The notes under the pieces were generated by a model, which had not been told where the DNA came from, ran no database searches, and saw only the letters and a program-made list of their open reading frames with translations. Both the position numbers and the translations under genes were made by a program. Source: Cokeromyces recurvatus (Eukaryota; Mucoromycota; Mucoromycetes; Mucorales; Mucoraceae). From it: 64,000 bases of DNA. Positions within the stretch are counted from its first letter, which is position 1. Every line of letters begins with the position of its first letter. Shown one piece after another: positions 1 through 64,000 of this stretch. The DNA is taken from positions 682,001 to 746,000 of the forward strand of contig NW_026251394.1 of assembly GCF_025118155.1 (NCBI RefSeq), written 5' to 3'.

Positions 1-892
1 TCTAAACGCCATCACATCAAGCCATTCTTCAGGGCATATATCACCACAATCGTATCGCTTAACAAGCTATACATATATAAAAGATAAATAAGTAGTTGGT
101 TAATTTATTTAAGGTAAAACTTACTTTTTCAAGTTTATCCATTTCATTATCATTCTTTTTTAATTTACTTGGTGTAGACGTATTATGATTTCCATCTGCT
201 TCACAGTTTGCCCAAAGATATAATTTATGCTTACCCTTTCGAAGTGTACTATAAATATGAATAAGGCAACTTTTTTTTTTAAAAAAGAAAAAGAAACAAA
301 GAAATGATGAAAGAAATGAAGAAAAAAAAAAGGGGGCTTACAATTGTTTGCTAAATATTTGTAGTGTAGTTCCTCCAACAGGCTTCACTTTACGTGGCCC
401 AATAGTATCCCATACTGTGATAGCAAACTGTGCTGATGAAGGTAATTCACAATATTTAATAGGTAAAGTCAACCATTCATTCCAACTAGATGCAATAGTA
501 GTAGAATAAATTTCTAGTTTATTACTATTATTATTATTATAAGTGTACCTCCAATGATGTTTAAAAGGTTTATAACTCGTTTTTACAGGTACAGTTAAAG
601 GTTTATTATCACCGAATATTTGAACAGTTACATATAATTCAGGTAACATTCTATAGTATTATATTGATGAGATTAAACAAATTCATGTCTATTGCATCAA
701 TGTAAAAAATTATGCAAATTTACTCATTATCTTGGTCGGAACCATATTTTCCTTCTAAAGTCGAACTATATACACATATATAGATATAGGTATATTCAGT
801 TAAAAAAATAGTATGTGTATATATAAATAAACTGACATTCGAATAGTGACAGGTAATTGTACATCTTTTGTTAAACAATATGAAAAATCCAT
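1..892 (-). CDS. VPS34: VPS34 phosphatidylinositol 3-kinase, N-terminal part (3' end outside window)
   Basis: Class III PI3-kinase, which makes PI3P for endosomal sorting and autophagy. Only the first 199 residues are in the window. Hand-spliced exons on the minus strand: 837-892, 724-765, 342-650, 125-248 and 1-66; all junctions keep frame. The ATG at 890-892 gives MDFSYCLTKDVQLPVTIR, then ISTLEGKYGS, which matches the start of the Vps34 C2 domain. The third exon carries YVTVQIFGDNKPLTVPV, NEWLTLPIKY, WDTIGP and VGGTTLQIFSK, the Vps34 C2 signature. The next exon has the KLYLWANCEADG segment and the last ends in GDICPEEWLDVMAFR. The helical and kinase domains lie beyond position 1. The first exon junction uses GTCAGT, a weaker donor. 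The linker between LEGK and LYVTVQ is shorter than in human or yeast, so a small exon could have been missed. Divergent from the gene at 1414. Confidence 0.9.
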
Positions 893-1264
893 TCTTATTT
901 AATTAACTGGGTTGATCAAGTAAAAAAAAAAAAAAAAAAAGGAAAAGAAAAAAAAAAAAGAAAAAAAAATGATGATCATATATTTTGTGACTTGTATTAT
1001 GAAACATATAATAATGATTTATTATCAACTGAAACAACCTTAACAAATGAGGGGACCCTTCTTTTTCTTTATAACAAAAAAGGACACATTTTGATGATAC
1101 AAGTGTATATTTTAGAAAGCCCTTATAACATTTATTTATAATAGAATGGTGTGTAAATATAAGTTAGCAACAACAGAGCTATTATCGTAGTTAAGATTCC
1201 AAGCAAGCAAGCAAACAAGCAGTAGTGTTATTTTATAGACATGAGTATTCTTCTTCGGTTTTTG

Positions 1265-1297
<33 letters not shown>

Positions 1298-1413
1298 AGA
1301 GAGAGGGCAACTATAAATACTATTACTATTGCTACAACTATAACATGTCCTTTTTTTTTCTTTCTTTCTTTCTCTCTTTTAAATATATATACATATATAT
1401 TCTTCCTTTTTCT
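893..1413. other. Divergent intergenic region VPS34 / SANT-like gene
   Basis: No gene seen. Contains A-rich tracts (about 920-969), a (AAGC)-like repeat near 1200-1220 and an A-run followed by GA repeats at about 1266-1305. It probably holds the promoters of both flanking genes. An open frame does extend upstream from 1414, but it runs through the poly-A tract and was not used. Confidence 0.5.
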
Positions 1414-2467
1414 ATGTCAATCACAGATTCACCTTCACAAGATATTAAATTAACGCCAGATTCATTAGCTTCTTCTTCTATTGAACAAAGTCAGGAACAA
1501 TATCATCATCATCCTCATCATTCATTAAAAAAGCCCAGAAATTATAAATATTGGTCAGATAATGAAGTAAGAAGAATATTACATTGGTTAACATTACCAG
1601 AAAATGAAGGAAAATTAGTACGTAATAAAGCACAGGCATGTCGTGAAGTAGCCAAGGTATTATTTAATGGAGACGAATATATGGCTATCTCTATTAGGTC
1701 AAAATTGATGGCACTAGAAAAGGCGTTTCGAGAAGCAGAACAACTAAGGTTACAACTTGATCATCATAATGAAGCAATGATAAATGATAAAGTAAAAGAA
1801 GTCAACAAGTTCTATAAAGAATGTAAACAATTATTCGGTGGTATACAACAAAATGATTCAATCAATCACTCACCTACTAATAGACATTATCATTTACCAT
1901 CTTCTTCTCGTCTTGATAGTAATGATATTATTATATCAACACTTGATCATAATAATAAAAATTACTCAAATCCACTTTTACCGCCTCACTTGACGAATGA
2001 AGATAGTCAGCCATTAAGGCCTTTATCTAATCCTAATCATACTTCGACGACGACAACAACAGCAACAACATCATGGTATTCTTCTTCTTCTATATATATA
2101 TATATATGTATATATAAATCACTGTATTCAATATTCAAATGAGTTTTTTTTTATCTTTAGGAACCTTCCACGTGTATCCTCTTCTTCTATCATTGATTTA
2201 CCTCTTCCTTCCCCTTCTTCTTCTTCTTCATTAGATCAAAGTACGATGAGGCAATTCTCATTGAAAAGATCAAGAGAAGAGGAAGAGGAATCAAAGAGAG
2301 TTAAAATAGCCCGTTATGCAGCTAAACAAGCAGAACACGAACGATATAAAATGCAATATGCTATACAACTCGCAAAGATTAATTTAGAACGTGATAGTTT
2401 GGCGATTAAAAAAGTTGAACTTGAATTAGAACTTGCAAAATTGACAAAAAAAAGACAAGACGATTAA
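1414..2467 (+). CDS. Putative SANT/Myb-like DNA-binding protein
   Basis: Two exons, 1414-2075 and 2161-2467, intron gtattc...ctttag, giving 322 aa. The central part (about residues 40-140) starts with RNYKYWSDNEVRRILHWL and continues with an RNKAQACREVAKVLF helix and a KLMALEKAFREAEQL helix. This looks like the one-domain SANT/trihelix-like proteins found in fungi; the family assignment is inferred from pattern only. A Ser/Thr/Asn-rich linker follows. The C-terminus has a basic stretch (LKRSREEEEESKRVKIAR) and a charged coiled-coil-like helix ending in KLTKKRQDD. Start choice: the ATG at 1414 follows a pyrimidine/AT leader. Upstream in-frame ATGs (1225, 1345) would add a poly-Lys/Phe segment encoded by homopolymer, which is unlikely to be real. 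Converges on RAS3, with stop codons 231 bp apart. A nuclear transcription-factor-like role is plausible but unproven. Confidence 0.6.
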
Positions 2468-2698
2468 ATAAGAAATGGATATAATATCCTATTTATTCAT
2501 TCATTCATTCTAAACAAGTATTTATTTATTATTTTCTTGAGACCCTCCTTTTTTCTTAGTAGGCAGGAAAGAAGAACAAAGTGTAGAAATTAAATGAGTG
2601 CTACAAAATATATATATATATATATACATATATACTCTATATCTTATTCTCTCTTAACAAATTACATATAGATTACACACATGAATGAATACAATAAA

Positions 2699-3521
2699 CT
2701 ACAAAATAAAACATTTATTCTTCTTTTTCTTCTTATTCTTTCCCTTGGGACCACCCGTATTTAAACCCTCTCTTTGAGCTCTAATCGCTTTCACAACTTG
2801 ATAAAATGATCTTTCTACATTGACACATGTCTTTGCAGAGGTTTCAATAAAATCACATGCTAATTGTTTAGCCATTGCTGCACCTTCTTCTCGAGTCACT
2901 TCTCTTTCTGTCACTTTATCGCATTTATTGCCGACTAACATCATTGGTACATTATCGACATCTTTTACTCTAAATATCTGGTTACGAAAGCGTTCAATAC
3001 GTTCAAAAGTAGAACGGGAAGCGATTGAATAAACTAATAAGAAGCCCTCACCATCTCTATTATATATATATATATATTGGTTAATTGATATAATATATAC
3101 ATATGTATATGTACATATATATTTTTGTTTTCTCTCTTTCTCTTTCGATTATATATGTATATATACCGAATCCATTGATCTCTTAATGCTGTATATTCTT
3201 CTTGACCTGCAGTATCTAATACTTCAAGTACACAAGGTTGATCATCAATAACGACTTGTTTACGATATGAATCTTCAATTGTAGGATCATATGTCTGAGA
3301 TAATGATTTAGTCATTTTCACGTTGTATGTATATATGTATATATGTGTATATGTGTATATGGATATATATATGTATATATGTATATATGTATATATATCA
3401 CATTTTATTTACCTCTATAAAATAAATAAAATGAGTAAAACAAGTAAATGTATATGTGTAATATTACCAACAAAGTGATTAAGGCATAACTAATATGTGT
3501 ATATTCATATATTTATATGTA

Positions 3522-3565
<44 letters not shown>

Positions 3566-3726
3566 ATAAGTAATTGCAAATAAATAGATGATTTTTTTTT
3601 TTATACTTGAATTGTTAAAGCAGTCTATATAAAACAAAATAAATAAAATAAAATACATTTTAATATTAATAAACTTACCTTTCCTACGCCACCATCACCA
3701 AGAACTACTAACTTGTAAAGCATCAT
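2699..3726 (-). CDS. RAS3: Ras-family GTPase, Mucor Ras3 type, with micro-exons
   Basis: 191-aa small GTPase. Exons on the minus strand: 3679-3726 ([17 protein letters not shown]-loop), 3607-3624 (18 nt, TALTIQ), 3468-3489 (22 nt, LCLNHFV plus one base), 3413-3414 (2 nt, AG), 3167-3294 ([13 protein letters not shown] effector loop, DTAGQEEY switch II) and 2699-3056. The last exon holds the NKCD and ETSAK guanine-binding motifs, then a Lys-rich tail and the CAAX box CFIL, which predicts geranylgeranylation and membrane attachment. The 2-nt exon supplies the last two bases of the GAG codon for the effector-loop Glu, restoring FVETYDPT and the frame. Without it the frame breaks directly after the P-loop half. 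Closest family by memory is the Mucor racemosus Ras3 group. Introns are 54, 117, 53, 118 and 110 nt; the 117-nt one holds a 39-nt T tract on the coding strand. Role inferred from family: morphogenesis signalling. Confidence 0.9.
3525..3563. repeat. Poly(A/T) tract, 39 nt, in RAS3 intron 2
   Basis: Uninterrupted A39 on the plus strand, i.e. T39 on the coding strand of RAS3, about 35 nt upstream of the acceptor of the 22-nt exon. It may serve as an oversized polypyrimidine tract. Its length is probably polymorphic. Confidence 0.9.
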
Positions 3727-3734
3727 TTTGGTTT

Positions 3735-3765
<31 letters not shown>

Positions 3766-5189
3766 TTATTAATTAAATTAGGCTGATAAATAAACAAGGT
3801 GTGACAATAATGATTTGTTAGCACGTTTGTTGCCAGGTTAAAAACCACGAGATATTTATTTTATTTATTTTTTGTTTTAATAGTAGTAATGGTGAAATTA
3901 AGAAATGCATTTGAATTAGTTAATGTTTACATGAATATATATTTATTTATTTATATATTTTTGTTACTCTCTCTCTCTCTCTCTCTCTCCCACTTTATGT
4001 ACATGCTTAATTTGAATAATTTACCTTGTATAAAGACTTGAATAAATTACAGTAATCGTTTCCTTAAATAAAATAAAAGGGAATGAATGAATATAAAAAA
4101 AAGAAAGAAAGAGTGAAAAAAGTAGGAATAAGAATAAGAAAGAAAGAAAAGAAAGGGAAAAAATAAAATAAAATAAAACAAAATTAATATTTATCCCAGT
4201 TCTCTTCTTTTCATTCGTAATTTTTTTTTTACAAATCTTATTTGCTCCAATCATTTTTAAATAAGCAATCTTTCTTAATAACAAGTGTATGTAAAGCAGT
4301 TGTATACATACATTTATATCAAAGCTATTTATACGCCTATTAAATATACTTTCTTTACGAAGAAGTGATTTCAAATTTACGATTGTACTGTTATGCAAAC
4401 TTTATTCCCTTTTGTGTTTGAAGAAAAGGGTCCTTATGACTGATTACCTGTAAGTCTTTATCAACAAATAAAGTTTATTATCTTGCATCGGAGCTGCTAT
4501 TACTGCTGATAAAGGAGATCTACATGGAAACGTAGTATGTCATATGAAAATGATTCCTAGTAGCATCTATTCGTGGAAAGTACGACTACTAACTACTTGT
4601 TTATAATCATGAAAGCTCTCTCGCTGTTTCTGTTCTTTCCCCGTGTTTCTGTTCTTTTCCGCCAGTGGTTTCTGTTGTTCTTCTTTTCTGATGTGATACA
4701 AATGCAATTATTAGTTGAGTTTCATAACAATCATAGTTTATAGAACAAACGAGAATGAGAAATTCTTCTATTTAATGCATTTAGAAGAGAAAGAAAAAAA
4801 CAGAAAAAGAAAAAAAAAAGGTCATTTCATTGGTAAATAATTCAATCTTTTTTAATGTCTTTTTTTTTTTAAAGAAAAAGAAAAAAAAAATAAACTTCTT
4901 CTTTATCGAATGATTCACTCTAATAATAATAACAACCCACGTGTGGATCAGATAATCATTATTATTGTACAACCTCTAATTTTCGGTTTATTAACGTTTT
5001 CTCTCAACTTTGTAGTATCGTTAATTATTTTTGTATACATCATTTTTGATTGAAATTAGCATCTTTTTTTTTTCTCTTTTCATGTAAGTCTGTGTTATCT
5101 ACGGTCTGGACTGCTGCTGGACGTTAATAGAGAATGCAAGATATAAAGAACTTGCATTGTGACTTGTAATTTCTTATTTTGTTTTGTAC

Positions 5190-5220
<31 letters not shown>

Positions 5221-5377
5221 TTTTTGTTCCGACAATAACTTTACTGCATTTTTCGTCTTTTTTTTTAAAAAAATAAATAAATAAATAAATAAATACCTTC
5301 TCCAGTTTTTTTTTTTTTCTTTTATTATTTTTCCTTTTTTTTTTTAACAAAAAAAAAAAAGAAAAAAAAACCTCATA
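3727..5377. other. Divergent intergenic region RAS3 / BAR-SH3 gene
   Basis: No credible coding region. Low-complexity blocks: ATT repeats at about 3735-3775, a CT run at about 3967-3988, A/G-rich DNA at 4090-4170 and long T/A homopolymers at 5190-5370. The segment at 4430-4700 has a more balanced composition but no long frame. Confidence 0.5.
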
Positions 5378-7423
5378 ATGATTAAAAATATAGGGAAGCT
5401 TAAGCAGGTAAAATAAAAATACATCCATATTAAAAAAAACAAAGTCTCCTATAAAATAAGTCTCGACAAGAGAGAGAAAGAAAGCATTTTTCTTTTTTTT
5501 TTCTCTTTTTTTTTCTTTTTTTTTTTTTGTAAAGATTGAATGTAAATGTCTCCTTCTCTTTCTTTCTTTCTTCCTCTTTCACTCCCTCTCTCACTCCCTC
5601 CTTCTCTTTTACTCTCTTTACAAATATGTATATGATAAACATTTCTCTAAAAGAAGTATAAGGAAAAAAAAACGGAACATGTTTTATTTTCGGAGATGAA
5701 GGAATCATTATTATTATTATTATATATTTATAAATATATCCATTCTTATATTTATATTTATTTAAATTGAATCGTTAGTGGACAGGAGAAAAGTTTGGTT
5801 CGGCCAAAATCACGTTACAGACGGAAGACTTTCAACGTCTTGAGGTGGAGACAGAAAGGAAACGTGTAGCTTATGAAAAGTTATATGCATCTACATTGAT
5901 TTTGCACCAACAACTCCTGAAGAGAAAGATCTCTCCGGAAGATAATAAATCAAAACGTTTAGTGGGTGATATCTTTGGTGTCTCTTTAAATAATTATGGT
6001 AATGAATTTGTCGAGGAGACTCCCTTAGGTATCGCTACCATCAATTTGGGTCAAGCTCAATCAAAGATCGCTGCCTTTCAGGAAGAGTATGCGGATGTCA
6101 TGAAATCTCAATACATTGAAAAATTAGAGGAAGGCTTACAGTTATTTAAGGAATATCAATCGTTACGTAAGAAATTAGAATCACGCCGTTTAGATTACGA
6201 TTCCAAACTGAGTCGTTTACAAAAGTCAAAAAAGGAAAAGCCCGAATTAGAACAAGAAATGCAAGCATCGAAAATGAAATATGAAGATTCAGAATATGAT
6301 GTAATTCAAAAGATGGTTTCTTTACAAGAATTCGAGGTAAATTATAATACATATAGTATCTATGTATATGTAGATATAGAGTGATAATCATGTTTTTTTT
6401 TCTTTACCCTATATATATATATAAAAAAAAGGACGATCATTGTGAAGCACTTCAAAGTTTATTAGATGTTCAAATTGAATATTTTTCTCGTTCTTTAGAA
6501 CTATTGAATGATGTTAAAACCAACTGGACTAATCCTCAATCACAAGATATGTATGCACGTTCATTGCCTCGACGCAACCCTACTATCCTATCTCGTACTT
6601 TAAGTAATCATTCAAATAGTGGAGATGATGTCACTTCTTATAACAGCGGAGCCGTACTCTCGGTTTCACGATCTGCAACAACCACCATGAATCATCCTAA
6701 TTCACCTAGAAGACTCTCCATGAGTAGAAGTGGTAGTACTACAGATACTACTTCAAGAAGAATGCCGACATTAAGTCGTAAAAGCTCAAGTCAATTAAAT
6801 GAACATGATGAGCAACCCCCTTTGATGAATCATAGTAGTCGTATTAACGCTACTCCACCTACATTACCTCGTAGACAATGTAAGTAAAGATAGTAACATT
6901 TTTTATTTTATTCTTTTTTGCTTATAAATATATACATACATATAAACAGCACAAGCTTCTAGTTTGGATAATAGACCAAGTATAAAGAATCAAAGGAAAG
7001 CAATGTATGAGTTTGAAGGAGAAAATGCAGATGAATTATCATTCCATATAGGTGATATTATTCAAGTATTAGAAGAAGTGGATGAAGGATGGTGGGTTGG
7101 AGAAATCCAAGATCCTCATGGTACTGTACGCTGTGGTATTTTCCCAGTGAATTATACAGAGAGCATAAGTGCTGGTCCACCTATGCCTGCAAGGCCTGTA
7201 ATGACACAGTCTATGAGTAGTAACTTGACTACAACTAGTCATGAATCAGATCAAAGTTATAATAATAGAATGAATTCAATAAGTATAGAAGAAGAAGAAG
7301 AAGTAGAACATAGTTCTCCTTTTGGTGACTCAAATCGTACTGCCTCGAACCATCGTGGTGGATTCTCTTATACTGCTGTTCGATCCCCTAACAACCATAG
7401 TCAATCACCAACACGTAATCTGT

Positions 7424-7454
<31 letters not shown>

Positions 7455-7782
7455 AAATCATATTACTCCTTCTACTTCTCCTGTACCACAAAAGAAACCC
7501 TCTTCTACTACTACAAAGAGAGCCCCACCTCCGCCACCACCTACTTTACGTAGCAACAGTAATTCAACTACTACTAACAACACCACAAGACAGCTACCAC
7601 CACCTCCTCCTCCTTCTTCTTCAAATATGGTACGTACCACACCTAATCAGCAAGTACCAGCAAATGATTATTTTGAAATGAATAATAATCATTGTACATG
7701 TAATGAATGTGGATGTACAGAGTATGCAGCCAATTTATTTAAAAAGGGCTATTGTAATAATTGTTTCCATAAACACGAGTAG
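5378..7782 (+). CDS. BAR-SH3 (endophilin/amphiphysin-like) protein with C-terminal Cys cluster
   Basis: 622 aa from four exons: 5378-5407 (MIKNIGKLKQ), 5779-6336, 6432-6879 and 6950-7782. The first 30-nt exon was found by hand. It ends CAG/gtaaaa and joins in frame to WTGEKFGSAKITLQTEDFQ, across an intron of 371 nt that is long for this genome. Residues 1 to about 235 form a BAR domain of the membrane-curving type. A Ser/Thr-rich linker follows, then an SH3 domain at about 361-417 (AMYEFEGENADELSF, ALYDY-like; GWWVGEI; GIFPVNY). Next come Asn/Ser/Thr-rich and poly-Pro segments (PPPPPPTLR, LPPPPPPSSS), which are likely SH3 or profilin ligands. The protein ends with a Cys cluster (CTCNECGCTEY ... 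GYCNNCFHKHE) that looks zinc-binding. Family roles: endocytosis and actin patches. Convergent with the gene at 8114. Confidence 0.85.
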
Positions 7783-8113
7783 TTCATAATAAAGTAACAC
7801 ATCATAATAAGCTTCTTCTTCTTTATTATGGAGTTATCCATTTTATTATTATTATTATACATTTCAATAATACACTCTTCTTTCCTCCTCTATCCTTCCT
7901 CTCTCCTTCTTTTTTTTTCTTTCTCTCTTCCCCTTCTCATATATACAGAACAAACTAATAAATTATATAACAATACAAGTATCAAAATAAATATATATGA
8001 ATATATATATATATATATGTATAAAGAGTAAAAATAAAAATAAAGCAAAATAAAAGGAGGGAAGAAAAAGAAAGAAAGGAGGGAAAGAGAGAGAGGGAAA
8101 TTTCATTATTCAG
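7783..8113. other. Convergent intergenic region
   Basis: 3' flanks of two converging genes. Contains C/T-rich then AT-repeat and A/G-rich DNA; no coding signal seen. Confidence 0.5.
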
Positions 8114-8962
8114 TTAATATCTTGAATATCGACTTGTTAAGCGAAAAGAAGGTATGTTTGCAGGTCTATTGTTATTACTTGTTACTGTTGTTAATCGCGA
8201 TGATACGTAAGAAGGGTTGTTACTACTACTACTACAACTACTACGACGAGAGGAAGAAGAAGACTAAAAAATAAACTATTAATAAACTCGGAACTCTTTT
8301 ACTATTATTAGTATTATTACCATATTTAAAGAAGAAGACGAACGATGATAATGATGATGATGATGACTACTAGTCATAGTCGAATTATAAGGGTATCCTC
8401 GAGTAGTATCATTGGTGTAGAATCGAGTTGGAGATCTACGCTCATGATAATTGTACCGAGATATCGATCTACAGTTAAATTCAGAAATACGAGGTCTCGT
8501 CGTTGTGTTGTTGTTATTGGGTCTTATTGGAGTAGTAGGGTGTAAGTTGAGTGAGGAAGAAGAAGAAGAAGAAGTGGTGGTGGTTGCGATAGTAGGCTTT
8601 GTTGTCATGGCATTCGTTGTAGTTGTATCCTTTGGCTGAGATAATAAGTCCTTCATCGTTTGAAATAATTTATGTTTTTCTTCTTTTAAAAGTTTAATCT
8701 TTTCACGAATGGCATCAGAGGATTCCTCCACTCGAGTCGATAATAAAGGTGAGTCAGGTACACTATCCACTGGAGAAACAGGTTCAGTTAAACTTATTTC
8801 GTCTTCAAACGTACTACAGGCTTCACTTGGAGGAGAAGGAAGTCCGTTATCAAAGTTTAATGATTTTGTTGTATATCTTTCTTTTTTAATACGTTGCATA
8901 ATATTAGAACGAATAGCGTCTATATTGGATGGAGGATTGAACTCATATCGTTTTACTGGCAT
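8114..8962 (-). CDS. Unrecognised Ser/Thr-rich protein with short helical segment
   Basis: Two exons on the minus strand, 8321-8962 and 8114-8263, with a 57-nt intron (gtaata...ttttag), giving 263 aa. The intron is needed: without it the frame ends in a hydrophobic readthrough of the intron, whereas splicing continues SSSSSRRSSCSSSS and ends RLTSRYSRY. The N-terminus MPVKRYEFNPPSNIDAIRSN is followed by an IMQRIKKERYTTKSL helix. Near residues 75-110 a charged helix (SDAIREKIKLLKEEKHKLFQ) could form a coiled coil. The rest is low-complexity Ser/Thr/Asn/His with Pro-directed sites (SPPSE, TEPVSPVDS). No family recognised. It may be a cell-cycle- or kinase-regulated disordered protein, but nothing in the sequence proves this. 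Confidence 0.65.
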
Positions 8963-9002
8963 TATTCCTGTTTAATGAAAGAAAGGTAGAAAAGAAAGAA
9001 TG

Positions 9003-9035
<33 letters not shown>

Positions 9036-9920
9036 GTAAAGAAAAGAAAAGGAAAAAAAATATATATTTATTTATCTCTATTTATTTATATTTATATTTA
9101 TAAATTAGTATATAAATATATAAATATTAAGTAGAAAGAGAAAGAAGAAAAAGAGGAGGGGGGGGGGGCTTGTGGGTTGGGGGAGGGAAAAAAAAAATAA
9201 AAAAAAAAAGTTACATTGTACAATTTATATGAAATATTTTAATAACAATCAATTTACTTCTTTATAGCTATTACTATAAAAAATATTTGATATCCTTATT
9301 GATTGCACATATTATTGCTGAAGGAGTTGTCCTTTTGAATTATATGTGTATAATAGATTCTGTTTATTACTTCTACTACGGTATAAGAAGCAGCCAAAAA
9401 AAAAAAAAATTAGATGGCTCCGTTATACATAGTATACATGCATATACATGTTTCTTCCTTTTATATATAATAAGAATAAGCTATAATAATCATGCATAAG
9501 CTTATAATCAGAATTATTAAATCAATCAAATCGAATAAATTAAATTATTACAATAATGTCAAGAATTAAAATTAACTTTAGATGGATCTTGAAATTAAAA
9601 AAATTTTTTTTTTTTCATTTTCGTTATAATAATAATAAAACTTTAGATTGACCGCGAAACTATTTACTCATAAAAAGAGTAAACAGTATTATAAAGCCAA
9701 ACCCTTTGTTACCTCTTGTTTCGTTCAGGAAAAGATATACCGATTATTCAGCAAACTTGCAAAATCGAAACGTGGTAAATATATGAAGTATAATATTAGA
9801 AAAAAAAAAAAAAGTCTCCCCCTCTTTTGTCGATATTTATATACGATTAAATTCTGAGTTTTATTATTATTTTTTAAAAAATTTTTTAGCAATATTTATA
9901 TACAGTGATTTGCGTTTGAA
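8963..9920. other. Intergenic, low complexity
   Basis: A31 tract at about 9003-9033, TTTA repeats at 9060-9125, a G-rich stretch (about 9157-9185) and AT-rich DNA with short frames only. No gene supported. Confidence 0.5.
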
Positions 9921-10040
9921 ACTCAAGATTTTCAAAAATAGAAATCAAGCTTTTTTCTGGCCAATCAAACTTCTCATAGTCCATTCAAATTTTTTGTCTA
10001 CCAATTGAAACTTCCTGTTTCCATTCAATTTTTTTAAAAT
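9921..10040. repeat. Degenerate 20-bp tandem array (about 5-6 units)
   Basis: Units begin exactly every 20 bp at 9961, 9981, 10001 and 10021 with CCAATCAAACTT, CCATTCAAATTT, CCAATTGAAACTT and CCATTCAATTTT. Weaker units precede at 9941 (GAAATCAAGCTTT) and possibly 9921. The shared core is CCAWTYRAAHTTT-like, followed by a variable 8-nt half. The array lies 34 bp beyond the stop codon of the 508-aa gene on its 3' side. Confidence 0.7.
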
Positions 10041-10074
10041 GGAGATATCAAATTTATTTTTTATTTTGTTAATT

Positions 10075-11601
10075 TTAAACTAACTTTCTTTTTCTACTAG
10101 CTACTCTTTTTACCACAAACTCTTCCCAATCTTTGACAGTTACGATATCATCGTCGTGTTTGATATTTTGAAGAGCTTCTGTGATGTCTTCCTCTAAGTC
10201 AAAGTCGATAATTTGCTCATCGTTGTTGCTGTCGTACCCAGCGGTGCTGTCTGAACGAAGGAGAATATCATCATCTGTCTCACTTCCCTGAAAGTGCATG
10301 AATTCTATATCGTGTCGTCTTTTTGCTTCGAGGATAACATTGATCTTACGATAATTTAAGTACACTAGACGTTTCAAGGACAAGACAGCAGCCAGAGTTT
10401 GAGCGAAGGACGCTAGGTTATTCACAATCTTTGGTACAACAAAGACCCCCTTATTGTAGCTAATTGAATGGTTCTGAGAAACATATTTAGTCCCCATTAT
10501 CTGCAGCTTAACACCTTGCCACTGGCAAGTAATTGCCTCTAAGTTGGAGATTCTGCTGTTGTCAACATATTGGGTCCACTTGCGTAGCATCGCCATTTGA
10601 AGGGTCTTTCCTTTACCAATATCTTTTTTGACGCCTTTGAGGCCTGGTTTTTCCTCTGCCGAAAGATAGTCAGTATCATCATTCAGGTTGCGTAAAATAA
10701 AATCAACACGCTGGTTGGTGATATCATCAAATTCCTTCGTAATATTTGAAATACAGTCAGCTCGTTTGGTGATGAAGTTCTTGTCATAAATGAACGCATT
10801 ATCAAAGACTGGGCCATAAACATGTGTGCGGTACCAGGACTCATTATGATCAGCAGTGATAAGGTTATCCGAAGACCAGAGTTCGACCATGTTGGAAAGT
10901 GCCAAGCGGATGTAACGGCACATTGGATTCATATCTATGTCACTGTATAACTTTGTAAGAAGTCTGTTCACACTTGTGATGTCAGTACATTGGGCGATTT
11001 CAAGAAGTATATCCCTTTCTTTACGAATCAGAGTTGGTTGAAGCTTCAGACCGAAATTTTTAATAGATTTTCCAAATCTCTTAGCTATAGTAGTAGTGGT
11101 GAGATCAAGATGGCCCTGGTTACCAAACTTGTCGCAAAGAAATATCATTTGTTCATCAATAGATAGGGTCTGGTAATGTCTGTGTTCAACATTATCTTCC
11201 TGATCATTGGAGGTTTGAGAGTTTTTAGCTGACGAAAGGCGATTATCAATTGCATCGTTCAAAGCCTGTGCCGAATAAGCAGCAAGACGTAGTAACTTTT
11301 GAATTTGAGGGGAGGTGCATATCTTGAAAAAACTATCATTATTGAGCATATCAACCTTACTATTCTCTTCAGTAGTACATCCTTCACGTCTAGACTCATA
11401 AACGATAGAGACCTCTTCCAAATACATGTTTCCAAGTTCTTTCATATTTTCTTCAGTAGGCTCCATCAATAGGTTTTTGTCGATTAATTCCTTCAAAGCA
11501 AGCTCATACTTCCAATCCAAGATAGTGTTCTGTGAAAGGTATCTGTTTATGATACTCTTGATTTTGTCTTTGTCTTCAGTTGTGTTCAAGATAGGATTCA
11601 T
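10075..11601 (-). CDS. Orphan 508-aa protein with PD-(D/E)XK-like signature
   Basis: Intronless 508-aa frame, unusual here since most neighbours of this size are spliced. Its base composition is also visibly less AT-rich than the surrounding DNA. No named family is recognised. The N-terminal half is mostly helical. The central part has WYRTHVYGPVFDNAF (256-270), then ITNQRVDFILRNL with D300, LSAEEKPG with E316-x-K318, a helix rich in K/Q (KGKTLQMAMLRKW) and a beta-like stretch WQGVKLQIMGTKYV (361-374). The order D...ExK...helix...strand is that expected of a PD-(D/E)XK nuclease core. From memory, similar proteins occur in many copies in Rhizopus and Mucor genomes, but I cannot verify that here. 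The C-terminus is acidic (432-488), then basic (RKRKLV, possible nuclear signal). It is flanked by tandem repeats on both sides, suggesting a mobile or host-parasite element. Confidence 0.65.
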   Translation of the reverse strand: MNPILNTTEDKDKIKSIINRYLSQNTILDWKYELALKELIDKNLLMEPTEENMKELGNMYLEEVSIVYESRREGCTTEENSKVDMLNNDSFFKICTSPQIQKLLRLAAYSAQALNDAIDNRLSSAKNSQTSNDQEDNVEHRHYQTLSIDEQMIFLCDKFGNQGHLDLTTTTIAKRFGKSIKNFGLKLQPTLIRKERDILLEIAQCTDITSVNRLLTKLYSDIDMNPMCRYIRLALSNMVELWSSDNLITADHNESWYRTHVYGPVFDNAFIYDKNFITKRADCISNITKEFDDITNQRVDFILRNLNDDTDYLSAEEKPGLKGVKKDIGKGKTLQMAMLRKWTQYVDNSRISNLEAITCQWQGVKLQIMGTKYVSQNHSISYNKGVFVVPKIVNNLASFAQTLAAVLSLKRLVYLNYRKINVILEAKRRHDIEFMHFQGSETDDDILLRSDSTAGYDSNNDEQIIDFDLEEDITEALQNIKHDDDIVTVKDWEEFVVKRVASRKRKLV

Positions 11602-12002
11602 AGTAAATCTAGAATTAAGGAGAAAACTAGTAACTTTTTGTTTTCATTTTACGATGGTGTTTTTTAAAAAAAATTGGCAGAGAAAAAATGGTGCACGTAT
11701 AATTGTAATAAGAGGACTGTTATTTGAGTAGTAATTGAATAATGTTTTATTTCATCAAAATTTTATAGTATTTACATTCTTATAATAAACGGCATATAGA
11801 TAGATTTGGACATATACAAGGATTGGAAACATATAATTATTTATAGGTATTCATACCAATAGTATCATATCTTCATAGTCATCCATTGATGACCGCGGGC
11901 ATAATCCGAATTAGGAAGGTGACTGTCATCTTCTTACAATAATTACCCCTATTGTGACGATTAATTTTTTTTTCCAGAGCAACGCGTCAGCCTTTTTTCC
12001 CT
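11602..12002. other. Upstream flank of the 508-aa gene
   Basis: Presumed promoter side of the orphan gene. AT-rich, with a slightly more GC-rich patch at about 11880-11960. No coding signal or obvious terminal repeat found. Confidence 0.4.
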
Positions 12003-12436
12003 TTATATTTCTTTTTGTATTTGACTATCGCTTGGAATGTGGGCATAAATGCAGCATTCACGTTTGTTGGCATGGGCTAGTAAGCAGTGCTACGATAGCA
12101 ATCAACAAGCTTTGGTTGTTTACATGTTTTATTATTATTTCTTTTTGTATTTGACTATTGCTTGGAATGTGGGCATAAATGCAGCATTCACGTTTGTTGG
12201 CATGGGCTAGTAAGCAGTGCTACGATAGCAATCAACAAGCTTTGGTTGTTTACATGTTTTATTATTATTTCTTTTTGTATTTGACTATTGCTTGGAATGT
12301 AGGCATAAATGCAGCATTCACGTTTGTTGGCATGGGCTAGTAAGCAGTGCTACGATAGCAATCAACAAGCTTTGGTTGTTTACATGTTTTATTATTATTT
12401 CTTTTTGTATTTGACTATTGCTTGGAATGTCGGCAT
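12003..12436. repeat. 130-bp minisatellite, about 3.3 nearly identical copies
   Basis: Units start at 12011, 12141 and 12271 (CTTTTTGTATTTGACTAT...), each 130 bp, with a fourth truncated copy from 12401 to about 12431. Copies differ by only one or two bases: C/T in the TTGACTAYYG segment, and G/G/A/C before GGCAT. This implies very recent amplification or ongoing homogenisation. The unit contains GCTTGGAATGT, TGGCATGGGCTAGTAAG and a small GCTA-CGA-TAGC hairpin. No coding frame persists through the copies. Confidence 0.9.
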
Positions 12437-13056
12437 GATGTCTATCAAATTTATTTAGCATAAAATATACATCGAATAAACCTTCACGTTATATTACTGC
12501 TGGTATTGCTGCAAAAATTATCTATAATTATGGTATCTGTGTTTATAGTAGACTTGGACAAAAGTAAAATAACAGTGAATCTTCTAGATTTGACAAAACT
12601 ACAAGAATTATCTGTATCTGGTTATACTGCTAGAAACCACGAATACCTTCTCTTAAGTATATTGTAGAAGAAAACACACAAGAAAACGTAATGTTCCTTT
12701 AATTTTTAATGTAAGCGTCAAGTCGTGACTCTACATTACAAGAAAGGTTCCTAATCAAAAAAGAAATGTCAAGCTATGAATCGACTCTCGTAATGACGAA
12801 AACTACGTATTCTTATTACAGCTCCATGAAAATGTACTGTATTCTCACATGGTTTTCCTCTTGGCAAAAACGAGTACGTTAGATTTTCTTTTATAAGTTA
12901 CTTCTTGCTAACTTTTTGTTTTCAAATAACTTTTAGAAAAAAAAAATGATGTGTTGAGTCGGCTCAAGACATGCTGATAAGAAATTGATCTAAAGGAGAG
13001 CAGCTACTTGTACCCAATTATCGTTAGCCAGTCTATTATGATAATTTATGTGTTTG
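12437..13056. other. Intergenic, possibly decayed coding sequence
   Basis: Composition is more even than in the plain AT-rich spacers, and short open stretches occur, but no frame can be followed. I see no gene; it may be old relic sequence belonging to the accessory island. Confidence 0.35.
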
Positions 13057-13390
13057 TTACTTTAAACTTGACTCTTTATTTATGAAGTTAAGCCAAAATA
13101 TTGATGTTAGTGTTTCTTGGTCGATGATTCCAAACATAGATGAAACAATAAATAATTTACTGGCTTTCTCCAGTTTTTGACGGACAATATCAGATATGTT
13201 TTCAGATAGATCATGCCGCAATACCTTGTTGAATGAGAACAAAAGAGTTCTATGATCAGCATTTCTCTTCTCATTTTCACCAGTGTTTTGATCAGGATCG
13301 ATCAACTCGTTCTTTCATCCACAGCTCTTTAAAGTAGTTGTCGATACCATCTTCATGGGCTTTGTTCCTAAATGGTAAACTATTTAAAAG
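13057..13390 (-). pseudogene. Frameshifted relic of an unrecognised protein
   Basis: The minus strand from about 13390 reads NKAHEDGIDNYFKELWMKE in one frame, then shifts to an adjacent frame near 13310. There it continues NELIDPDQNTGENEKRNADH, LLFSFNKVLRHDLSENISDI and a C-terminal FGIIDQETLTSIFWLNFINK, ending at 13057. The amino-acid composition looks like genuine coding sequence, but there is no intact start and the frame is broken. Family unknown. Part of the repeat-rich island, so probably a remnant of a multicopy or mobile gene. Confidence 0.4.
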
Positions 13391-14061
13391 ATGAACACAT
13401 GTTTAAAAGAGAAAGCTATGCTATTTCGCTATACCTATTTATCTTAAGATAGTGCTCGTTGTTGTATTAGTAGATGGTCAGTTTATAATTTTGTCCATTG
13501 TTAATGATTCTATATACAGGCCATGAAGAAGTTAATTTAGTATCAAAGTGAACTTGCTTTTTCTTACTGTAGTTGTATTAAGGCTCAAGAAACCAGTATC
13601 TCATAAGTGGCAGATTTGGTACATTTTAATTACGATTATGGCTTCCATCTAAAGAATCAAGAGCACCAACCTGATATCAATATGAGAAATAAAAAGTCGA
13701 CTTCAGATTAGAGTAAGCATTTATTTCGACAATAAATTTCATATGCCTTCACTGAAATACGGGGACGATATTTGGGATAATAATAATAGCTTTATTGAGG
13801 TTAGATAAATTTAATAAAGAACGAGGCTGCTCACCTCCCCTCTTGTTCCGGTAAAAAAACTTGATCTGTACTACGGGGATGGCTTCCTCGCCCTGCGGGT
13901 TTGGGAAGAACTCAACATTCAATAATTAAAAAAGAAAAAGAAAAATAAATGCATAAATAGTACATTTATATTGTGCGGTTACATAAAAATATTGTTGATG
14001 TTTATTGTTTAGGATATGGAATATGAATATTGTATCCATGGTTAATGATTTTAAAGAAATC
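13391..14061. other. Downstream flank of the Helitron helicase, with a GC-richer segment
   Basis: The segment 13825-13915 is conspicuously GC-richer than its surroundings (for example CTCACCTCCCCTCTTGTTCC and CTCGCCCTGCGGGTTTGGG). The motif TACGGGGAYG occurs twice, near 13763 and 13877. For a minus-strand Helitron the 3' terminal hairpin would be expected on this side, but no unambiguous hairpin plus CTRR end was identified. Confidence 0.4.
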
Positions 14062-15430
14062 TTAGTTATCGTTGAATAAAACTTCATTGTATACTATATT
14101 TCTAGTATAAGATTTTTCATTGTTATTTCCGCTATTAGAATCAGCATCAATCATAATCTTAATAGCAGAAGGCGATTTTACTCTTGACAAAGCAACATAG
14201 AGCTGTCCATGACCGAATATGTGATTTGGAAGATACAAACCAATACGATCCATAGTCTGGCCTTGAGCTTTGTTAATTGTAATTGCAAATGCAAGTCTAA
14301 CAGGAAATTGAGTCCTTGAAAATGAGAGTGGTAGGGTAGTCGACTCATTCCTGCTAAATAATTTACTTTTTGGAATGTACACAACATTACCAATATGAGA
14401 GCCTGTTGCAACTAATGCCTCTATTACGTGAGGTAGAATTGTTCTGACGATCAGACGAGTATCGTTACAAAGATCTTGCTTTAGGCTGATGTTCCGCAAC
14501 AGCATAATGGGGGAACCAATCTTTAACTTCAAAGCATGTGGAGGTAGTCCACCTGCTTCTAACGAATTCAAAAACTCAGTTGGAACTGAGAGATTTTCAT
14601 TTTCAATTATAGGTGCATCAGCACTGAAAGAGATTGTAGCTTCACCAGGAAAAACGTCGAATACCGAATCATTAATAACAGCTACATCTTTGTTTGTGGT
14701 GGATAACACAGCAGAACTGATAAGAGATGCTGTGGAAAATTCTTGGGGTACTTGTTACAACCCAGGGTACATTGCTTGCAAAAGATGGATCAAGTTGTTA
14801 CCTCTGATAATTATACTGTTTGGGATCTCAATGAGACCCGTATCAAATATCTCAGAAGGTTCGCCACCCAAATTAATCTTGTGAGTGTCTACTCTACCAG
14901 TTCCTATAGCCAGAAGGTTCGTATCAAATGCATTTAATTCAGAAGCCAAAGCTGTATTATTTGAAAATAATGCTTACTGAACACGCATGTTGGTACGAAG
15001 TCGTAAAACTTGAACATGGCTCCAAAGGTATGAACGATTAATGCATTGATTAACAATTTGTGATCGTGAACCTTTAGGAACAACAGGCAAAATTTGACGA
15101 AAGTTGCCACCAAAAACCAGAAGCCGACCACCAAAAGGGATATTCTCCAATTGTGGATCTACAAACTTTGCTATGTCTTTAAGGGACCTGTCGAGAGCTT
15201 TAAAAATGTCTTTACTGGTCATTAAAGACTCGCCCCATAAAATTAATTTTGTTTGCATCAAAAGATCAGCAGTTGGTGAATTTGGTTTGATATTACACAT
15301 ACTGTCAGGATCAACATTAAGGGGAATTTTAAACACGGAATGTGATGTCCTACCACCCTCAAGTAACAGAGATGCAGTACCACTTGAGGCTACTGCTACA
15401 GCAATTTTACCTTCTTGTTTTAACCTATTG
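14062..15430 (-). pseudogene. Helitron Pif1-type helicase, 5'-truncated with two in-frame stops
   Basis: One reading frame from about 15430 to 14062 on the minus strand, interrupted by TAA at 14974-14976 and at 14755-14757. Visible motifs in order: VASSGTASLLLEGGRTSHSV (motif Ia region), PFGGRLLVFGGNFRQILPVV (motif III; the family usually has GGDFRQ, here N replaces D), LRLRTNMRVQ (motif IV region), then after the second stop PTEFLNSLEAGGLPPHALKL, MLLRNIS, NDTRLIV, PVRLAFAITINKAQGQTMDR (motif V) and YVALSRVKSP (motif VI). Walker A (GxxGTGKT) and Walker B/DE are not upstream, so the 5' part has been deleted. Known role of the family: DNA unwinding during Helitron rolling-circle transposition. 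Inactive here. Confidence 0.85.
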
Positions 15431-15476
15431 TCATGAGCTGACTTATAATGTCATGTTTCATGATTAAACATGCGGA

Positions 15477-16109
15477 TCATAAATTTTCAAGAACTGAAGA
15501 TCCTTTGCAGCAACACAGTAGTTGAAATAGTAGGTTTGTGATGGACGATTTAATTACTCTCTCACCAATCCATATTTTGGCACTACAATAAGGACAGATG
15601 ACATCCATTCTGCCTCTATCATCCCTTATAATAGGCACCCGTGTTGGGTCTCGTGCAATACGTTCAACAGATACTGGTTCTGCTTTTGTATAGAATAGGC
15701 ACAACCTGTTTGTTCTACGTCGATGTGTAGGGCTATTGCAAGCAGTGCATCGACTAACATTGGGCAGCTGCTGATTGTTGTGCTCAGGTTGCATTATTGT
15801 TTCTTCTACTTCTACATTGTCTTCAATAATATCTGTGCCGCTCATATTAATATCATTCATGTCAATATCAATCATATCAACATTAATCATATCAACATCG
15901 TCCATATCAACATCCCCAATGACGTTAATTTGCTGAGCAGGGTTCATGGGACAGGAATGATGATTTGATCGTCTATGATCTGACTGTTCACAACTACTGC
16001 ATGTAGGCTGATTAATAACAGCTGAACACTCAATATAAGTAGTGCAATCTTTATGAGATCGGCGAACATGCCCTGATTTTCCACAATGGGGACAAATTCT
16101 TTCTATCAT
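15477..16109 (-). CDS. Helitron N-terminal zinc-knuckle fragment
   Basis: An open frame of 210 codons that is probably a truncated remnant. It has three Cys/His knuckles: CPHCGKSGHVRRSHKDC near residue 6, CSSCEQSDHRRSNHHSC near 37 and CTACNSPTHRRRTNRLC near 120. Between the second and third is an Asp/Met/Ile repeat (DVDMDDVDMINVDMIDIDM-like). Residues 168-200 match the start of the Helitron Rep N-terminal region (MDVICPYCSAKIWIGERV, then a CC pair). The match ends abruptly after this, in unrelated residues and a stop, consistent with the internal deletion. Knuckles of this kind bind nucleic acid in Helitron proteins. Expression is unknown. Confidence 0.7.
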   Translation of the reverse strand: MIERICPHCGKSGHVRRSHKDCTTYIECSAVINQPTCSSCEQSDHRRSNHHSCPMNPAQQINVIGDVDMDDVDMINVDMIDIDMNDINMSGTDIIEDNVEVEETIMQPEHNNQQLPNVSRCTACNSPTHRRRTNRLCLFYTKAEPVSVERIARDPTRVPIIRDDRGRMDVICPYCSAKIWIGERVIKSSITNLLFQLLCCCKGSSVLENL

Positions 16110-16836
16110 TTTAATTATTCAATAGATATAAGATTCTAAATGATGTAAATAATAATTTTATTAAAATCTATCTATAAAAGTAATTCTTTGATGCTTTACA
16201 ATATTATATAATTTGGTGATCCTTTAGTAACTCTTGTTATATTTGTTTTATGCAATATGGTTTATAAATCTTTATAATTGATTTTATAGAATATAATACA
16301 CATTTGTATGATATCCTTAGATTTGAGTTTGAAGAGAGAGTTTTCTTATTGGATAAGAAATAAATAACAATTATAAAATTTTTAATAAAGAAAAAAATAA
16401 TAGAAAAGTTATCAGGTATTTATACTAATTCGCATTTGCTGTTGATAATATATATGGAAATAATATGTATGTCTAACTGGTTGTTGTAAAAGAGAGCTTA
16501 GCTGTTTTTTACCAATAATAAGAGGAAAACTAATAATAGACTGGAGGACCGATAAAAGTGAGAAATTCGTGCATTGACCAATTAGGGTAAACTTAAACGG
16601 AAGTATTTTAATTAATAGATATTATTTTTGAGGTGTGTGTGTGTGTGTGTGTGTGAGGGTATAAGATTTACAATAAGGGGTAAAGGTGCACAACAAATAA
16701 ATCCACTAGTTAAAAAAAAAAAAACGTGGTGGCAAATAAGACTGTTTTACTCCTGATTTACTATAAAGTTAGCAAGGATGATTATAAAACAGAGAATAAG
16801 AAATAATGATTTATTATTATATACAAATATGATACA
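16110..16836. other. Intergenic between Helitron and kinase-like gene
   Basis: AT-rich, no gene seen. Should contain the upstream (5') end of the minus-strand Helitron, but no TC terminus could be assigned. Includes the GT microsatellite listed separately. Confidence 0.4.
16633..16655. repeat. (GT)n microsatellite
   Basis: Uninterrupted GT dinucleotides over about 23 nt. Confidence 0.95.
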
Positions 16837-17147
16837 CTAGCTTATAACGATATTATGATAAGAAGAGGGTGGCGGATAAGGTCCCTTAAAGATGTATGTA
16901 ATTATCTTTTTAACAGCATGGACAGTTTTCTTTATTTTCTTCTTTGCCCGTAATCTTGAATTTTTGATCTTTGTTGACTTGTTATAATTCATTTTTTTAG
17001 TTTTATGTTCTTCTTCTGTGTTTAACCAGGGAATATAAGATTTTAACCATGGATGAAACATGATAAGATCAAGAGAAGCTCGAGTATGTTCAGGAGATAG
17101 CATTCTTTGAATCAAATCTCTAGCATCTACATACAAACTGTTTAGTG

Positions 17148-17186
<39 letters not shown>

Positions 17187-18189
17187 TTTATTTAGATAAT
17201 GATACACACATACCTTTTGATAATGACTTTGGAAGATCATAATCACATATTAACATCTTATTAAAAACTTCACGGTGAGATAATGATTCTTCAATAAAAG
17301 GATATCTTCCAACTAGCATTTGATAAAGAGATATACCAAGTGACCAAACTTCTACTTTTTCGTAATGATAAACGGAAGATATGGATAATTCAGGTGCTAA
17401 ATATTGTAAAGAGACCTTTAATTCTAAATAATCTTCTCTTGTATTATCTTGAAATAGAATAGAAATGCCTTCAATCTGACGATCTTGTTCATCAAATATT
17501 AAATGCATTTCCTTTGGATATTGCTCAAGTAAATGTTGCTGATAATAGGCTGCTAATATCATTTTACTAAATTTGGATTTGCATTCTTCTTCAGTTGGTA
17601 ATTGTGTATTAAGAGAGAAATGATGTTTATCATTGATTGAAGAAGGCCATTCAAAGAGAGGAATATAGCCACATGTGCTATCTTCTTCATCTTCAATTAA
17701 TATCATTGGATTATCTTTTACTTCTTCTTGTTGATGATGTGATCTTATGGTTTCTTCTTCTGTTAGTAGATGATGAAATATCTGCTGTCGTTGATCTTGT
17801 TTGTCTATTATAGGAACCATATTAACAACCACTTCAGGTATGGTATATAATGGACGAGAAGAAGAAGAAGAAGAAGAAGAGGAAGGAAGTGAAGTCATAA
17901 ATCTTTTTTTTTCTGCTTCTTCGTTCTGCTCCTCCTAAAAGAACAATAAAATGTATTATTAATATGTATATAATATATGTAATGCATGTACCTTTTTATT
18001 AAAATTATTACTACTAAAGGATGAAACTACTACATCATCTGTTCTAAGCTCTGTTGACGTTGATAATAATGTCGTAGGTGATGATAATAAAAATACAGCA
18101 TCCTTTCTTTTTAATAAAGGTAATTTCTCTTTCTTTTTTGTTGTTGTTGCTCTTCTATTAAATATCCATTTTTTCTTGTAATACGGCAT
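16837..18189 (-). CDS. Degenerate protein kinase (pseudokinase)
   Basis: 407 aa, exons 17992-18189, 17210-17934 and 16837-17137. The last intron uses GTGTGT after GGTAT; this choice keeps frame and yields SKGILYVDARDLIQRML. An acidic/Ser-rich N-terminal half (to about 190) has no recognisable glycine loop or VAIK lysine. The C-lobe is clear: SLQYLAPELS (APE motif), EVWSLGISLYQMLVGRYPF (helix F, with Glu in place of the usual Asp before VWSLG), DARDLIQRMLSPEHTRASL (helix H and the conserved Arg) and HPWL. No HRD or DFG can be found before the APE motif; the region reads LIFDEQDRQIEGISILFQD. It is therefore predicted to be catalytically dead, perhaps Tribbles/CAMK-derived. A Lys-rich C-terminal tail follows. 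The last intron contains a 34-nt T tract (17151-17184). Confidence 0.7.
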
Positions 18190-18629
18190 CGTTCAAGATG
18201 CTTATCTAATAAATTATCTTTGCATATAACTCTTTGAAATAAATAAATAAATAAAAAATGTTGATATTAAAGAAAAGGGAATGGGGCCAAAAAAGAAAAA
18301 GAAAAAAAAAGAAGGCGGGGGGAGGCATTAACAGTAATTATGGTTAATTAGACATGAAGAACGAAAAAGGAAAGTTAATATAATGTTTTCTTTTATTGGA
18401 TTATTGTTTTAGATCCAGAAAGGATATTAAACTAAAAGGCAATTTATCGAAATCCTCTACTGTAATAATTTACTTTGTCTTATTCACTACTGGTTAATTA
18501 TCATCATCTTGGACAATTTTTGTTTCCTTTTTTTTTACATATTAGATGCTAAAACTAGTCAGTAGGCACCTTGTATAATAGATTCAAGTATTGTACAAAC
18601 CCTGAGCAAAAATCATAATATTGATCATC

Positions 18630-18664
<35 letters not shown>

Positions 18665-20149
18665 TTAGACCAATACTTTTACTGCAAGATTAGAAAGGTA
18701 AGCTTGACGTTTGCTGTAAAAAAATAAAATAAATTCTGCTACTTCCAGAAGAAAAAAAAAAAAAAAAAAAAGACAAATAGCTGTGTAACAGACTATTCTA
18801 TATTAATAATTATCATTTGATAGTCTGGCTATTCTTTTTTCTTTTTTTTTATTTTATTCTATTTTTTCTATTTGCATACGTAAAAAACTATTTTATACAA
18901 ATATGTCAAAGCATTGTCTAATTCTTTTCTTTGTACCTTGAAATAACATATAATTTAATCTCCGAAAAAAAAGACGCTTAAAAAACCATTTCATGTGAAT
19001 ATACAAATTTGCGACTCTTTATCATTTTTGATAGCTATTGAATTGAATTCTAGTAGATTTTTCATTATAAAATATCAAATGGAGTGGGAAACGAATCAAG
19101 TATGTAAGTAGATGCTGTTTAACAACTGTTTTAGCTAAATTTATGTTTGTTACAATACGTTTGTCTTTTATTTTTTTTCTTTTTTTATTTATTTATTTAT
19201 TTCAACTACTTTGCATTGACAGCGTTAATACATCAGTGCTCTTTCCTTTGATATGAAAAGACTTTAAAACTACTTTAATGCATTTCTCTGGCGGAGATAT
19301 CTTGGTAGCTTGGATTATAATTTAGTATATATAATAATTTGATCGGATATTTATGTACATTCTTAAAGTTGCAACATTCATTCTTACGAGATAAAAGTAA
19401 ATACACATCATTATAGCCATGCGCTTTTTTTTTTTTGGCCAGGTTTGTCACTAATATACTTGACATATTTCATGAATTTGATTGATATAATAAAGTAAAG
19501 CCTTCTTTAATTATTTTGACTTTGTTGATATTCATATGATTACTACCCTTTGAAAATTCACATTCATGAAAATAATAATAATAATACCAAAAGGAGAAAT
19601 ATGACTGATCATGTTGATATAAATTACTCTCTAAAATATAAACTGTACTGTAGTATTTAGTTTTCAACATTAGAATTAGGCTCTTCATAGAGTTAAGTAT
19701 GAAAAATTATTAGATTCATAAATATAAATGCTGGTTTTCTTCATATCATAGACACTCTTGCTTTATTTTTCATTTTATTTTTTTTTTTTTTTTGTCAACT
19801 TATCAAAGCATGACTCTATTTATTCTAGTTGCATTTTTTTTTTCTTTTCTCAGTTTGTCTATTCTACTTTAGAAATAAAACATATATATTCTTTTGTCTT
19901 CATTTATACTGATCAAAAAGAAATCGCGTCTTTTTTTCTTTTTAATATAAAACGCGAAAAAATGGGGGGGGTGAAAGAGAGAAAGAGAGTAGAAAAGAAA
20001 GTGAACGGTCACAAATCACCTCTTTTAAAGATCACAAAAAAAAAGTACTTTATTATTAAAAAAATAAAAATAAAAGGGATCTTTTATGGTATATTCTTAT
20101 ACTTTACTTTTATTTGCATAAAATAGTCAAGTTAAAATCTCTCATAAAA
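18190..20149. other. Divergent intergenic region, about 2 kb
   Basis: Long divergent spacer rich in A/T homopolymers (18627-18664, 18750-18771, 19775-19792). Short frames exist but are low-complexity. No gene supported. Presumably carries both promoters. Confidence 0.45.
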
Positions 20150-23100
20150 ATGTCAGCAAATACACAAAAAATCGTTTTTCTGATTGACGAACAATCTTTA
20201 ATGTCCAATTTGATCAATCTTGAACAATTAAAATTGAGTATAATGCGTATTTTAATCTTTTATTCTATGCTTGTAGATCAGCAACAAGTATTATGGGGAT
20301 ATCGTTTCTTCAGTACTAAAGTACGATACACAACAAACTCAATGCGTCGCTTTTATACAATGACTACAGATGCTCTTGAAAATATTGATCAGGAATATAA
20401 AAAGCGTGAATCTGAAAGACCAAATATGATTGTACAAGAACCAGCTATTATGCGCATTAAAGAAGTACTTAAAGAAGCCATTGGTGATTTTCAATGGGAA
20501 AATGGTCTTGCATCTGAACAAGAATCAACTAATAATCATCTTTTTATTATCACTAGTACTCCTTTAACTTGGAGTGAATTGCCTTCCTTTTTTCCTTTAA
20601 ATTCTGAAATAACCCAGCTATCAGCGTTTGACACTTTAGCCTACTTTGAGGAATTAAAAGAAGAATTGGCAGACACTTTATTAGAAAGCTATACTGAACG
20701 TCAAATTTCAATAAGTATCATTGATACCACATTTAAACAACTCCAAATCAGTCCTATTGAGGAAAAACTAGCAAACGCTATTCGTTCTGGCTTCAAGTCT
20801 TGCTTTAAATTATATCATGGAACCTATATCGCATTTCACACACTTTTACGTGTAAACGATATATATGGTCATTCTTTTATTTCTGAATTTGTCAATATCT
20901 TACCTTCAAGGGAATTTTCATCTTATGTGACTCCCTTTATACCTCTTTGGAGAGGAGAATTTAAATCATGCCGTGGTCGATCTATTGGGCAGTGCTCTTT
21001 ATATCCTGCAAGACGAAGTGGTCATTATAACCCTGAATCACTCATGTATATGGCAGAATTACAGATCATTAGTCACATACGCGCTAAACAATTTTCTTTA
21101 TCATGGCTTACAAGGGAGACTAACAAAGAAGAAGAAAACAAATACAGAATGGTATATGAAGACGGAGGATCGTTTAATGTCTTTAATGCTCTCTTGGAAG
21201 AATTATATAAAAGACAAGAAATTTTAATTGGTGAATTTATTCCTTTATCAGACTTTGATTTACCTAGACAAAGGGTATGTATTGAACCCTATTCACGAGC
21301 CTGTGCCTCAGTTCAATTCATTCATTGTAAAGAAATACCGCGTTACTTGAATGAAGACGCCTCTATCAAAAACAAAGTATCTCCTATTGGTACCTTTTAT
21401 AAAAGTATCAAATTGGATACTAAATTACCCAATTTTTTAAATTCGGCTTTAAAATTACCTTCTATCAAGTTCAACTTAAAGATGCCGGAAAAGATAAAAG
21501 ATGTGATTTATAACACATTTCGTTCAAAACAAGGTAACCTTGGTAACGCTACCATAGACGCCTCTGAACAACCTGAAGAGGAGGAAGTTATTGAAAGAAT
21601 TATCACTTTACCATCCAATGTTAACAAGATGGGAAAGGATCTTAAAAATTTATATCTTGAAGCTCTATATACCCAAAATGTAAATAAGATTATTATATGA
21701 GATACAAAAGAAAAAAAAAAGGGTCATTTATTTATATATGATATATGCATATATATATTTATATTTTTAGGATACCATGGATAATGTAATTACAATTATT
21801 GATAAATGGATAGAACATCTTTTAAATCATAAATATACCAAAGAGGATATCATTGCTACTATATTTGATTATACAATGCCAGTAACAGACCTTGATATTA
21901 AACACTCTAATGAAATACCTCGCACTATGCATTTATTACCATCACAGCATACTGTAGAACAAGAATATCAGTATTCATGGTGGAAAGAAATCAAGATGCA
22001 TCCTCACTATAATTACAAATTTGAAAAAATGAATTGTATTGCATTAAAAGTAAAAGAGTAAGTATTGATATATACATAATATAGAAATGAATGAATTGAA
22101 CTCTTTTTTTTTTTTCATAAGGGCACAACTTCAAGTCATCCTATACTGCTTTATTTGTAGATTAATGACTGATTTACCACCTGACCTATTAAAGAGAAAT
22201 CCATTTTTTGAATCAGAAGATTTTTTTACAAAAATAGTTTTAATGTTTACTATGAATGATGTAGGTGATTTTCTAGCTGAATTAGATTCTGAGGAAGGCC
22301 CAGCCGCTGTGAAATTCAGAGATCCATGTGATTTATCAGATCATGCTTTTTGTACTCTACTTGAAGAAAAGTAAGGAAGATATAATTTCTTTTTTTTTTT
22401 TAAACAATTCATCCCATTAAATACATTTCCCATTTGTATTCAATATGACGTAGGTTCAGTGATTTAAAAGATTTAACCGAAAAATTTAAAGAGTCTACAG
22501 GAGCAGACGATATGGAATCAATAACATTCTCAGATGATGATTTAATTGATAACTTTGAAATAGTCGGGGATTCAAGTCGAAATAAAGGGAAAGAAAAGGA
22601 AACACAACGGCCTGTGCTCGATCGACAAAAATCTTCACATAATCATAATATGAATAAATCTTTACTGGAATCGAGCTCTTCTAGATTATCAGCCAAATCA
22701 AGTTTAAGTAGAATGAATAGTAATCCATTAGATAGTTTTCTTAAGCGCACAGTAGATGTGAATCAAAATTTAAGGCGAGGTCCAGAAAACTCACTTGGTG
22801 AAGCAGCAAGAGAAGCAATTGATAAAATAAATAGGTCGTTAATTGATGGTCGTACAGATATGATGAGAGCAGGCAGTTTTATGAAGAGTGCTCGACAGGA
22901 AGAGACACGTCCTGTAGTGCATAATGAAGATTCGAATGGGGTTGTTTTGAGAAGAAATCAAACAAATGAGCAGCTAACCCCTCGAACATCTTTAAATCGC
23001 TTTTTTCAAATAGATATATTTAATGAATACTCGGAAACTTGTTTAGTAAGTTTATTTGTTTATGTATAATTAAATTAATATATATATATTTATACCTTTT

Positions 23101-23490
23101 CTTCTTATATAATCTTTTTAGTCTCCAACTTCGGCGACAGCGAATGAATATGGGCACATTCAATCAGCATACCCTTCTATGCATCAACCACCACCAATTC
23201 CAAATGAACCAAAAAAATCGGAGGAAGATATGGATGAAGAGGAAGATTTCAGCTTCATACTAGGTAATTCCGCAACTGAGTCCCCTCCCCCACATGATAT
23301 TATGGCGAGTGCCAGACGGGACCTTACATCTGAATTTAAAAGTATACTTGAAGAAGAAATGACAAATAAGGAACAGTGTTCTCAACCATTAAAGCGAAGC
23401 CTTGATGAGTTGTTTGGTAGTGATGAGGATGAAAATGAGGATGAAAATCCTTTTGAAAACAGCTTACCAAGAAAAAAACAACATATATAA
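20150..23490 (+). CDS. Treslin/Sld3-like DNA replication initiation protein
   Basis: 1008 aa in five exons: 20150-21679, 21771-22057, 22122-22370, 22454-23045 and 23122-23490; every junction keeps frame. The N-terminus (KIVFLIDEQSL ... LKLSIMRILIFYSM ... QVLWGYRFFSTKVRY) resembles the von Willebrand-A-like head of Treslin/TICRR, with the characteristic W-(G/A)-(Y/F)-(K/R)-F-F segment. At the exon 2/3 junction, KVKEAQLQVILYCFICRL fits the (R/K)E-x-QLQ-hydrophobic core of the Sld3/Treslin domain that binds Cdc45. The C-terminal third is disordered and Ser/Thr-rich, with a Pro-directed site (QLTPRTS), acidic patches and a terminal basic RKKQHI. Family role: CDK-dependent loading of Cdc45 on MCM through Dpb11/TopBP1. 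Assignment rests on pattern memory; an alternative is an unrelated vWA-like protein. CDC7, acting in the same step, lies about 8 kb away, probably by chance. Confidence 0.6.
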
Positions 23491-24325
23491 CTTTGTATTT
23501 ATAAAGAAAAAATAAATAAATATGTATATAATTTAAATGAGGGTCATTTATTATGAATTTATCAAGTATATAGTATGGTATTGACAGTAAATTTTTGTTC
23601 CTATTTTTGGTGAAAATTATTCACTAATAAGACTAAGATTTTATAATATCTTCCTTTATCACAAGTAATACGATTGCCCCAGACATTATCTATATAATGA
23701 CTGAATTGAAGAATTACAAAGACTTTCTCCTAGCATTATTTCAAGAAATATTGAATCAATTGCTCTAGCACAAATCTTGCATATGAATAAAAAAAAAACA
23801 TACCATCATCCTGTATATAACATTTTTATAACTGATATTAAGCTTATTGATATTCAAGTGTTATGATATATCGATTATAAAAAGACATCATGCCAGTTCT
23901 AAATGTTTGTTTATTTATTTTTTTTTTATTCATTATTATTATGATTACTACTATAAACCATACTATCCCAGTATCTTTCTTAATTCCATAGCCAAACAAT
24001 AAAAAACAAACGTTTCAGAAGAAATTTTATACATATTCCATTTTAATAGTGTTGTTTCATTACAGAAATATCTTTTGATTCAGAATAAAACTAAAACATA
24101 AATACTAATGAAAAAAAAAATATCTTTGTTCTACTTATTTAAATATAATTTACATCATCCTATTCATATTAAGTAATACTCTAAAGTTAGACGTTAAATA
24201 TGACAAAAATCTTGATAGAAGATAATAATTAAATAACACCATAACTTCCAAAATTATTATGTTATGAATATTCCGAAATAATAAAGAACAAAAAAGCTAT
24301 CGGGAAAATAATAAGCAAAAGATAT
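23491..24325. other. Intergenic
   Basis: 3' flank of the Treslin-like gene and 3' flank of the tRNA gene. AT-rich, no coding frame of note. Confidence 0.5.
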
Positions 24326-24407
24326 CGTCGCCTGCAGGGTTTGAACCTGCGCACGCATAGCGTATGAGATTTCAAGTCTCACTCCTTAACCACTCGGACA
24401 AAGCGAC
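24326..24407 (-). tRNA. tRNA-Ser (anticodon UGA)
   Basis: 82-nt minus-strand gene without intron. The acceptor stem GTCGCTT pairs with AGGCGAC (one G-U), discriminator G. D-arm TCCGAGTGGTTAAGGA. Anticodon stem TGAGA/TCTCA with loop CTTGAAA, giving UGA. There is a long variable arm (ACGC..TGCGT, type II tRNA) and a T-arm GCAGG-TTCAAAC-CCTGC. The B box GGTTCAAACCC is near consensus. The mature CCA is not encoded. Confidence 0.95.
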
Positions 24408-27400
24408 TTATATGAACTGAAACAAAAAAATTAAATGATATTCATAAATTTTGAAAAGTGTGTCACGTGATCTGGCCAATCAAAATACTCTCTGTTGTTT
24501 AACTAATTTTAACTCAATATTTTTTTTTTTAAAAAGTGTAATTAAAAAAAAAAAGGCCTATATCTTGACACTAACTTTGCCCTTGTAAATTATTTTATTA
24601 AATATTATTGGTCAAGGACGTCAAATGGTTAAAGAAAGAAATAGAAAATAAGTTAAAGAGTATCTTAAGCTTTATTTTATAACAAGATATTCTTCTTTAT
24701 TATTGTATAAGTCTCTATGTAGCATCAAGAACAATAGAGAAGTCAAATCAAGATTCAGCTTAATTCAATTCCAGAGTATAATATTATTCAATACAGTTTA
24801 TCTTTTTAGACATCATTCTTTGTCATAATTAGTAACCTTCTTTTAGTAGAGTTCACTACAATATTCTAAGATTAACATGTTAAAAATAATAGGAGATAGT
24901 TATTAGTGTAATATGATGCTGACGATAATATTGTTGGTTAATAAATGCTATGCATAATTATTCTAATTAGCAATTGTTGTGTATATAATGATGTATTACA
25001 AAATATCTTATAATATACAGATCAGAGTCATGAAGGACCAAATGATATTATAGTTATTAGTTATACGCTTTATGCATACAATGTTATTTGATTTCAGTTT
25101 ATAAGACATTCTTGTGATGAGAAAAATAATAATATAATGATAAATACTGATATTACTAAATAATGATAAGCCAAACATAGTGTAAAGAGTTATTAATGAT
25201 AAAGACATATATGAGTTATATATTGTACCTATTAATTATACATACACATTATTGTTATAATATTACCCAATATACTTATTTATAAATATAATCATATACT
25301 ATCTATACACTATAAAATATAATGATATTCATTCAAGTAGTACATTGAGAAATGAATATATAATACAAGAAATCTATATCAAAAGTATCTTCTCTATATC
25401 ATTCACAAGCATGAGCAAACGAGATTTCATTATTTGGTTTCAAGGAAAATAACCTGCTAGATAGAAAACCAATAATTTAATATTTATTAGAGTTAACTGA
25501 GATTAATTCTGAATCAGGGCAAAGACTAAAGAGATCAAATACAGCAACTTTAATCATTCTATGGGAAATATTCTTCTTTCATTCTTTTCCTGTCGCGAAG
25601 TAACCCCGTTCTCCACAAGATATAAATAAGGATCCATTTTGCACTCATTTTGAGAAATTTAATTTTTAATTTTATTTTTACTCAATTTTTTAATAAAAGT
25701 TTTATACAAAGTTTTCACGTATTTATTCTGTCTTTTTTTTTTTTTTTTATCTTTACCTTATCAACAGCAATGATCAGTTGTATAATGTCGTTCACTTGTT
25801 AAACTTTGAATATTATATTCTTTAAGATGATTAACTGTGATATAAAATATATCATTAATACGGAAAATACATGTTATACTACTTTTAATATATTGAATAA
25901 GCTTTATATAGTTTTTGTTTTTTCTCTGGATGGAATATCATTAACTAGTTTCATGAAACATTGAATAAAATGTAAATTATATGTATTTATAATGAACTTT
26001 TTTTTTTCTAATATAAGCATATGCTAAATAAAGATCATATCATACTGCTTATATTCAAATAAAATGTGATGTTTATTCAATCAAGTATACAGAATATCAT
26101 TTCTACTCAACAATAACATTAATATTCAATATCGCTAATCGCACGAATATCCCTCAGGTCAAAAAAATACAAGAATAATAACTATCGGAACAGTATTTTC
26201 AACTGGATCAAGCTATATTCGAACATCTTTACTTAATAAGGATAAACATAATTTATATAAACATTTACTGTATTGAGTAAATATTGTGCCTATCAGAAAC
26301 TAAACTTTTGATTCGTACTCTTGATTATTTCCATAGTGTAGCTCAGTAAAGTATACCTTAAATAATAATATTTGAAAAAAAATATATATGTATATAAATA
26401 AGCAGTTGGAATTAGTTTCTAACTATCTTTGAACAGTCAGTATTTAATTAATTATCTATCTTTTTTTTAAACATAATAGAGCGAGAAGAAAAGGTGCTCA
26501 TTTCAAGGTATTATTTACTATAATGAATATATTTTATTACTCAGAAAGGGAAATGAATATGTAAATGTATCCTTTTGATTTATTCGTCATAATATATGAA
26601 TAAATAATAAGCTATATACTCTAGTTTATAAACTTATAGTGAATAAGGTTAGCACTTTAACTCAATATAAAAATGCTCATGACAGAATGGTATTTCGTTG
26701 GTAATACACTCTTTACAATAGAAATATGGGCCTTATATAATCATATCCATCAAGTCAATCTATATATAATCATTCCAATTTTATGACTGTAAAAAAGAAT
26801 CTTTTTCAGGTACCAATACTCAATTATTGAATTTTAGACCGAGCTCTTTCAACAATAGCTATTTACAAAAATTTGCTACCCCTGGATTCGTAATTACTAC
26901 ATTTATAATACTAAGCACGGCATTTTTTCAAGAAACTATTTGTTAAAATATGTTTCAAAATTAATATTTAAGTAGAGTGTCTAATATTGGAGCAAACATC
27001 AACAGCAACAAAAATCAACATAACAACGAAATCAAAGTGAGATATAACGAGTTCATTTGAGATTGTAGATTTATAAATAATTAACTGTTTCTATTCCATT
27101 CCCTATAATAATTTGAATACATATTACCATTCTTGAATGAATACGTAAGATAATACATTATTATAAATCAAACTTCGGAACATTAAATATCAAGCCAATA
27201 AAATAATCAATAAGGCACGCCATTGAAATATTGTTATTCGTAATAATATACCCTGTTTCCATGACTTTCCATCCTTTCTTTTGATAAAGAAACATATGTA
27301 GCTACGGAGAATCTTTAATAAGTTGTCCAAAAGGAAGGACAAAATAATATAGAAGGGTTTTCATACAAACCAATTGGTGAGATTAAACTCTTTTGAATAG

Positions 27401-28048
27401 ATCTGATAACATATAAGGTTTCCATTAGTTTCTTCTTTTTTGCTTATTTGTATGTATTGCTGTATATTTGTTGTTCTTATTCTCAGTTATATGGTGTAGT
27501 AGTTTGAAATATATTAGCGAGTATTGTCTGACATTATTTTTAGTATTTTTAATCCGAAGAAAATAGTAAAGATATAGACATGCTTGTTTATAGTTTAACA
27601 GAAATGAAAAAAAAAGAAAACTAAATAAAATAATATAAGTACTTTTATATACTCTATCAAAAATGTCATATAATAATAGATTAGATGAAAATTTATCGAA
27701 TAACATAGCTAAAATCTCCTATTTTGCTTCGATGCGACGGACTTTTGAATCTACAATTAGTATCCATAGAAATGACGAAATAATGCTTTAAGTTCCCACG
27801 ATAACAATTTAGCCGTTATTTTTTTTTTTTTAATACGTGATCTTTATAGAAATAACATCAAAACAGAAATAAAATTATAAAGTTCAAGCAGTAATCTTTG
27901 TGTAATTTATATGCAGAGATAAAACAAATGTGTACAATAAGAACATGAAACCATTTTATCAAAAAAATTCTATTTTTGAAAGATTGTAATAAGAATAAGA
28001 CTTTATATGACAAATATATGCGGTTTTACTTTTTAAGTAGTGATTTTG

Positions 28049-28049
<1 letters not shown>
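24408..28049. other. 3.6-kb gene-free AT-rich region
   Basis: The longest gene-free stretch of the window. No frame has coding character on either strand. Unlike other spacers it has few long homopolymers and a mixed AT texture, as expected of old decayed insertions. A short GC-richer island at about 25588-25640 (CGCGAAGTAACCCCGTTCTC, then TATAAATA) is followed by AT-rich DNA with an AATAAA-like signal. No direct or inverted terminal repeats were identified. Confidence 0.45.

Positions 28050-28101
<52 letters not shown>
28050..28101. repeat. Poly(T) tract of 52 nt followed by A tract, upstream of EGT1
   Basis: T52 (28050-28101) directly followed by about 15 A, some 135 bp upstream of the EGT1 start. 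Poly(dA:dT) at this position would be expected to disfavour nucleosomes and could act as a constitutive promoter element; that role is inferred. Confidence 0.85.
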
Positions 28102-28116
<15 letters not shown>

Positions 28117-28235
28117 TATACAAATATAAATATGTATAAAAGAAGGATTTTTTTTTCTAGCTTCTCTTTATTGTTTTCTACATCAAACTTTCTTTTTTCT
28201 TTTTTTTTAAATCTTCAACAGAACTAAAAAAAAAA

Positions 28236-31004
28236 ATGTCATTTCGTGCTCCTTCTCCTCCCTCAACGGGATATAGTATCATTGACATTCGTAACTCATG
28301 CTTAGATATGTTTGCTATGGATTCTAAACACATTGTAAATAATACTGAAGATATTAAGCCTCCCTCTCCTCCTCAGTCTTCTGGTATCTCTGAAGATGCT
28401 TTCAATAGTTCTGATCTAGTTGATACGATCTTAGACTCTCTTGATAAACCTTTAAACCACAAGTCTATTCCTACTTTTATTCTTTATGATAAAAAAGGTC
28501 TACAGTTATTTGATCAGATCACTCAATTGGATGATGAATACTACTTGACTGGTGCTGAGCATGATATTCTAGTGACTTATTCTACTGAAATAGTAGATCG
28601 TCTTCAAGATGGTAGTGTTATTTTTGAACTTGGTGCTGGGTAAATAACATTAAAAAAAAAACTTGACAATATGCAATATGCACTTTTATTTAACTTTATT
28701 CTCTATAATAGCTCTCTTCGTAAAACACAAGTCATTTTGAATGCTATTGAGAAAAAGAAGGTGCGTGTAACATATTACGCTTTGGATCTCGATCAGCATG
28801 AATTAGATCGATCGTTAGCATCTTTAGGTAGCTTTGAGTATGTTGAACTCTATGGTCTTTTAGGAACCTATGATCAAGGTATCCCTTGGATTAGCAAAAA
28901 CTTTACTTCTTCTAATATCCAAAAGAACTTCTTATGGATGGGCAGCTCTATCGGCAACCAAACACGACTTGAATCGGCTATGTTTCTCCGTAAGCTCAAG
29001 CGAATGTGTATGGAACCCGGTGACTTTTTCATGATTGGCTTTGACAAACGTAATGATGCTGCTAAAATTGAATTAGCGTATGACGATTCTCATGGCGTTA
29101 CCCGTGAATTTATCATGAACGGTCTCGATCATGTGAACCGTATTATGGACAAAGAAGGCTTTTTAAACCGCGAGTTCTTTGATTACCATTCAATTTATCA
29201 AGAAAAGCAAGGCCGTCATCTATCCCACTATCGTGCTTTAAAAGATATGACTATCAGCTACAAGACTACTAAAAAGGATTATACTATCAACATTCAAAAG
29301 GATGAGTTAATTCATGTTGAGCATTCTTACAAGTATTCTTTGGAGGAAATTCAATGTATCTTGACTACTGCTGACCTGAATATGGTCGATTATTGGGTTG
29401 ATTCTAAGGACCAATATCGTCTCGTTTTGGCTGAGAATCGTCCTTTTATCTTTGAATGTAATGCGGAAAAGATTCGTAAAGTCCTTTATCCTCCTAACGA
29501 ACTCTTTGAGCAAGAACCTATCCATTGCTACCACTGTAATGAAGGTCAATTTGAACAACCAAGTGCAACTGAAGCTGAAGAAATTCAATCATTGGATTAC
29601 TGTTTGTTAAAGTCTAACAAGACTTGGCCCATTAAGATGCTTCCTTCTAAGCATGAATGGCAGGAGCTTTGGAAGTCCTGGGATTTAGTCACTCAACATA
29701 TGATAGATCATAAAACAATGCTCTTTGAATGTCCTATTGCCTTGCGTCATCCCTTTATTTTCTATTTAGGCCATATTCCCAGTTTCTTAGATATTCAAAT
29801 GTCGCGCCATCAAGTTGATAAAGAAATTGGAAAGACTGATTTGACGGAACCAAAATACTTTGCTGATATCTTTGAACGTGGAATTGACCCTGACATGGAT
29901 GATCCTACACAGTGTCACCCTCATTCTGAAGTACCCACTGAAGAAAACGATTGGCCTTCAATTGAATCTATTCTTACTTACCAAAAATCTGTCCGCCAGC
30001 GCCTTCAACGTCTTTTAACTTTTTGGGAAGATGAAGGTCTCCAGATGCAATCTACTGATTGGATAAATAGTAAACCTGAAAGAAAACGTCAAGCTCGTAT
30101 CATTTGGATGTGTTTTGAACATGAAGCGCTCCATTTAGAAACTCTTCTTTATATGCTTGTTCAGAGCCCTAATATATTGCCTCCCAAAGGTATTGCCGTT
30201 CCTAACTGGAAGCTTTTGTTGCAGAAGGATGATACTAATGAAACTTCAGCAAATCAAATTTCTCCTTTGTCTGATGCCTCCTTCCTCAAAATACCTTCTG
30301 GTACCGTTACAATTGGCCATGATGATTATGAAGCATTTGACTTAGATGTCAACAACAAACGACACCCAGAATTTGGATGGGATAATGAAAATCCTAAACG
30401 TAATGTAGCCGTTGATGCGTTCGAAATCCAAACAAGACCTGTTACAAATGGTGAATACTATGTCTACCTTCAAGAAACAAACAAGAACCAGTCTATTCCC
30501 GCTTCTTGGATTAGTAAGGAAAATAACCAAATTTATGTAAAAACCGTATTTGGTCTCTGCCCTCTTGTTTATGCTCAACACTGGCCTGTTCAAATATCCT
30601 ATAATGAAGCTGAAGCTTATGCTCAATATAAAAATGCTCGTCTTCCCTCTGAATCTGAGCTTTGTCGTTTCCGTGAACACATGACTGAGATGTGTGTTGA
30701 GACAAACGAGAAGTGGCCTAAATATGGTTTCAAGAACTGGTATCCTAGTGATGTTGATAATGAATCAATCCATATATTAGGTGATGTCTGGGAGTGGACT
30801 AACACTATTTGGGATAAATACGATGGATTTGAAGCTTCTAAAATCTATCCTGGTTATTCGTCTGATTTCTTTGATGGAAAACATCGTGTCGTTTTAGGTG
30901 CAAGCTGGGCAACTCATCCTCGTATTGCTGAACGTAAAACTTTCAGAAATTGGTACCAATCTGGATACCCTTATGTCTTTAGTGGATTTAGACTTTGTCA
31001 TTAA
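28236..31004 (+). CDS. EGT1: Ergothioneine biosynthesis protein 1 (methyltransferase + sulfoxide synthase)
   Basis: 898 aa, exons 28236-28639 and 28712-31004 (72-nt intron inside the SAM-binding motif). Fungal Egt1 fuses an EgtD-like histidine N-alpha-trimethyltransferase with an EgtB-like iron sulfoxide synthase, so it converts histidine to hercynine and then to the cysteine sulfoxide conjugate. Seen here: the methyltransferase at about 60-370 (FILYDKKGLQLFDQITQLDDEYY; split motif ELGAG-SLRKTQ; LWMGSSIGN); a DinB-like region with the HxxxHxE iron-ligand motif H605-EAL-H609-L-E611; and an FGE-sulfatase-type C-terminal domain at about 660-898 (EIQTRPVTNGEYYVYLQ, ARLPSESE, GDVWEWTNTIWDKYDGF, YVFSGFRLCH). 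Codon use is noticeably more biased (C-ending codons, few homopolymers) than in neighbours, suggesting high expression. Convergent with CDC7, 214 bp apart. Product: a cytosolic antioxidant thiol pathway. Confidence 0.95.
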
Positions 31005-31021
31005 ATCAATCACATATATTT

Positions 31022-31068
<47 letters not shown>

Positions 31069-31157
31069 TTTTGCTATTAAAAAAAGAAACATCGTGTATA
31101 TTACAATAAACAAACAGTTAATACTATTTTATTTAATATATTTGTATTTGTATTTGT

Positions 31158-31198
<41 letters not shown>

Positions 31199-31218
31199 AT
31201 ATTCTATTCTCCATAATA
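31005..31218. repeat. Low-complexity convergent spacer (ATT)n and T tract
   Basis: Between the EGT1 and CDC7 stops lie a long (ATT)n microsatellite at about 31024-31068, TTTGTA repeats at 31140-31165 and a T31-like tract at 31166-31196. No gene. Confidence 0.85.
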
Positions 31219-33669
31219 CTATGATGAATCACATTTAAGGAATGGATGATTTAAAGCTTCAGAAGCAGTAGGCCGCTTGGTATGAATAAGTTCAAGACAT
31301 TTTTTCATTAAATCAACAGCTTGATGATATTCTTTCTGCTCCCATTTTTTAATACCGTTTTGATTTATTTCTTGACAAAATGTTGCTAAGTCTAACTCTT
31401 CTTCAGGTATTGTTGGGATATTTGTACGCATTGTGAGTCCATAAAAATTAGTAAATTCTGTTAGCTTTTTCAATCCAAACAGATGAGCTAATTCAACAAG
31501 AGCGTCTGCGTCATCTTCAGGTTCAAAAAATGGATAGCGACCACTTAAAAAGCTTAAAAGTATAACACCAACAGCCCAAATATCAACGGCTGTTGTTTGA
31601 TATTTATAACGTAATAATACTTCCGGAGCTCGAAATCCTCTTGTGCCTGAGCGATCTGCCTGTATAGAAGGCCTAATAAAAAAATAATATCACAAAGTAC
31701 TATTAATCAATTTTCCTTACATCTATTTTCTTTTTTTTTTTTTTAACATTTTTATTTATATACCTTGTATCATTCATAAAATAGCCTGCTTCACCATTTT
31801 GATTTATAGACTCATTACTTAATATGCTATTTACTGCATGTATTTTAGGCTGTGGATCCACTTTTTGAGCCAAACCAAAGTCAGCAAGATAGCCATCTTT
31901 TGTTTTCGTATTATACAAAAAGTTTCCCGGTTTTACATCTCGATGCATGATTCCTTTTGCATGAGTACTTTGTAAGCCTACAAGTAATTTTTTAATATAA
32001 CATTTGATATCAGCTACTGTCATACTAGTAAAGAATTCCTATAAAAAAGAAAATTAGTTATAGTGCTAGATAAAACAAAAAAAAAGTCTATATTTACATC
32101 AAAATGATCACATTCAATAAAGGGTAAAACAATAAAGAGAGTGGAATCATTTCGAAAGGCAGTGATCAAAGGTGTAATGCCAGCTGATGATCTAGACATA
32201 TATAGACATATATTTAGTCTATTAGACTTTGAACCCTAAGGAGAGAAACCACTTACGTAGAGTATAACATACCTTAGCTCTTGAAGACATTTGATTTCTG
32301 ATGCCATACGAGCAGGTGAACTAGTATCCATAATTAATTTGATAGCAACATAGTCTTGATTTATTCCATTTAGTTGATCTAAATCCTTTGTCCAATCCAC
32401 GTACTGATCCTTTAGTAAATCTTTTGCTTTATAGACTTTACTAAAAGTTCCTGAGCCAGTTCTATCTACTAATTCATAATATTGAGCTAAACTTGGAAAG
32501 GACTCTAAGAGTTTATTTATTTCTTTCTGAACATGCTCCTTCCGCCTAGCTTCTCTTTTTCTTTGCACAACTTCCTCATCTTCATATTTACTATTATGCT
32601 GCTGCATTTTATTGGAAATTTGTTTATCATTCTCTGTTCTATTTTCAGTAGTTACTTTTTCTTCCTGCGCTAGGTTTGTGACTTTGGTTTTTTTCTTTTG
32701 ATCTGTATTCTTCTTCCTCGGTGCTCTCTTTCTGGTAGTTGTTGCTTCAAAGACTTCAAATTGGTATTCTATCAAACCATTTTGTTGCTGTTCTAATAAT
32801 CTCCTTTGTCTTCGAGTCATCATTCTACTCACTTTGGGTATATCATTTGTATCCTCTACTGCTTTTCTCTTTAATGGTTTGTTGTCGTTCATATTACTAG
32901 AATTTGAAACATTAACTGGGATTTCTATCGTCTCTATAACATTATTATTTACTTCATTTGATATACATTCTTCTTTTTCTTCTGTTTTTGGTATAATTTT
33001 ATCTTCTCCTAGTGAGGTAGTATTTACAATATCTAGTATAAAGCTTTCTTCTTTTACTTGTATTAATTTTGCATCCAATTTTTCTTCCTCTACTTCTTCT
33101 TCTTCTTTAAATTGCTCAGATAAATCTAATGACCTATCCTCTAATGCTGGCGTTGATTCTAAATAGGGCTTTGATGAAGCTTCATGGAAGTCAGAAAATA
33201 CGTCTCCGTTAGGTGGTGGTGGTGCCACCATCATACTATCCAATCCATCTAACAAATTATCTTCCATAGGTGTATTTACTTCAAAGAGGGAAGAAGCATT
33301 TTTATTAAAAGAATCAGTTTTAGGTTCTAATATATTTTCCATATTAGATTTGATCGTTAAATTAGATTGATTCAATGGCGATGCGAATAAAATGTTACTG
33401 TTATGTTTGTCTTTCCCAGCCGAATAATATTCGCTCTTGAATACTTCACGGAAATCATATTGAATATCCTGCGTAAACCGTGAATGTTCATAGGGACTTA
33501 GAAAACAAGCTTCTGCAAATGAATCATATGCATCTAATAAAGAGCGATCATGTCTTAAACTGTGTAGAACGAATGGCGAAGACTGGATATCATAACGAAG
33601 GGGGGTATTATTGTGTGGGCGTTTAGGTGTTGTACTTTGAACTACAATAGGTATACCGCGATTATCCAT
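31219..33669 (-). CDS. CDC7: CDC7-type (DDK) protein kinase
   Basis: 739 aa, exons 32273-33669, 32098-32191, 31764-32038 and 31219-31672. The N-terminal 390 residues are acidic and disordered, with a basic stretch (KRKAPRKKNTDQKKKTK-like) that could be a nuclear signal. The kinase domain starts at about 395: YYELVDRTGSGTFSKVYKA (glycine loop), DYVAIKLI (VAIK Lys), SSPARMASEIKCLQEL (helix C Glu), IMHRDVKPGNFLY (HRD), YLADFGLAQ (DFG), GTRGFRAPEVLLRY (APE; the GTRGFRAPE form is typical of Cdc7), VDIWAVGVILLSFLSGRYPF and RPTASEALNHPF. Kinase inserts are present as in the family (for example between HRD/DFG and APE). Family role: with Dbf4, phosphorylates MCM to fire origins. The long N-terminal extension is not typical of yeast Cdc7 and has no recognised domain. 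Confidence 0.92.
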
Positions 33670-34883
33670 ATATGTGCGTTATATGTGTATATAAAAGACG
33701 CTAAAGAAGTAATGATAATATGTATTAAAAAAAAAAAAAAAAAAAAAAAAGAAATTGACATCCAGAAATAAAAATTTTTTTTAAATAAGCGATGATCGAT
33801 TCATTGATGTCAAGAAGTTACAATGATATAGAAAGACGGAGTTCACTTGTCAAAAAATATATATAAATAAACATATAAACAAATATATTTTTATATAAAT
33901 ACACATATGTCATTTTTTTTTTTATGTTGTTGCTGCCTTGACTATGCGTTATTATATTCATAATCAACTAAAATAGATCCTTACATACATATCTGTAACA
34001 AGATCAACAGCCTAAAGTTTATGTATGCATAATCATGTTTAATCCAAATATACGCCTTATTATTTTGTACGATTTATCTGAGATGAGGTAAGACTTTTTT
34101 TTTTTCCTCCTTAAAGGACTTTCTACACATTCTTAAGCTTTCTTTTGCAAATGATGAAATCAGTTCTCTTTTTATTTTATTTTTCTAGTACTTGAAGTAA
34201 TAAAAAAGATATTTTTTTTCTTAACTGTCTAGTCATAATATTATTAGAAGAAAACATTCTTTCACGAAATGAGTTATCTTTAACTCTTCAACTACTTGTT
34301 ACTACACTCTTTTTTCAATAATCTTTGAGAGGATAGATTAACTCTTTTTGATGATAGCAAGTTGGTATTCATGCAGATATGACGCAGTGTTCTATTTGGA
34401 AGAATAATAATAATAATAATAAAAAAAAATAGACGACAAGGAAATAAGATTATAGAAACATTATTAACTCGGGCATTAGTCAACAAATGAAATAAAACAG
34501 CTAACTATTCAAGTATTCGAGAGTCAAAAAAAATTTTTTTTTGTACACTTTTCTCTACAATTACATGTTAACAAATTCCCACCAGATAGAATTGAGTAAC
34601 TGTGTATGACTAAAATAATGATTCTTAGATATTATAGAACTGAAGAAAAAAAAAAAACGAAAAACAAAAAATAAAAACTTCAAAATGGTAAAATTATAGT
34701 GCAGATATTTGTATATTTGCATGTAATATTTAAGAGAAATTGTACATGAGAAAAATGGTCCTTTTTCTTTTTCTTTTTTTTCTTTTTGTTAATGTAATAT
34801 ATTTGGAATATATGCATAAAAGGCTAGTTTATATATTGGTATGCATATATTTGTTGTACATGGACTTATTTATATTATTATAA
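33670..34883. other. Intergenic upstream of CDC7
   Basis: AT-rich, with A and T homopolymers (33726-33750, 34092-34101) and ATA repeats; no gene seen. Holds the CDC7 promoter and the 3' flank of the Ync13-like gene. Confidence 0.45.
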
Positions 34884-37800
34884 CTATCTCAAAGACGTAA
34901 TAGGAGATAAATCGTTCGTTGGAATACTAGGTACAGGAGGAATGTCTGTTAACTGTTTCTTTTGATCATTATTTTCCAATAAGTTCATGTAAGCTGTAGG
35001 ATTATTGCGTTTTTCAAACTCAGTATGAAGAAAATCGCGTACTTGTCTTCCTGAACGCATACGAAGAATACGAAGAATGGTATCGCTGTTTGGTAAGTCA
35101 ATAGAAGCTGATTTCCTATGCGCATTTGATTTTCTCTTTTTAACTGTATTCTTGGAATGATATACTGATTTACTTCTATCTGCCTTCCTTCCTCCACGTA
35201 ATTTCAGTTCTAATTGATTCTTCACTGCAGAATTGTATGCTTCAATTAATTGATCTGTATCCAAATTATACGCAGCATTAATAGCTAAAAGAGCATAGTA
35301 CTGAGAATTTTCGAGTTTATCTAAGGGGACAGCATCTCCATCTTCACCACCGTTAAATAAAATTTTAAGAAGCTACGTATATTATATTAGTATTTTTTTT
35401 TTTTTTTAAAAATCAAATAAGCCATTGTTTACCTCTAACCATTTGTAAACAACATGGAATTCATAATCATCTAAAGGCTTCCACTCTGACAATTGTTCTG
35501 AAAGGGGTGGTAATAATACATTTTCTAGTGAAATCAGAATTTCTCTCCAAATTCTCAATATGACAAATTGCATATTTGTCTCGGATAAATTATCATTCAA
35601 AGTCTTTAAATTTTTCTCTAAATAATCCAATAATGGTGCTATGGAGTCTTCACAGTCTTGAAGAGTTGGTTCAATGTGTTTATTGGAACGAGAAAATGAA
35701 GAAAAGAAACTACGATCACGTCCTAATAATTTATCTAATGATTTACGGTTCAAGATTTGTCGAAAATAACTTCCCATCTATAAAATTCACAGTAAACTTA
35801 TTATTTAGCTATATATATATAGTATGTGTGTGTATATATATATTCACCTTATCGACAATAAGACCTGCAGCATCGTTTTCAGCCCTTTTCAAAACACGGA
35901 AGGCTTTACCAAACCAAAACTGAATATCATCCTTTTCACCTTCCATACTAACACGTAAGATAAGCCTTCCTTGAGGATTGAAATTTAAAACGAGCTCATG
36001 AGTTTGGAAATCACCATAATAAGAGGGGCCCAGTTTAAACCAGACACCACCACACTCTTCATCAGCACCAATCACGTCTTCATCATACACAAGAGCCAAG
36101 ACATCTACAGTCTCATCTGTAAGCCAAATATCAAATACTTGGTCCCAACGAGGATTTAAAGTCTCATAAACAGTTCTTGTTCTAGCTACAGGCTTTGAAT
36201 CAATTTCAAGAACAATATAAGGATCACTTAAACCATTATTATCTGCAGGAGGTAAATTTTCTGCTCTAACAATTTTTATAGAGTATAAGTAATTAGTATT
36301 GGTTTCAGTGGCCTTTTCATTTGCAGAAGGTGATAATTGTGATTCATATTCTCTCATTACTTGAGCAATTTCATCTACATCCATATTTTGGTATAATCGA
36401 TCCAGCTTTATACGTGCAACTTCGATATTATTAATTCTTACGCACGTCTATAACAAGAATTTTAATTTTTTTTTTTAAATCTCTATTTGTTTAAAATTTC
36501 GTTTGTTACCTGTGTCATAAAGTCATAGGGCTCTTCATGAGCTTTTCCGTGCGTACGATTGCCAATCAATTGATAACGAGCTCTATCAAAAAAGTTAGCA
36601 CTCGCATTTTGTACTTCTTCCATGTAATAACGGGGATAGATATCCATCGTAATCATTTCTTCTAGTTCCATGGTATATTGTTCAAGTGCAACACCAATCA
36701 CTTTAGAAAGGGCTGTATTAAAGTAGCATTCTTGTAGTCGATTGGGCCATTCTAACTTTTGAACAAAATCAACGGCTTGATAAAACATAGTAAAGAGATC
36801 AACAATGGAAGATGAATGAGGAGTTGTTTCATTAACCGCCTTAAACTAAAAAAAAAAAAAAGACAGTTATAAGTTATGTTTTACTATTTAAGTTTTAATG
36901 TTTCTTACCTCATCTTGTTTAATAGCATTACTAACCCACTCTGGTGTTTCTCCTGCTGTCGTTTTTAGCCATCGTTTGACGTGTAATAAAAACCATGATT
37001 CAACTTTGAATAATGCGGATTTTTGTCTATATGAAAAAAGAGTAAGAAACATTTTAAATATGTTTTTTTTTTCTTTTTTTTTTTTTTAGATGTTATTTTT
37101 ACTTTGGACCATATTGATCATAAAGTCTTTTTAATGTAAGTACTTTATCATATAACTGAAAAGTCAGGTCAATAGGTGCATTCCTAGCTTCAGGAAGAAA
37201 GGCCCAATTTTCCATTTCTAATACAAAAAAGGGCATTTGTCGAGCCATAACAATACTTGGTAAATGTAATGCACTAGATATAAAATTAAAAACATTTTTA
37301 TTTACAAAAGATCATATACATATGTACTTACTTCTTAAGTGGTTTTTTAAACTTCTTTGCAACACCAACAAGCTCTTTAATCAGCTTATCAGCCAAATGC
37401 ATCAAATTCGTCATATCATCATTTTTAGGATTCAAAACTGATTTTTCTAAGACTCTCCACCTAGAAACCGCTGCACCCTATTAAAAATTTAAAAAGTATA
37501 GAATATTCATATATATACTTCAAAAGAAAAAAAAAACATTGACGTTACTTACTGCAATTGTTTCTTCTAACAAATTGAAATGTTGATATGGATCAGAATG
37601 ATCTTCAAGATATGCTGGATTTTCATAAATATTATCTAGTAAATCAATTTGATCTTTAACAAATTCCGGACTAAAATGAGATGAGAAAGAAATCAGTAAA
37701 CCTGGACAAAAAAAAAAAAAGTTCTTTTTCTTTCAATTTACTTGATTCTCCAATATTGGCTCAAAGAATCAGCTAAATAGCGTAGACAAGTTTCATTTAA

Positions 37801-39526
37801 GCCTTCAAACACACGAATTAAATTCTCTCTCTATATATGTTTTTTTTTAAAAAAAAAGTGATTAGTTATAAATTATAAAAAGTACATTCTTATTTTATAC
37901 ATCATTAATTGTCCAATTTCGAATTTCATTTTCTTTTAAACATTTATCAAGTGCTCTCATAGCATCTCTAACATCAAGTATATCATATTCATTCTGAAAA
38001 TCTTCAGTATCCATACGATTTTTGATAGTTTCTAGATAAAGCACAGCTCTAAAAGGAGGAGATAAACGCCAAGTTGTCCAACATTCACGTAAAAGGTCTT
38101 CAGAAGCTTGAGATAATAGACTTGATTTTGCTCGTTCAGTATCAGGGGCAATCTTTGTATCAAGATCCATGCACATATTCATCAAAAGACGGAAATAGGA
38201 TCGAGGATCATTAGGAATATAAGTATAGGGGCTCTATTGAAAAAAAGAAATGCAAATAAATATATGTCTATCTCGATATATACAATCTAAATTTATAAAA
38301 TTAAATACGAACATCATCCAGAGAAGAAGAGCTACCATAAATAGAATTTCTTTTTGTTTCATTCATTTTTCTATTGCTACCTGATAAGAGGTTAGTAGAT
38401 CCAACATCCTGTTCGTTACTGATATTTAAAGAAAAGGATGGGCTTGTAACCATAACTGTCATTAAGCCTTGTAAATATTTCTTTTCTCTTGTTACCCAAG
38501 CATCGTAAGCTTGTTGGCTTGCAAAATCCTCTCTTCTACCTGGGAAAGATTGGTTTATATTGACTGCGTTGATTAGCTGCTTTAAGTCCAAAAAAAAGTT
38601 CTAAAAAAAAAAGAAAGGAAGGAAGTAAGAAAGAAAGAAAATAAATGCATAAGCTACGGAGATATTATAAAGATATTTACTGATTCTGTACAAATTGATT
38701 GTAGTTCATGAATTTTTTGTCTATGAATTGAATTTTCAATTTGAAACAAATTCTGCACAGTTTTAACCATTGGGAAATTTTCAATTATATCTACAATATC
38801 TGTCGAAGAAGAGTTACTGTTATTATTCGAGCTACTATTACTATTTCGTTGTTCCTGTATATGCTGTTTCTTTTTTGACTTTGGGGGAAGAATTGATTTA
38901 TTTAGTGTAGAAATCAGTTCAGCCGAAGCAGAATTAGGTGCGTCTTCTTTTAGGACCAATAACAATACTTCTGTAAATAAAACAACATAATTGTCCAAAT
39001 CCTTAAACCAAACAGCAGGATTAGGATCAGACTTTTTAAGTTCAGCTTCACTTGTTCTCAAAAAAGTAACGAGTAAATCGTTTATAGAGCCCTGAGGACG
39101 ATAGCGATGTTGTTTAACGATATCTCTTACTTGCTTAACAATCGAGATAAAACGACGATCGAGATATTCAGTCTTGGAAACATCCCTTCCTTCTTTAATA
39201 TCGTCAAGTCGACGCATGAGACCCACCACCACAGGTTTTGTTAATTTATCCTTAGTAGCATCATCACTAGCAAATTTATCAGCTATATTACCAAAGACAT
39301 CACTTACACCACTTAGATGAACTGAATGTCGATGACTACTAAAACTGTTACTAGTTCTTCGTTCCCTAACGCTAGATGTAAGTTTTTGTTTACTTTGATG
39401 TTCAAGGCAAGCATGGATGGCGCATCGAAGAGTGTAATCATAAACATAAGCTGGGTTTAATGTTCGAATGGCTCTTCTAGAACTATTTCCACCACGACGA
39501 AGTGTAGAAGAGCTCTTTGCTTGCAT
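34884..39526 (-). CDS. UNC13/Ync13-like protein (MUN/MHD regions plus C2)
   Basis: 1292 aa in 12 exons (minus strand): 38681-39526, 38313-38600, 37901-38233, 37742-37830, 37553-37670, 37332-37477, 37103-37273, 36909-37026, 36510-36845, 35848-36447, 35433-35777 and 34884-35372. All phases agree. The second donor (GTTCGT at 38312) is weak but is the only choice that keeps frame. Starts MQAKSSSTLRRGG, then RTLNPAYVYDYTLRCAIHAC. Middle exons give a helical MHD1/MUN region (YLADSLSQYWRI, LHLPSIVMARQMPFFVLEME, SWFLLHVKRWL). A C2 domain lies at about 869-985 (YSIKIVRAENLPPADNNGLS, SDPYIVLEID, TLNPRWDQVFD), followed by an MHD2-like C-terminus. Family role: vesicle priming/tethering at the plasma membrane during polarized secretion and septation. 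Asp residues typical of Ca2+-binding C2 loops are partly present (D in NGLSDPY and in VYDEDV). Confidence 0.88.
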
Positions 39527-40796
39527 TTAAAACTTTGTATTTTCTTTTGTAAATGACTTGTTTATTTTATTTTATTTTTTTTAAAAAAAAAAAAATAATG
39601 TTAATTGAAGATGAATATAATGAACAAGTGAAAAAGTTTAATTTTAATACGAGTTCAATAAATCTACGCCGCACATGCTTTGAAACCCAAATAATTTTTA
39701 CAATAAAAGAAAATGACTCCACTTCTACGAATAATACCATTTCAGCCCAGATCTTTATTTTATAAAGGAAAACTATTTACAAACAATAATTCAACTGCTT
39801 TACGTTGTATATTCTCTACTTTTAACAGAAATGCAGGCTATATCTTCTAAAGCGGCTTACAGTAAAGTTTACTATTAACTCAATCAATATTGATAAACGT
39901 AAGAACTAATTATTTAGTTCTTTCTTCTTCTTCATAGTGTATTTAAAAGATAGTCCTGTTTTCCCCGAAATCATGAAGTAAACAGTAATCTATTAACTTC
40001 CTTTTGTATATAGTAGATGTTAAAGAGATCCAATGATTGAATCTGGGCGAATTTTTATTTGGTTAGCCATAATAAAGCATTAAAATACTTAACATAACAT
40101 GTACAAGAACCTATTCTATGTTTAATATTTATGGTAGGCTACAGTTCCTAGTATCTAACTCTAATACTGATGCAATTCATAATCCAACTATTAATGTTTA
40201 TTAGAAAGCTCGTAATATACCTAACTGTATTCATAACTGTGCCTATTTTTTTTTTTTAAATAATTATAGCTTTACTGAGCTTTTTTAATACTAGTAACAA
40301 ACATATGCTATAATTAGATAATAAAACGAGGAAATCACTTTTATATATACTATATTGATTGTTGTTCAATATTTTACTCCTTACCATTTGAACAAGATTA
40401 AAAAAAGAATTGTAAAAAAGTAAAATATGTATAAGCCTAAGGTTTTTTATTTTATTTTTTTATTTTTTTTTTTTTGCTTGCTCTACCGTATTAAGTTTCT
40501 TTTTATTCAATAAATAAATACATTTTTGAATCCTTTTAACTTGTAAATATAAAGAAATTCTTTCTATTCATGTAATTAATTTTTTTTCATAATGAAGCGT
40601 ATCTAATAAGATATTTTCAACAATAAATAGGTGCCTGGCTTGAGTGAAAAAAAAAAAAAAAAAATAAATAATAATAAGAATACTAGAGCTGAGTTTTTTT
40701 TTCTAATTTAATAATGAACAGCAGAAAAAAGGAAAAGACTCTTTTTTTGTTTTGGTGAATACAATATTATATCCTTTTCTTCTTTTGTATTCAATA
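39527..40796. other. Divergent intergenic region
   Basis: A 55-codon plus-strand frame at 39598-39765 (beginning MLIEDEYNEQVKKFN) has ordinary composition, but no splice context or family, and is not called. The rest is AT-rich with T tracts near 40240 and 40450. Confidence 0.4.
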
Positions 40797-41537
40797 ATGA
40801 TCAAATCTGTTTTAATATTTAATAATCATGGTAAACCACGACTCATAAAGTTTTATCAGCAAATCGTAAGGTTTTCATTATATTATTTTGCTCCTACATG
40901 TTGATAATCTAAACTAAACTAAAATAAAATAAAGGACATTGCAACACAACAAGCTTTGATACAAGAAATCTTTTCATTAGTGTCCAAAAGACCCGATACA
41001 GCATGTAACTTTTTAGAAGGTAGTAAACTTCTTGGTGGTAAAGACACACGCGTTATTTATCGACATTATGCTACACTTTATTTTGTATTTGTTGTGGATG
41101 AAAGTGAAAGTGAACTTGGTATATTAGACTTGATTCAAGTAAGATATAATAATGGAAATTAGATATCATATATTCATCTAGTCTGATTGGTTTTTACGTT
41201 TATATAGGTTTTTGTTGAAAGTTTAGATAAATGCTTCGAAAATGTGTGTGAATTAGATTTGGTAAATTTAAAAGGACATTTTTTTTTGTTTTTTTTTAAA
41301 AAAAAAGAAAAAAAAAATGACATCAAATAATGCTTAATTATTTAGATCTTTCATTTTGACGAAGTGCATGCCATCTTGTCAGAAATTATTCAAGGTGGAC
41401 TAGTGTTAGAAACAAATATGGGTGAAATTGTGTCAGCAATAAATGAAATGAATAGAGCAAAGAAAAATACAGGTGGAATAACAGCTAATAGCTTAAGTTT
41501 AAGAGCAACAGAGTCACTAAAAAGTTTTCGTCATTAA
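40797..41537 (+). CDS. APS3: AP-3 adaptor complex small (sigma) subunit
   Basis: 172 aa in four exons: 40797-40865, 40935-41138, 41208-41261 (54 nt) and 41346-41537. The first exon gives MIKSVLIFNNHGKPRLIKFY, the invariant sigma-adaptin start. The second has the AP-3 sigma signature FLEGSKLLGGKDTRVIYRHY, then ATLYFVFVVD and SESELGILDLIQ. The third has VFVESLDKCFENVCELDL and the last IFHFDEVHAILSEIIQGGLV and LETNMGEI. Length and motifs match human AP3S1 except for a shorter, different tail. Family role: cargo sorting from Golgi/endosomes to the vacuole. Confidence 0.95.
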
Positions 41538-42656
41538 TGTACACATACATAATATATCTTACATAATAAATTAAACAGTTTATATGCTAATATATTCACA
41601 GGATATGCAACTATAAATGTATATATTCGATAAAGAACTAAGCATAATTACAATAAATAAAGTGGTTTCAAACTTACATAATAGGAGTTTACTTTGTTAC
41701 CACTGAAGCATATCATTAAGACCGTCTTTTATAGTTTCATTTAATTTTCAAGGTGGGCCTTTAATTATGTATACATCATATCAATATTATAAAACACACA
41801 CAGCAGCAATGATTGTTAGAGTCCTAGTATATTTGTATACGCTTTACAACAGCACGCACCCACATATCATGCAATATGTATAAAGTCAACCCAATCTAAA
41901 ACTACAACACACTTTCTCTCGCCTAACGTATGCTTTATATGCAATTTTCTATTTGAAAGTAACATATAAATCATGATATGTCTAAGCTCTCATGCTGACC
42001 ATTCTCTCTCCCTCTCTCTCTCTCTCTTTATTAAACAAGAGTAGCATTTGCAATCTTTGTTCCAACACTATCTTTAACCTTTTTTAATAAGACAAATGCC
42101 CATAATACTGTTCGTTCTCTATTAAAGTTTATTATATCTTATTTATATCTTGAACGAGTTTCATAAAAAAAAAAAAAAGTCCCAGACCAATCAGGTTACC
42201 CTGCCTTGATCTGTTTGTTACCCTAATATTGATACCATCAGCTATAAACTTAATTACTAGTTACATCTTTACACACCTACTGTCAAAACTTGGGCAAATA
42301 GCATAGCAATTTCTATGCACATGCACATCCTTACATAATATATTTGTTGCACAAAAAAAAAAGAACATTAAAGGTTATAACGTCAATAAACGTATATTAT
42401 ATATGTATATATCTATTTATTTATTTAAGTGTATAGTTATTATAAGTATATAATACACATATGCAAATACAAAAGAATAAAGGGGAGGAGGAGAATGTAA
42501 AAAAAAAAATAAAATAAAAATAAAATGACAAAATATAAAGGTAAACTACTGTACAATATTTGTTTATGTGTATAAATAAATGGAAATGCCTATATATGTA
42601 CTCTATGTGGCTTCGAAAAGAAACAACAACAACAGTACGCCACCGAATGAGGAACG
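41538..42656. other. Convergent intergenic region
   Basis: 3' flanks of APS3 and the GT49-like gene. AT-rich with a CT microsatellite at about 42005-42028. No gene seen. Confidence 0.45.
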
Positions 42657-44162
42657 TTACACGAACCTAGCAATGGCTCTTTGGTAAGGTTTTATAGAAG
42701 CACATTCTTCCCTTAAGTTTTCAGACTTTGGATCCTCCCATTTGTTTTGAGTAATAAATCTACGAGCTAATCGTATACAAGTTTCCTCTCTAAATTGTGT
42801 ATATAATCTACGATTATAATATCTCTATTATATATATATATATATAAAGGTCTTAATAATATATCCAAAAAAATAATACATAATCTAATGAATTTTTTAG
42901 TTACCTCTATCTGTCTTGCTTCATCAGGATAGGCATGAGTTTGATGGATGATAAAGTCATTTGGTAAGACATAAAAATTAACACCAGAGATATAAAGTTC
43001 ATAGAGACAAGCTGCTTTATTACTACCATAACCAGCAAAACGTTCATCACACCAAGGAGAACCTTGATTCTTAAAGATAACATAGGGCTCATAAGAGTAT
43101 TGGTAACTGGTGACTTTATAAATCTCTTCATTTTCATTAAGCCAGTCATCATAATCAGTGGGGGCATGTCCTGGTAACCAAAAGGAATGAAACATTTCGA
43201 TATTTTTATCCTTGTATTCTTTAACAAGCTCAGACTTTGTCTTTGGGAATGTACGATAATCTAAGCCTTCTTCTTGTCTTGAATATTCAAAGGCGGGGAT
43301 AACCAAGGCTGATTGCCCAGTTCTTAAGAGATTCATGGCCTTAGGGTTATTAAGAACAGAATGGCGGATATCGGTGGAAGGATAGAAATCGATATCGAGT
43401 TGCATGACATATTCTGTTCGAGCAAAGAGCCTAGCTACATTTCTCCAAAGGTTTAATTCGCGATCAAATTTGTCACGAATAACATGAACATCTACATATT
43501 TGCGCATATTCGAGTTCTTATTCATGGCTTGTTCCAAGATTTCAAGTGTAAATTCACCTTCATCGTCATCAGAGACATGAATAGTCACTGAGATAGGCCC
43601 TATAAGTAAAATAAAATGTTACTATGAATGTTGTTTTGACTTTTTTTTTTTAAAAAAAAAAAAAGGCATTCAAATCATACCTTGATATTTTGTTGCAAGT
43701 CTTGATAGATTTGGAATTCTATTTCTCGTAACTAAAGTGATAATTGTAATATCTTCGTCCATAAAGTTGATTTGAGATTTGTAATAATAAGGAATAATTT
43801 GAGATTCTTCAGAATAAGAGGATAACGAAAATGATTTTGATAAAATAGTTTCAATCGGCAATTGATGTATGTCACCTATAAAAAAAAAATACATTTAAAT
43901 ATGTGTACATACATATATATAAAGATGAAATATATATATTTATATGCATACCTTTCCCGTCAGCCCAAGTGAATTGGTTATTCAATCGGGCTTCATGTTG
44001 AAGTATTAAATCATTTTTAAAAAAAATTGCTCTTTTAAAATGAGAAGTATAGGGTTCATATGTACAATATTTTGTTAATAGTGCTAAACAAGATAAAAGA
44101 AGAACAAGCCCTAAGGTTTTAGTTCCTTTACGAGACATAAATGACTGAAAATCGACACTCAT
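42657..44162 (-). CDS. LARGE/B4GAT1-type (GT49) glycosyltransferase
   Basis: 422-aa type II membrane protein, exons 43952-44162, 43681-43875, 42905-43599 and 42657-42824. A short cytosolic N-terminus is followed by one membrane segment at about 16-30 (TLGLVLLLSCLALL), then a lumenal catalytic domain. Motifs: ITLVTRNRIPNLSRLATKY, GPISVTIHVSDDDEGE, LNLWRNVARLFARTEYVMQL, then the metal-binding DxD (D204-I-D206, LDIDFYPS), SALVIPAFEY, a Glu/Tyr-rich loop, SYEPYVIF, WCDERFAGYGSNKAACLYEL and DFIIHQTHAYP. This order is that of GT49 glucuronyltransferases (LARGE C-domain, B4GAT1). The start at 44162 was chosen because an upstream in-frame ATG adds a poly-Lys/Phe segment from homopolymer DNA. The acceptor giving RYYNRRLYTQFREETC was needed for the last exon to keep frame. 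Predicted Golgi enzyme; the acceptor glycan is unknown. Glucuronic-acid polymers are abundant in Mucorales walls, so a wall or glycoprotein role is possible. Confidence 0.85.
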
Positions 44163-46387
44163 TAGATATAGGTGTATATATTTATAAAGTGAAAAAAAGA
44201 AAAGAAACTGTTTTTTTTGTTTTTTTTTTAACAAAAAAAAGGCACAAAAATCACGACCTTTTATAATATTTTGTAAATGCATGTTTTTGGATATATTCTA
44301 TAAATACAATAACTAACACTTGATCAAATTTATACTATAATAGGTAAACTAGTTGCACAAATTTGCCTTATACGTTTTTGTTTTTTTTTCTAAGCCCATA
44401 TACGTCTTAGGCATAATTCACTATAAAGAAAAAGAAAAAATTGCCGGGTAAAGCTCATTAACAATTAATTATATTCAAAATAAATATATAGAAAAAAAAA
44501 AAAACGATACGTATTATTGATCACAATAAAACACAAAATTTATTCTATTTAATTTTATGAAAATATACTTAATCTCGTATAGAACAGTGAAGAAAATAGG
44601 GAATAAGGTTTACATATTACCTTGAGGATATTTGCTAGTTGTTCAAGACCAAAGAAGCGTCACTGTTTAAGTAATAGATCATTTTAAAGGCTTGGAGTTT
44701 ATGACAAATTATCCAAGGCGCATCCTTTTTTCTTTCAAGGAAACATAGCATCTTAGAATTCTTATTTAATACAAAGCAGACAATGATATTGGCACAATCA
44801 CATCATAAAAAATGATAAGCCTTTTAGAGGAAAAATCAAAGTACAGATATCGTGTTTACAGATAGTGGAATTAATGTTACTTTCAGCCATTGAGGAAGCT
44901 TCATCCTATTTTTGTTACTTATAGGGTAATCTAGTCAAGAGGTTAAAAAGAGATTCTTAAAGCAAATAGGAGAACTACTACTTCTGCCAAATATCATTCG
45001 AAAGAATTGAAATAATTTCAACAGAGTAATATAGATCTTGAGACGGAGAAAAGTATATCACTTGCAACAAAAAATACTTGAAGCTAAAAATAGTCATTTA
45101 TATAAATGTGTCAAACTTGAAATGAGGCGTTATGCCTTTAGAAATAAAGACAGAAGATTATTTAGTCATTAAAAAAAAAATACCGAAAAGTATGTAGGAG
45201 TTAATGACAATCCTCTTCATTTTACAATTGTACGTTAGAAGCTACAGGAAACCTTCTGTGAAAATATGCAACTTAATCAAAGTACTGTTTATTTAACAAA
45301 CTAAAAGACTCTGCTTCATGTAAAGATCTTTAAGTAGCATAAGAAAGAAATTATATATAATAATTATTATAAAGGGAAGCATATTTGAAAAAAGCGAAAT
45401 TTTTTAAAAAAAAAACGAACATTTATGGCTGATTGCTCTTGTTGAAATATAGGTTTTTCGACATAAAAGAGGCTGTGCTTCATAGATAAAATTACAAAAG
45501 GAGGAGTAAATAGGATTTGATGAAGTGTACGACACAGTTTTTGCTATAAATATGTGTGGAATAACAATTTGTTAAAGGAACAAATTTTCTATGTTTTATA
45601 TTAATTTGAGAGAGAAAGGACAAATATCTCAAAGACGTATACCCAATAAGCCATACCTTATTTAAAATCAAAATGCGTAATTAACCCTCTAGCATTTATA
45701 TGTTGGTCTGTTCTAACAGACAGAGCAATGTCAACGTATATTAGTGAGTACAGAAGTGGATGCAGATATCTATTAATTCTCTTTACATGCATGTATTCTA
45801 TAAAATATGTTTATATTTCTACATTCAAAGTTATTGCTTAAACAAGTCTATCACACTTAGATATTTGTAAGAGCTAATTCTAACATCTATTTTTCAAATA
45901 TATTTCTATACTTATTTTTTTTTTATCATTTGCTTGAATAATATAACTTAAAAAAATATATCTTTATTTAACCCATTCTATACCAACTCTTATATAAACT
46001 TGACCATGCTCCCTTATACTTTTTCTTGCTTGTTCATACTACTTCCTTAATAAACATCTTTTAGATGTGTTTCCACACATAATTTAGTAGGTTTATTCTT
46101 ATTTTTCCCACTTTATATGTGGCAATTCTCTTTTTGAAAATCATGTCTTTCACCTTTGTCTCTCTGGATATAAATTGAAAAATAATCCAAAAAAAAAAAA
46201 TAAAATAAAATAAAATAATAATTACGTAACAAAACTTGGCTTTCACATAAATTTATAGTGTTTTTAATAAAAGTATAAAGGAGAGCCAAGCATTATTAAA
46301 AGGAGATAAATTCTTCTTTTTTTTTTTTTTTTTTTTTTAAAATAACATAGCTGTTTTAATTTTATCTTTTTTTTTTCTTCTTTCAAA
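44163..46387. other. Divergent intergenic region, about 2.2 kb
   Basis: No gene with support. A plus-strand open stretch at about 45034-45170 reads ILRRRKVYHLQQKILEAKNS and ends at a stop; it is isolated and has no family. T tract at 46315-46338 just upstream of MOB4. Confidence 0.4.
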
Positions 46388-46730
46388 ATGACTGAAACTA
46401 CAGAAACTCCAAAAGCAGTTCTTAGAAGACTGTATCCTGGAAAACGTTTAGAAGTAAGGCAAAGAAGAAAAAAAAACTAATTAGTCATTTATTTATTGTT
46501 TACATTTTTCCTTTTTAAAAGGATTCTTTTCAATGGCCTATTGAAAGTTTAGATACTCTGGAATCAGCGTTCAATGTTCAAGAATATTTACAACAACTAA
46601 TACGAAAAGATTATAATGATGTTCATCATATTGTTGAATTACCAGATAATGTTGATGATGAAGTTTGGCAATATGAACATTTAAGGTATTAAAATTTAGA
46701 TTGCTTGGTTATTTCACAATTTAATAACAA

Positions 46731-46799
<69 letters not shown>

Positions 46800-47490
46800 A
46801 GACAAGTTTGTTTAGAACTAAGCTTACTAGTTGTAGCATTAGAATCGGAATGTACTAAACAAAATTGTCCCGAAATGAAAGCAGACGGATGGCTATATCT
46901 TTGTGCTGCTCATCCTGCTACACAATCAGTACATGTCAAAATCTTTATAAAGTTGATATATGTATATTTTATTTAATAATCCATTTATGCATTTACTTTT
47001 ATTAGTGTCCTGCCATAGATTATATAATTCATACTTTAGATGGAGCAACGATTTTATTAAATAACTCCAAATACTTTCCAAGCAGGTAAATAGAGAATGA
47101 TAAAACTAAACTTGGATGACTGACTGACTGACTTTTTATTAGGATTTCAGTTCCTGAACCATCACTAAAACATTTCCAATCTATTGCAAGACGTCTTTAT
47201 CGCATATTTGCTCATGCTTATTTTCATCATAGAGAAATATATGAATCCTTTGAAGTAAGTAAGAGAGAGGAAATTAAAGTATTTCTAATGAATAAAACGT
47301 ATTTTAGAATGAAACTTCCTTATATGCAAGATTTCTTTTGTTATCTCAGACTTATGGGTTGATCCCATCAAGTTTAGTCAGTATCCCAGATAAAGAAGAA
47401 TCCAATGCAAATGATAATGAAGAAGATAACGATTACAATAGAAATATACCTCATAATGCGTCTGCCATTTTATTATCTCAAGGTTCATAA
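46388..47490 (+). CDS. MOB4: MOB4/phocein-like kinase adaptor
   Basis: 243 aa in six exons: 46388-46453, 46522-46685, 46802-46928, 47006-47085, 47143-47254 and 47308-47490. Clear Mob fold of the phocein class: FQWPIESLDTLESAFNVQEY, VWQYEHLRQVCLELSLL, then a zinc site with ESECTKQNCPEM and later HAYFHHREIYESF (Cys and His ligands). YLCAAHP, CPAIDYIIHTLDGATILLN, KYFPSR and NETSLYARFLLL follow. Phocein is a subunit of STRIPAK phosphatase-kinase complexes (Golgi, cell-polarity and hyphal-fusion signalling in fungi). The C-terminal 45 residues are acidic and unlike animal MOB4. Intron 2 holds a T64 homopolymer. Convergent with XPO1, 176 bp between stops. Confidence 0.95.
46733..46796. repeat. Poly(T) tract of 64 nt inside MOB4 intron 2
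   Basis: An uninterrupted run of T ending five bases before the exon (GCTAG follows), so it is effectively the polypyrimidine tract. The longest homopolymer in the window. Confidence 0.95.
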
Positions 47491-47666
47491 CATACTTGAG
47501 TTTTTATAATCTTAATAAAATTTATTTTTTAAAATAATTGTTTGTGTATATTGCGTGTATAATGTGCATTTTCGCTTTTGATAGAAAAAAAAAATTGTTA
47601 TGTTTTTTTTTTGTTTGTTTCTGTTTTTGCTTTTTATACATATATATCTTTTTCTTTTCTTTTCTT

Positions 47667-50600
47667 TTAAAGGGCTTCATCTTCATCCATAACTGGTAAC
47701 TCAGAAGGTTTAACCATACCAGGAATAGCTAATGCCTTGGCCATTTCTGCTTCTCTTTGAGCCTTTAATTCATTTTCCTTTTCTTCCAAGTATAGTTCTG
47801 CATTTTCGCCTGCAAACTCTTTCAACTGAATCAAAAAGTCACGTACTTCTAACTTGAACTTAGTTGGGCTATTATTGAATTCAAACATAGCTTGAACAAA
47901 GACCTTAATTTGTCCAGGTTGGAGATGTGGGAAAGCATTTTGAAGAAGAGTGGAAACATATTCACGCAAAAAGTCAGCATTAGACATATTGGGGTTGGAC
48001 GCTTGAGATGCATCAAAGAGAGGAACTGCAATCATGTTATTAGAAACTAATTGGAAAAGACGTGCCAATACTTCTGTTTGTCCCTTAAATCCACTCTTAT
48101 GATCACGATCTGTGAGTACAAAGAAAATATCTTGAAGGATACTAAGGTAGTATGACTGATAAAAGGCACCAGCAACAGCAGCATCTGTGCGACTAATGTT
48201 ATCAATCAATTCACCGCAAGTTTCAAGACCGATATCAGCAATATCACGCATGGTATGTTTGAATCCCCAGACAATACTGTCAATAAAGAGTTTGAATTGA
48301 GCAGGTGCTAATTCTAATAAGGCAGGGAAACAATGTCTATTGATGGCCTTCAACATGGAGTAGAAGCCTGTTCTATGTTCTGGGTATTCAGCAAAGTCTT
48401 TAGTAATCATATTTAAAGTAGGTTCAAAGGTGGCTTCAAAAATAATAGGAACACGGGGGGTCATCAATGACTATATATATATGTATAACATACATGATGA
48501 TTAGTATATATCCATATTTCTTATATAATTATATACATATATGTCAAAATATCTTTTACCTGCAACTTGTTAATAATAGTAGCAATAACATTCAATACTT
48601 CAGCATCTCTAGCAGCATCCACGTTTGCATTATAGTCAGTCAATACAGCTTCTAAGAAAGGACTAACCATATTGTTATTGACAGCATTAATATCAGTAGC
48701 ACATTCAATATAGGTATCAATCAATTTTAAAATTTCTTTCTTAATCGTTCTCCAACCGCGAACTTTAGGTGTCTTTGTGGCAATAACACCTTGTGCTGAA
48801 ACACTTTGAGATACTAAATTGCCAACAATTTGGTAAAGAGATAATAAATCCATATAAATTCTGCTTAATTGAATGATAAAAGCAGGTCCTACAGAGGAGC
48901 AAGCTGCAACATTTGTCTTGAGAACATTTGCCAACACCTTAATTTCATTTGCATTGTTCAAACACTCCGTATTTTGCTTAGCTTGATTAATCATATTATC
49001 CCACTACGGTATATAATAAATATGTCAATAGTCTGAATTGTATCTTACATAATTGTATACTTACAGCAGAATTAGGAAGTTGCATGAATTTGTTCATCAA
49101 TCTTTCTTGAGCTTGAGGGTTTGTTTGAGCAGCTACCATATAACCAATAGCTTCATAAAAGGTATGGATTTGTTGAGGGGCAAGATCAGAAGTAATGCGA
49201 TTGATGTTATCGAGAATATCTTCAACAAAAGGATGTACTTCACCTTGTTGTTGGACAACAAAGTGACGTCTACATTGCTGAGCAATCTTAATAAATGTAT
49301 CACAAGCCATATCCTGAACACCTTCATGGGACTCATGCATAAATTCAAATAATTTATTAACGACCGTCTTTAGGAATTTCCAATGAGCCTTCAAGAATCG
49401 AGGATATTGTCCAACACAATACATAATATTTGAAGCAACGACTGCCTTATTATCCTTACCACGTTTCATTTCACAAAGAGAAAGGAGTTCCTTAATGACA
49501 GTAACTAAGAATCGTTTCTCAGTTTCTTCATTCATAGCACCTGAAATAGAACCAATAGCCCAACATAATTTATTTAGATTATTCCAAGACCATTCGCTTC
49601 CATCCATCTAAATCTGAGGTATTAGAAAAGTCTATTTACTTTTCTCAATTCAATTTTTTTTTTACCTGTCTGGCTAACTTGGCAGTCATAATTTCTTCAG
49701 TGTCATTTACATCAAGATTGGTAAGATAAACAAGAACTTCTTTCATACTCTTGTATAAAACAATAGTATCACTTTCCTTTACAAATTCTCTTACAATTTC
49801 ACCTTCATCATTTTCAACAACTAAAACCTATACATATAAAATGTCAATAAAACCCTTTTTTTTTAAAAAAAAAGAAGGTAATCAATGATCCACTACTTAC
49901 TTCCTCAGGCTTAACCATACGTTCAATCATAACAACTCTCAAGTTAGACAGAACGGAAAGGTAAAGGTTCTTTCTAGACGCGCCATTGAAACCACCCAAG
50001 TTATTTAAATCTAACAATGAACTGGTTCCTTGATTTGCTAAAGCTGCTTCTTCAAATAAACCTTGTACTAACTTGGCCCAATATTCCAAACAAATCTTGA
50101 AAATTTCACGATCTTCGACACGAGAAATTTTAATAAGATAGAAATGTGCATTGACAAGAAGCTCGTGAGAATTAGGATAACGTTCAACAACCTAAAAGAA
50201 GAGTTAACAATGTAAATTTCTATGATATAACTCCTGTTATACCTTAAGATGTTGAGAAAGGAAAGTTGTAAGGAATAAAGCTAAATTCTGAACAAAATCT
50301 TGATCGTTGTCGTTACTATTTTCATAAACTTCAGCAATGTCTGTACTAGGAGGAATCATGGTATTTGTAGCTGTCATAACACTGGTAAACATAAATACAA
50401 TTTTGTCATAATACGCTTCAGTAATCTCAATTGCACTAATTTCAGTAAAACATTTAAGTGTGACATTTCTAAATTGAGGTACTTCAAAAAACTAATATAT
50501 AATCAAGTTGATCAATCATCAAATTAAAATTAAAATTAAAATTTGGCTTACTTTAGCTCGAAGTGTTTCAATGAGATCAGTTTCGAATATATAACCAATG

Positions 50601-51661
50601 GGGACCCAATGAACAAATCTCAATAAAGTCTCAAGGGTAGCTTTAATAAGACTAGGCTTGACAGCTTTGTCGAGAATCTCTCTACACAAGTCATAAATTT
50701 GTGCGAATTCCTGCTTCATTTGTGTTTTTAAAGTAGATGCTTTGATTTGAGTCATTTGTTCATCAGAGAAATCAAAAATTTCTTCACTGTTATAAATAAA
50801 AAGTTAAATATCTCTTATACATAATATATATGTATATGTATATATTTATCTTTTACCTCAAAAGCTTCAAGATGGCCATATTATTTTCACAAAGTGGAAG
50901 ACTGGTCTTACTTGAAGCAATAATTTCAGGAATAAAAGAGGGCCAATTATGAGGCCATTCTTGTTTAAGGATCTAGCACAAATAATAAGTAATTGTTAAG
51001 ATATAATTTAATCAATATTTAATTATACCTGAACTAGAACCATGTTGAGCTTGTTGATATAGGTACGTTCCTTTACTAATGTTGCATCATCAGAAGATTG
51101 TTTTACAATAACATTAACAATAAAATAACGAATAGCTATCATTCAATAATACGTTAGTGACAACATTTATTTATATCAAGTACTTTTTATTAAGAAAAAT
51201 GATGGAATAATTTAGTCAACTTACCATTTCTACTATCAGCTTGTAAGGTATTCCATCTTGTTTGAATAAACTTTTCCAAAATCTGCAACGCGATAAACTG
51301 TATAAAAAAAAAAAGAGAGAAAAAATCGCGTTATATTTATTTCATTTTTTGTTTTGAAATATTAAATTTCTTACCTTTGTTTGAGGAATACTAGATTTCT
51401 CTAAAATACCATCAACACGTGTCCAAGCTTCATCATGGTCTTGAAATTGGGTTAAAACTTGTTGGGCCATTTGTTGCTATAAAAAAGGTTTGTGTAAATT
51501 GAAAATTAAAATATTGCACAAGCAAAAAAAAAAAAAAGGAAAAAAAAAAAGAAAAGAGCTTTTCTTACCTCATTACCAGAGCCTGTATAAAAGGCCATGA
51601 CAACTTTGTCCATCAAGCCAACATCAAATTCTTTGCTAAAATCTAAAAGATTTTCAGCCAT
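47667..51661 (-). CDS. XPO1: Exportin-1 (CRM1)
   Basis: 1072 aa, almost exactly the length of human XPO1 (1071). Twelve exons: 51569-51661, 51375-51476, 51225-51297, 51029-51135, 50857-50972, 50552-50786, 50243-50491, 49901-50191, 49666-49827, 49065-49607, 48560-49003 and 47667-48470. Motifs: start [29 protein letters not shown] (importin-N type); [17 protein letters not shown] (CRIME region); [20 protein letters not shown] in the NES groove; and [17 protein letters not shown]-like HEAT repeats to the acidic tail PVMDEDEAL. Family role: RanGTP-dependent export of leucine-rich NES cargo. The groove cysteine that leptomycin B alkylates (human C528) is conserved as C521. All spliced phases agree, so the gene looks intact. 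Confidence 0.97.
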
Positions 51662-52635
51662 TTTTTTAGTTTAATAGTCTGTTTATGAAAAAAAAATAAA
51701 GAAGGGAAAAAAAAAATTGATTACTAAAAAAAATAACATGCATTGAAAGCAAGCGTATTGCTGCGTTAATTTGAAAATAGTCACAGGCCTTTATTTAAAA
51801 GGCGATATATACAACCAATTAGATCAATCATTAAAAGTAACTGATAATCTCTAAAGAAAAATAATGCTTCATATATACTTTAATCATACACAGAAGTCCA
51901 TTATGATATATATAAAGAAAATAGAACGATTAAATTAAAAAGGTAAGATTAAAACTTATGCAGCTATAGACACAAGTTAATAATTAGGACTCTTCAACTA
52001 AATTCAAGTAACATCTGTCCATGAGGAGCTATTCAAGTTCAATGGAATACCCCATTCCTTATTGTTTGAAAAAAAAAAAAGAAGCGAATATGTAAATGAA
52101 TGATTGTTTTCTATTTTTGGGCAAACAGTTATGAAAGAAAGAAAATGAATATACAATAAATTCAATAACCAATAAATACATATAAATAAGTTACATCAAC
52201 GATTATGACTGATTATCAACAGAAAATACGTTAACAGAATTTATTGCATCTAAATCATCGGCACATAAATGTCGAGCTATTTCAATTGCTACCCTGACAT
52301 ATTTAGAACGATGTTGCTCATAAAGGTACAAAATAATCATTTTTATTTATTTCTTACACTTATAGCAAATAAAAGTAATAAAGCTTATAGTTAAACGTTG
52401 AACACAAATAAATTTCCTTTCCTTTCATTAGCCATTTAATTATAACATTAATGCATTTAATAAATTGACAAATCCCCCCTTTTTTTTCACGTATAAATTT
52501 AATAAATAAGCTTTATTTTTATTTTTTATTTTTATAAATCAACTTTTAATTGCGAAGTGACTGTATTAATTATAAACAAATCAAATGTTTCTTTTATTTC
52601 TTCAGTAACTTATTTTTATTCAATTTAAGCTTCGT
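51662..52635. other. Divergent intergenic region XPO1 / bHLH
   Basis: Promoter region of two divergent genes. Contains the short minus-strand frame listed separately at 52203-52340; otherwise AT-rich, without features. Confidence 0.45.
52203..52340 (-). CDS. Possible short CDS or terminal exon (45 codons)
   Basis: Minus-strand frame beginning MIILYLYEQHRSKYVRVAIE and continuing IARHLCADDLDAINSVNVFS before its stop. The amino-acid composition is balanced and amphipathic, unlike the homopolymer-derived frames of nearby spacers. It could be a tiny gene or the last exon of a gene with small upstream exons between 52340 and 52630. No splice partner or family could be established. Confidence 0.3.
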   Translation of the reverse strand: MIILYLYEQHRSKYVRVAIEIARHLCADDLDAINSVNVFSVDNQS

Positions 52636-53513
52636 ATGTCGGGTCATTATGTCCCCCAAAGTATGTGTATCAAACAATGTCATTTATTTAATATATTAAT
52701 TTACCTATATAATTAGCAATGAGTAGTGAAAATGGCATGTTTACAGAAGCAGAAGAAACTAAACTACAAACTTTCTTAAATAATCTTGAAACAGTTGATA
52801 CAGATGTTCAATGTAATCTAATAACATTAGTTATTTCCATTTTCTTTTTTTCTTTTTTTCTTTTTTCTTTCTTAAAAAAAATGAAAAAAAAATAAATAAA
52901 TATCTAATGGCATTTTTACGTATATTTAGTGGAAAAAAAGAATGAAACAACAAGTAAAAGAAAAAGTGAAAAAAAACGGACAACGCCTTACCAAAAGAAA
53001 GGAAAATCCCCAAAAGGGCGAGCAAGAAAGCAACCACATGAGTTACTTTCAGAAGAACAGAAAAAAGCAAATCATATTGCTTCTGAACAAAAGAGAAGAG
53101 CTAATATTCGAGTTGGCTTTGATCAACTAGTAAACATAGTACCAACACTTGACAGTTATCATCGGAGTGAATCCGTTATTTTACAGAAATGTAATTTTGT
53201 ACATGTACATGAATGTTTGTAATGTTAATTTTATTTTGTTTTATTTTTTTTTATAGCTGTGAAATACATTAGGGATTTAATAAAAGATAAAAAGGAGCTT
53301 AAACTAAGAGTTAAAGAATTACAAACAATGTTAGGTGAATTGTAAGTTAATTTAATATTTATTCATTTGAAGTAATTTTTTTTAACATCATTTTGAATAT
53401 TGTAGCCCGAACGAAGATGTAAGTTGTTCTTATTACTTTATTTTTTTTTTTATTATGTATTAACTGACCTTTACAATTTATAGAGTTCCGAAGATGAAAT
53501 AGAATTTTACTAA
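52636..53513 (+). CDS. bHLH transcription factor with 13-nt micro-exon
   Basis: 169 aa from six exons: 52636-52660 (MSGHYVPQ), 52717-52812, 52930-53190, 53257-53341, 53406-53418 (13 nt) and 53484-53513. All phases agree. Lys/Arg-rich segment (KRKSEKKRTTPYQKKGK), then the basic region KKANHIASEQKRRANIR with the H-x3-E-x3-R pattern that contacts CANNTG E-boxes. Helix 1 is GFDQLVNIVPTLD, the loop contains YHRSES, helix 2 is VILQKSVKYIRDLIKDKKEL and a leucine-rich extension follows. The acidic tail is SSEDEIEFY. It resembles small fungal Ino4/Max-like bHLH proteins that dimerise. The first exon is supported by a GTATGT donor and correct phase, but the ATG at 52719 could also serve as start. Confidence 0.8.
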
Positions 53514-54436
53514 GGATTCCATAGTTATCTGAAATAAAATTATCAATGATACCATACATGTAGATCCTTTTTTCTTGTTCTAAAAATAGTGCAAAGGATT
53601 TATTTATTTATTCTTGATTTGAGGCTAATTATAGTCTTTTTTTTTTCAATTCTTACTTGGATTCTTCATATATGAATACCAGTTTAAATTATATGGCGTT
53701 TTTCGAGAATACATATATGTGTAATAACAGAGCAAAACTCTACTCCATTTCATAGTTAATATTAATTACTGATTCATTTAATACATACGGGCACAAAAAT
53801 GCTATTAAGGAAGCATAGAGCTGTAAAATGAATATGATTAACAGAGCAAATACTTTATATTAGATTAGATGTATTTTATTTACTGCTACAGCCTTTATAT
53901 TTCGTTATTAGCGTTCTCTTGAAAGACGGAGGACAAGGATTCATACAAACTCGTCAATATATATATACATGTATATATAATCAAAAACTTCCTTACACTA
54001 CACACTTTCTCGCTTTGATTAAATAAAACATATAACATATTTATTTACATATATATGTCTTGCTATCGATATATACCTACATAACTTTTGAATAGTAATA
54101 ATAAGAAGGTTACTTGGAAAGCCTTTTGTCTTTTTTAAATATGATCTTGCTACAAACAAGTAAATATAAATATTTAAATTCATCAATACATATCTTATAA
54201 TCTCATTGATGAAATAATAAAAAGAATTTTGTCAGCTTAATCAGCTTAAGGGCTATTAGTAAACGCTTTAATGCTTAGGAAGACTCTAAGGTATTAGAAG
54301 ATGTATAGATTCATGATATTTATGTTTTGCATAAAAATGAAGTCACTTGAGACTAAATTTTAATAAAAAAAACAAGCTCTCTTTTATTATTATTTTTTCT
54401 CAAAAGTAAACAATAATAATAATAATAAAAATAGCA
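53514..54436. other. Intergenic
   Basis: AT-rich, no gene seen; (AAT)n near 54412-54430. Confidence 0.45.
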
Positions 54437-54933
54437 ATGGAAGATAATAAATGGGAAACATATAATGAAGGTAAAAAAAAAAAAAAGAAATAAATGATCT
54501 ACAAATCAAATTGAATAGGTATAATTTTTTTATTTTTTACAAACATTAGAATTAGAAGATGATTTAATGATGGAAGATAACCAAGAAGATACCAACGACA
54601 CTACAGAGAAATCTACCTCAATAACAAACTCTTTCAAAGCTAATAATGTATATCCTGAAGACTTTGTTAAAAATAACAACCCATATAGAAGTAGGTCCCT
54701 ATTTAGAGGTATGGGCTCATTTGATCTTACTTCAGCATCTTCACCTTTTTGGAATGAAACTCTCGATGATAAAGGCGATCCAAGTTCTTTATTAAAGCAT
54801 TTAGAAAAGACAATTGTACATGGGGACTTTTTTAACAGTAAGAGATTAATGGATGTCATATATATATAGTTAATAACTTGTTTGCATTTTAGAATTCACT
54901 GATGATTTTGATGATGATGATGATTTAGCGTAG
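54437..54933 (+). CDS. CSNAP/COPS9-like COP9 signalosome subunit
   Basis: 120 aa in three exons: 54437-54470, 54550-54837 and 54893-54933. The C-terminus (about 85-120) reads DDKGDPSSLLKHLEKTIVHG, then DFFNKFTDDF and DDDDDLA. Human COPS9/CSNAP, a 57-aa protein, ends with the same pattern: G-G/S-LL, a charged helix, H-x-DFFN-x-F and a D/E-rich acidic tail. The splice at DFFN/KF recreates the diagnostic FFNxF core, which no unspliced frame contains. The N-terminal 80 residues (acidic, then PYRSRSLFRGMGSFDLTSAS) are an extension absent from the animal protein. Family role: stoichiometric ninth subunit of the CSN cullin deneddylase. The stop is 107 bp from the GlyRS stop (convergent). Confidence 0.75.
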
Positions 54934-55040
54934 CGTAGTATAATAACATTTTTGCTTCCTTATAAAAATATATAGATACATACATAAATATATGTTTTTT
55001 TTCCTTTCCTACTTTTTATTTTATTTTATTTTATTTTTTA

Positions 55041-56702
55041 TTAATCTAAAAGTTCTTCAGCTTCTCCCTTCATCAATTTGTCAGCAATAACTTGTTGCAC
55101 TTCTTTCCAATGAAGTCTTTCTTGTTTACAAGTATCTCTATCACGAATAGTGACTGTTTCATCTTCTAAACTTTGGTAATCAATCGTGATACACCATGGT
55201 GTACCGATTTCATCATGTCTGTAATATCTTTTACCAATCTTCAACTTTTGTGATTCAACCACAGTATACCATCCTTTACATCTTAATGACCTTGCAACCT
55301 TTTGGGTCAAGCTATTGAATTCAGGTTTACCAGTTAATGGCATCACTGCACATTTAATAGGAGCGAAACGAGGATCAAGTTTAAGAACAATACGAGGTGG
55401 TTTCCCTTTATCATTTTCATCTTCGATTTGATGGAAAGCATCACATAAATAAGCCAGCATAGCACGATTTAGACCACAGGAACTTTCAATAACATGAGGG
55501 ACATAACTACTCGATTCTTCTGATATTTTAAAATTAGCCCCCGTGTTTTGAATATGTTGTGTGAGATCATAATGTCCTCTATTCGCTACCCCTTCTACTT
55601 CTCCCCAACCCCAAGGATAAAGATATTCAACATCTGTACAACCACTTGCATAATGTGCCATTTCATCCTTTGTATGATCGCGTTGTCTAAAGTTTTCAGG
55701 ATGACATGCATGTTCTAGCCACCAACGAAATCTTTCTTTTCGCCAATAATCAAAATAGGAGTTGGAATGACTGGGTGGAACGAAATATTCAAGTTCTAAT
55801 TGTTCAAACTCTGGAGTTCGGAAGATGCCATGTTCAAGGCGAATTTCATTTCTAAATGATTTACCAACTTGGGCAATGCCAAAGGGTGGTTTCATTTTCA
55901 TTGATCGCACAACTTGTTCAAAATTAACAAAGACGCCTTGTGCTGTCTCTGGTCGAAGGTAAACGGTACTTGGCTTCAGAACTTCATCCACAGTCGCTCG
56001 AATGGTTGATGAGATAGATTCCTTTTGTTGAAGGGTTGTTTGAATGACTCGATCGATTGGATCAATGGGATCTAAAAAAGTTTTAAACATAAGATTAAAA
56101 GGTCGACTATCAGTTAAGAAGGGAGAGTTTGTGTTGGGTTCAACGTATCCATGATATTTTAAGATAAAAGGGCTTTGGTTGTCATCTTTCATTTCAAATG
56201 TAATCTCACCGACCTGTCCGTTTTTCAAATCAGGATTCATTATAGATGCTGTATGTAGAAGGATACAGTTTCCTTTAACAGTTAATTTGATGTTTGGTGC
56301 TAGTTGCTCTTCAATTGTACTTTTCCAGATTTGTGCAGTCTCTTTATTAGGCGCTAAAATGGGTATATGTCCGTCTTTATCTAACGTTATTTGAGGTGCT
56401 TTATCAGGTCGAAAACGCTCCTTAGTCAGTGTACAATCCACTAATAAATCTGTAAATTCATCAACATGACCTGATGCTTTAAGGACATGATGAGGGGTCA
56501 AAATACTTGTATCTAGTCCAACTACATCATCTCGATAATAGACATGACGACGCCACCATGAATTCAAAATGTTTTTCTTCAATTCTACACCTAATGGTCC
56601 ATAATCATAGGCGCCTCTTAAACCACCATAAATTTCTGCTGATTGGTATAAAAAGCCTCGACGGCGACAAAGATCGAGTAATGTACGAAACTTTTGAGCC
56701 AT
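55041..56702 (-). CDS. Glycyl-tRNA synthetase, bacterial single-chain (alpha2) type
   Basis: Intronless, 553 aa. Class II aaRS charging tRNA-Gly. Seen: RGFLYQSAEIYGGLRGAYDY, GPLGVELKKN, HHVLKASGHVDEFTDLLVDC, RPFNLMFKTF, VYLRPETAQGVFVNFEQV, motif 2 (FGIAQVGKSFRNEIRLEHG), FRTPEFEQLELEYFVPP, YPWGWGEVEGVANRGHYDL, motif 3 (VIESSCGLNRAMLAYLCDAF) and the anticodon-binding domain (GKRYYRHDEIGTPWCITIDY, TVTIRDRDT). The EYLYPWGWGE..G.A.R..YDL block and the overall length follow the Bacillus/Thermus-type enzyme, not yeast GRS1/human GARS. The zinc-ribbon cysteines expected before FNLMFKT in bacterial forms are absent. No clear long targeting peptide, but the N-terminus (MAQKFRTLLDLCRRRG) is basic and amphipathic. 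A mitochondrial role is likely but inferred. Shares a 183-bp divergent promoter with SOM1. Confidence 0.85.
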   Translation of the reverse strand: MAQKFRTLLDLCRRRGFLYQSAEIYGGLRGAYDYGPLGVELKKNILNSWWRRHVYYRDDVVGLDTSILTPHHVLKASGHVDEFTDLLVDCTLTKERFRPDKAPQITLDKDGHIPILAPNKETAQIWKSTIEEQLAPNIKLTVKGNCILLHTASIMNPDLKNGQVGEITFEMKDDNQSPFILKYHGYVEPNTNSPFLTDSRPFNLMFKTFLDPIDPIDRVIQTTLQQKESISSTIRATVDEVLKPSTVYLRPETAQGVFVNFEQVVRSMKMKPPFGIAQVGKSFRNEIRLEHGIFRTPEFEQLELEYFVPPSHSNSYFDYWRKERFRWWLEHACHPENFRQRDHTKDEMAHYASGCTDVEYLYPWGWGEVEGVANRGHYDLTQHIQNTGANFKISEESSSYVPHVIESSCGLNRAMLAYLCDAFHQIEDENDKGKPPRIVLKLDPRFAPIKCAVMPLTGKPEFNSLTQKVARSLRCKGWYTVVESQKLKIGKRYYRHDEIGTPWCITIDYQSLEDETVTIRDRDTCKQERLHWKEVQQVIADKLMKGEAEELLD

Positions 56703-56885
56703 ATATTACTTCTTTCTTTCGGTATAATTAAGAGAGAGAGAGAGAGACGATGATTTTTACCCCGGAAAATGCATTATTTTTACTTTATATGGATAGTCAC
56801 ACTCTTGTAGAGAAATGTCTTTTTTCAAAAAAAAAAAAAAAAAAGGTAAAGGATATACCATTTCTTCTTTATTCACATTTATTGA
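56703..56885. promoter_or_regulatory. 183-bp bidirectional promoter GlyRS / SOM1
   Basis: Head-to-head ATGs separated by 183 bp, containing a GA repeat (56732-56748) and an A18 tract (56827-56844). It must contain both promoters. No TATA box is obvious. Confidence 0.5.
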
Positions 56886-57283
56886 ATGACGACAGAATAT
56901 AAAGAATGGGAAGAAAATAAAATGTCAAAAATAGCATCAGATTGCAAGCTATATGAAATGGTTCAATATCAATGTGAACCTAATCTTGACCATCTAGAAT
57001 GTACACCATTCGTAAGACTATTTCTACGGTAAATGATAAAATGATATTTTTTAGATATAAAGATAAACTTATATTTGGTTTAGATGTACAGGAGCACCAA
57101 CTGTAGAAGTGACACCTGAGTATGACCAAGACGGTAATCCTATTTCAAGGTATGATATACAATGATACAATAGTACTATTTTAATAATGTATATAAATGC
57201 TTAGTATATCATTGTCAACAGTAACGTCACCTTCACCGAATGTATTAAAAGAAGAGGAAGAGGAAAAGCTAAAATCAGCTTGA
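56886..57283 (+). CDS. Som1-like mitochondrial inner-membrane-peptidase subunit
   Basis: 95 aa, exons 56886-57028, 57084-57149 and 57205-57283. The central part CKLYEMVQYQCEPN..LECTPFVRLFLRCTGAP.VEVTPEYD has the layout of fungal Som1: QYxC, C-x-P-x-x-R-x-F-x-x-C, then the VE-T segment. Som1 is a small cysteine-motif protein of the IMP protease complex that removes bipartite presequences. The acidic, Lys-rich C-terminus (KEEEEEKLKSA) is not diagnostic. An alternative is another small twin-cysteine mitochondrial assembly factor. Divergent from the GlyRS gene. Confidence 0.7.
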
Positions 57284-57474
57284 TAAATTAATAATAAGAG
57301 ATAAATTAATAAATGCATAAAGTTGATTTATCATTTCCTCTAAAAAGAAGATATTTATTTATATAATAATCTTACTTGATTGTAAGCCTTATTTCTTTTC
57401 TTTTTTTCTTTCTTTTTTTTTTTTTTTTACCTGACCTGACCTGTCCTGACAAAAAAAAAAAAAATAAAATAAAA

Positions 57475-58107
57475 ATGCAGCGTATTTTGTTTACACTATT
57501 ATTTATAACTATCAGTATTGCTGTCCAAGCTCAACAGCAAGCAACAAATCCTGGAGGATTGATATCTATTCAGGATGTCATTACTTATTTTCAAGAACAT
57601 GCAGCAAACGCTCCAGCTTCCTCTTCTAGCAATCTCGCTCAAAACTTTTTAACTTGGATATCACAAAAACAAGAAACGAATACTAATCCTGTAGAAGCAC
57701 AAGCTCCCAATCCTGCAGAGGTACAAGCTCCTAATCCTACAGTTGTTAATCCTCCTCCACCTGTAGCTGCTCCCGTTGTTCCGGTCACAACATTTTATAC
57801 TTCTCAATTACCTACTCAAAACTTACCTCCTCCTCCACCACCACCTCCATCCCCCACTACCGCTACTACAGGAGCACCCACTGATACACGTCCTGTAACC
57901 ACAGGTCAACCCACTACAACAGCTACCTCTATGCTGTCTACCACCATGACACGCAGTACTTCTATTTCAATGTCTCCTAGTAGAACAATAAATACGACCT
58001 CTACAACTACACCAACAAGAACAAATAATGCTAATGTTTTACTTAATAATTATCCTTTAACCTTTATTACCTTGGGATTAGTATTTATTTCTATGATTTA
58101 TCTTTAA
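57475..58107 (+). CDS. Secreted Thr/Ser/Pro-rich, probably GPI-anchored protein
   Basis: Intronless 210 aa from the ATG at 57475. Signal peptide MQRILFTLLFITISIAVQAQ with likely cleavage after AQA. A short ordered segment (GGLISIQDVITYFQEHAAN ... NLAQNFLTWISQ) precedes imperfect APNP repeats, a PPPPPPPPSP stretch and a Thr/Ser-rich region suited to O-mannosylation. Ends with NNANVLLNN plus a hydrophobic tail (YPLTFITLGLVFISMIYL) typical of a GPI-attachment signal. The longer frame starting at 57376 includes poly-Phe/Lys from homopolymer DNA and lacks a better start. A cell-wall or plasma-membrane surface protein; no specific family. Confidence 0.8.
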   Translation: MQRILFTLLFITISIAVQAQQQATNPGGLISIQDVITYFQEHAANAPASSSSNLAQNFLTWISQKQETNTNPVEAQAPNPAEVQAPNPTVVNPPPPVAAPVVPVTTFYTSQLPTQNLPPPPPPPPSPTTATTGAPTDTRPVTTGQPTTTATSMLSTTMTRSTSISMSPSRTINTTSTTTPTRTNNANVLLNNYPLTFITLGLVFISMIYL

Positions 58108-58256
58108 AAAAATAAATAAATAATAATAATAATAATAATAATAATAAAGTAAATGTATAATAATTCCCTTTTATATTTATATGTATGTATGTATGTATGT
58201 GTAAACATATACGTATATAATGCATTATTTACAATGTAAAAATAAAGGATAGAATA

Positions 58257-60097
58257 TTATTTTTGAGCATAATTCATAGCAGATGCTAAGCTTTGAATGA
58301 TACATCTTGCTATTCGAATATTTTCATAATCTGGATGTATTGTTTCTGTATGTTTCTCTAAATCTGTTCAAGCATGATTAGTAATGACATGTATTATTAT
58401 TATTAGTATTATTATTACCTGTAAGTAATAAGGAATATCTTGTTACTCGTTGAATAGGAATAATAAAATAATCATCCAATGTAAACTGTCTAGTCTCTTT
58501 ACGTAAATCAAGTTTCTATAAATAGAGTCATTTTAAGTACATCATCATAACATATACATATACATTTATACTCTATTTTTTTTTTTTTTTTTTTTTTTTT
58601 TACCTCTTTATAAAGGATATATCCTTTATTATGTTTAAGTTGTTTTAATAGTTTTATGTTGGCTTTATAGTCTAACGCACATCTTAAGAAAGTAATCATC
58701 GATTCTGACATACTACATAAGATTTGACCGATGTAGACATCATCTGATAATGAAGTAAAAACTGCCGTAGACATCTCTTCTTGATCCTTCCCACTACAAC
58801 GATGAATTAATGTGGAAGAAAAGTCCATAAGATTATCAAGATTAGCAAACCAATCTAAATCACTCGCTTTTACTAAAGGACTATTTCGTTCCAGAGCAAG
58901 TTTTAATGGATTACAAAACATGACTTTAGCATAATTTAACTGATTCCAGAAATTAATCTCTGTTATATAAAATTCTTGAAGAATAAATTTTCTTATTTGA
59001 GTATACCGCGTTCTTTTTTCAACAGGCTAAAGAAGAGAAAGAGAGAAAGAGAGAGAGAGAGGAAGAGAGAAAGAAAAAGATGAGAAGAAAGATATCAAGT
59101 GCTCATTTACTTGTTATTTATTTACCAAATTATCTATAATAGGCCTTCCTTGTTGTTTCTTGAAATAATCTTCATTTAATGTTTTTATAAGATGATATTG
59201 CCATTCAAGTACTGCTTTTGTTTCTGATTTAGGATGAACTCGACGTCGAAGTTTGACAGTTCTTGGCTCTAATTGTTTAAAGCTCATAACAAATTTCGTT
59301 GTATGTGGTTTATAGATATCAAATAATAATACATTTGATTTCTGTTCTTCAAATGAAGAGAGTGATGATTTAACATGTTCTTCTTTATGATTCTTCTTTA
59401 TATTATGGGCTACGTCTTCTGATTCAGGCATAAACGATAGCTCCTTATCTGAATCTTCATGTGCATCAGGACAACTGAGTCTTCGATGAGGGTTATAATG
59501 ATGTTTAGCCTGAAACTGTTCTATGACGGTCGATCTTTCTTCTTCTTCAGCTGTTGATAACGTAGAAGAGAAAGAAGGTGATTCTTGATGTTGTTTATTT
59601 ATATCAATCAAACTTCTTCGTCTATTGACAGAGATAGTAAAAGATGATGAAGGCGGTGTACTTACTTGAGTAGTTTCCCTGTCAGAGAAATAATGATCCA
59701 GATGATAAAGTAACTGTGGAGGTGGATCTGGTGGTTCGACAGTACCAGGCTTAAGACCTCCATATCCTATTCTATTGAGCGGTGGTGTTGAACGTTGTCT
59801 CCTTAAATTAATCCGAGAAAATGAGAACCATTTTTTCTTTAATAGATGACTCTTCAAGTCTGGAGTGGATTGACAATGATGATGATATGTTGTATTAGTA
59901 GTGAAATCTGATTCATCAGTGCTGGTAGTTGTCATGTTTGTAAAACATTGTTGTTTGTCAGCGCTACTTTCATTATTATTATGAATAAAAGTGTGCTTTT
60001 CTTTATTAGGAGAAGTATCATGATGCTGTTTCTCTGTAACATATTTTGATGTTTTATCAATTTTTAATTGTCGAAATTCCTTCTGAATTGTTTTCAT
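58257..60097 (-). CDS. RhoGEF (Dbl-homology) protein without visible PH domain
   Basis: 532 aa, exons 59126-60097, 58604-59026, 58419-58515 and 58257-58363. The first 300 residues are disordered (Ser/Thr/His-rich) with a Pro patch (VEPPDPPPQLLYHLDHYFSD). The DH domain lies in about 320-532: TRYTQIRKFILQEFYITEIN (CR1 helix), LDWFANLDNLMDFSSTLIHR, IGQILCSMSESM, then QFTLDDYFIIPIQRVTRYSL and LLTDLEKHTE, the CR3 core (PIQR-x-x-RY-x-L-LL). It stops at SLASAMNYAQK, directly after the last DH helix, so no PH domain follows. Predicted to activate a Rho/Cdc42-type GTPase. The intron before the third exon begins GT followed by 26 A. Divergent from the TPR gene. Confidence 0.85.
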
Positions 60098-60462
60098 TTA
60101 AATGATATTTTATACAAGCTTCATGTATATGGTAATCTTACTAACAAAATGAATGAAAAAAAAAAAAGACTTTGAGATACAATAAGCACAAACAAAAAAT
60201 AATAATATTAAAAAAAAAGAGCTAATTTTTTATTTTAATACTTACCATTCTTTTAATATTTTACCAGATCTTTTCGTGATGGGAGAGGTTTCATCTGTCA
60301 AAATGTTGAATCACAGAGAGAAAAGTCACAAAATTCACGTGTTAATTCTGTTAAAAAAAAAATGGCTGCATTAGCGCAAAAAAAAAAAGAAAACACTTTC
60401 CCCCTTTTTTTTTATCTTTTATTATTCATTTCTATTTAAATAATAAATATATACATAAAGAA
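60098..60462. other. Divergent promoter region RhoGEF / TPR gene
   Basis: 365 bp, AT-rich with several A tracts; no gene. A TCACGTG-like element (ATTCACGTGTT, about 60333-60343) contains a CACGTG E-box. Confidence 0.45.
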
Positions 60463-61276
60463 ATGGCGCATATCGTTAAAAGACTTTGTCTACAAAGATC
60501 TCTTCTTCTTCAACGTTCATTTCAAATCAACATGTCAACTACGTTCATTAAACCAACATGTCAAATAATGAAGAAAAGAAGTAAATTATTATTATTTTAT
60601 TTTCATTTTTTATTTTTACTCAAGTATTTAAAATTAGCTTTTTTAATGACAAGACCAGTTTTGAATAGTAGAATTTCTGAAGCAGAAGAGCAAATCAAAA
60701 TAGGTACAGACTATTTAAACAAGGGATCTCTTGATATGGTAAAAGGATAAAATGGAACCAAACATAATTTTACTAACCCCTCTCTCCCTCTCTCTCCCCC
60801 CCTGAATTTGAATTACGTAATAATAATAGGCTATGCATAGTTACCATAAAAGCGTACAAATTGCTCCTAGTGGCGCTGGTTATTTTAATATTGGAGTTTG
60901 CTACTTTCAAATGGGTAAATTATTGATGATCAAAAAGATATTATTTGTAAACTTATCATTCTTCTTCTAAATAGGTAAACATAAAGACGCTATAAAATCA
61001 TTTGAACGCTCCTTAGAATACACGCCACACTCAGCAGATGCACACACAAATATAGCAAATGCTTATCTAATGTTAAAAGATACAAAAAATGCAATCCAAC
61101 ATTTGGAACAAGCTTCTAATTTTAATCCTTTAGATGGAGAAGTACAATTTAACCTTGCTTGTGTATACGAAGCAGTAGGAAGATTAAATGAAGCAAAGAC
61201 AAGATTTGAAAGAGCTGAATTATTAGGAATTGATAAAGCAGTCTCTGGTTTAGAAAGATTAAAAAAGAAATTATAA
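60463..61276 (+). CDS. TPR-repeat protein, probably mitochondrial
   Basis: 201 aa in four exons: 60463-60580, 60638-60738, 60830-60914 and 60975-61276. The first intron (gtaaat...aaattag, with a TTTACTCAA branch-like site) lies in a frame that is also open, so an unspliced version with a hydrophobic stretch is possible; splicing gives MKKRTFLMTRPVLNSR. The N-terminus is Arg/Leu/Ser-rich without acids (MAHIVKRLCLQRSLLLQRSF), as in a mitochondrial presequence. From about 55, three to four TPR units follow: AEEQIKIGTDYLNKGSLDMA, YFNIGVCYFQMGKHKDAIKS, AHTNIANAYLMLKDTKNAIQ and VQFNLACVYEAVGRLNEAKT. Partner unknown. Confidence 0.8.
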
Positions 61277-61378
61277 ATTTATTTATTTATTTGGCACCTC
61301 CTATATGAACAGAACGTAACACTCTAATTAGACAATACATTAGCTTCTATAAAAATATATATACATATATACTTTGCT

Positions 61379-63730
61379 TTAAACAAACCTTGCTACATTT
61401 TCCATAGCTTTATATCTCATTCTTTCTCTATGATTTACTACCATTGAATTAATAGGTAATGGTGTACGCAAAATTCTAAACAAAAAAAATGAATGAATGA
61501 ATTAGTCTCCTTTTTTTCTTTTTCTTTTTCTTTTTTTGACTTTACTTTTCAAACAAAACAATCACATCTCGACTATTTAATCGATTGTATTTCTTATTTC
61601 TTATTTGAGGTGTAAGATATTCTTCTGGATTATCTGATAAAATGGCGAGATTTAATAACTGTCTTAATTCTACAAAGCTATCCATCACAGTAGGATCGCC
61701 CAAGTTATTTACAAAGTCTTCAATAAATCGAACATCTGTATTAAAATTATCTAATGCAATCCTTGTCAAGTGACGATAATCAGTATCTAATAATAATCTC
61801 TTCATTGACTGACTCAAGTGTTCTAAAGCATCAAAATACAATAAACTTTTTATCGTTTCTGGTAAGTTTAATAAAGCTGCATTAGTAACATTGGTTAGAA
61901 ATGTGACTAAATCCTGTAGATTAGGACTGGGTTGTCTTTGGATCTCGTCCGTTTCCCAATCATATTCAAGTAATTCTAAAAATTCATCTAGTTTTGAATT
62001 AACAAGCTCGAAAATACGTTTCTCTGCTTTGCGACGGGTATCTGTAAAGGTAGAAGTAGCCTTAAGGTAAATATGTCCTGATCTATGAAATGAACGTGTC
62101 TCCATTAATAACATTTCGAAATCTGGGCAAGTGGATTCAAAATACTCGATATTGATGATGATTTGTACAATTTGTGATAAGTTTGTAGATTCTAATTTCT
62201 TTAATAGAATAGCATTCACTTTTTGAATTAATAAACTATCCACGGCCTAATAAAGGAAAAGGGAAGTTTTGTATAAGAAGAAGAAGAATCCGTTTTCTTT
62301 GCTTTTTCTTTTCTTTTTACCTTTTTGAGGATATCATCCATTTCACCATGTGTCTGACTAAAACCTTCTGCAAATTGATAAAATTGATGTACAAAAAAAC
62401 TAACATCTCGACAACAAGTTGGGAATACTTTTGAAAATGGCAAACGAAGAGGAAAGCTATTAAAATAAATGAGATACTTGCTTGCTTTTGTACGGCGCGT
62501 ACATCATTTATATATCTTCTTACCCATATCGTTTGATGAATTCGCGATCAGGTCGAAATCGGGTATATTGCATTACTTCTTTTAATTCTTCTTCATTCTC
62601 TACTGTCATCGGCATACATTCATCCTCTTGTACAATCTATAAGAAAATGAATAGTCGTGTATATATTTATATACTATATTCTCTTATTTACCTTCTCAAA
62701 TACTTCACTGTATTGACTTATGAGTAACTCCGAATATCTTTGAAAAAGAGTTAACAATGTTTCCTGTAAAGGTTTCACGGAATAATCAAAGCCTTCTAAC
62801 GTCTGGATAAAAATTAACAAGGAAAGCTTGATCTTTAGGAATAATTCGGGGTCTTTGCAGCCCTTTAAACTTTCTGATACAACTAAAATGACTTTGCCTG
62901 TCACCATTTCCCATAATCCATCTACTTCTGCTTGACTTCTAAAATCAGTTGTATTATGTAATATCAAATGCTCAATAATAAAAAATCCTACGATATCTTG
63001 AAGTAAAAAGTCAAAAGTCGTTAAATTACCGTCTTGTAAGTTAATCGGTGCTGATAAAGCTAAATTAGCCTGTGCCTATAACAAATTCAATATATATTGT
63101 TTTTTTTTTCTTCTACAACCAATCTAAAGACTCCCTTTTAAAGACTTACTCTTCTATCTTCAGAATAAGACGTCTTGAATTCATTTCTTTTTTCCAAAGT
63201 TTCATACACATGAATACATTTATAAAGTGGTTCGAAATCGATATTTATTTCATCTAATATACTGGCTACAAAAAGAAAAAAACTATTAGTGACTATTCAC
63301 TAAACTTTGAATTTCAATTATTTACTTTCTAAGCCTTCATTAACAACCATTTCAATGGCTGAATTGACCTGATGATGTTGAAGATTCTTTAATTTAGGAT
63401 TTTCTGATGTTTTCATTTTCCATTTCTCCTGTCTTTCTTGCATCCTTTGCATTGCTAAATTTCCAATCTGTCGAGATATTTCACGTATCCTAGCAAATAC
63501 AAACATCATGATTTCAACTTTTTTTTTTTGAATATAGTATGTTGATTCTATCTTTACCTTGCAAGCCATTCTTTTAATTCAACGGTGACTGTATTCTTGA
63601 TTGTATTTTGCATAACAGGCACACCTTGTGCTAATATTTTCGCAAAAGTATATTGAGTTATATGTCCTAATCTGTCATTTTCTAGTCCATTTAATGTCTA
63701 TTTATTATTGTATTATGTGTGTTATTTTTA

Positions 63731-63784
<54 letters not shown>

Positions 63785-64000
63785 GTATGTATTACCTTCA
63801 GAGCTGAATAATATTTCTTTTGTTCTAATTGCTCATTTACTTTATTAGCTAATTCTAAAACATTTAAACTTGACTGTAGTACTTCAATAGCATCCTCTAC
63901 ATTTTGTTGTACTTTTCTTGCATTAGTTAACTCACGTTTCTTGTATTATAATAATAATAATAATAAAAGAATTAAGTTTTTAGTATTTTTAATGTTTATT
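61379..64000 (-). CDS. SEC15: Exocyst subunit SEC15 (EXOC6), 5' end outside window
   Basis: Visible 664 codons in nine exons: 63796-63939, 63558-63697, 63326-63489, 63150-63265, 62692-63075, 62524-62636, 62321-62456, 61546-62246 and 61379-61475; all phases agree. An intron acceptor before 63939 (TACAAG) shows that at least one upstream exon lies beyond the edge. Matches Sec15: QQNVEDAIEVLQSSLNVLEL coiled coil, KEWLARIREISRQIGNLAMQ, FFIIEHLILHNT, FIKRYGFPLRLPFSKVFP, VQIIINIEYFESTCPDFE, DTDYRHLTRIALDNFNTDV and the terminal RLNSRDVIVLFEKILRTPLP. Family role: the Rab (Sec4/Rab11)-GTP-binding subunit of the exocyst, which tethers secretory vesicles at hyphal tips. Convergent with the TPR gene, 102 bp apart. 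Confidence 0.93.
63747..63781. repeat. Poly(T/A) tract of 35 nt in a SEC15 intron
   Basis: T35 on the plus strand (A35 on the coding strand), starting 15 nt after the donor of the 98-nt intron 63698-63795. Confidence 0.9.

Follow-up and report, generated by a model that had tools for sequence, protein, structure and literature searches.

The window, a stretch of 64,000 nt of Cokeromyces recurvatus DNA, carries on its minus strand an intact RAS gene, which we named RAS3a. With a dinucleotide AG included as an exon of its own, the gene encodes a protein of 191 amino acids ending in KNKCFIL. Its exons and the two introns flanking the dinucleotide are as follows.

3679..3726, minus strand: RAS3a exon 1, 48 nt
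3607..3624, minus strand: RAS3a exon 2, 18 nt, encoding TALTIQ
3468..3489, minus strand: RAS3a exon 3, 22 nt, encoding LCLNHFV plus the first base of the Glu30 codon and ending in GTT-G
3415..3467, minus strand: RAS3a intron 3, 53 nt, phase 1, GTAATA...TTATAG
3413..3414, minus strand: RAS3a exon 4, the candidate micro-exon AG, 2 nt, completing GAG (Glu30)
3295..3412, minus strand: RAS3a intron 4, 118 nt, phase 0, GTAAAT...ATCTCAG
3167..3294, minus strand: RAS3a exon 5, 128 nt, starting with ACA and ending with RDQWI plus two bases of the Arg73 codon
2699..3056, minus strand: RAS3a exon 6, 358 nt including the stop codon, starting with DGEGF

The predicted protein is a Ras domain over its full length, its nearest relatives are annotated as fungal Ras2 or small GTPase, and it is 93% identical to an entry from Mucor circinelloides. 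It aligns with KRAS chains over residues 2-190, and KRAS has Asp at residue 30. The last four residues, CFIL (CLIL in the paralogue RAS3b described below), form a C-terminal CAAX-type box. A long T run and ATATAC-type repeats occur in introns 2 and 4 (window positions 3525-3565 and 3320-3400), and introns 2, 4 and 5 are all longer in RAS3a than in RAS3b.

On the minus strand the dinucleotide stands in the context TTTTATAG/AG/GTAAAT, with AG at positions 3414-3413. The layout proposed in the initial annotation, from exon 3 and its donor through AG to CTCAG and the ACA codon at 3294, agrees with the DNA at every coordinate, and its consequences for the reading frame were reproduced by computation. 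Joining exon 3 directly to exon 5 gives FVDI followed immediately by a stop codon, whereas keeping AG creates GAG, restores the frame and yields FV-E-TYDPT within the complete Ras protein. The initial annotation had also called this the Ras effector-loop codon. A conserved Glu30 is indeed completed, but the residue lies at the N-terminal edge of switch I, outside the core effector segment. Residue 30 may have a role in effector choice.

Splice-site strength was scored with position matrices built from 79 introns of this genome with homology support, comprising 68 of the 132 introns that a spliced aligner placed in 36 Ras-superfamily loci and 11 introns from loci L037-L040. The training introns range from 51 to 155 nt (median 74, 95th percentile 125), and the flanking introns of 53 and 118 nt are thus of normal size for the genome, as had been claimed. 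Relative to the 79 training introns, the acceptor directly upstream of AG ranks at the 71st percentile and the donor directly downstream at the 82nd. The exon 3 donor GTAATA, which had been described as perfect, is an ordinary one (30th percentile), and the final acceptor, CTCAG, is weak (4th percentile). If introns of at least 30 nt are allowed, AG is the sole stop-free, frame-restoring internal exon with GT-AG boundaries at this site. The dinucleotide is therefore placed as an ultra-short micro-exon should be: it sits between an acceptor and a donor of normal strength, and the frame of a conserved protein requires it. Branch-point enrichment was weak and mixed, and ACTCA/CTCAT was only suggestive.

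The chance occurrence of such an exon was estimated by counting 2-nt exons that complete a Glu codon and whose acceptor and donor both reach at least the 5th percentile among the 79 training sites. Of 20,000 dinucleotide shuffles per gene, 0.065% contained a qualifying exon for the RAS3a intron region and 0.18% for the RAS3b region. Across both strands of the entire window (128,000 positions) there were five, or approximately 0.004 per 95 nt.

The spliced aligner, which was used without splice-site scores, recovered in RAS3a the 22-nt and 2-nt exons together with a phase-1 intron of 53 nt and a phase-0 intron of 118 nt. When queried with four orthologous proteins (Choanephora P0003, Lobosporangium P0021, Basidiobolus P0031 and Mycosarcoma P0060), it chose 22-nt and 2-nt exons in both paralogues. 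What prompts the micro-exon call is the Glu that these orthologues carry, not any tendency of the aligner to force an exon: with a query from which Glu30 had been removed, it took the alternative lacking Val-Glu in both RAS3a and RAS3b. In RAS3a this alternative is a single intron of 177 nt running from the donor TTT/GTTGGT to CTCAG, which leaves the protein in frame without Val29-Glu30 (LCLNHF-TYDPT), and exactly such a product is annotated in 11 of 118 named relatives in the pooled search lists described below. We nevertheless regard it as decidedly improbable. Its donor scores -1.83, lower than all 79 training donors; the segment is kept in all 29 unnamed, mostly transcript-like entries of the first search list (the best 120 of 7,871); and the deletion would shorten switch I beside an otherwise invariant stretch. 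Every direct join that keeps RAS3a in frame either relies on a donor weaker than all 79 in the training set or removes ETYDPTIE.

A second gene, RAS3b (L036; contig C30, about 179.2-180.1 kb), has the same arrangement of a 22-nt exon and AG. Its exon 3 ends GTTG/GTAAGA, followed by GATAG/AG/GTAAAA and then by TATTAG/ACTTATGAT.

L036 positions 1432-1431: RAS3b micro-exon AG, acceptor at the 42nd and donor at the 71st percentile

The flanking introns are 77 and 81 nt long, and skipping AG gives FVDL followed by a stop codon. The one alternative frame-restoring exon, of 11 nt, has two sites that both score below 0. Over their first 165 codons RAS3a and RAS3b have a DNA identity of 84%. A frame problem at a single locus would be accounted for by a two-base error of assembly or sequencing, or by gene decay, in either case without any micro-exon, but this is very unlikely here because the paralogue lies on another contig and has the same out-of-phase flanks, with AG between an acceptor and a donor, while its introns have diverged. 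Strong constraint on the protein also argues against decay, since 156 of the 165 residues are shared even though 28 of 62 fourfold sites differ. A MAFFT alignment of the two intron regions does not pair the two micro-exons, and the 11-nt string that both regions share at the micro-exon falls short of significance when taken alone (12.6% of 500 shuffles).

The initial annotation had further noted a resemblance to a recursive-splicing ratchet site. AG/GTAAAT does look ratchet-like, and two adjacent introns have to be removed in succession, as would be expected of a zero-nucleotide recursive site or of a stwintron (nested twin intron) that keeps no exonic base. The resemblance ends there, since dropping both bases loses the frame and produces FVDI-stop or FVDL-stop. 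A stwintron is defined by an inner intron lying within the donor, branch site or acceptor of the outer one (PMC5639578, PMC6616335). Such elements resemble RAS3a in being fungal and in undergoing two consecutive excisions at one place, but whereas the stwintron splits an outer splice element, the two exonic bases of RAS3a separate two complete introns with no splice element interrupted. A recursive site or stwintron in RAS3a is accordingly vanishingly improbable.

Conservation beyond this genome was judged on predicted proteins, since a protein scan of viral contigs and alignment scans of genome and viral contigs yielded no DNA of relatives. The first search list, the best 120 of 7,871, comprised 91 named and 29 unnamed entries; the named ones include the chimeric P0015 (scored as broken), P0029 (labelled catfish) and P0077 (labelled fern). 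The F-V-x-x-YDP segment was broken in 40 of the 91 named entries. By comparison, the pattern at the control junction GGVGK-TALTIQ failed in 8 of 91, some through substitution only, and that at RDQWIR-DGEGF in 4 of 91. None of the 29 unnamed entries was broken at the micro-exon site and one failed the first control segment. We infer that most of these 29 are transcripts because they hold whole Ras frames on contigs of approximately 1-3 kb; a few sit on longer contigs. Being unbroken, they support the presence of the exon in mature mRNA, but only indirectly. P0077, filed under the fern Adiantum nelumboides, is a Ras2 protein 89% identical to one from the basidiomycete Violaceomyces and probably stems from fungal contamination of that assembly.

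Pooling three lists gave 156 proteins, of which 118 are named and 38 are not; the query behind the second list lacked eight residues, which biases that list. By the strict pattern 57 of the 118 named entries were intact, and at least three more (P0040, P0088 and P0098) are intact at the site and fail the pattern elsewhere. Among the unnamed entries 33 of 38 were intact; P0065, P0120 and P0144 differ by substitution only, the region is missing from P0133, and P0139, on a 1,710-nt contig of unspliced appearance, is broken at the site.

The kinds of breakage match those predicted by the layout of a 2-nt exon. Besides the 11 of 118 named entries that lose exactly Val-Glu, another category, also 11 of 118, loses LCLNHFVE, the in-frame 24 nt of exon 3 plus the 2-nt exon. 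Six of 118 read Val-Gly, as read-through of a G/GT donor demands, and four of these six (GKC, GKS, GMC and GES) are compatible with donors of the form GTRNRT. Val-Asn or Val-Ser after Glu, the read-through of the donor following GAG, is found in Lichtheimia ornata P0014, Mucor velutinosus P0017 and Microbotryum P0141. In four of the five models extended upstream of Glu, the residue before it is compatible with YAG/AG; P0090 is the exception. Absidia glauca P0069 (FVDSYRKQ) corresponds to an in-frame escape among those calculated for RAS3a. Broken entries come from ten phyla: Mucoromycota, Mortierellomycota, Glomeromycota, Calcarisporiellomycota, Zoopagomycota, Kickxellomycota, Basidiobolomycota, Chytridiomycota, Neocallimastigomycota and Basidiomycota, with one representative looked up for each phylum assignment. 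The idea that the annotation failure is confined to Mucorales was rejected on this account. The third list contains ascomycete entries, among them Hirsutella P0143 and Trichoderma P0147, that are unbroken, and intact entries may reflect either correct annotation or absence of the intron pair. In any one species outside this genome the site may hold a single phase-1 intron instead of the pair.

Taken together, these data indicate that RAS3a very probably contains two ordinary GT-AG introns and, between them, a coding exon of 2 nt, AG, which supplies the last two bases of the Glu30 codon. The initial annotation's reading of a 2-nt micro-exon is borne out on three counts: AG is the only frame-restoring internal exon, a diverged paralogue has the same layout, and the annotations of relatives fail at this codon. 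Less securely, we infer from the protein comparisons that the micro-exon dates far back in the fungal Ras2/RAS3 clade and that annotation regularly overlooks it. We lean slightly towards a broader joint reading, in which the AG exon at Glu30 would be ancestral to the fungal Ras2 clade from chytrids to basidiomycetes and would have been retained because the frame and switch I make its loss hard; a sizeable fraction of the fungal Ras2 proteins in public databases would therefore show a spurious deletion or insertion next to the effector loop, and obligatory two-step splicing, together with the stop codon that skipping creates, may help set RAS output.

Two-step splicing with both bases kept is the likely route. 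Two bases can hardly hold an acceptor complex and a donor complex together, and the two introns would therefore be removed successively, each presumably recognized by intron definition, as their short length suggests. In the cited passage Guo and Liu (PMC4674806) make a comparable steric argument against simultaneous removal of both introns at a 1-nt exon. Excision of the upstream intron first would create GTTGAG/GTAAAT, a strong donor, and RNA spliced with the micro-exon kept would contain GTTGAGACA. Skipping of the micro-exon, with the premature stops described above for each gene, would leave the mRNA non-productive.

Ultra-short exons are already known, and the RAS3 exon would add a new case. 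Two nucleotides had been proposed to be at or near the lower limit for a eukaryotic coding exon; published 1-nt exons (Arabidopsis APC11, plant VPS55 and Fusarium CYP621A) place that limit lower. The CYP621A exon, described in PMC12940212 from 20 Fusarium species, is likewise a fungal ultra-short coding exon that completes a conserved-motif codon, keeps the frame and was missed by annotation, but it is 1 nt long, belongs to a cytochrome P450 gene and is backed by SRA reads, whereas the RAS3a exon is 2 nt long, lies in a Ras gene and is predicted from DNA. The 1-nt exons of plant APC11 and VPS55, confirmed by RT-PCR and RNA-seq according to the cited passages of PMC4674806 and PMC8831610, resemble the RAS3 exon, as proposed here, in being constitutive, widely conserved and missing from reference annotations; they differ in being from plants, 1 nt long and verified by RT-PCR and RNA-seq, whereas the RAS3 exon is fungal, 2 nt long and predicted from sequence. 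Exons of 2-5 nt in Arabidopsis, Drosophila and human, as cited in the relevant passage of PMC12940212, share its size class. Literature searches, with most subscription-journal papers falling outside them, turned up no earlier report of this RAS exon. Should RNA confirm it, a gene central to signalling would have a coding exon of just 2 nt, and that exon would be present in two paralogues and perhaps in much of the fungal kingdom, and would explain a recurring error in fungal Ras annotation at a functionally critical loop. The RAS3a/RAS3b pair offers a compact test of how the spliceosome copes when only two bases separate an acceptor from a donor.

Elsewhere in the genome, none of the six other Ras-like paralogues aligned (L037-L042) has an intron at residue 30. 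Introns lie at residues 13, 38 and 65 in L037-L039 and L041 (L041 has one extra, doubtful intron), at 19 and 108 in L040 and at 15 and 50 in L042. Unfiltered models of 36 further loci contain 97 internal exons, all of at least 11 nt; the smallest, apart from the RAS3 exon, is an 11-nt internal exon in a Rab11-like model (L079; G000:C45 831400-833800). Two segments of approximately 2.9 kb carrying a Rho-type GTPase, G000:C8 615500-618415 (L081) and G000:C19 96000-98917 (L080), are 99.8% identical and lie in opposite orientation on two contigs, the C8 copy a few kb from its contig end; they represent either a recent duplication or an unmerged haplotype.
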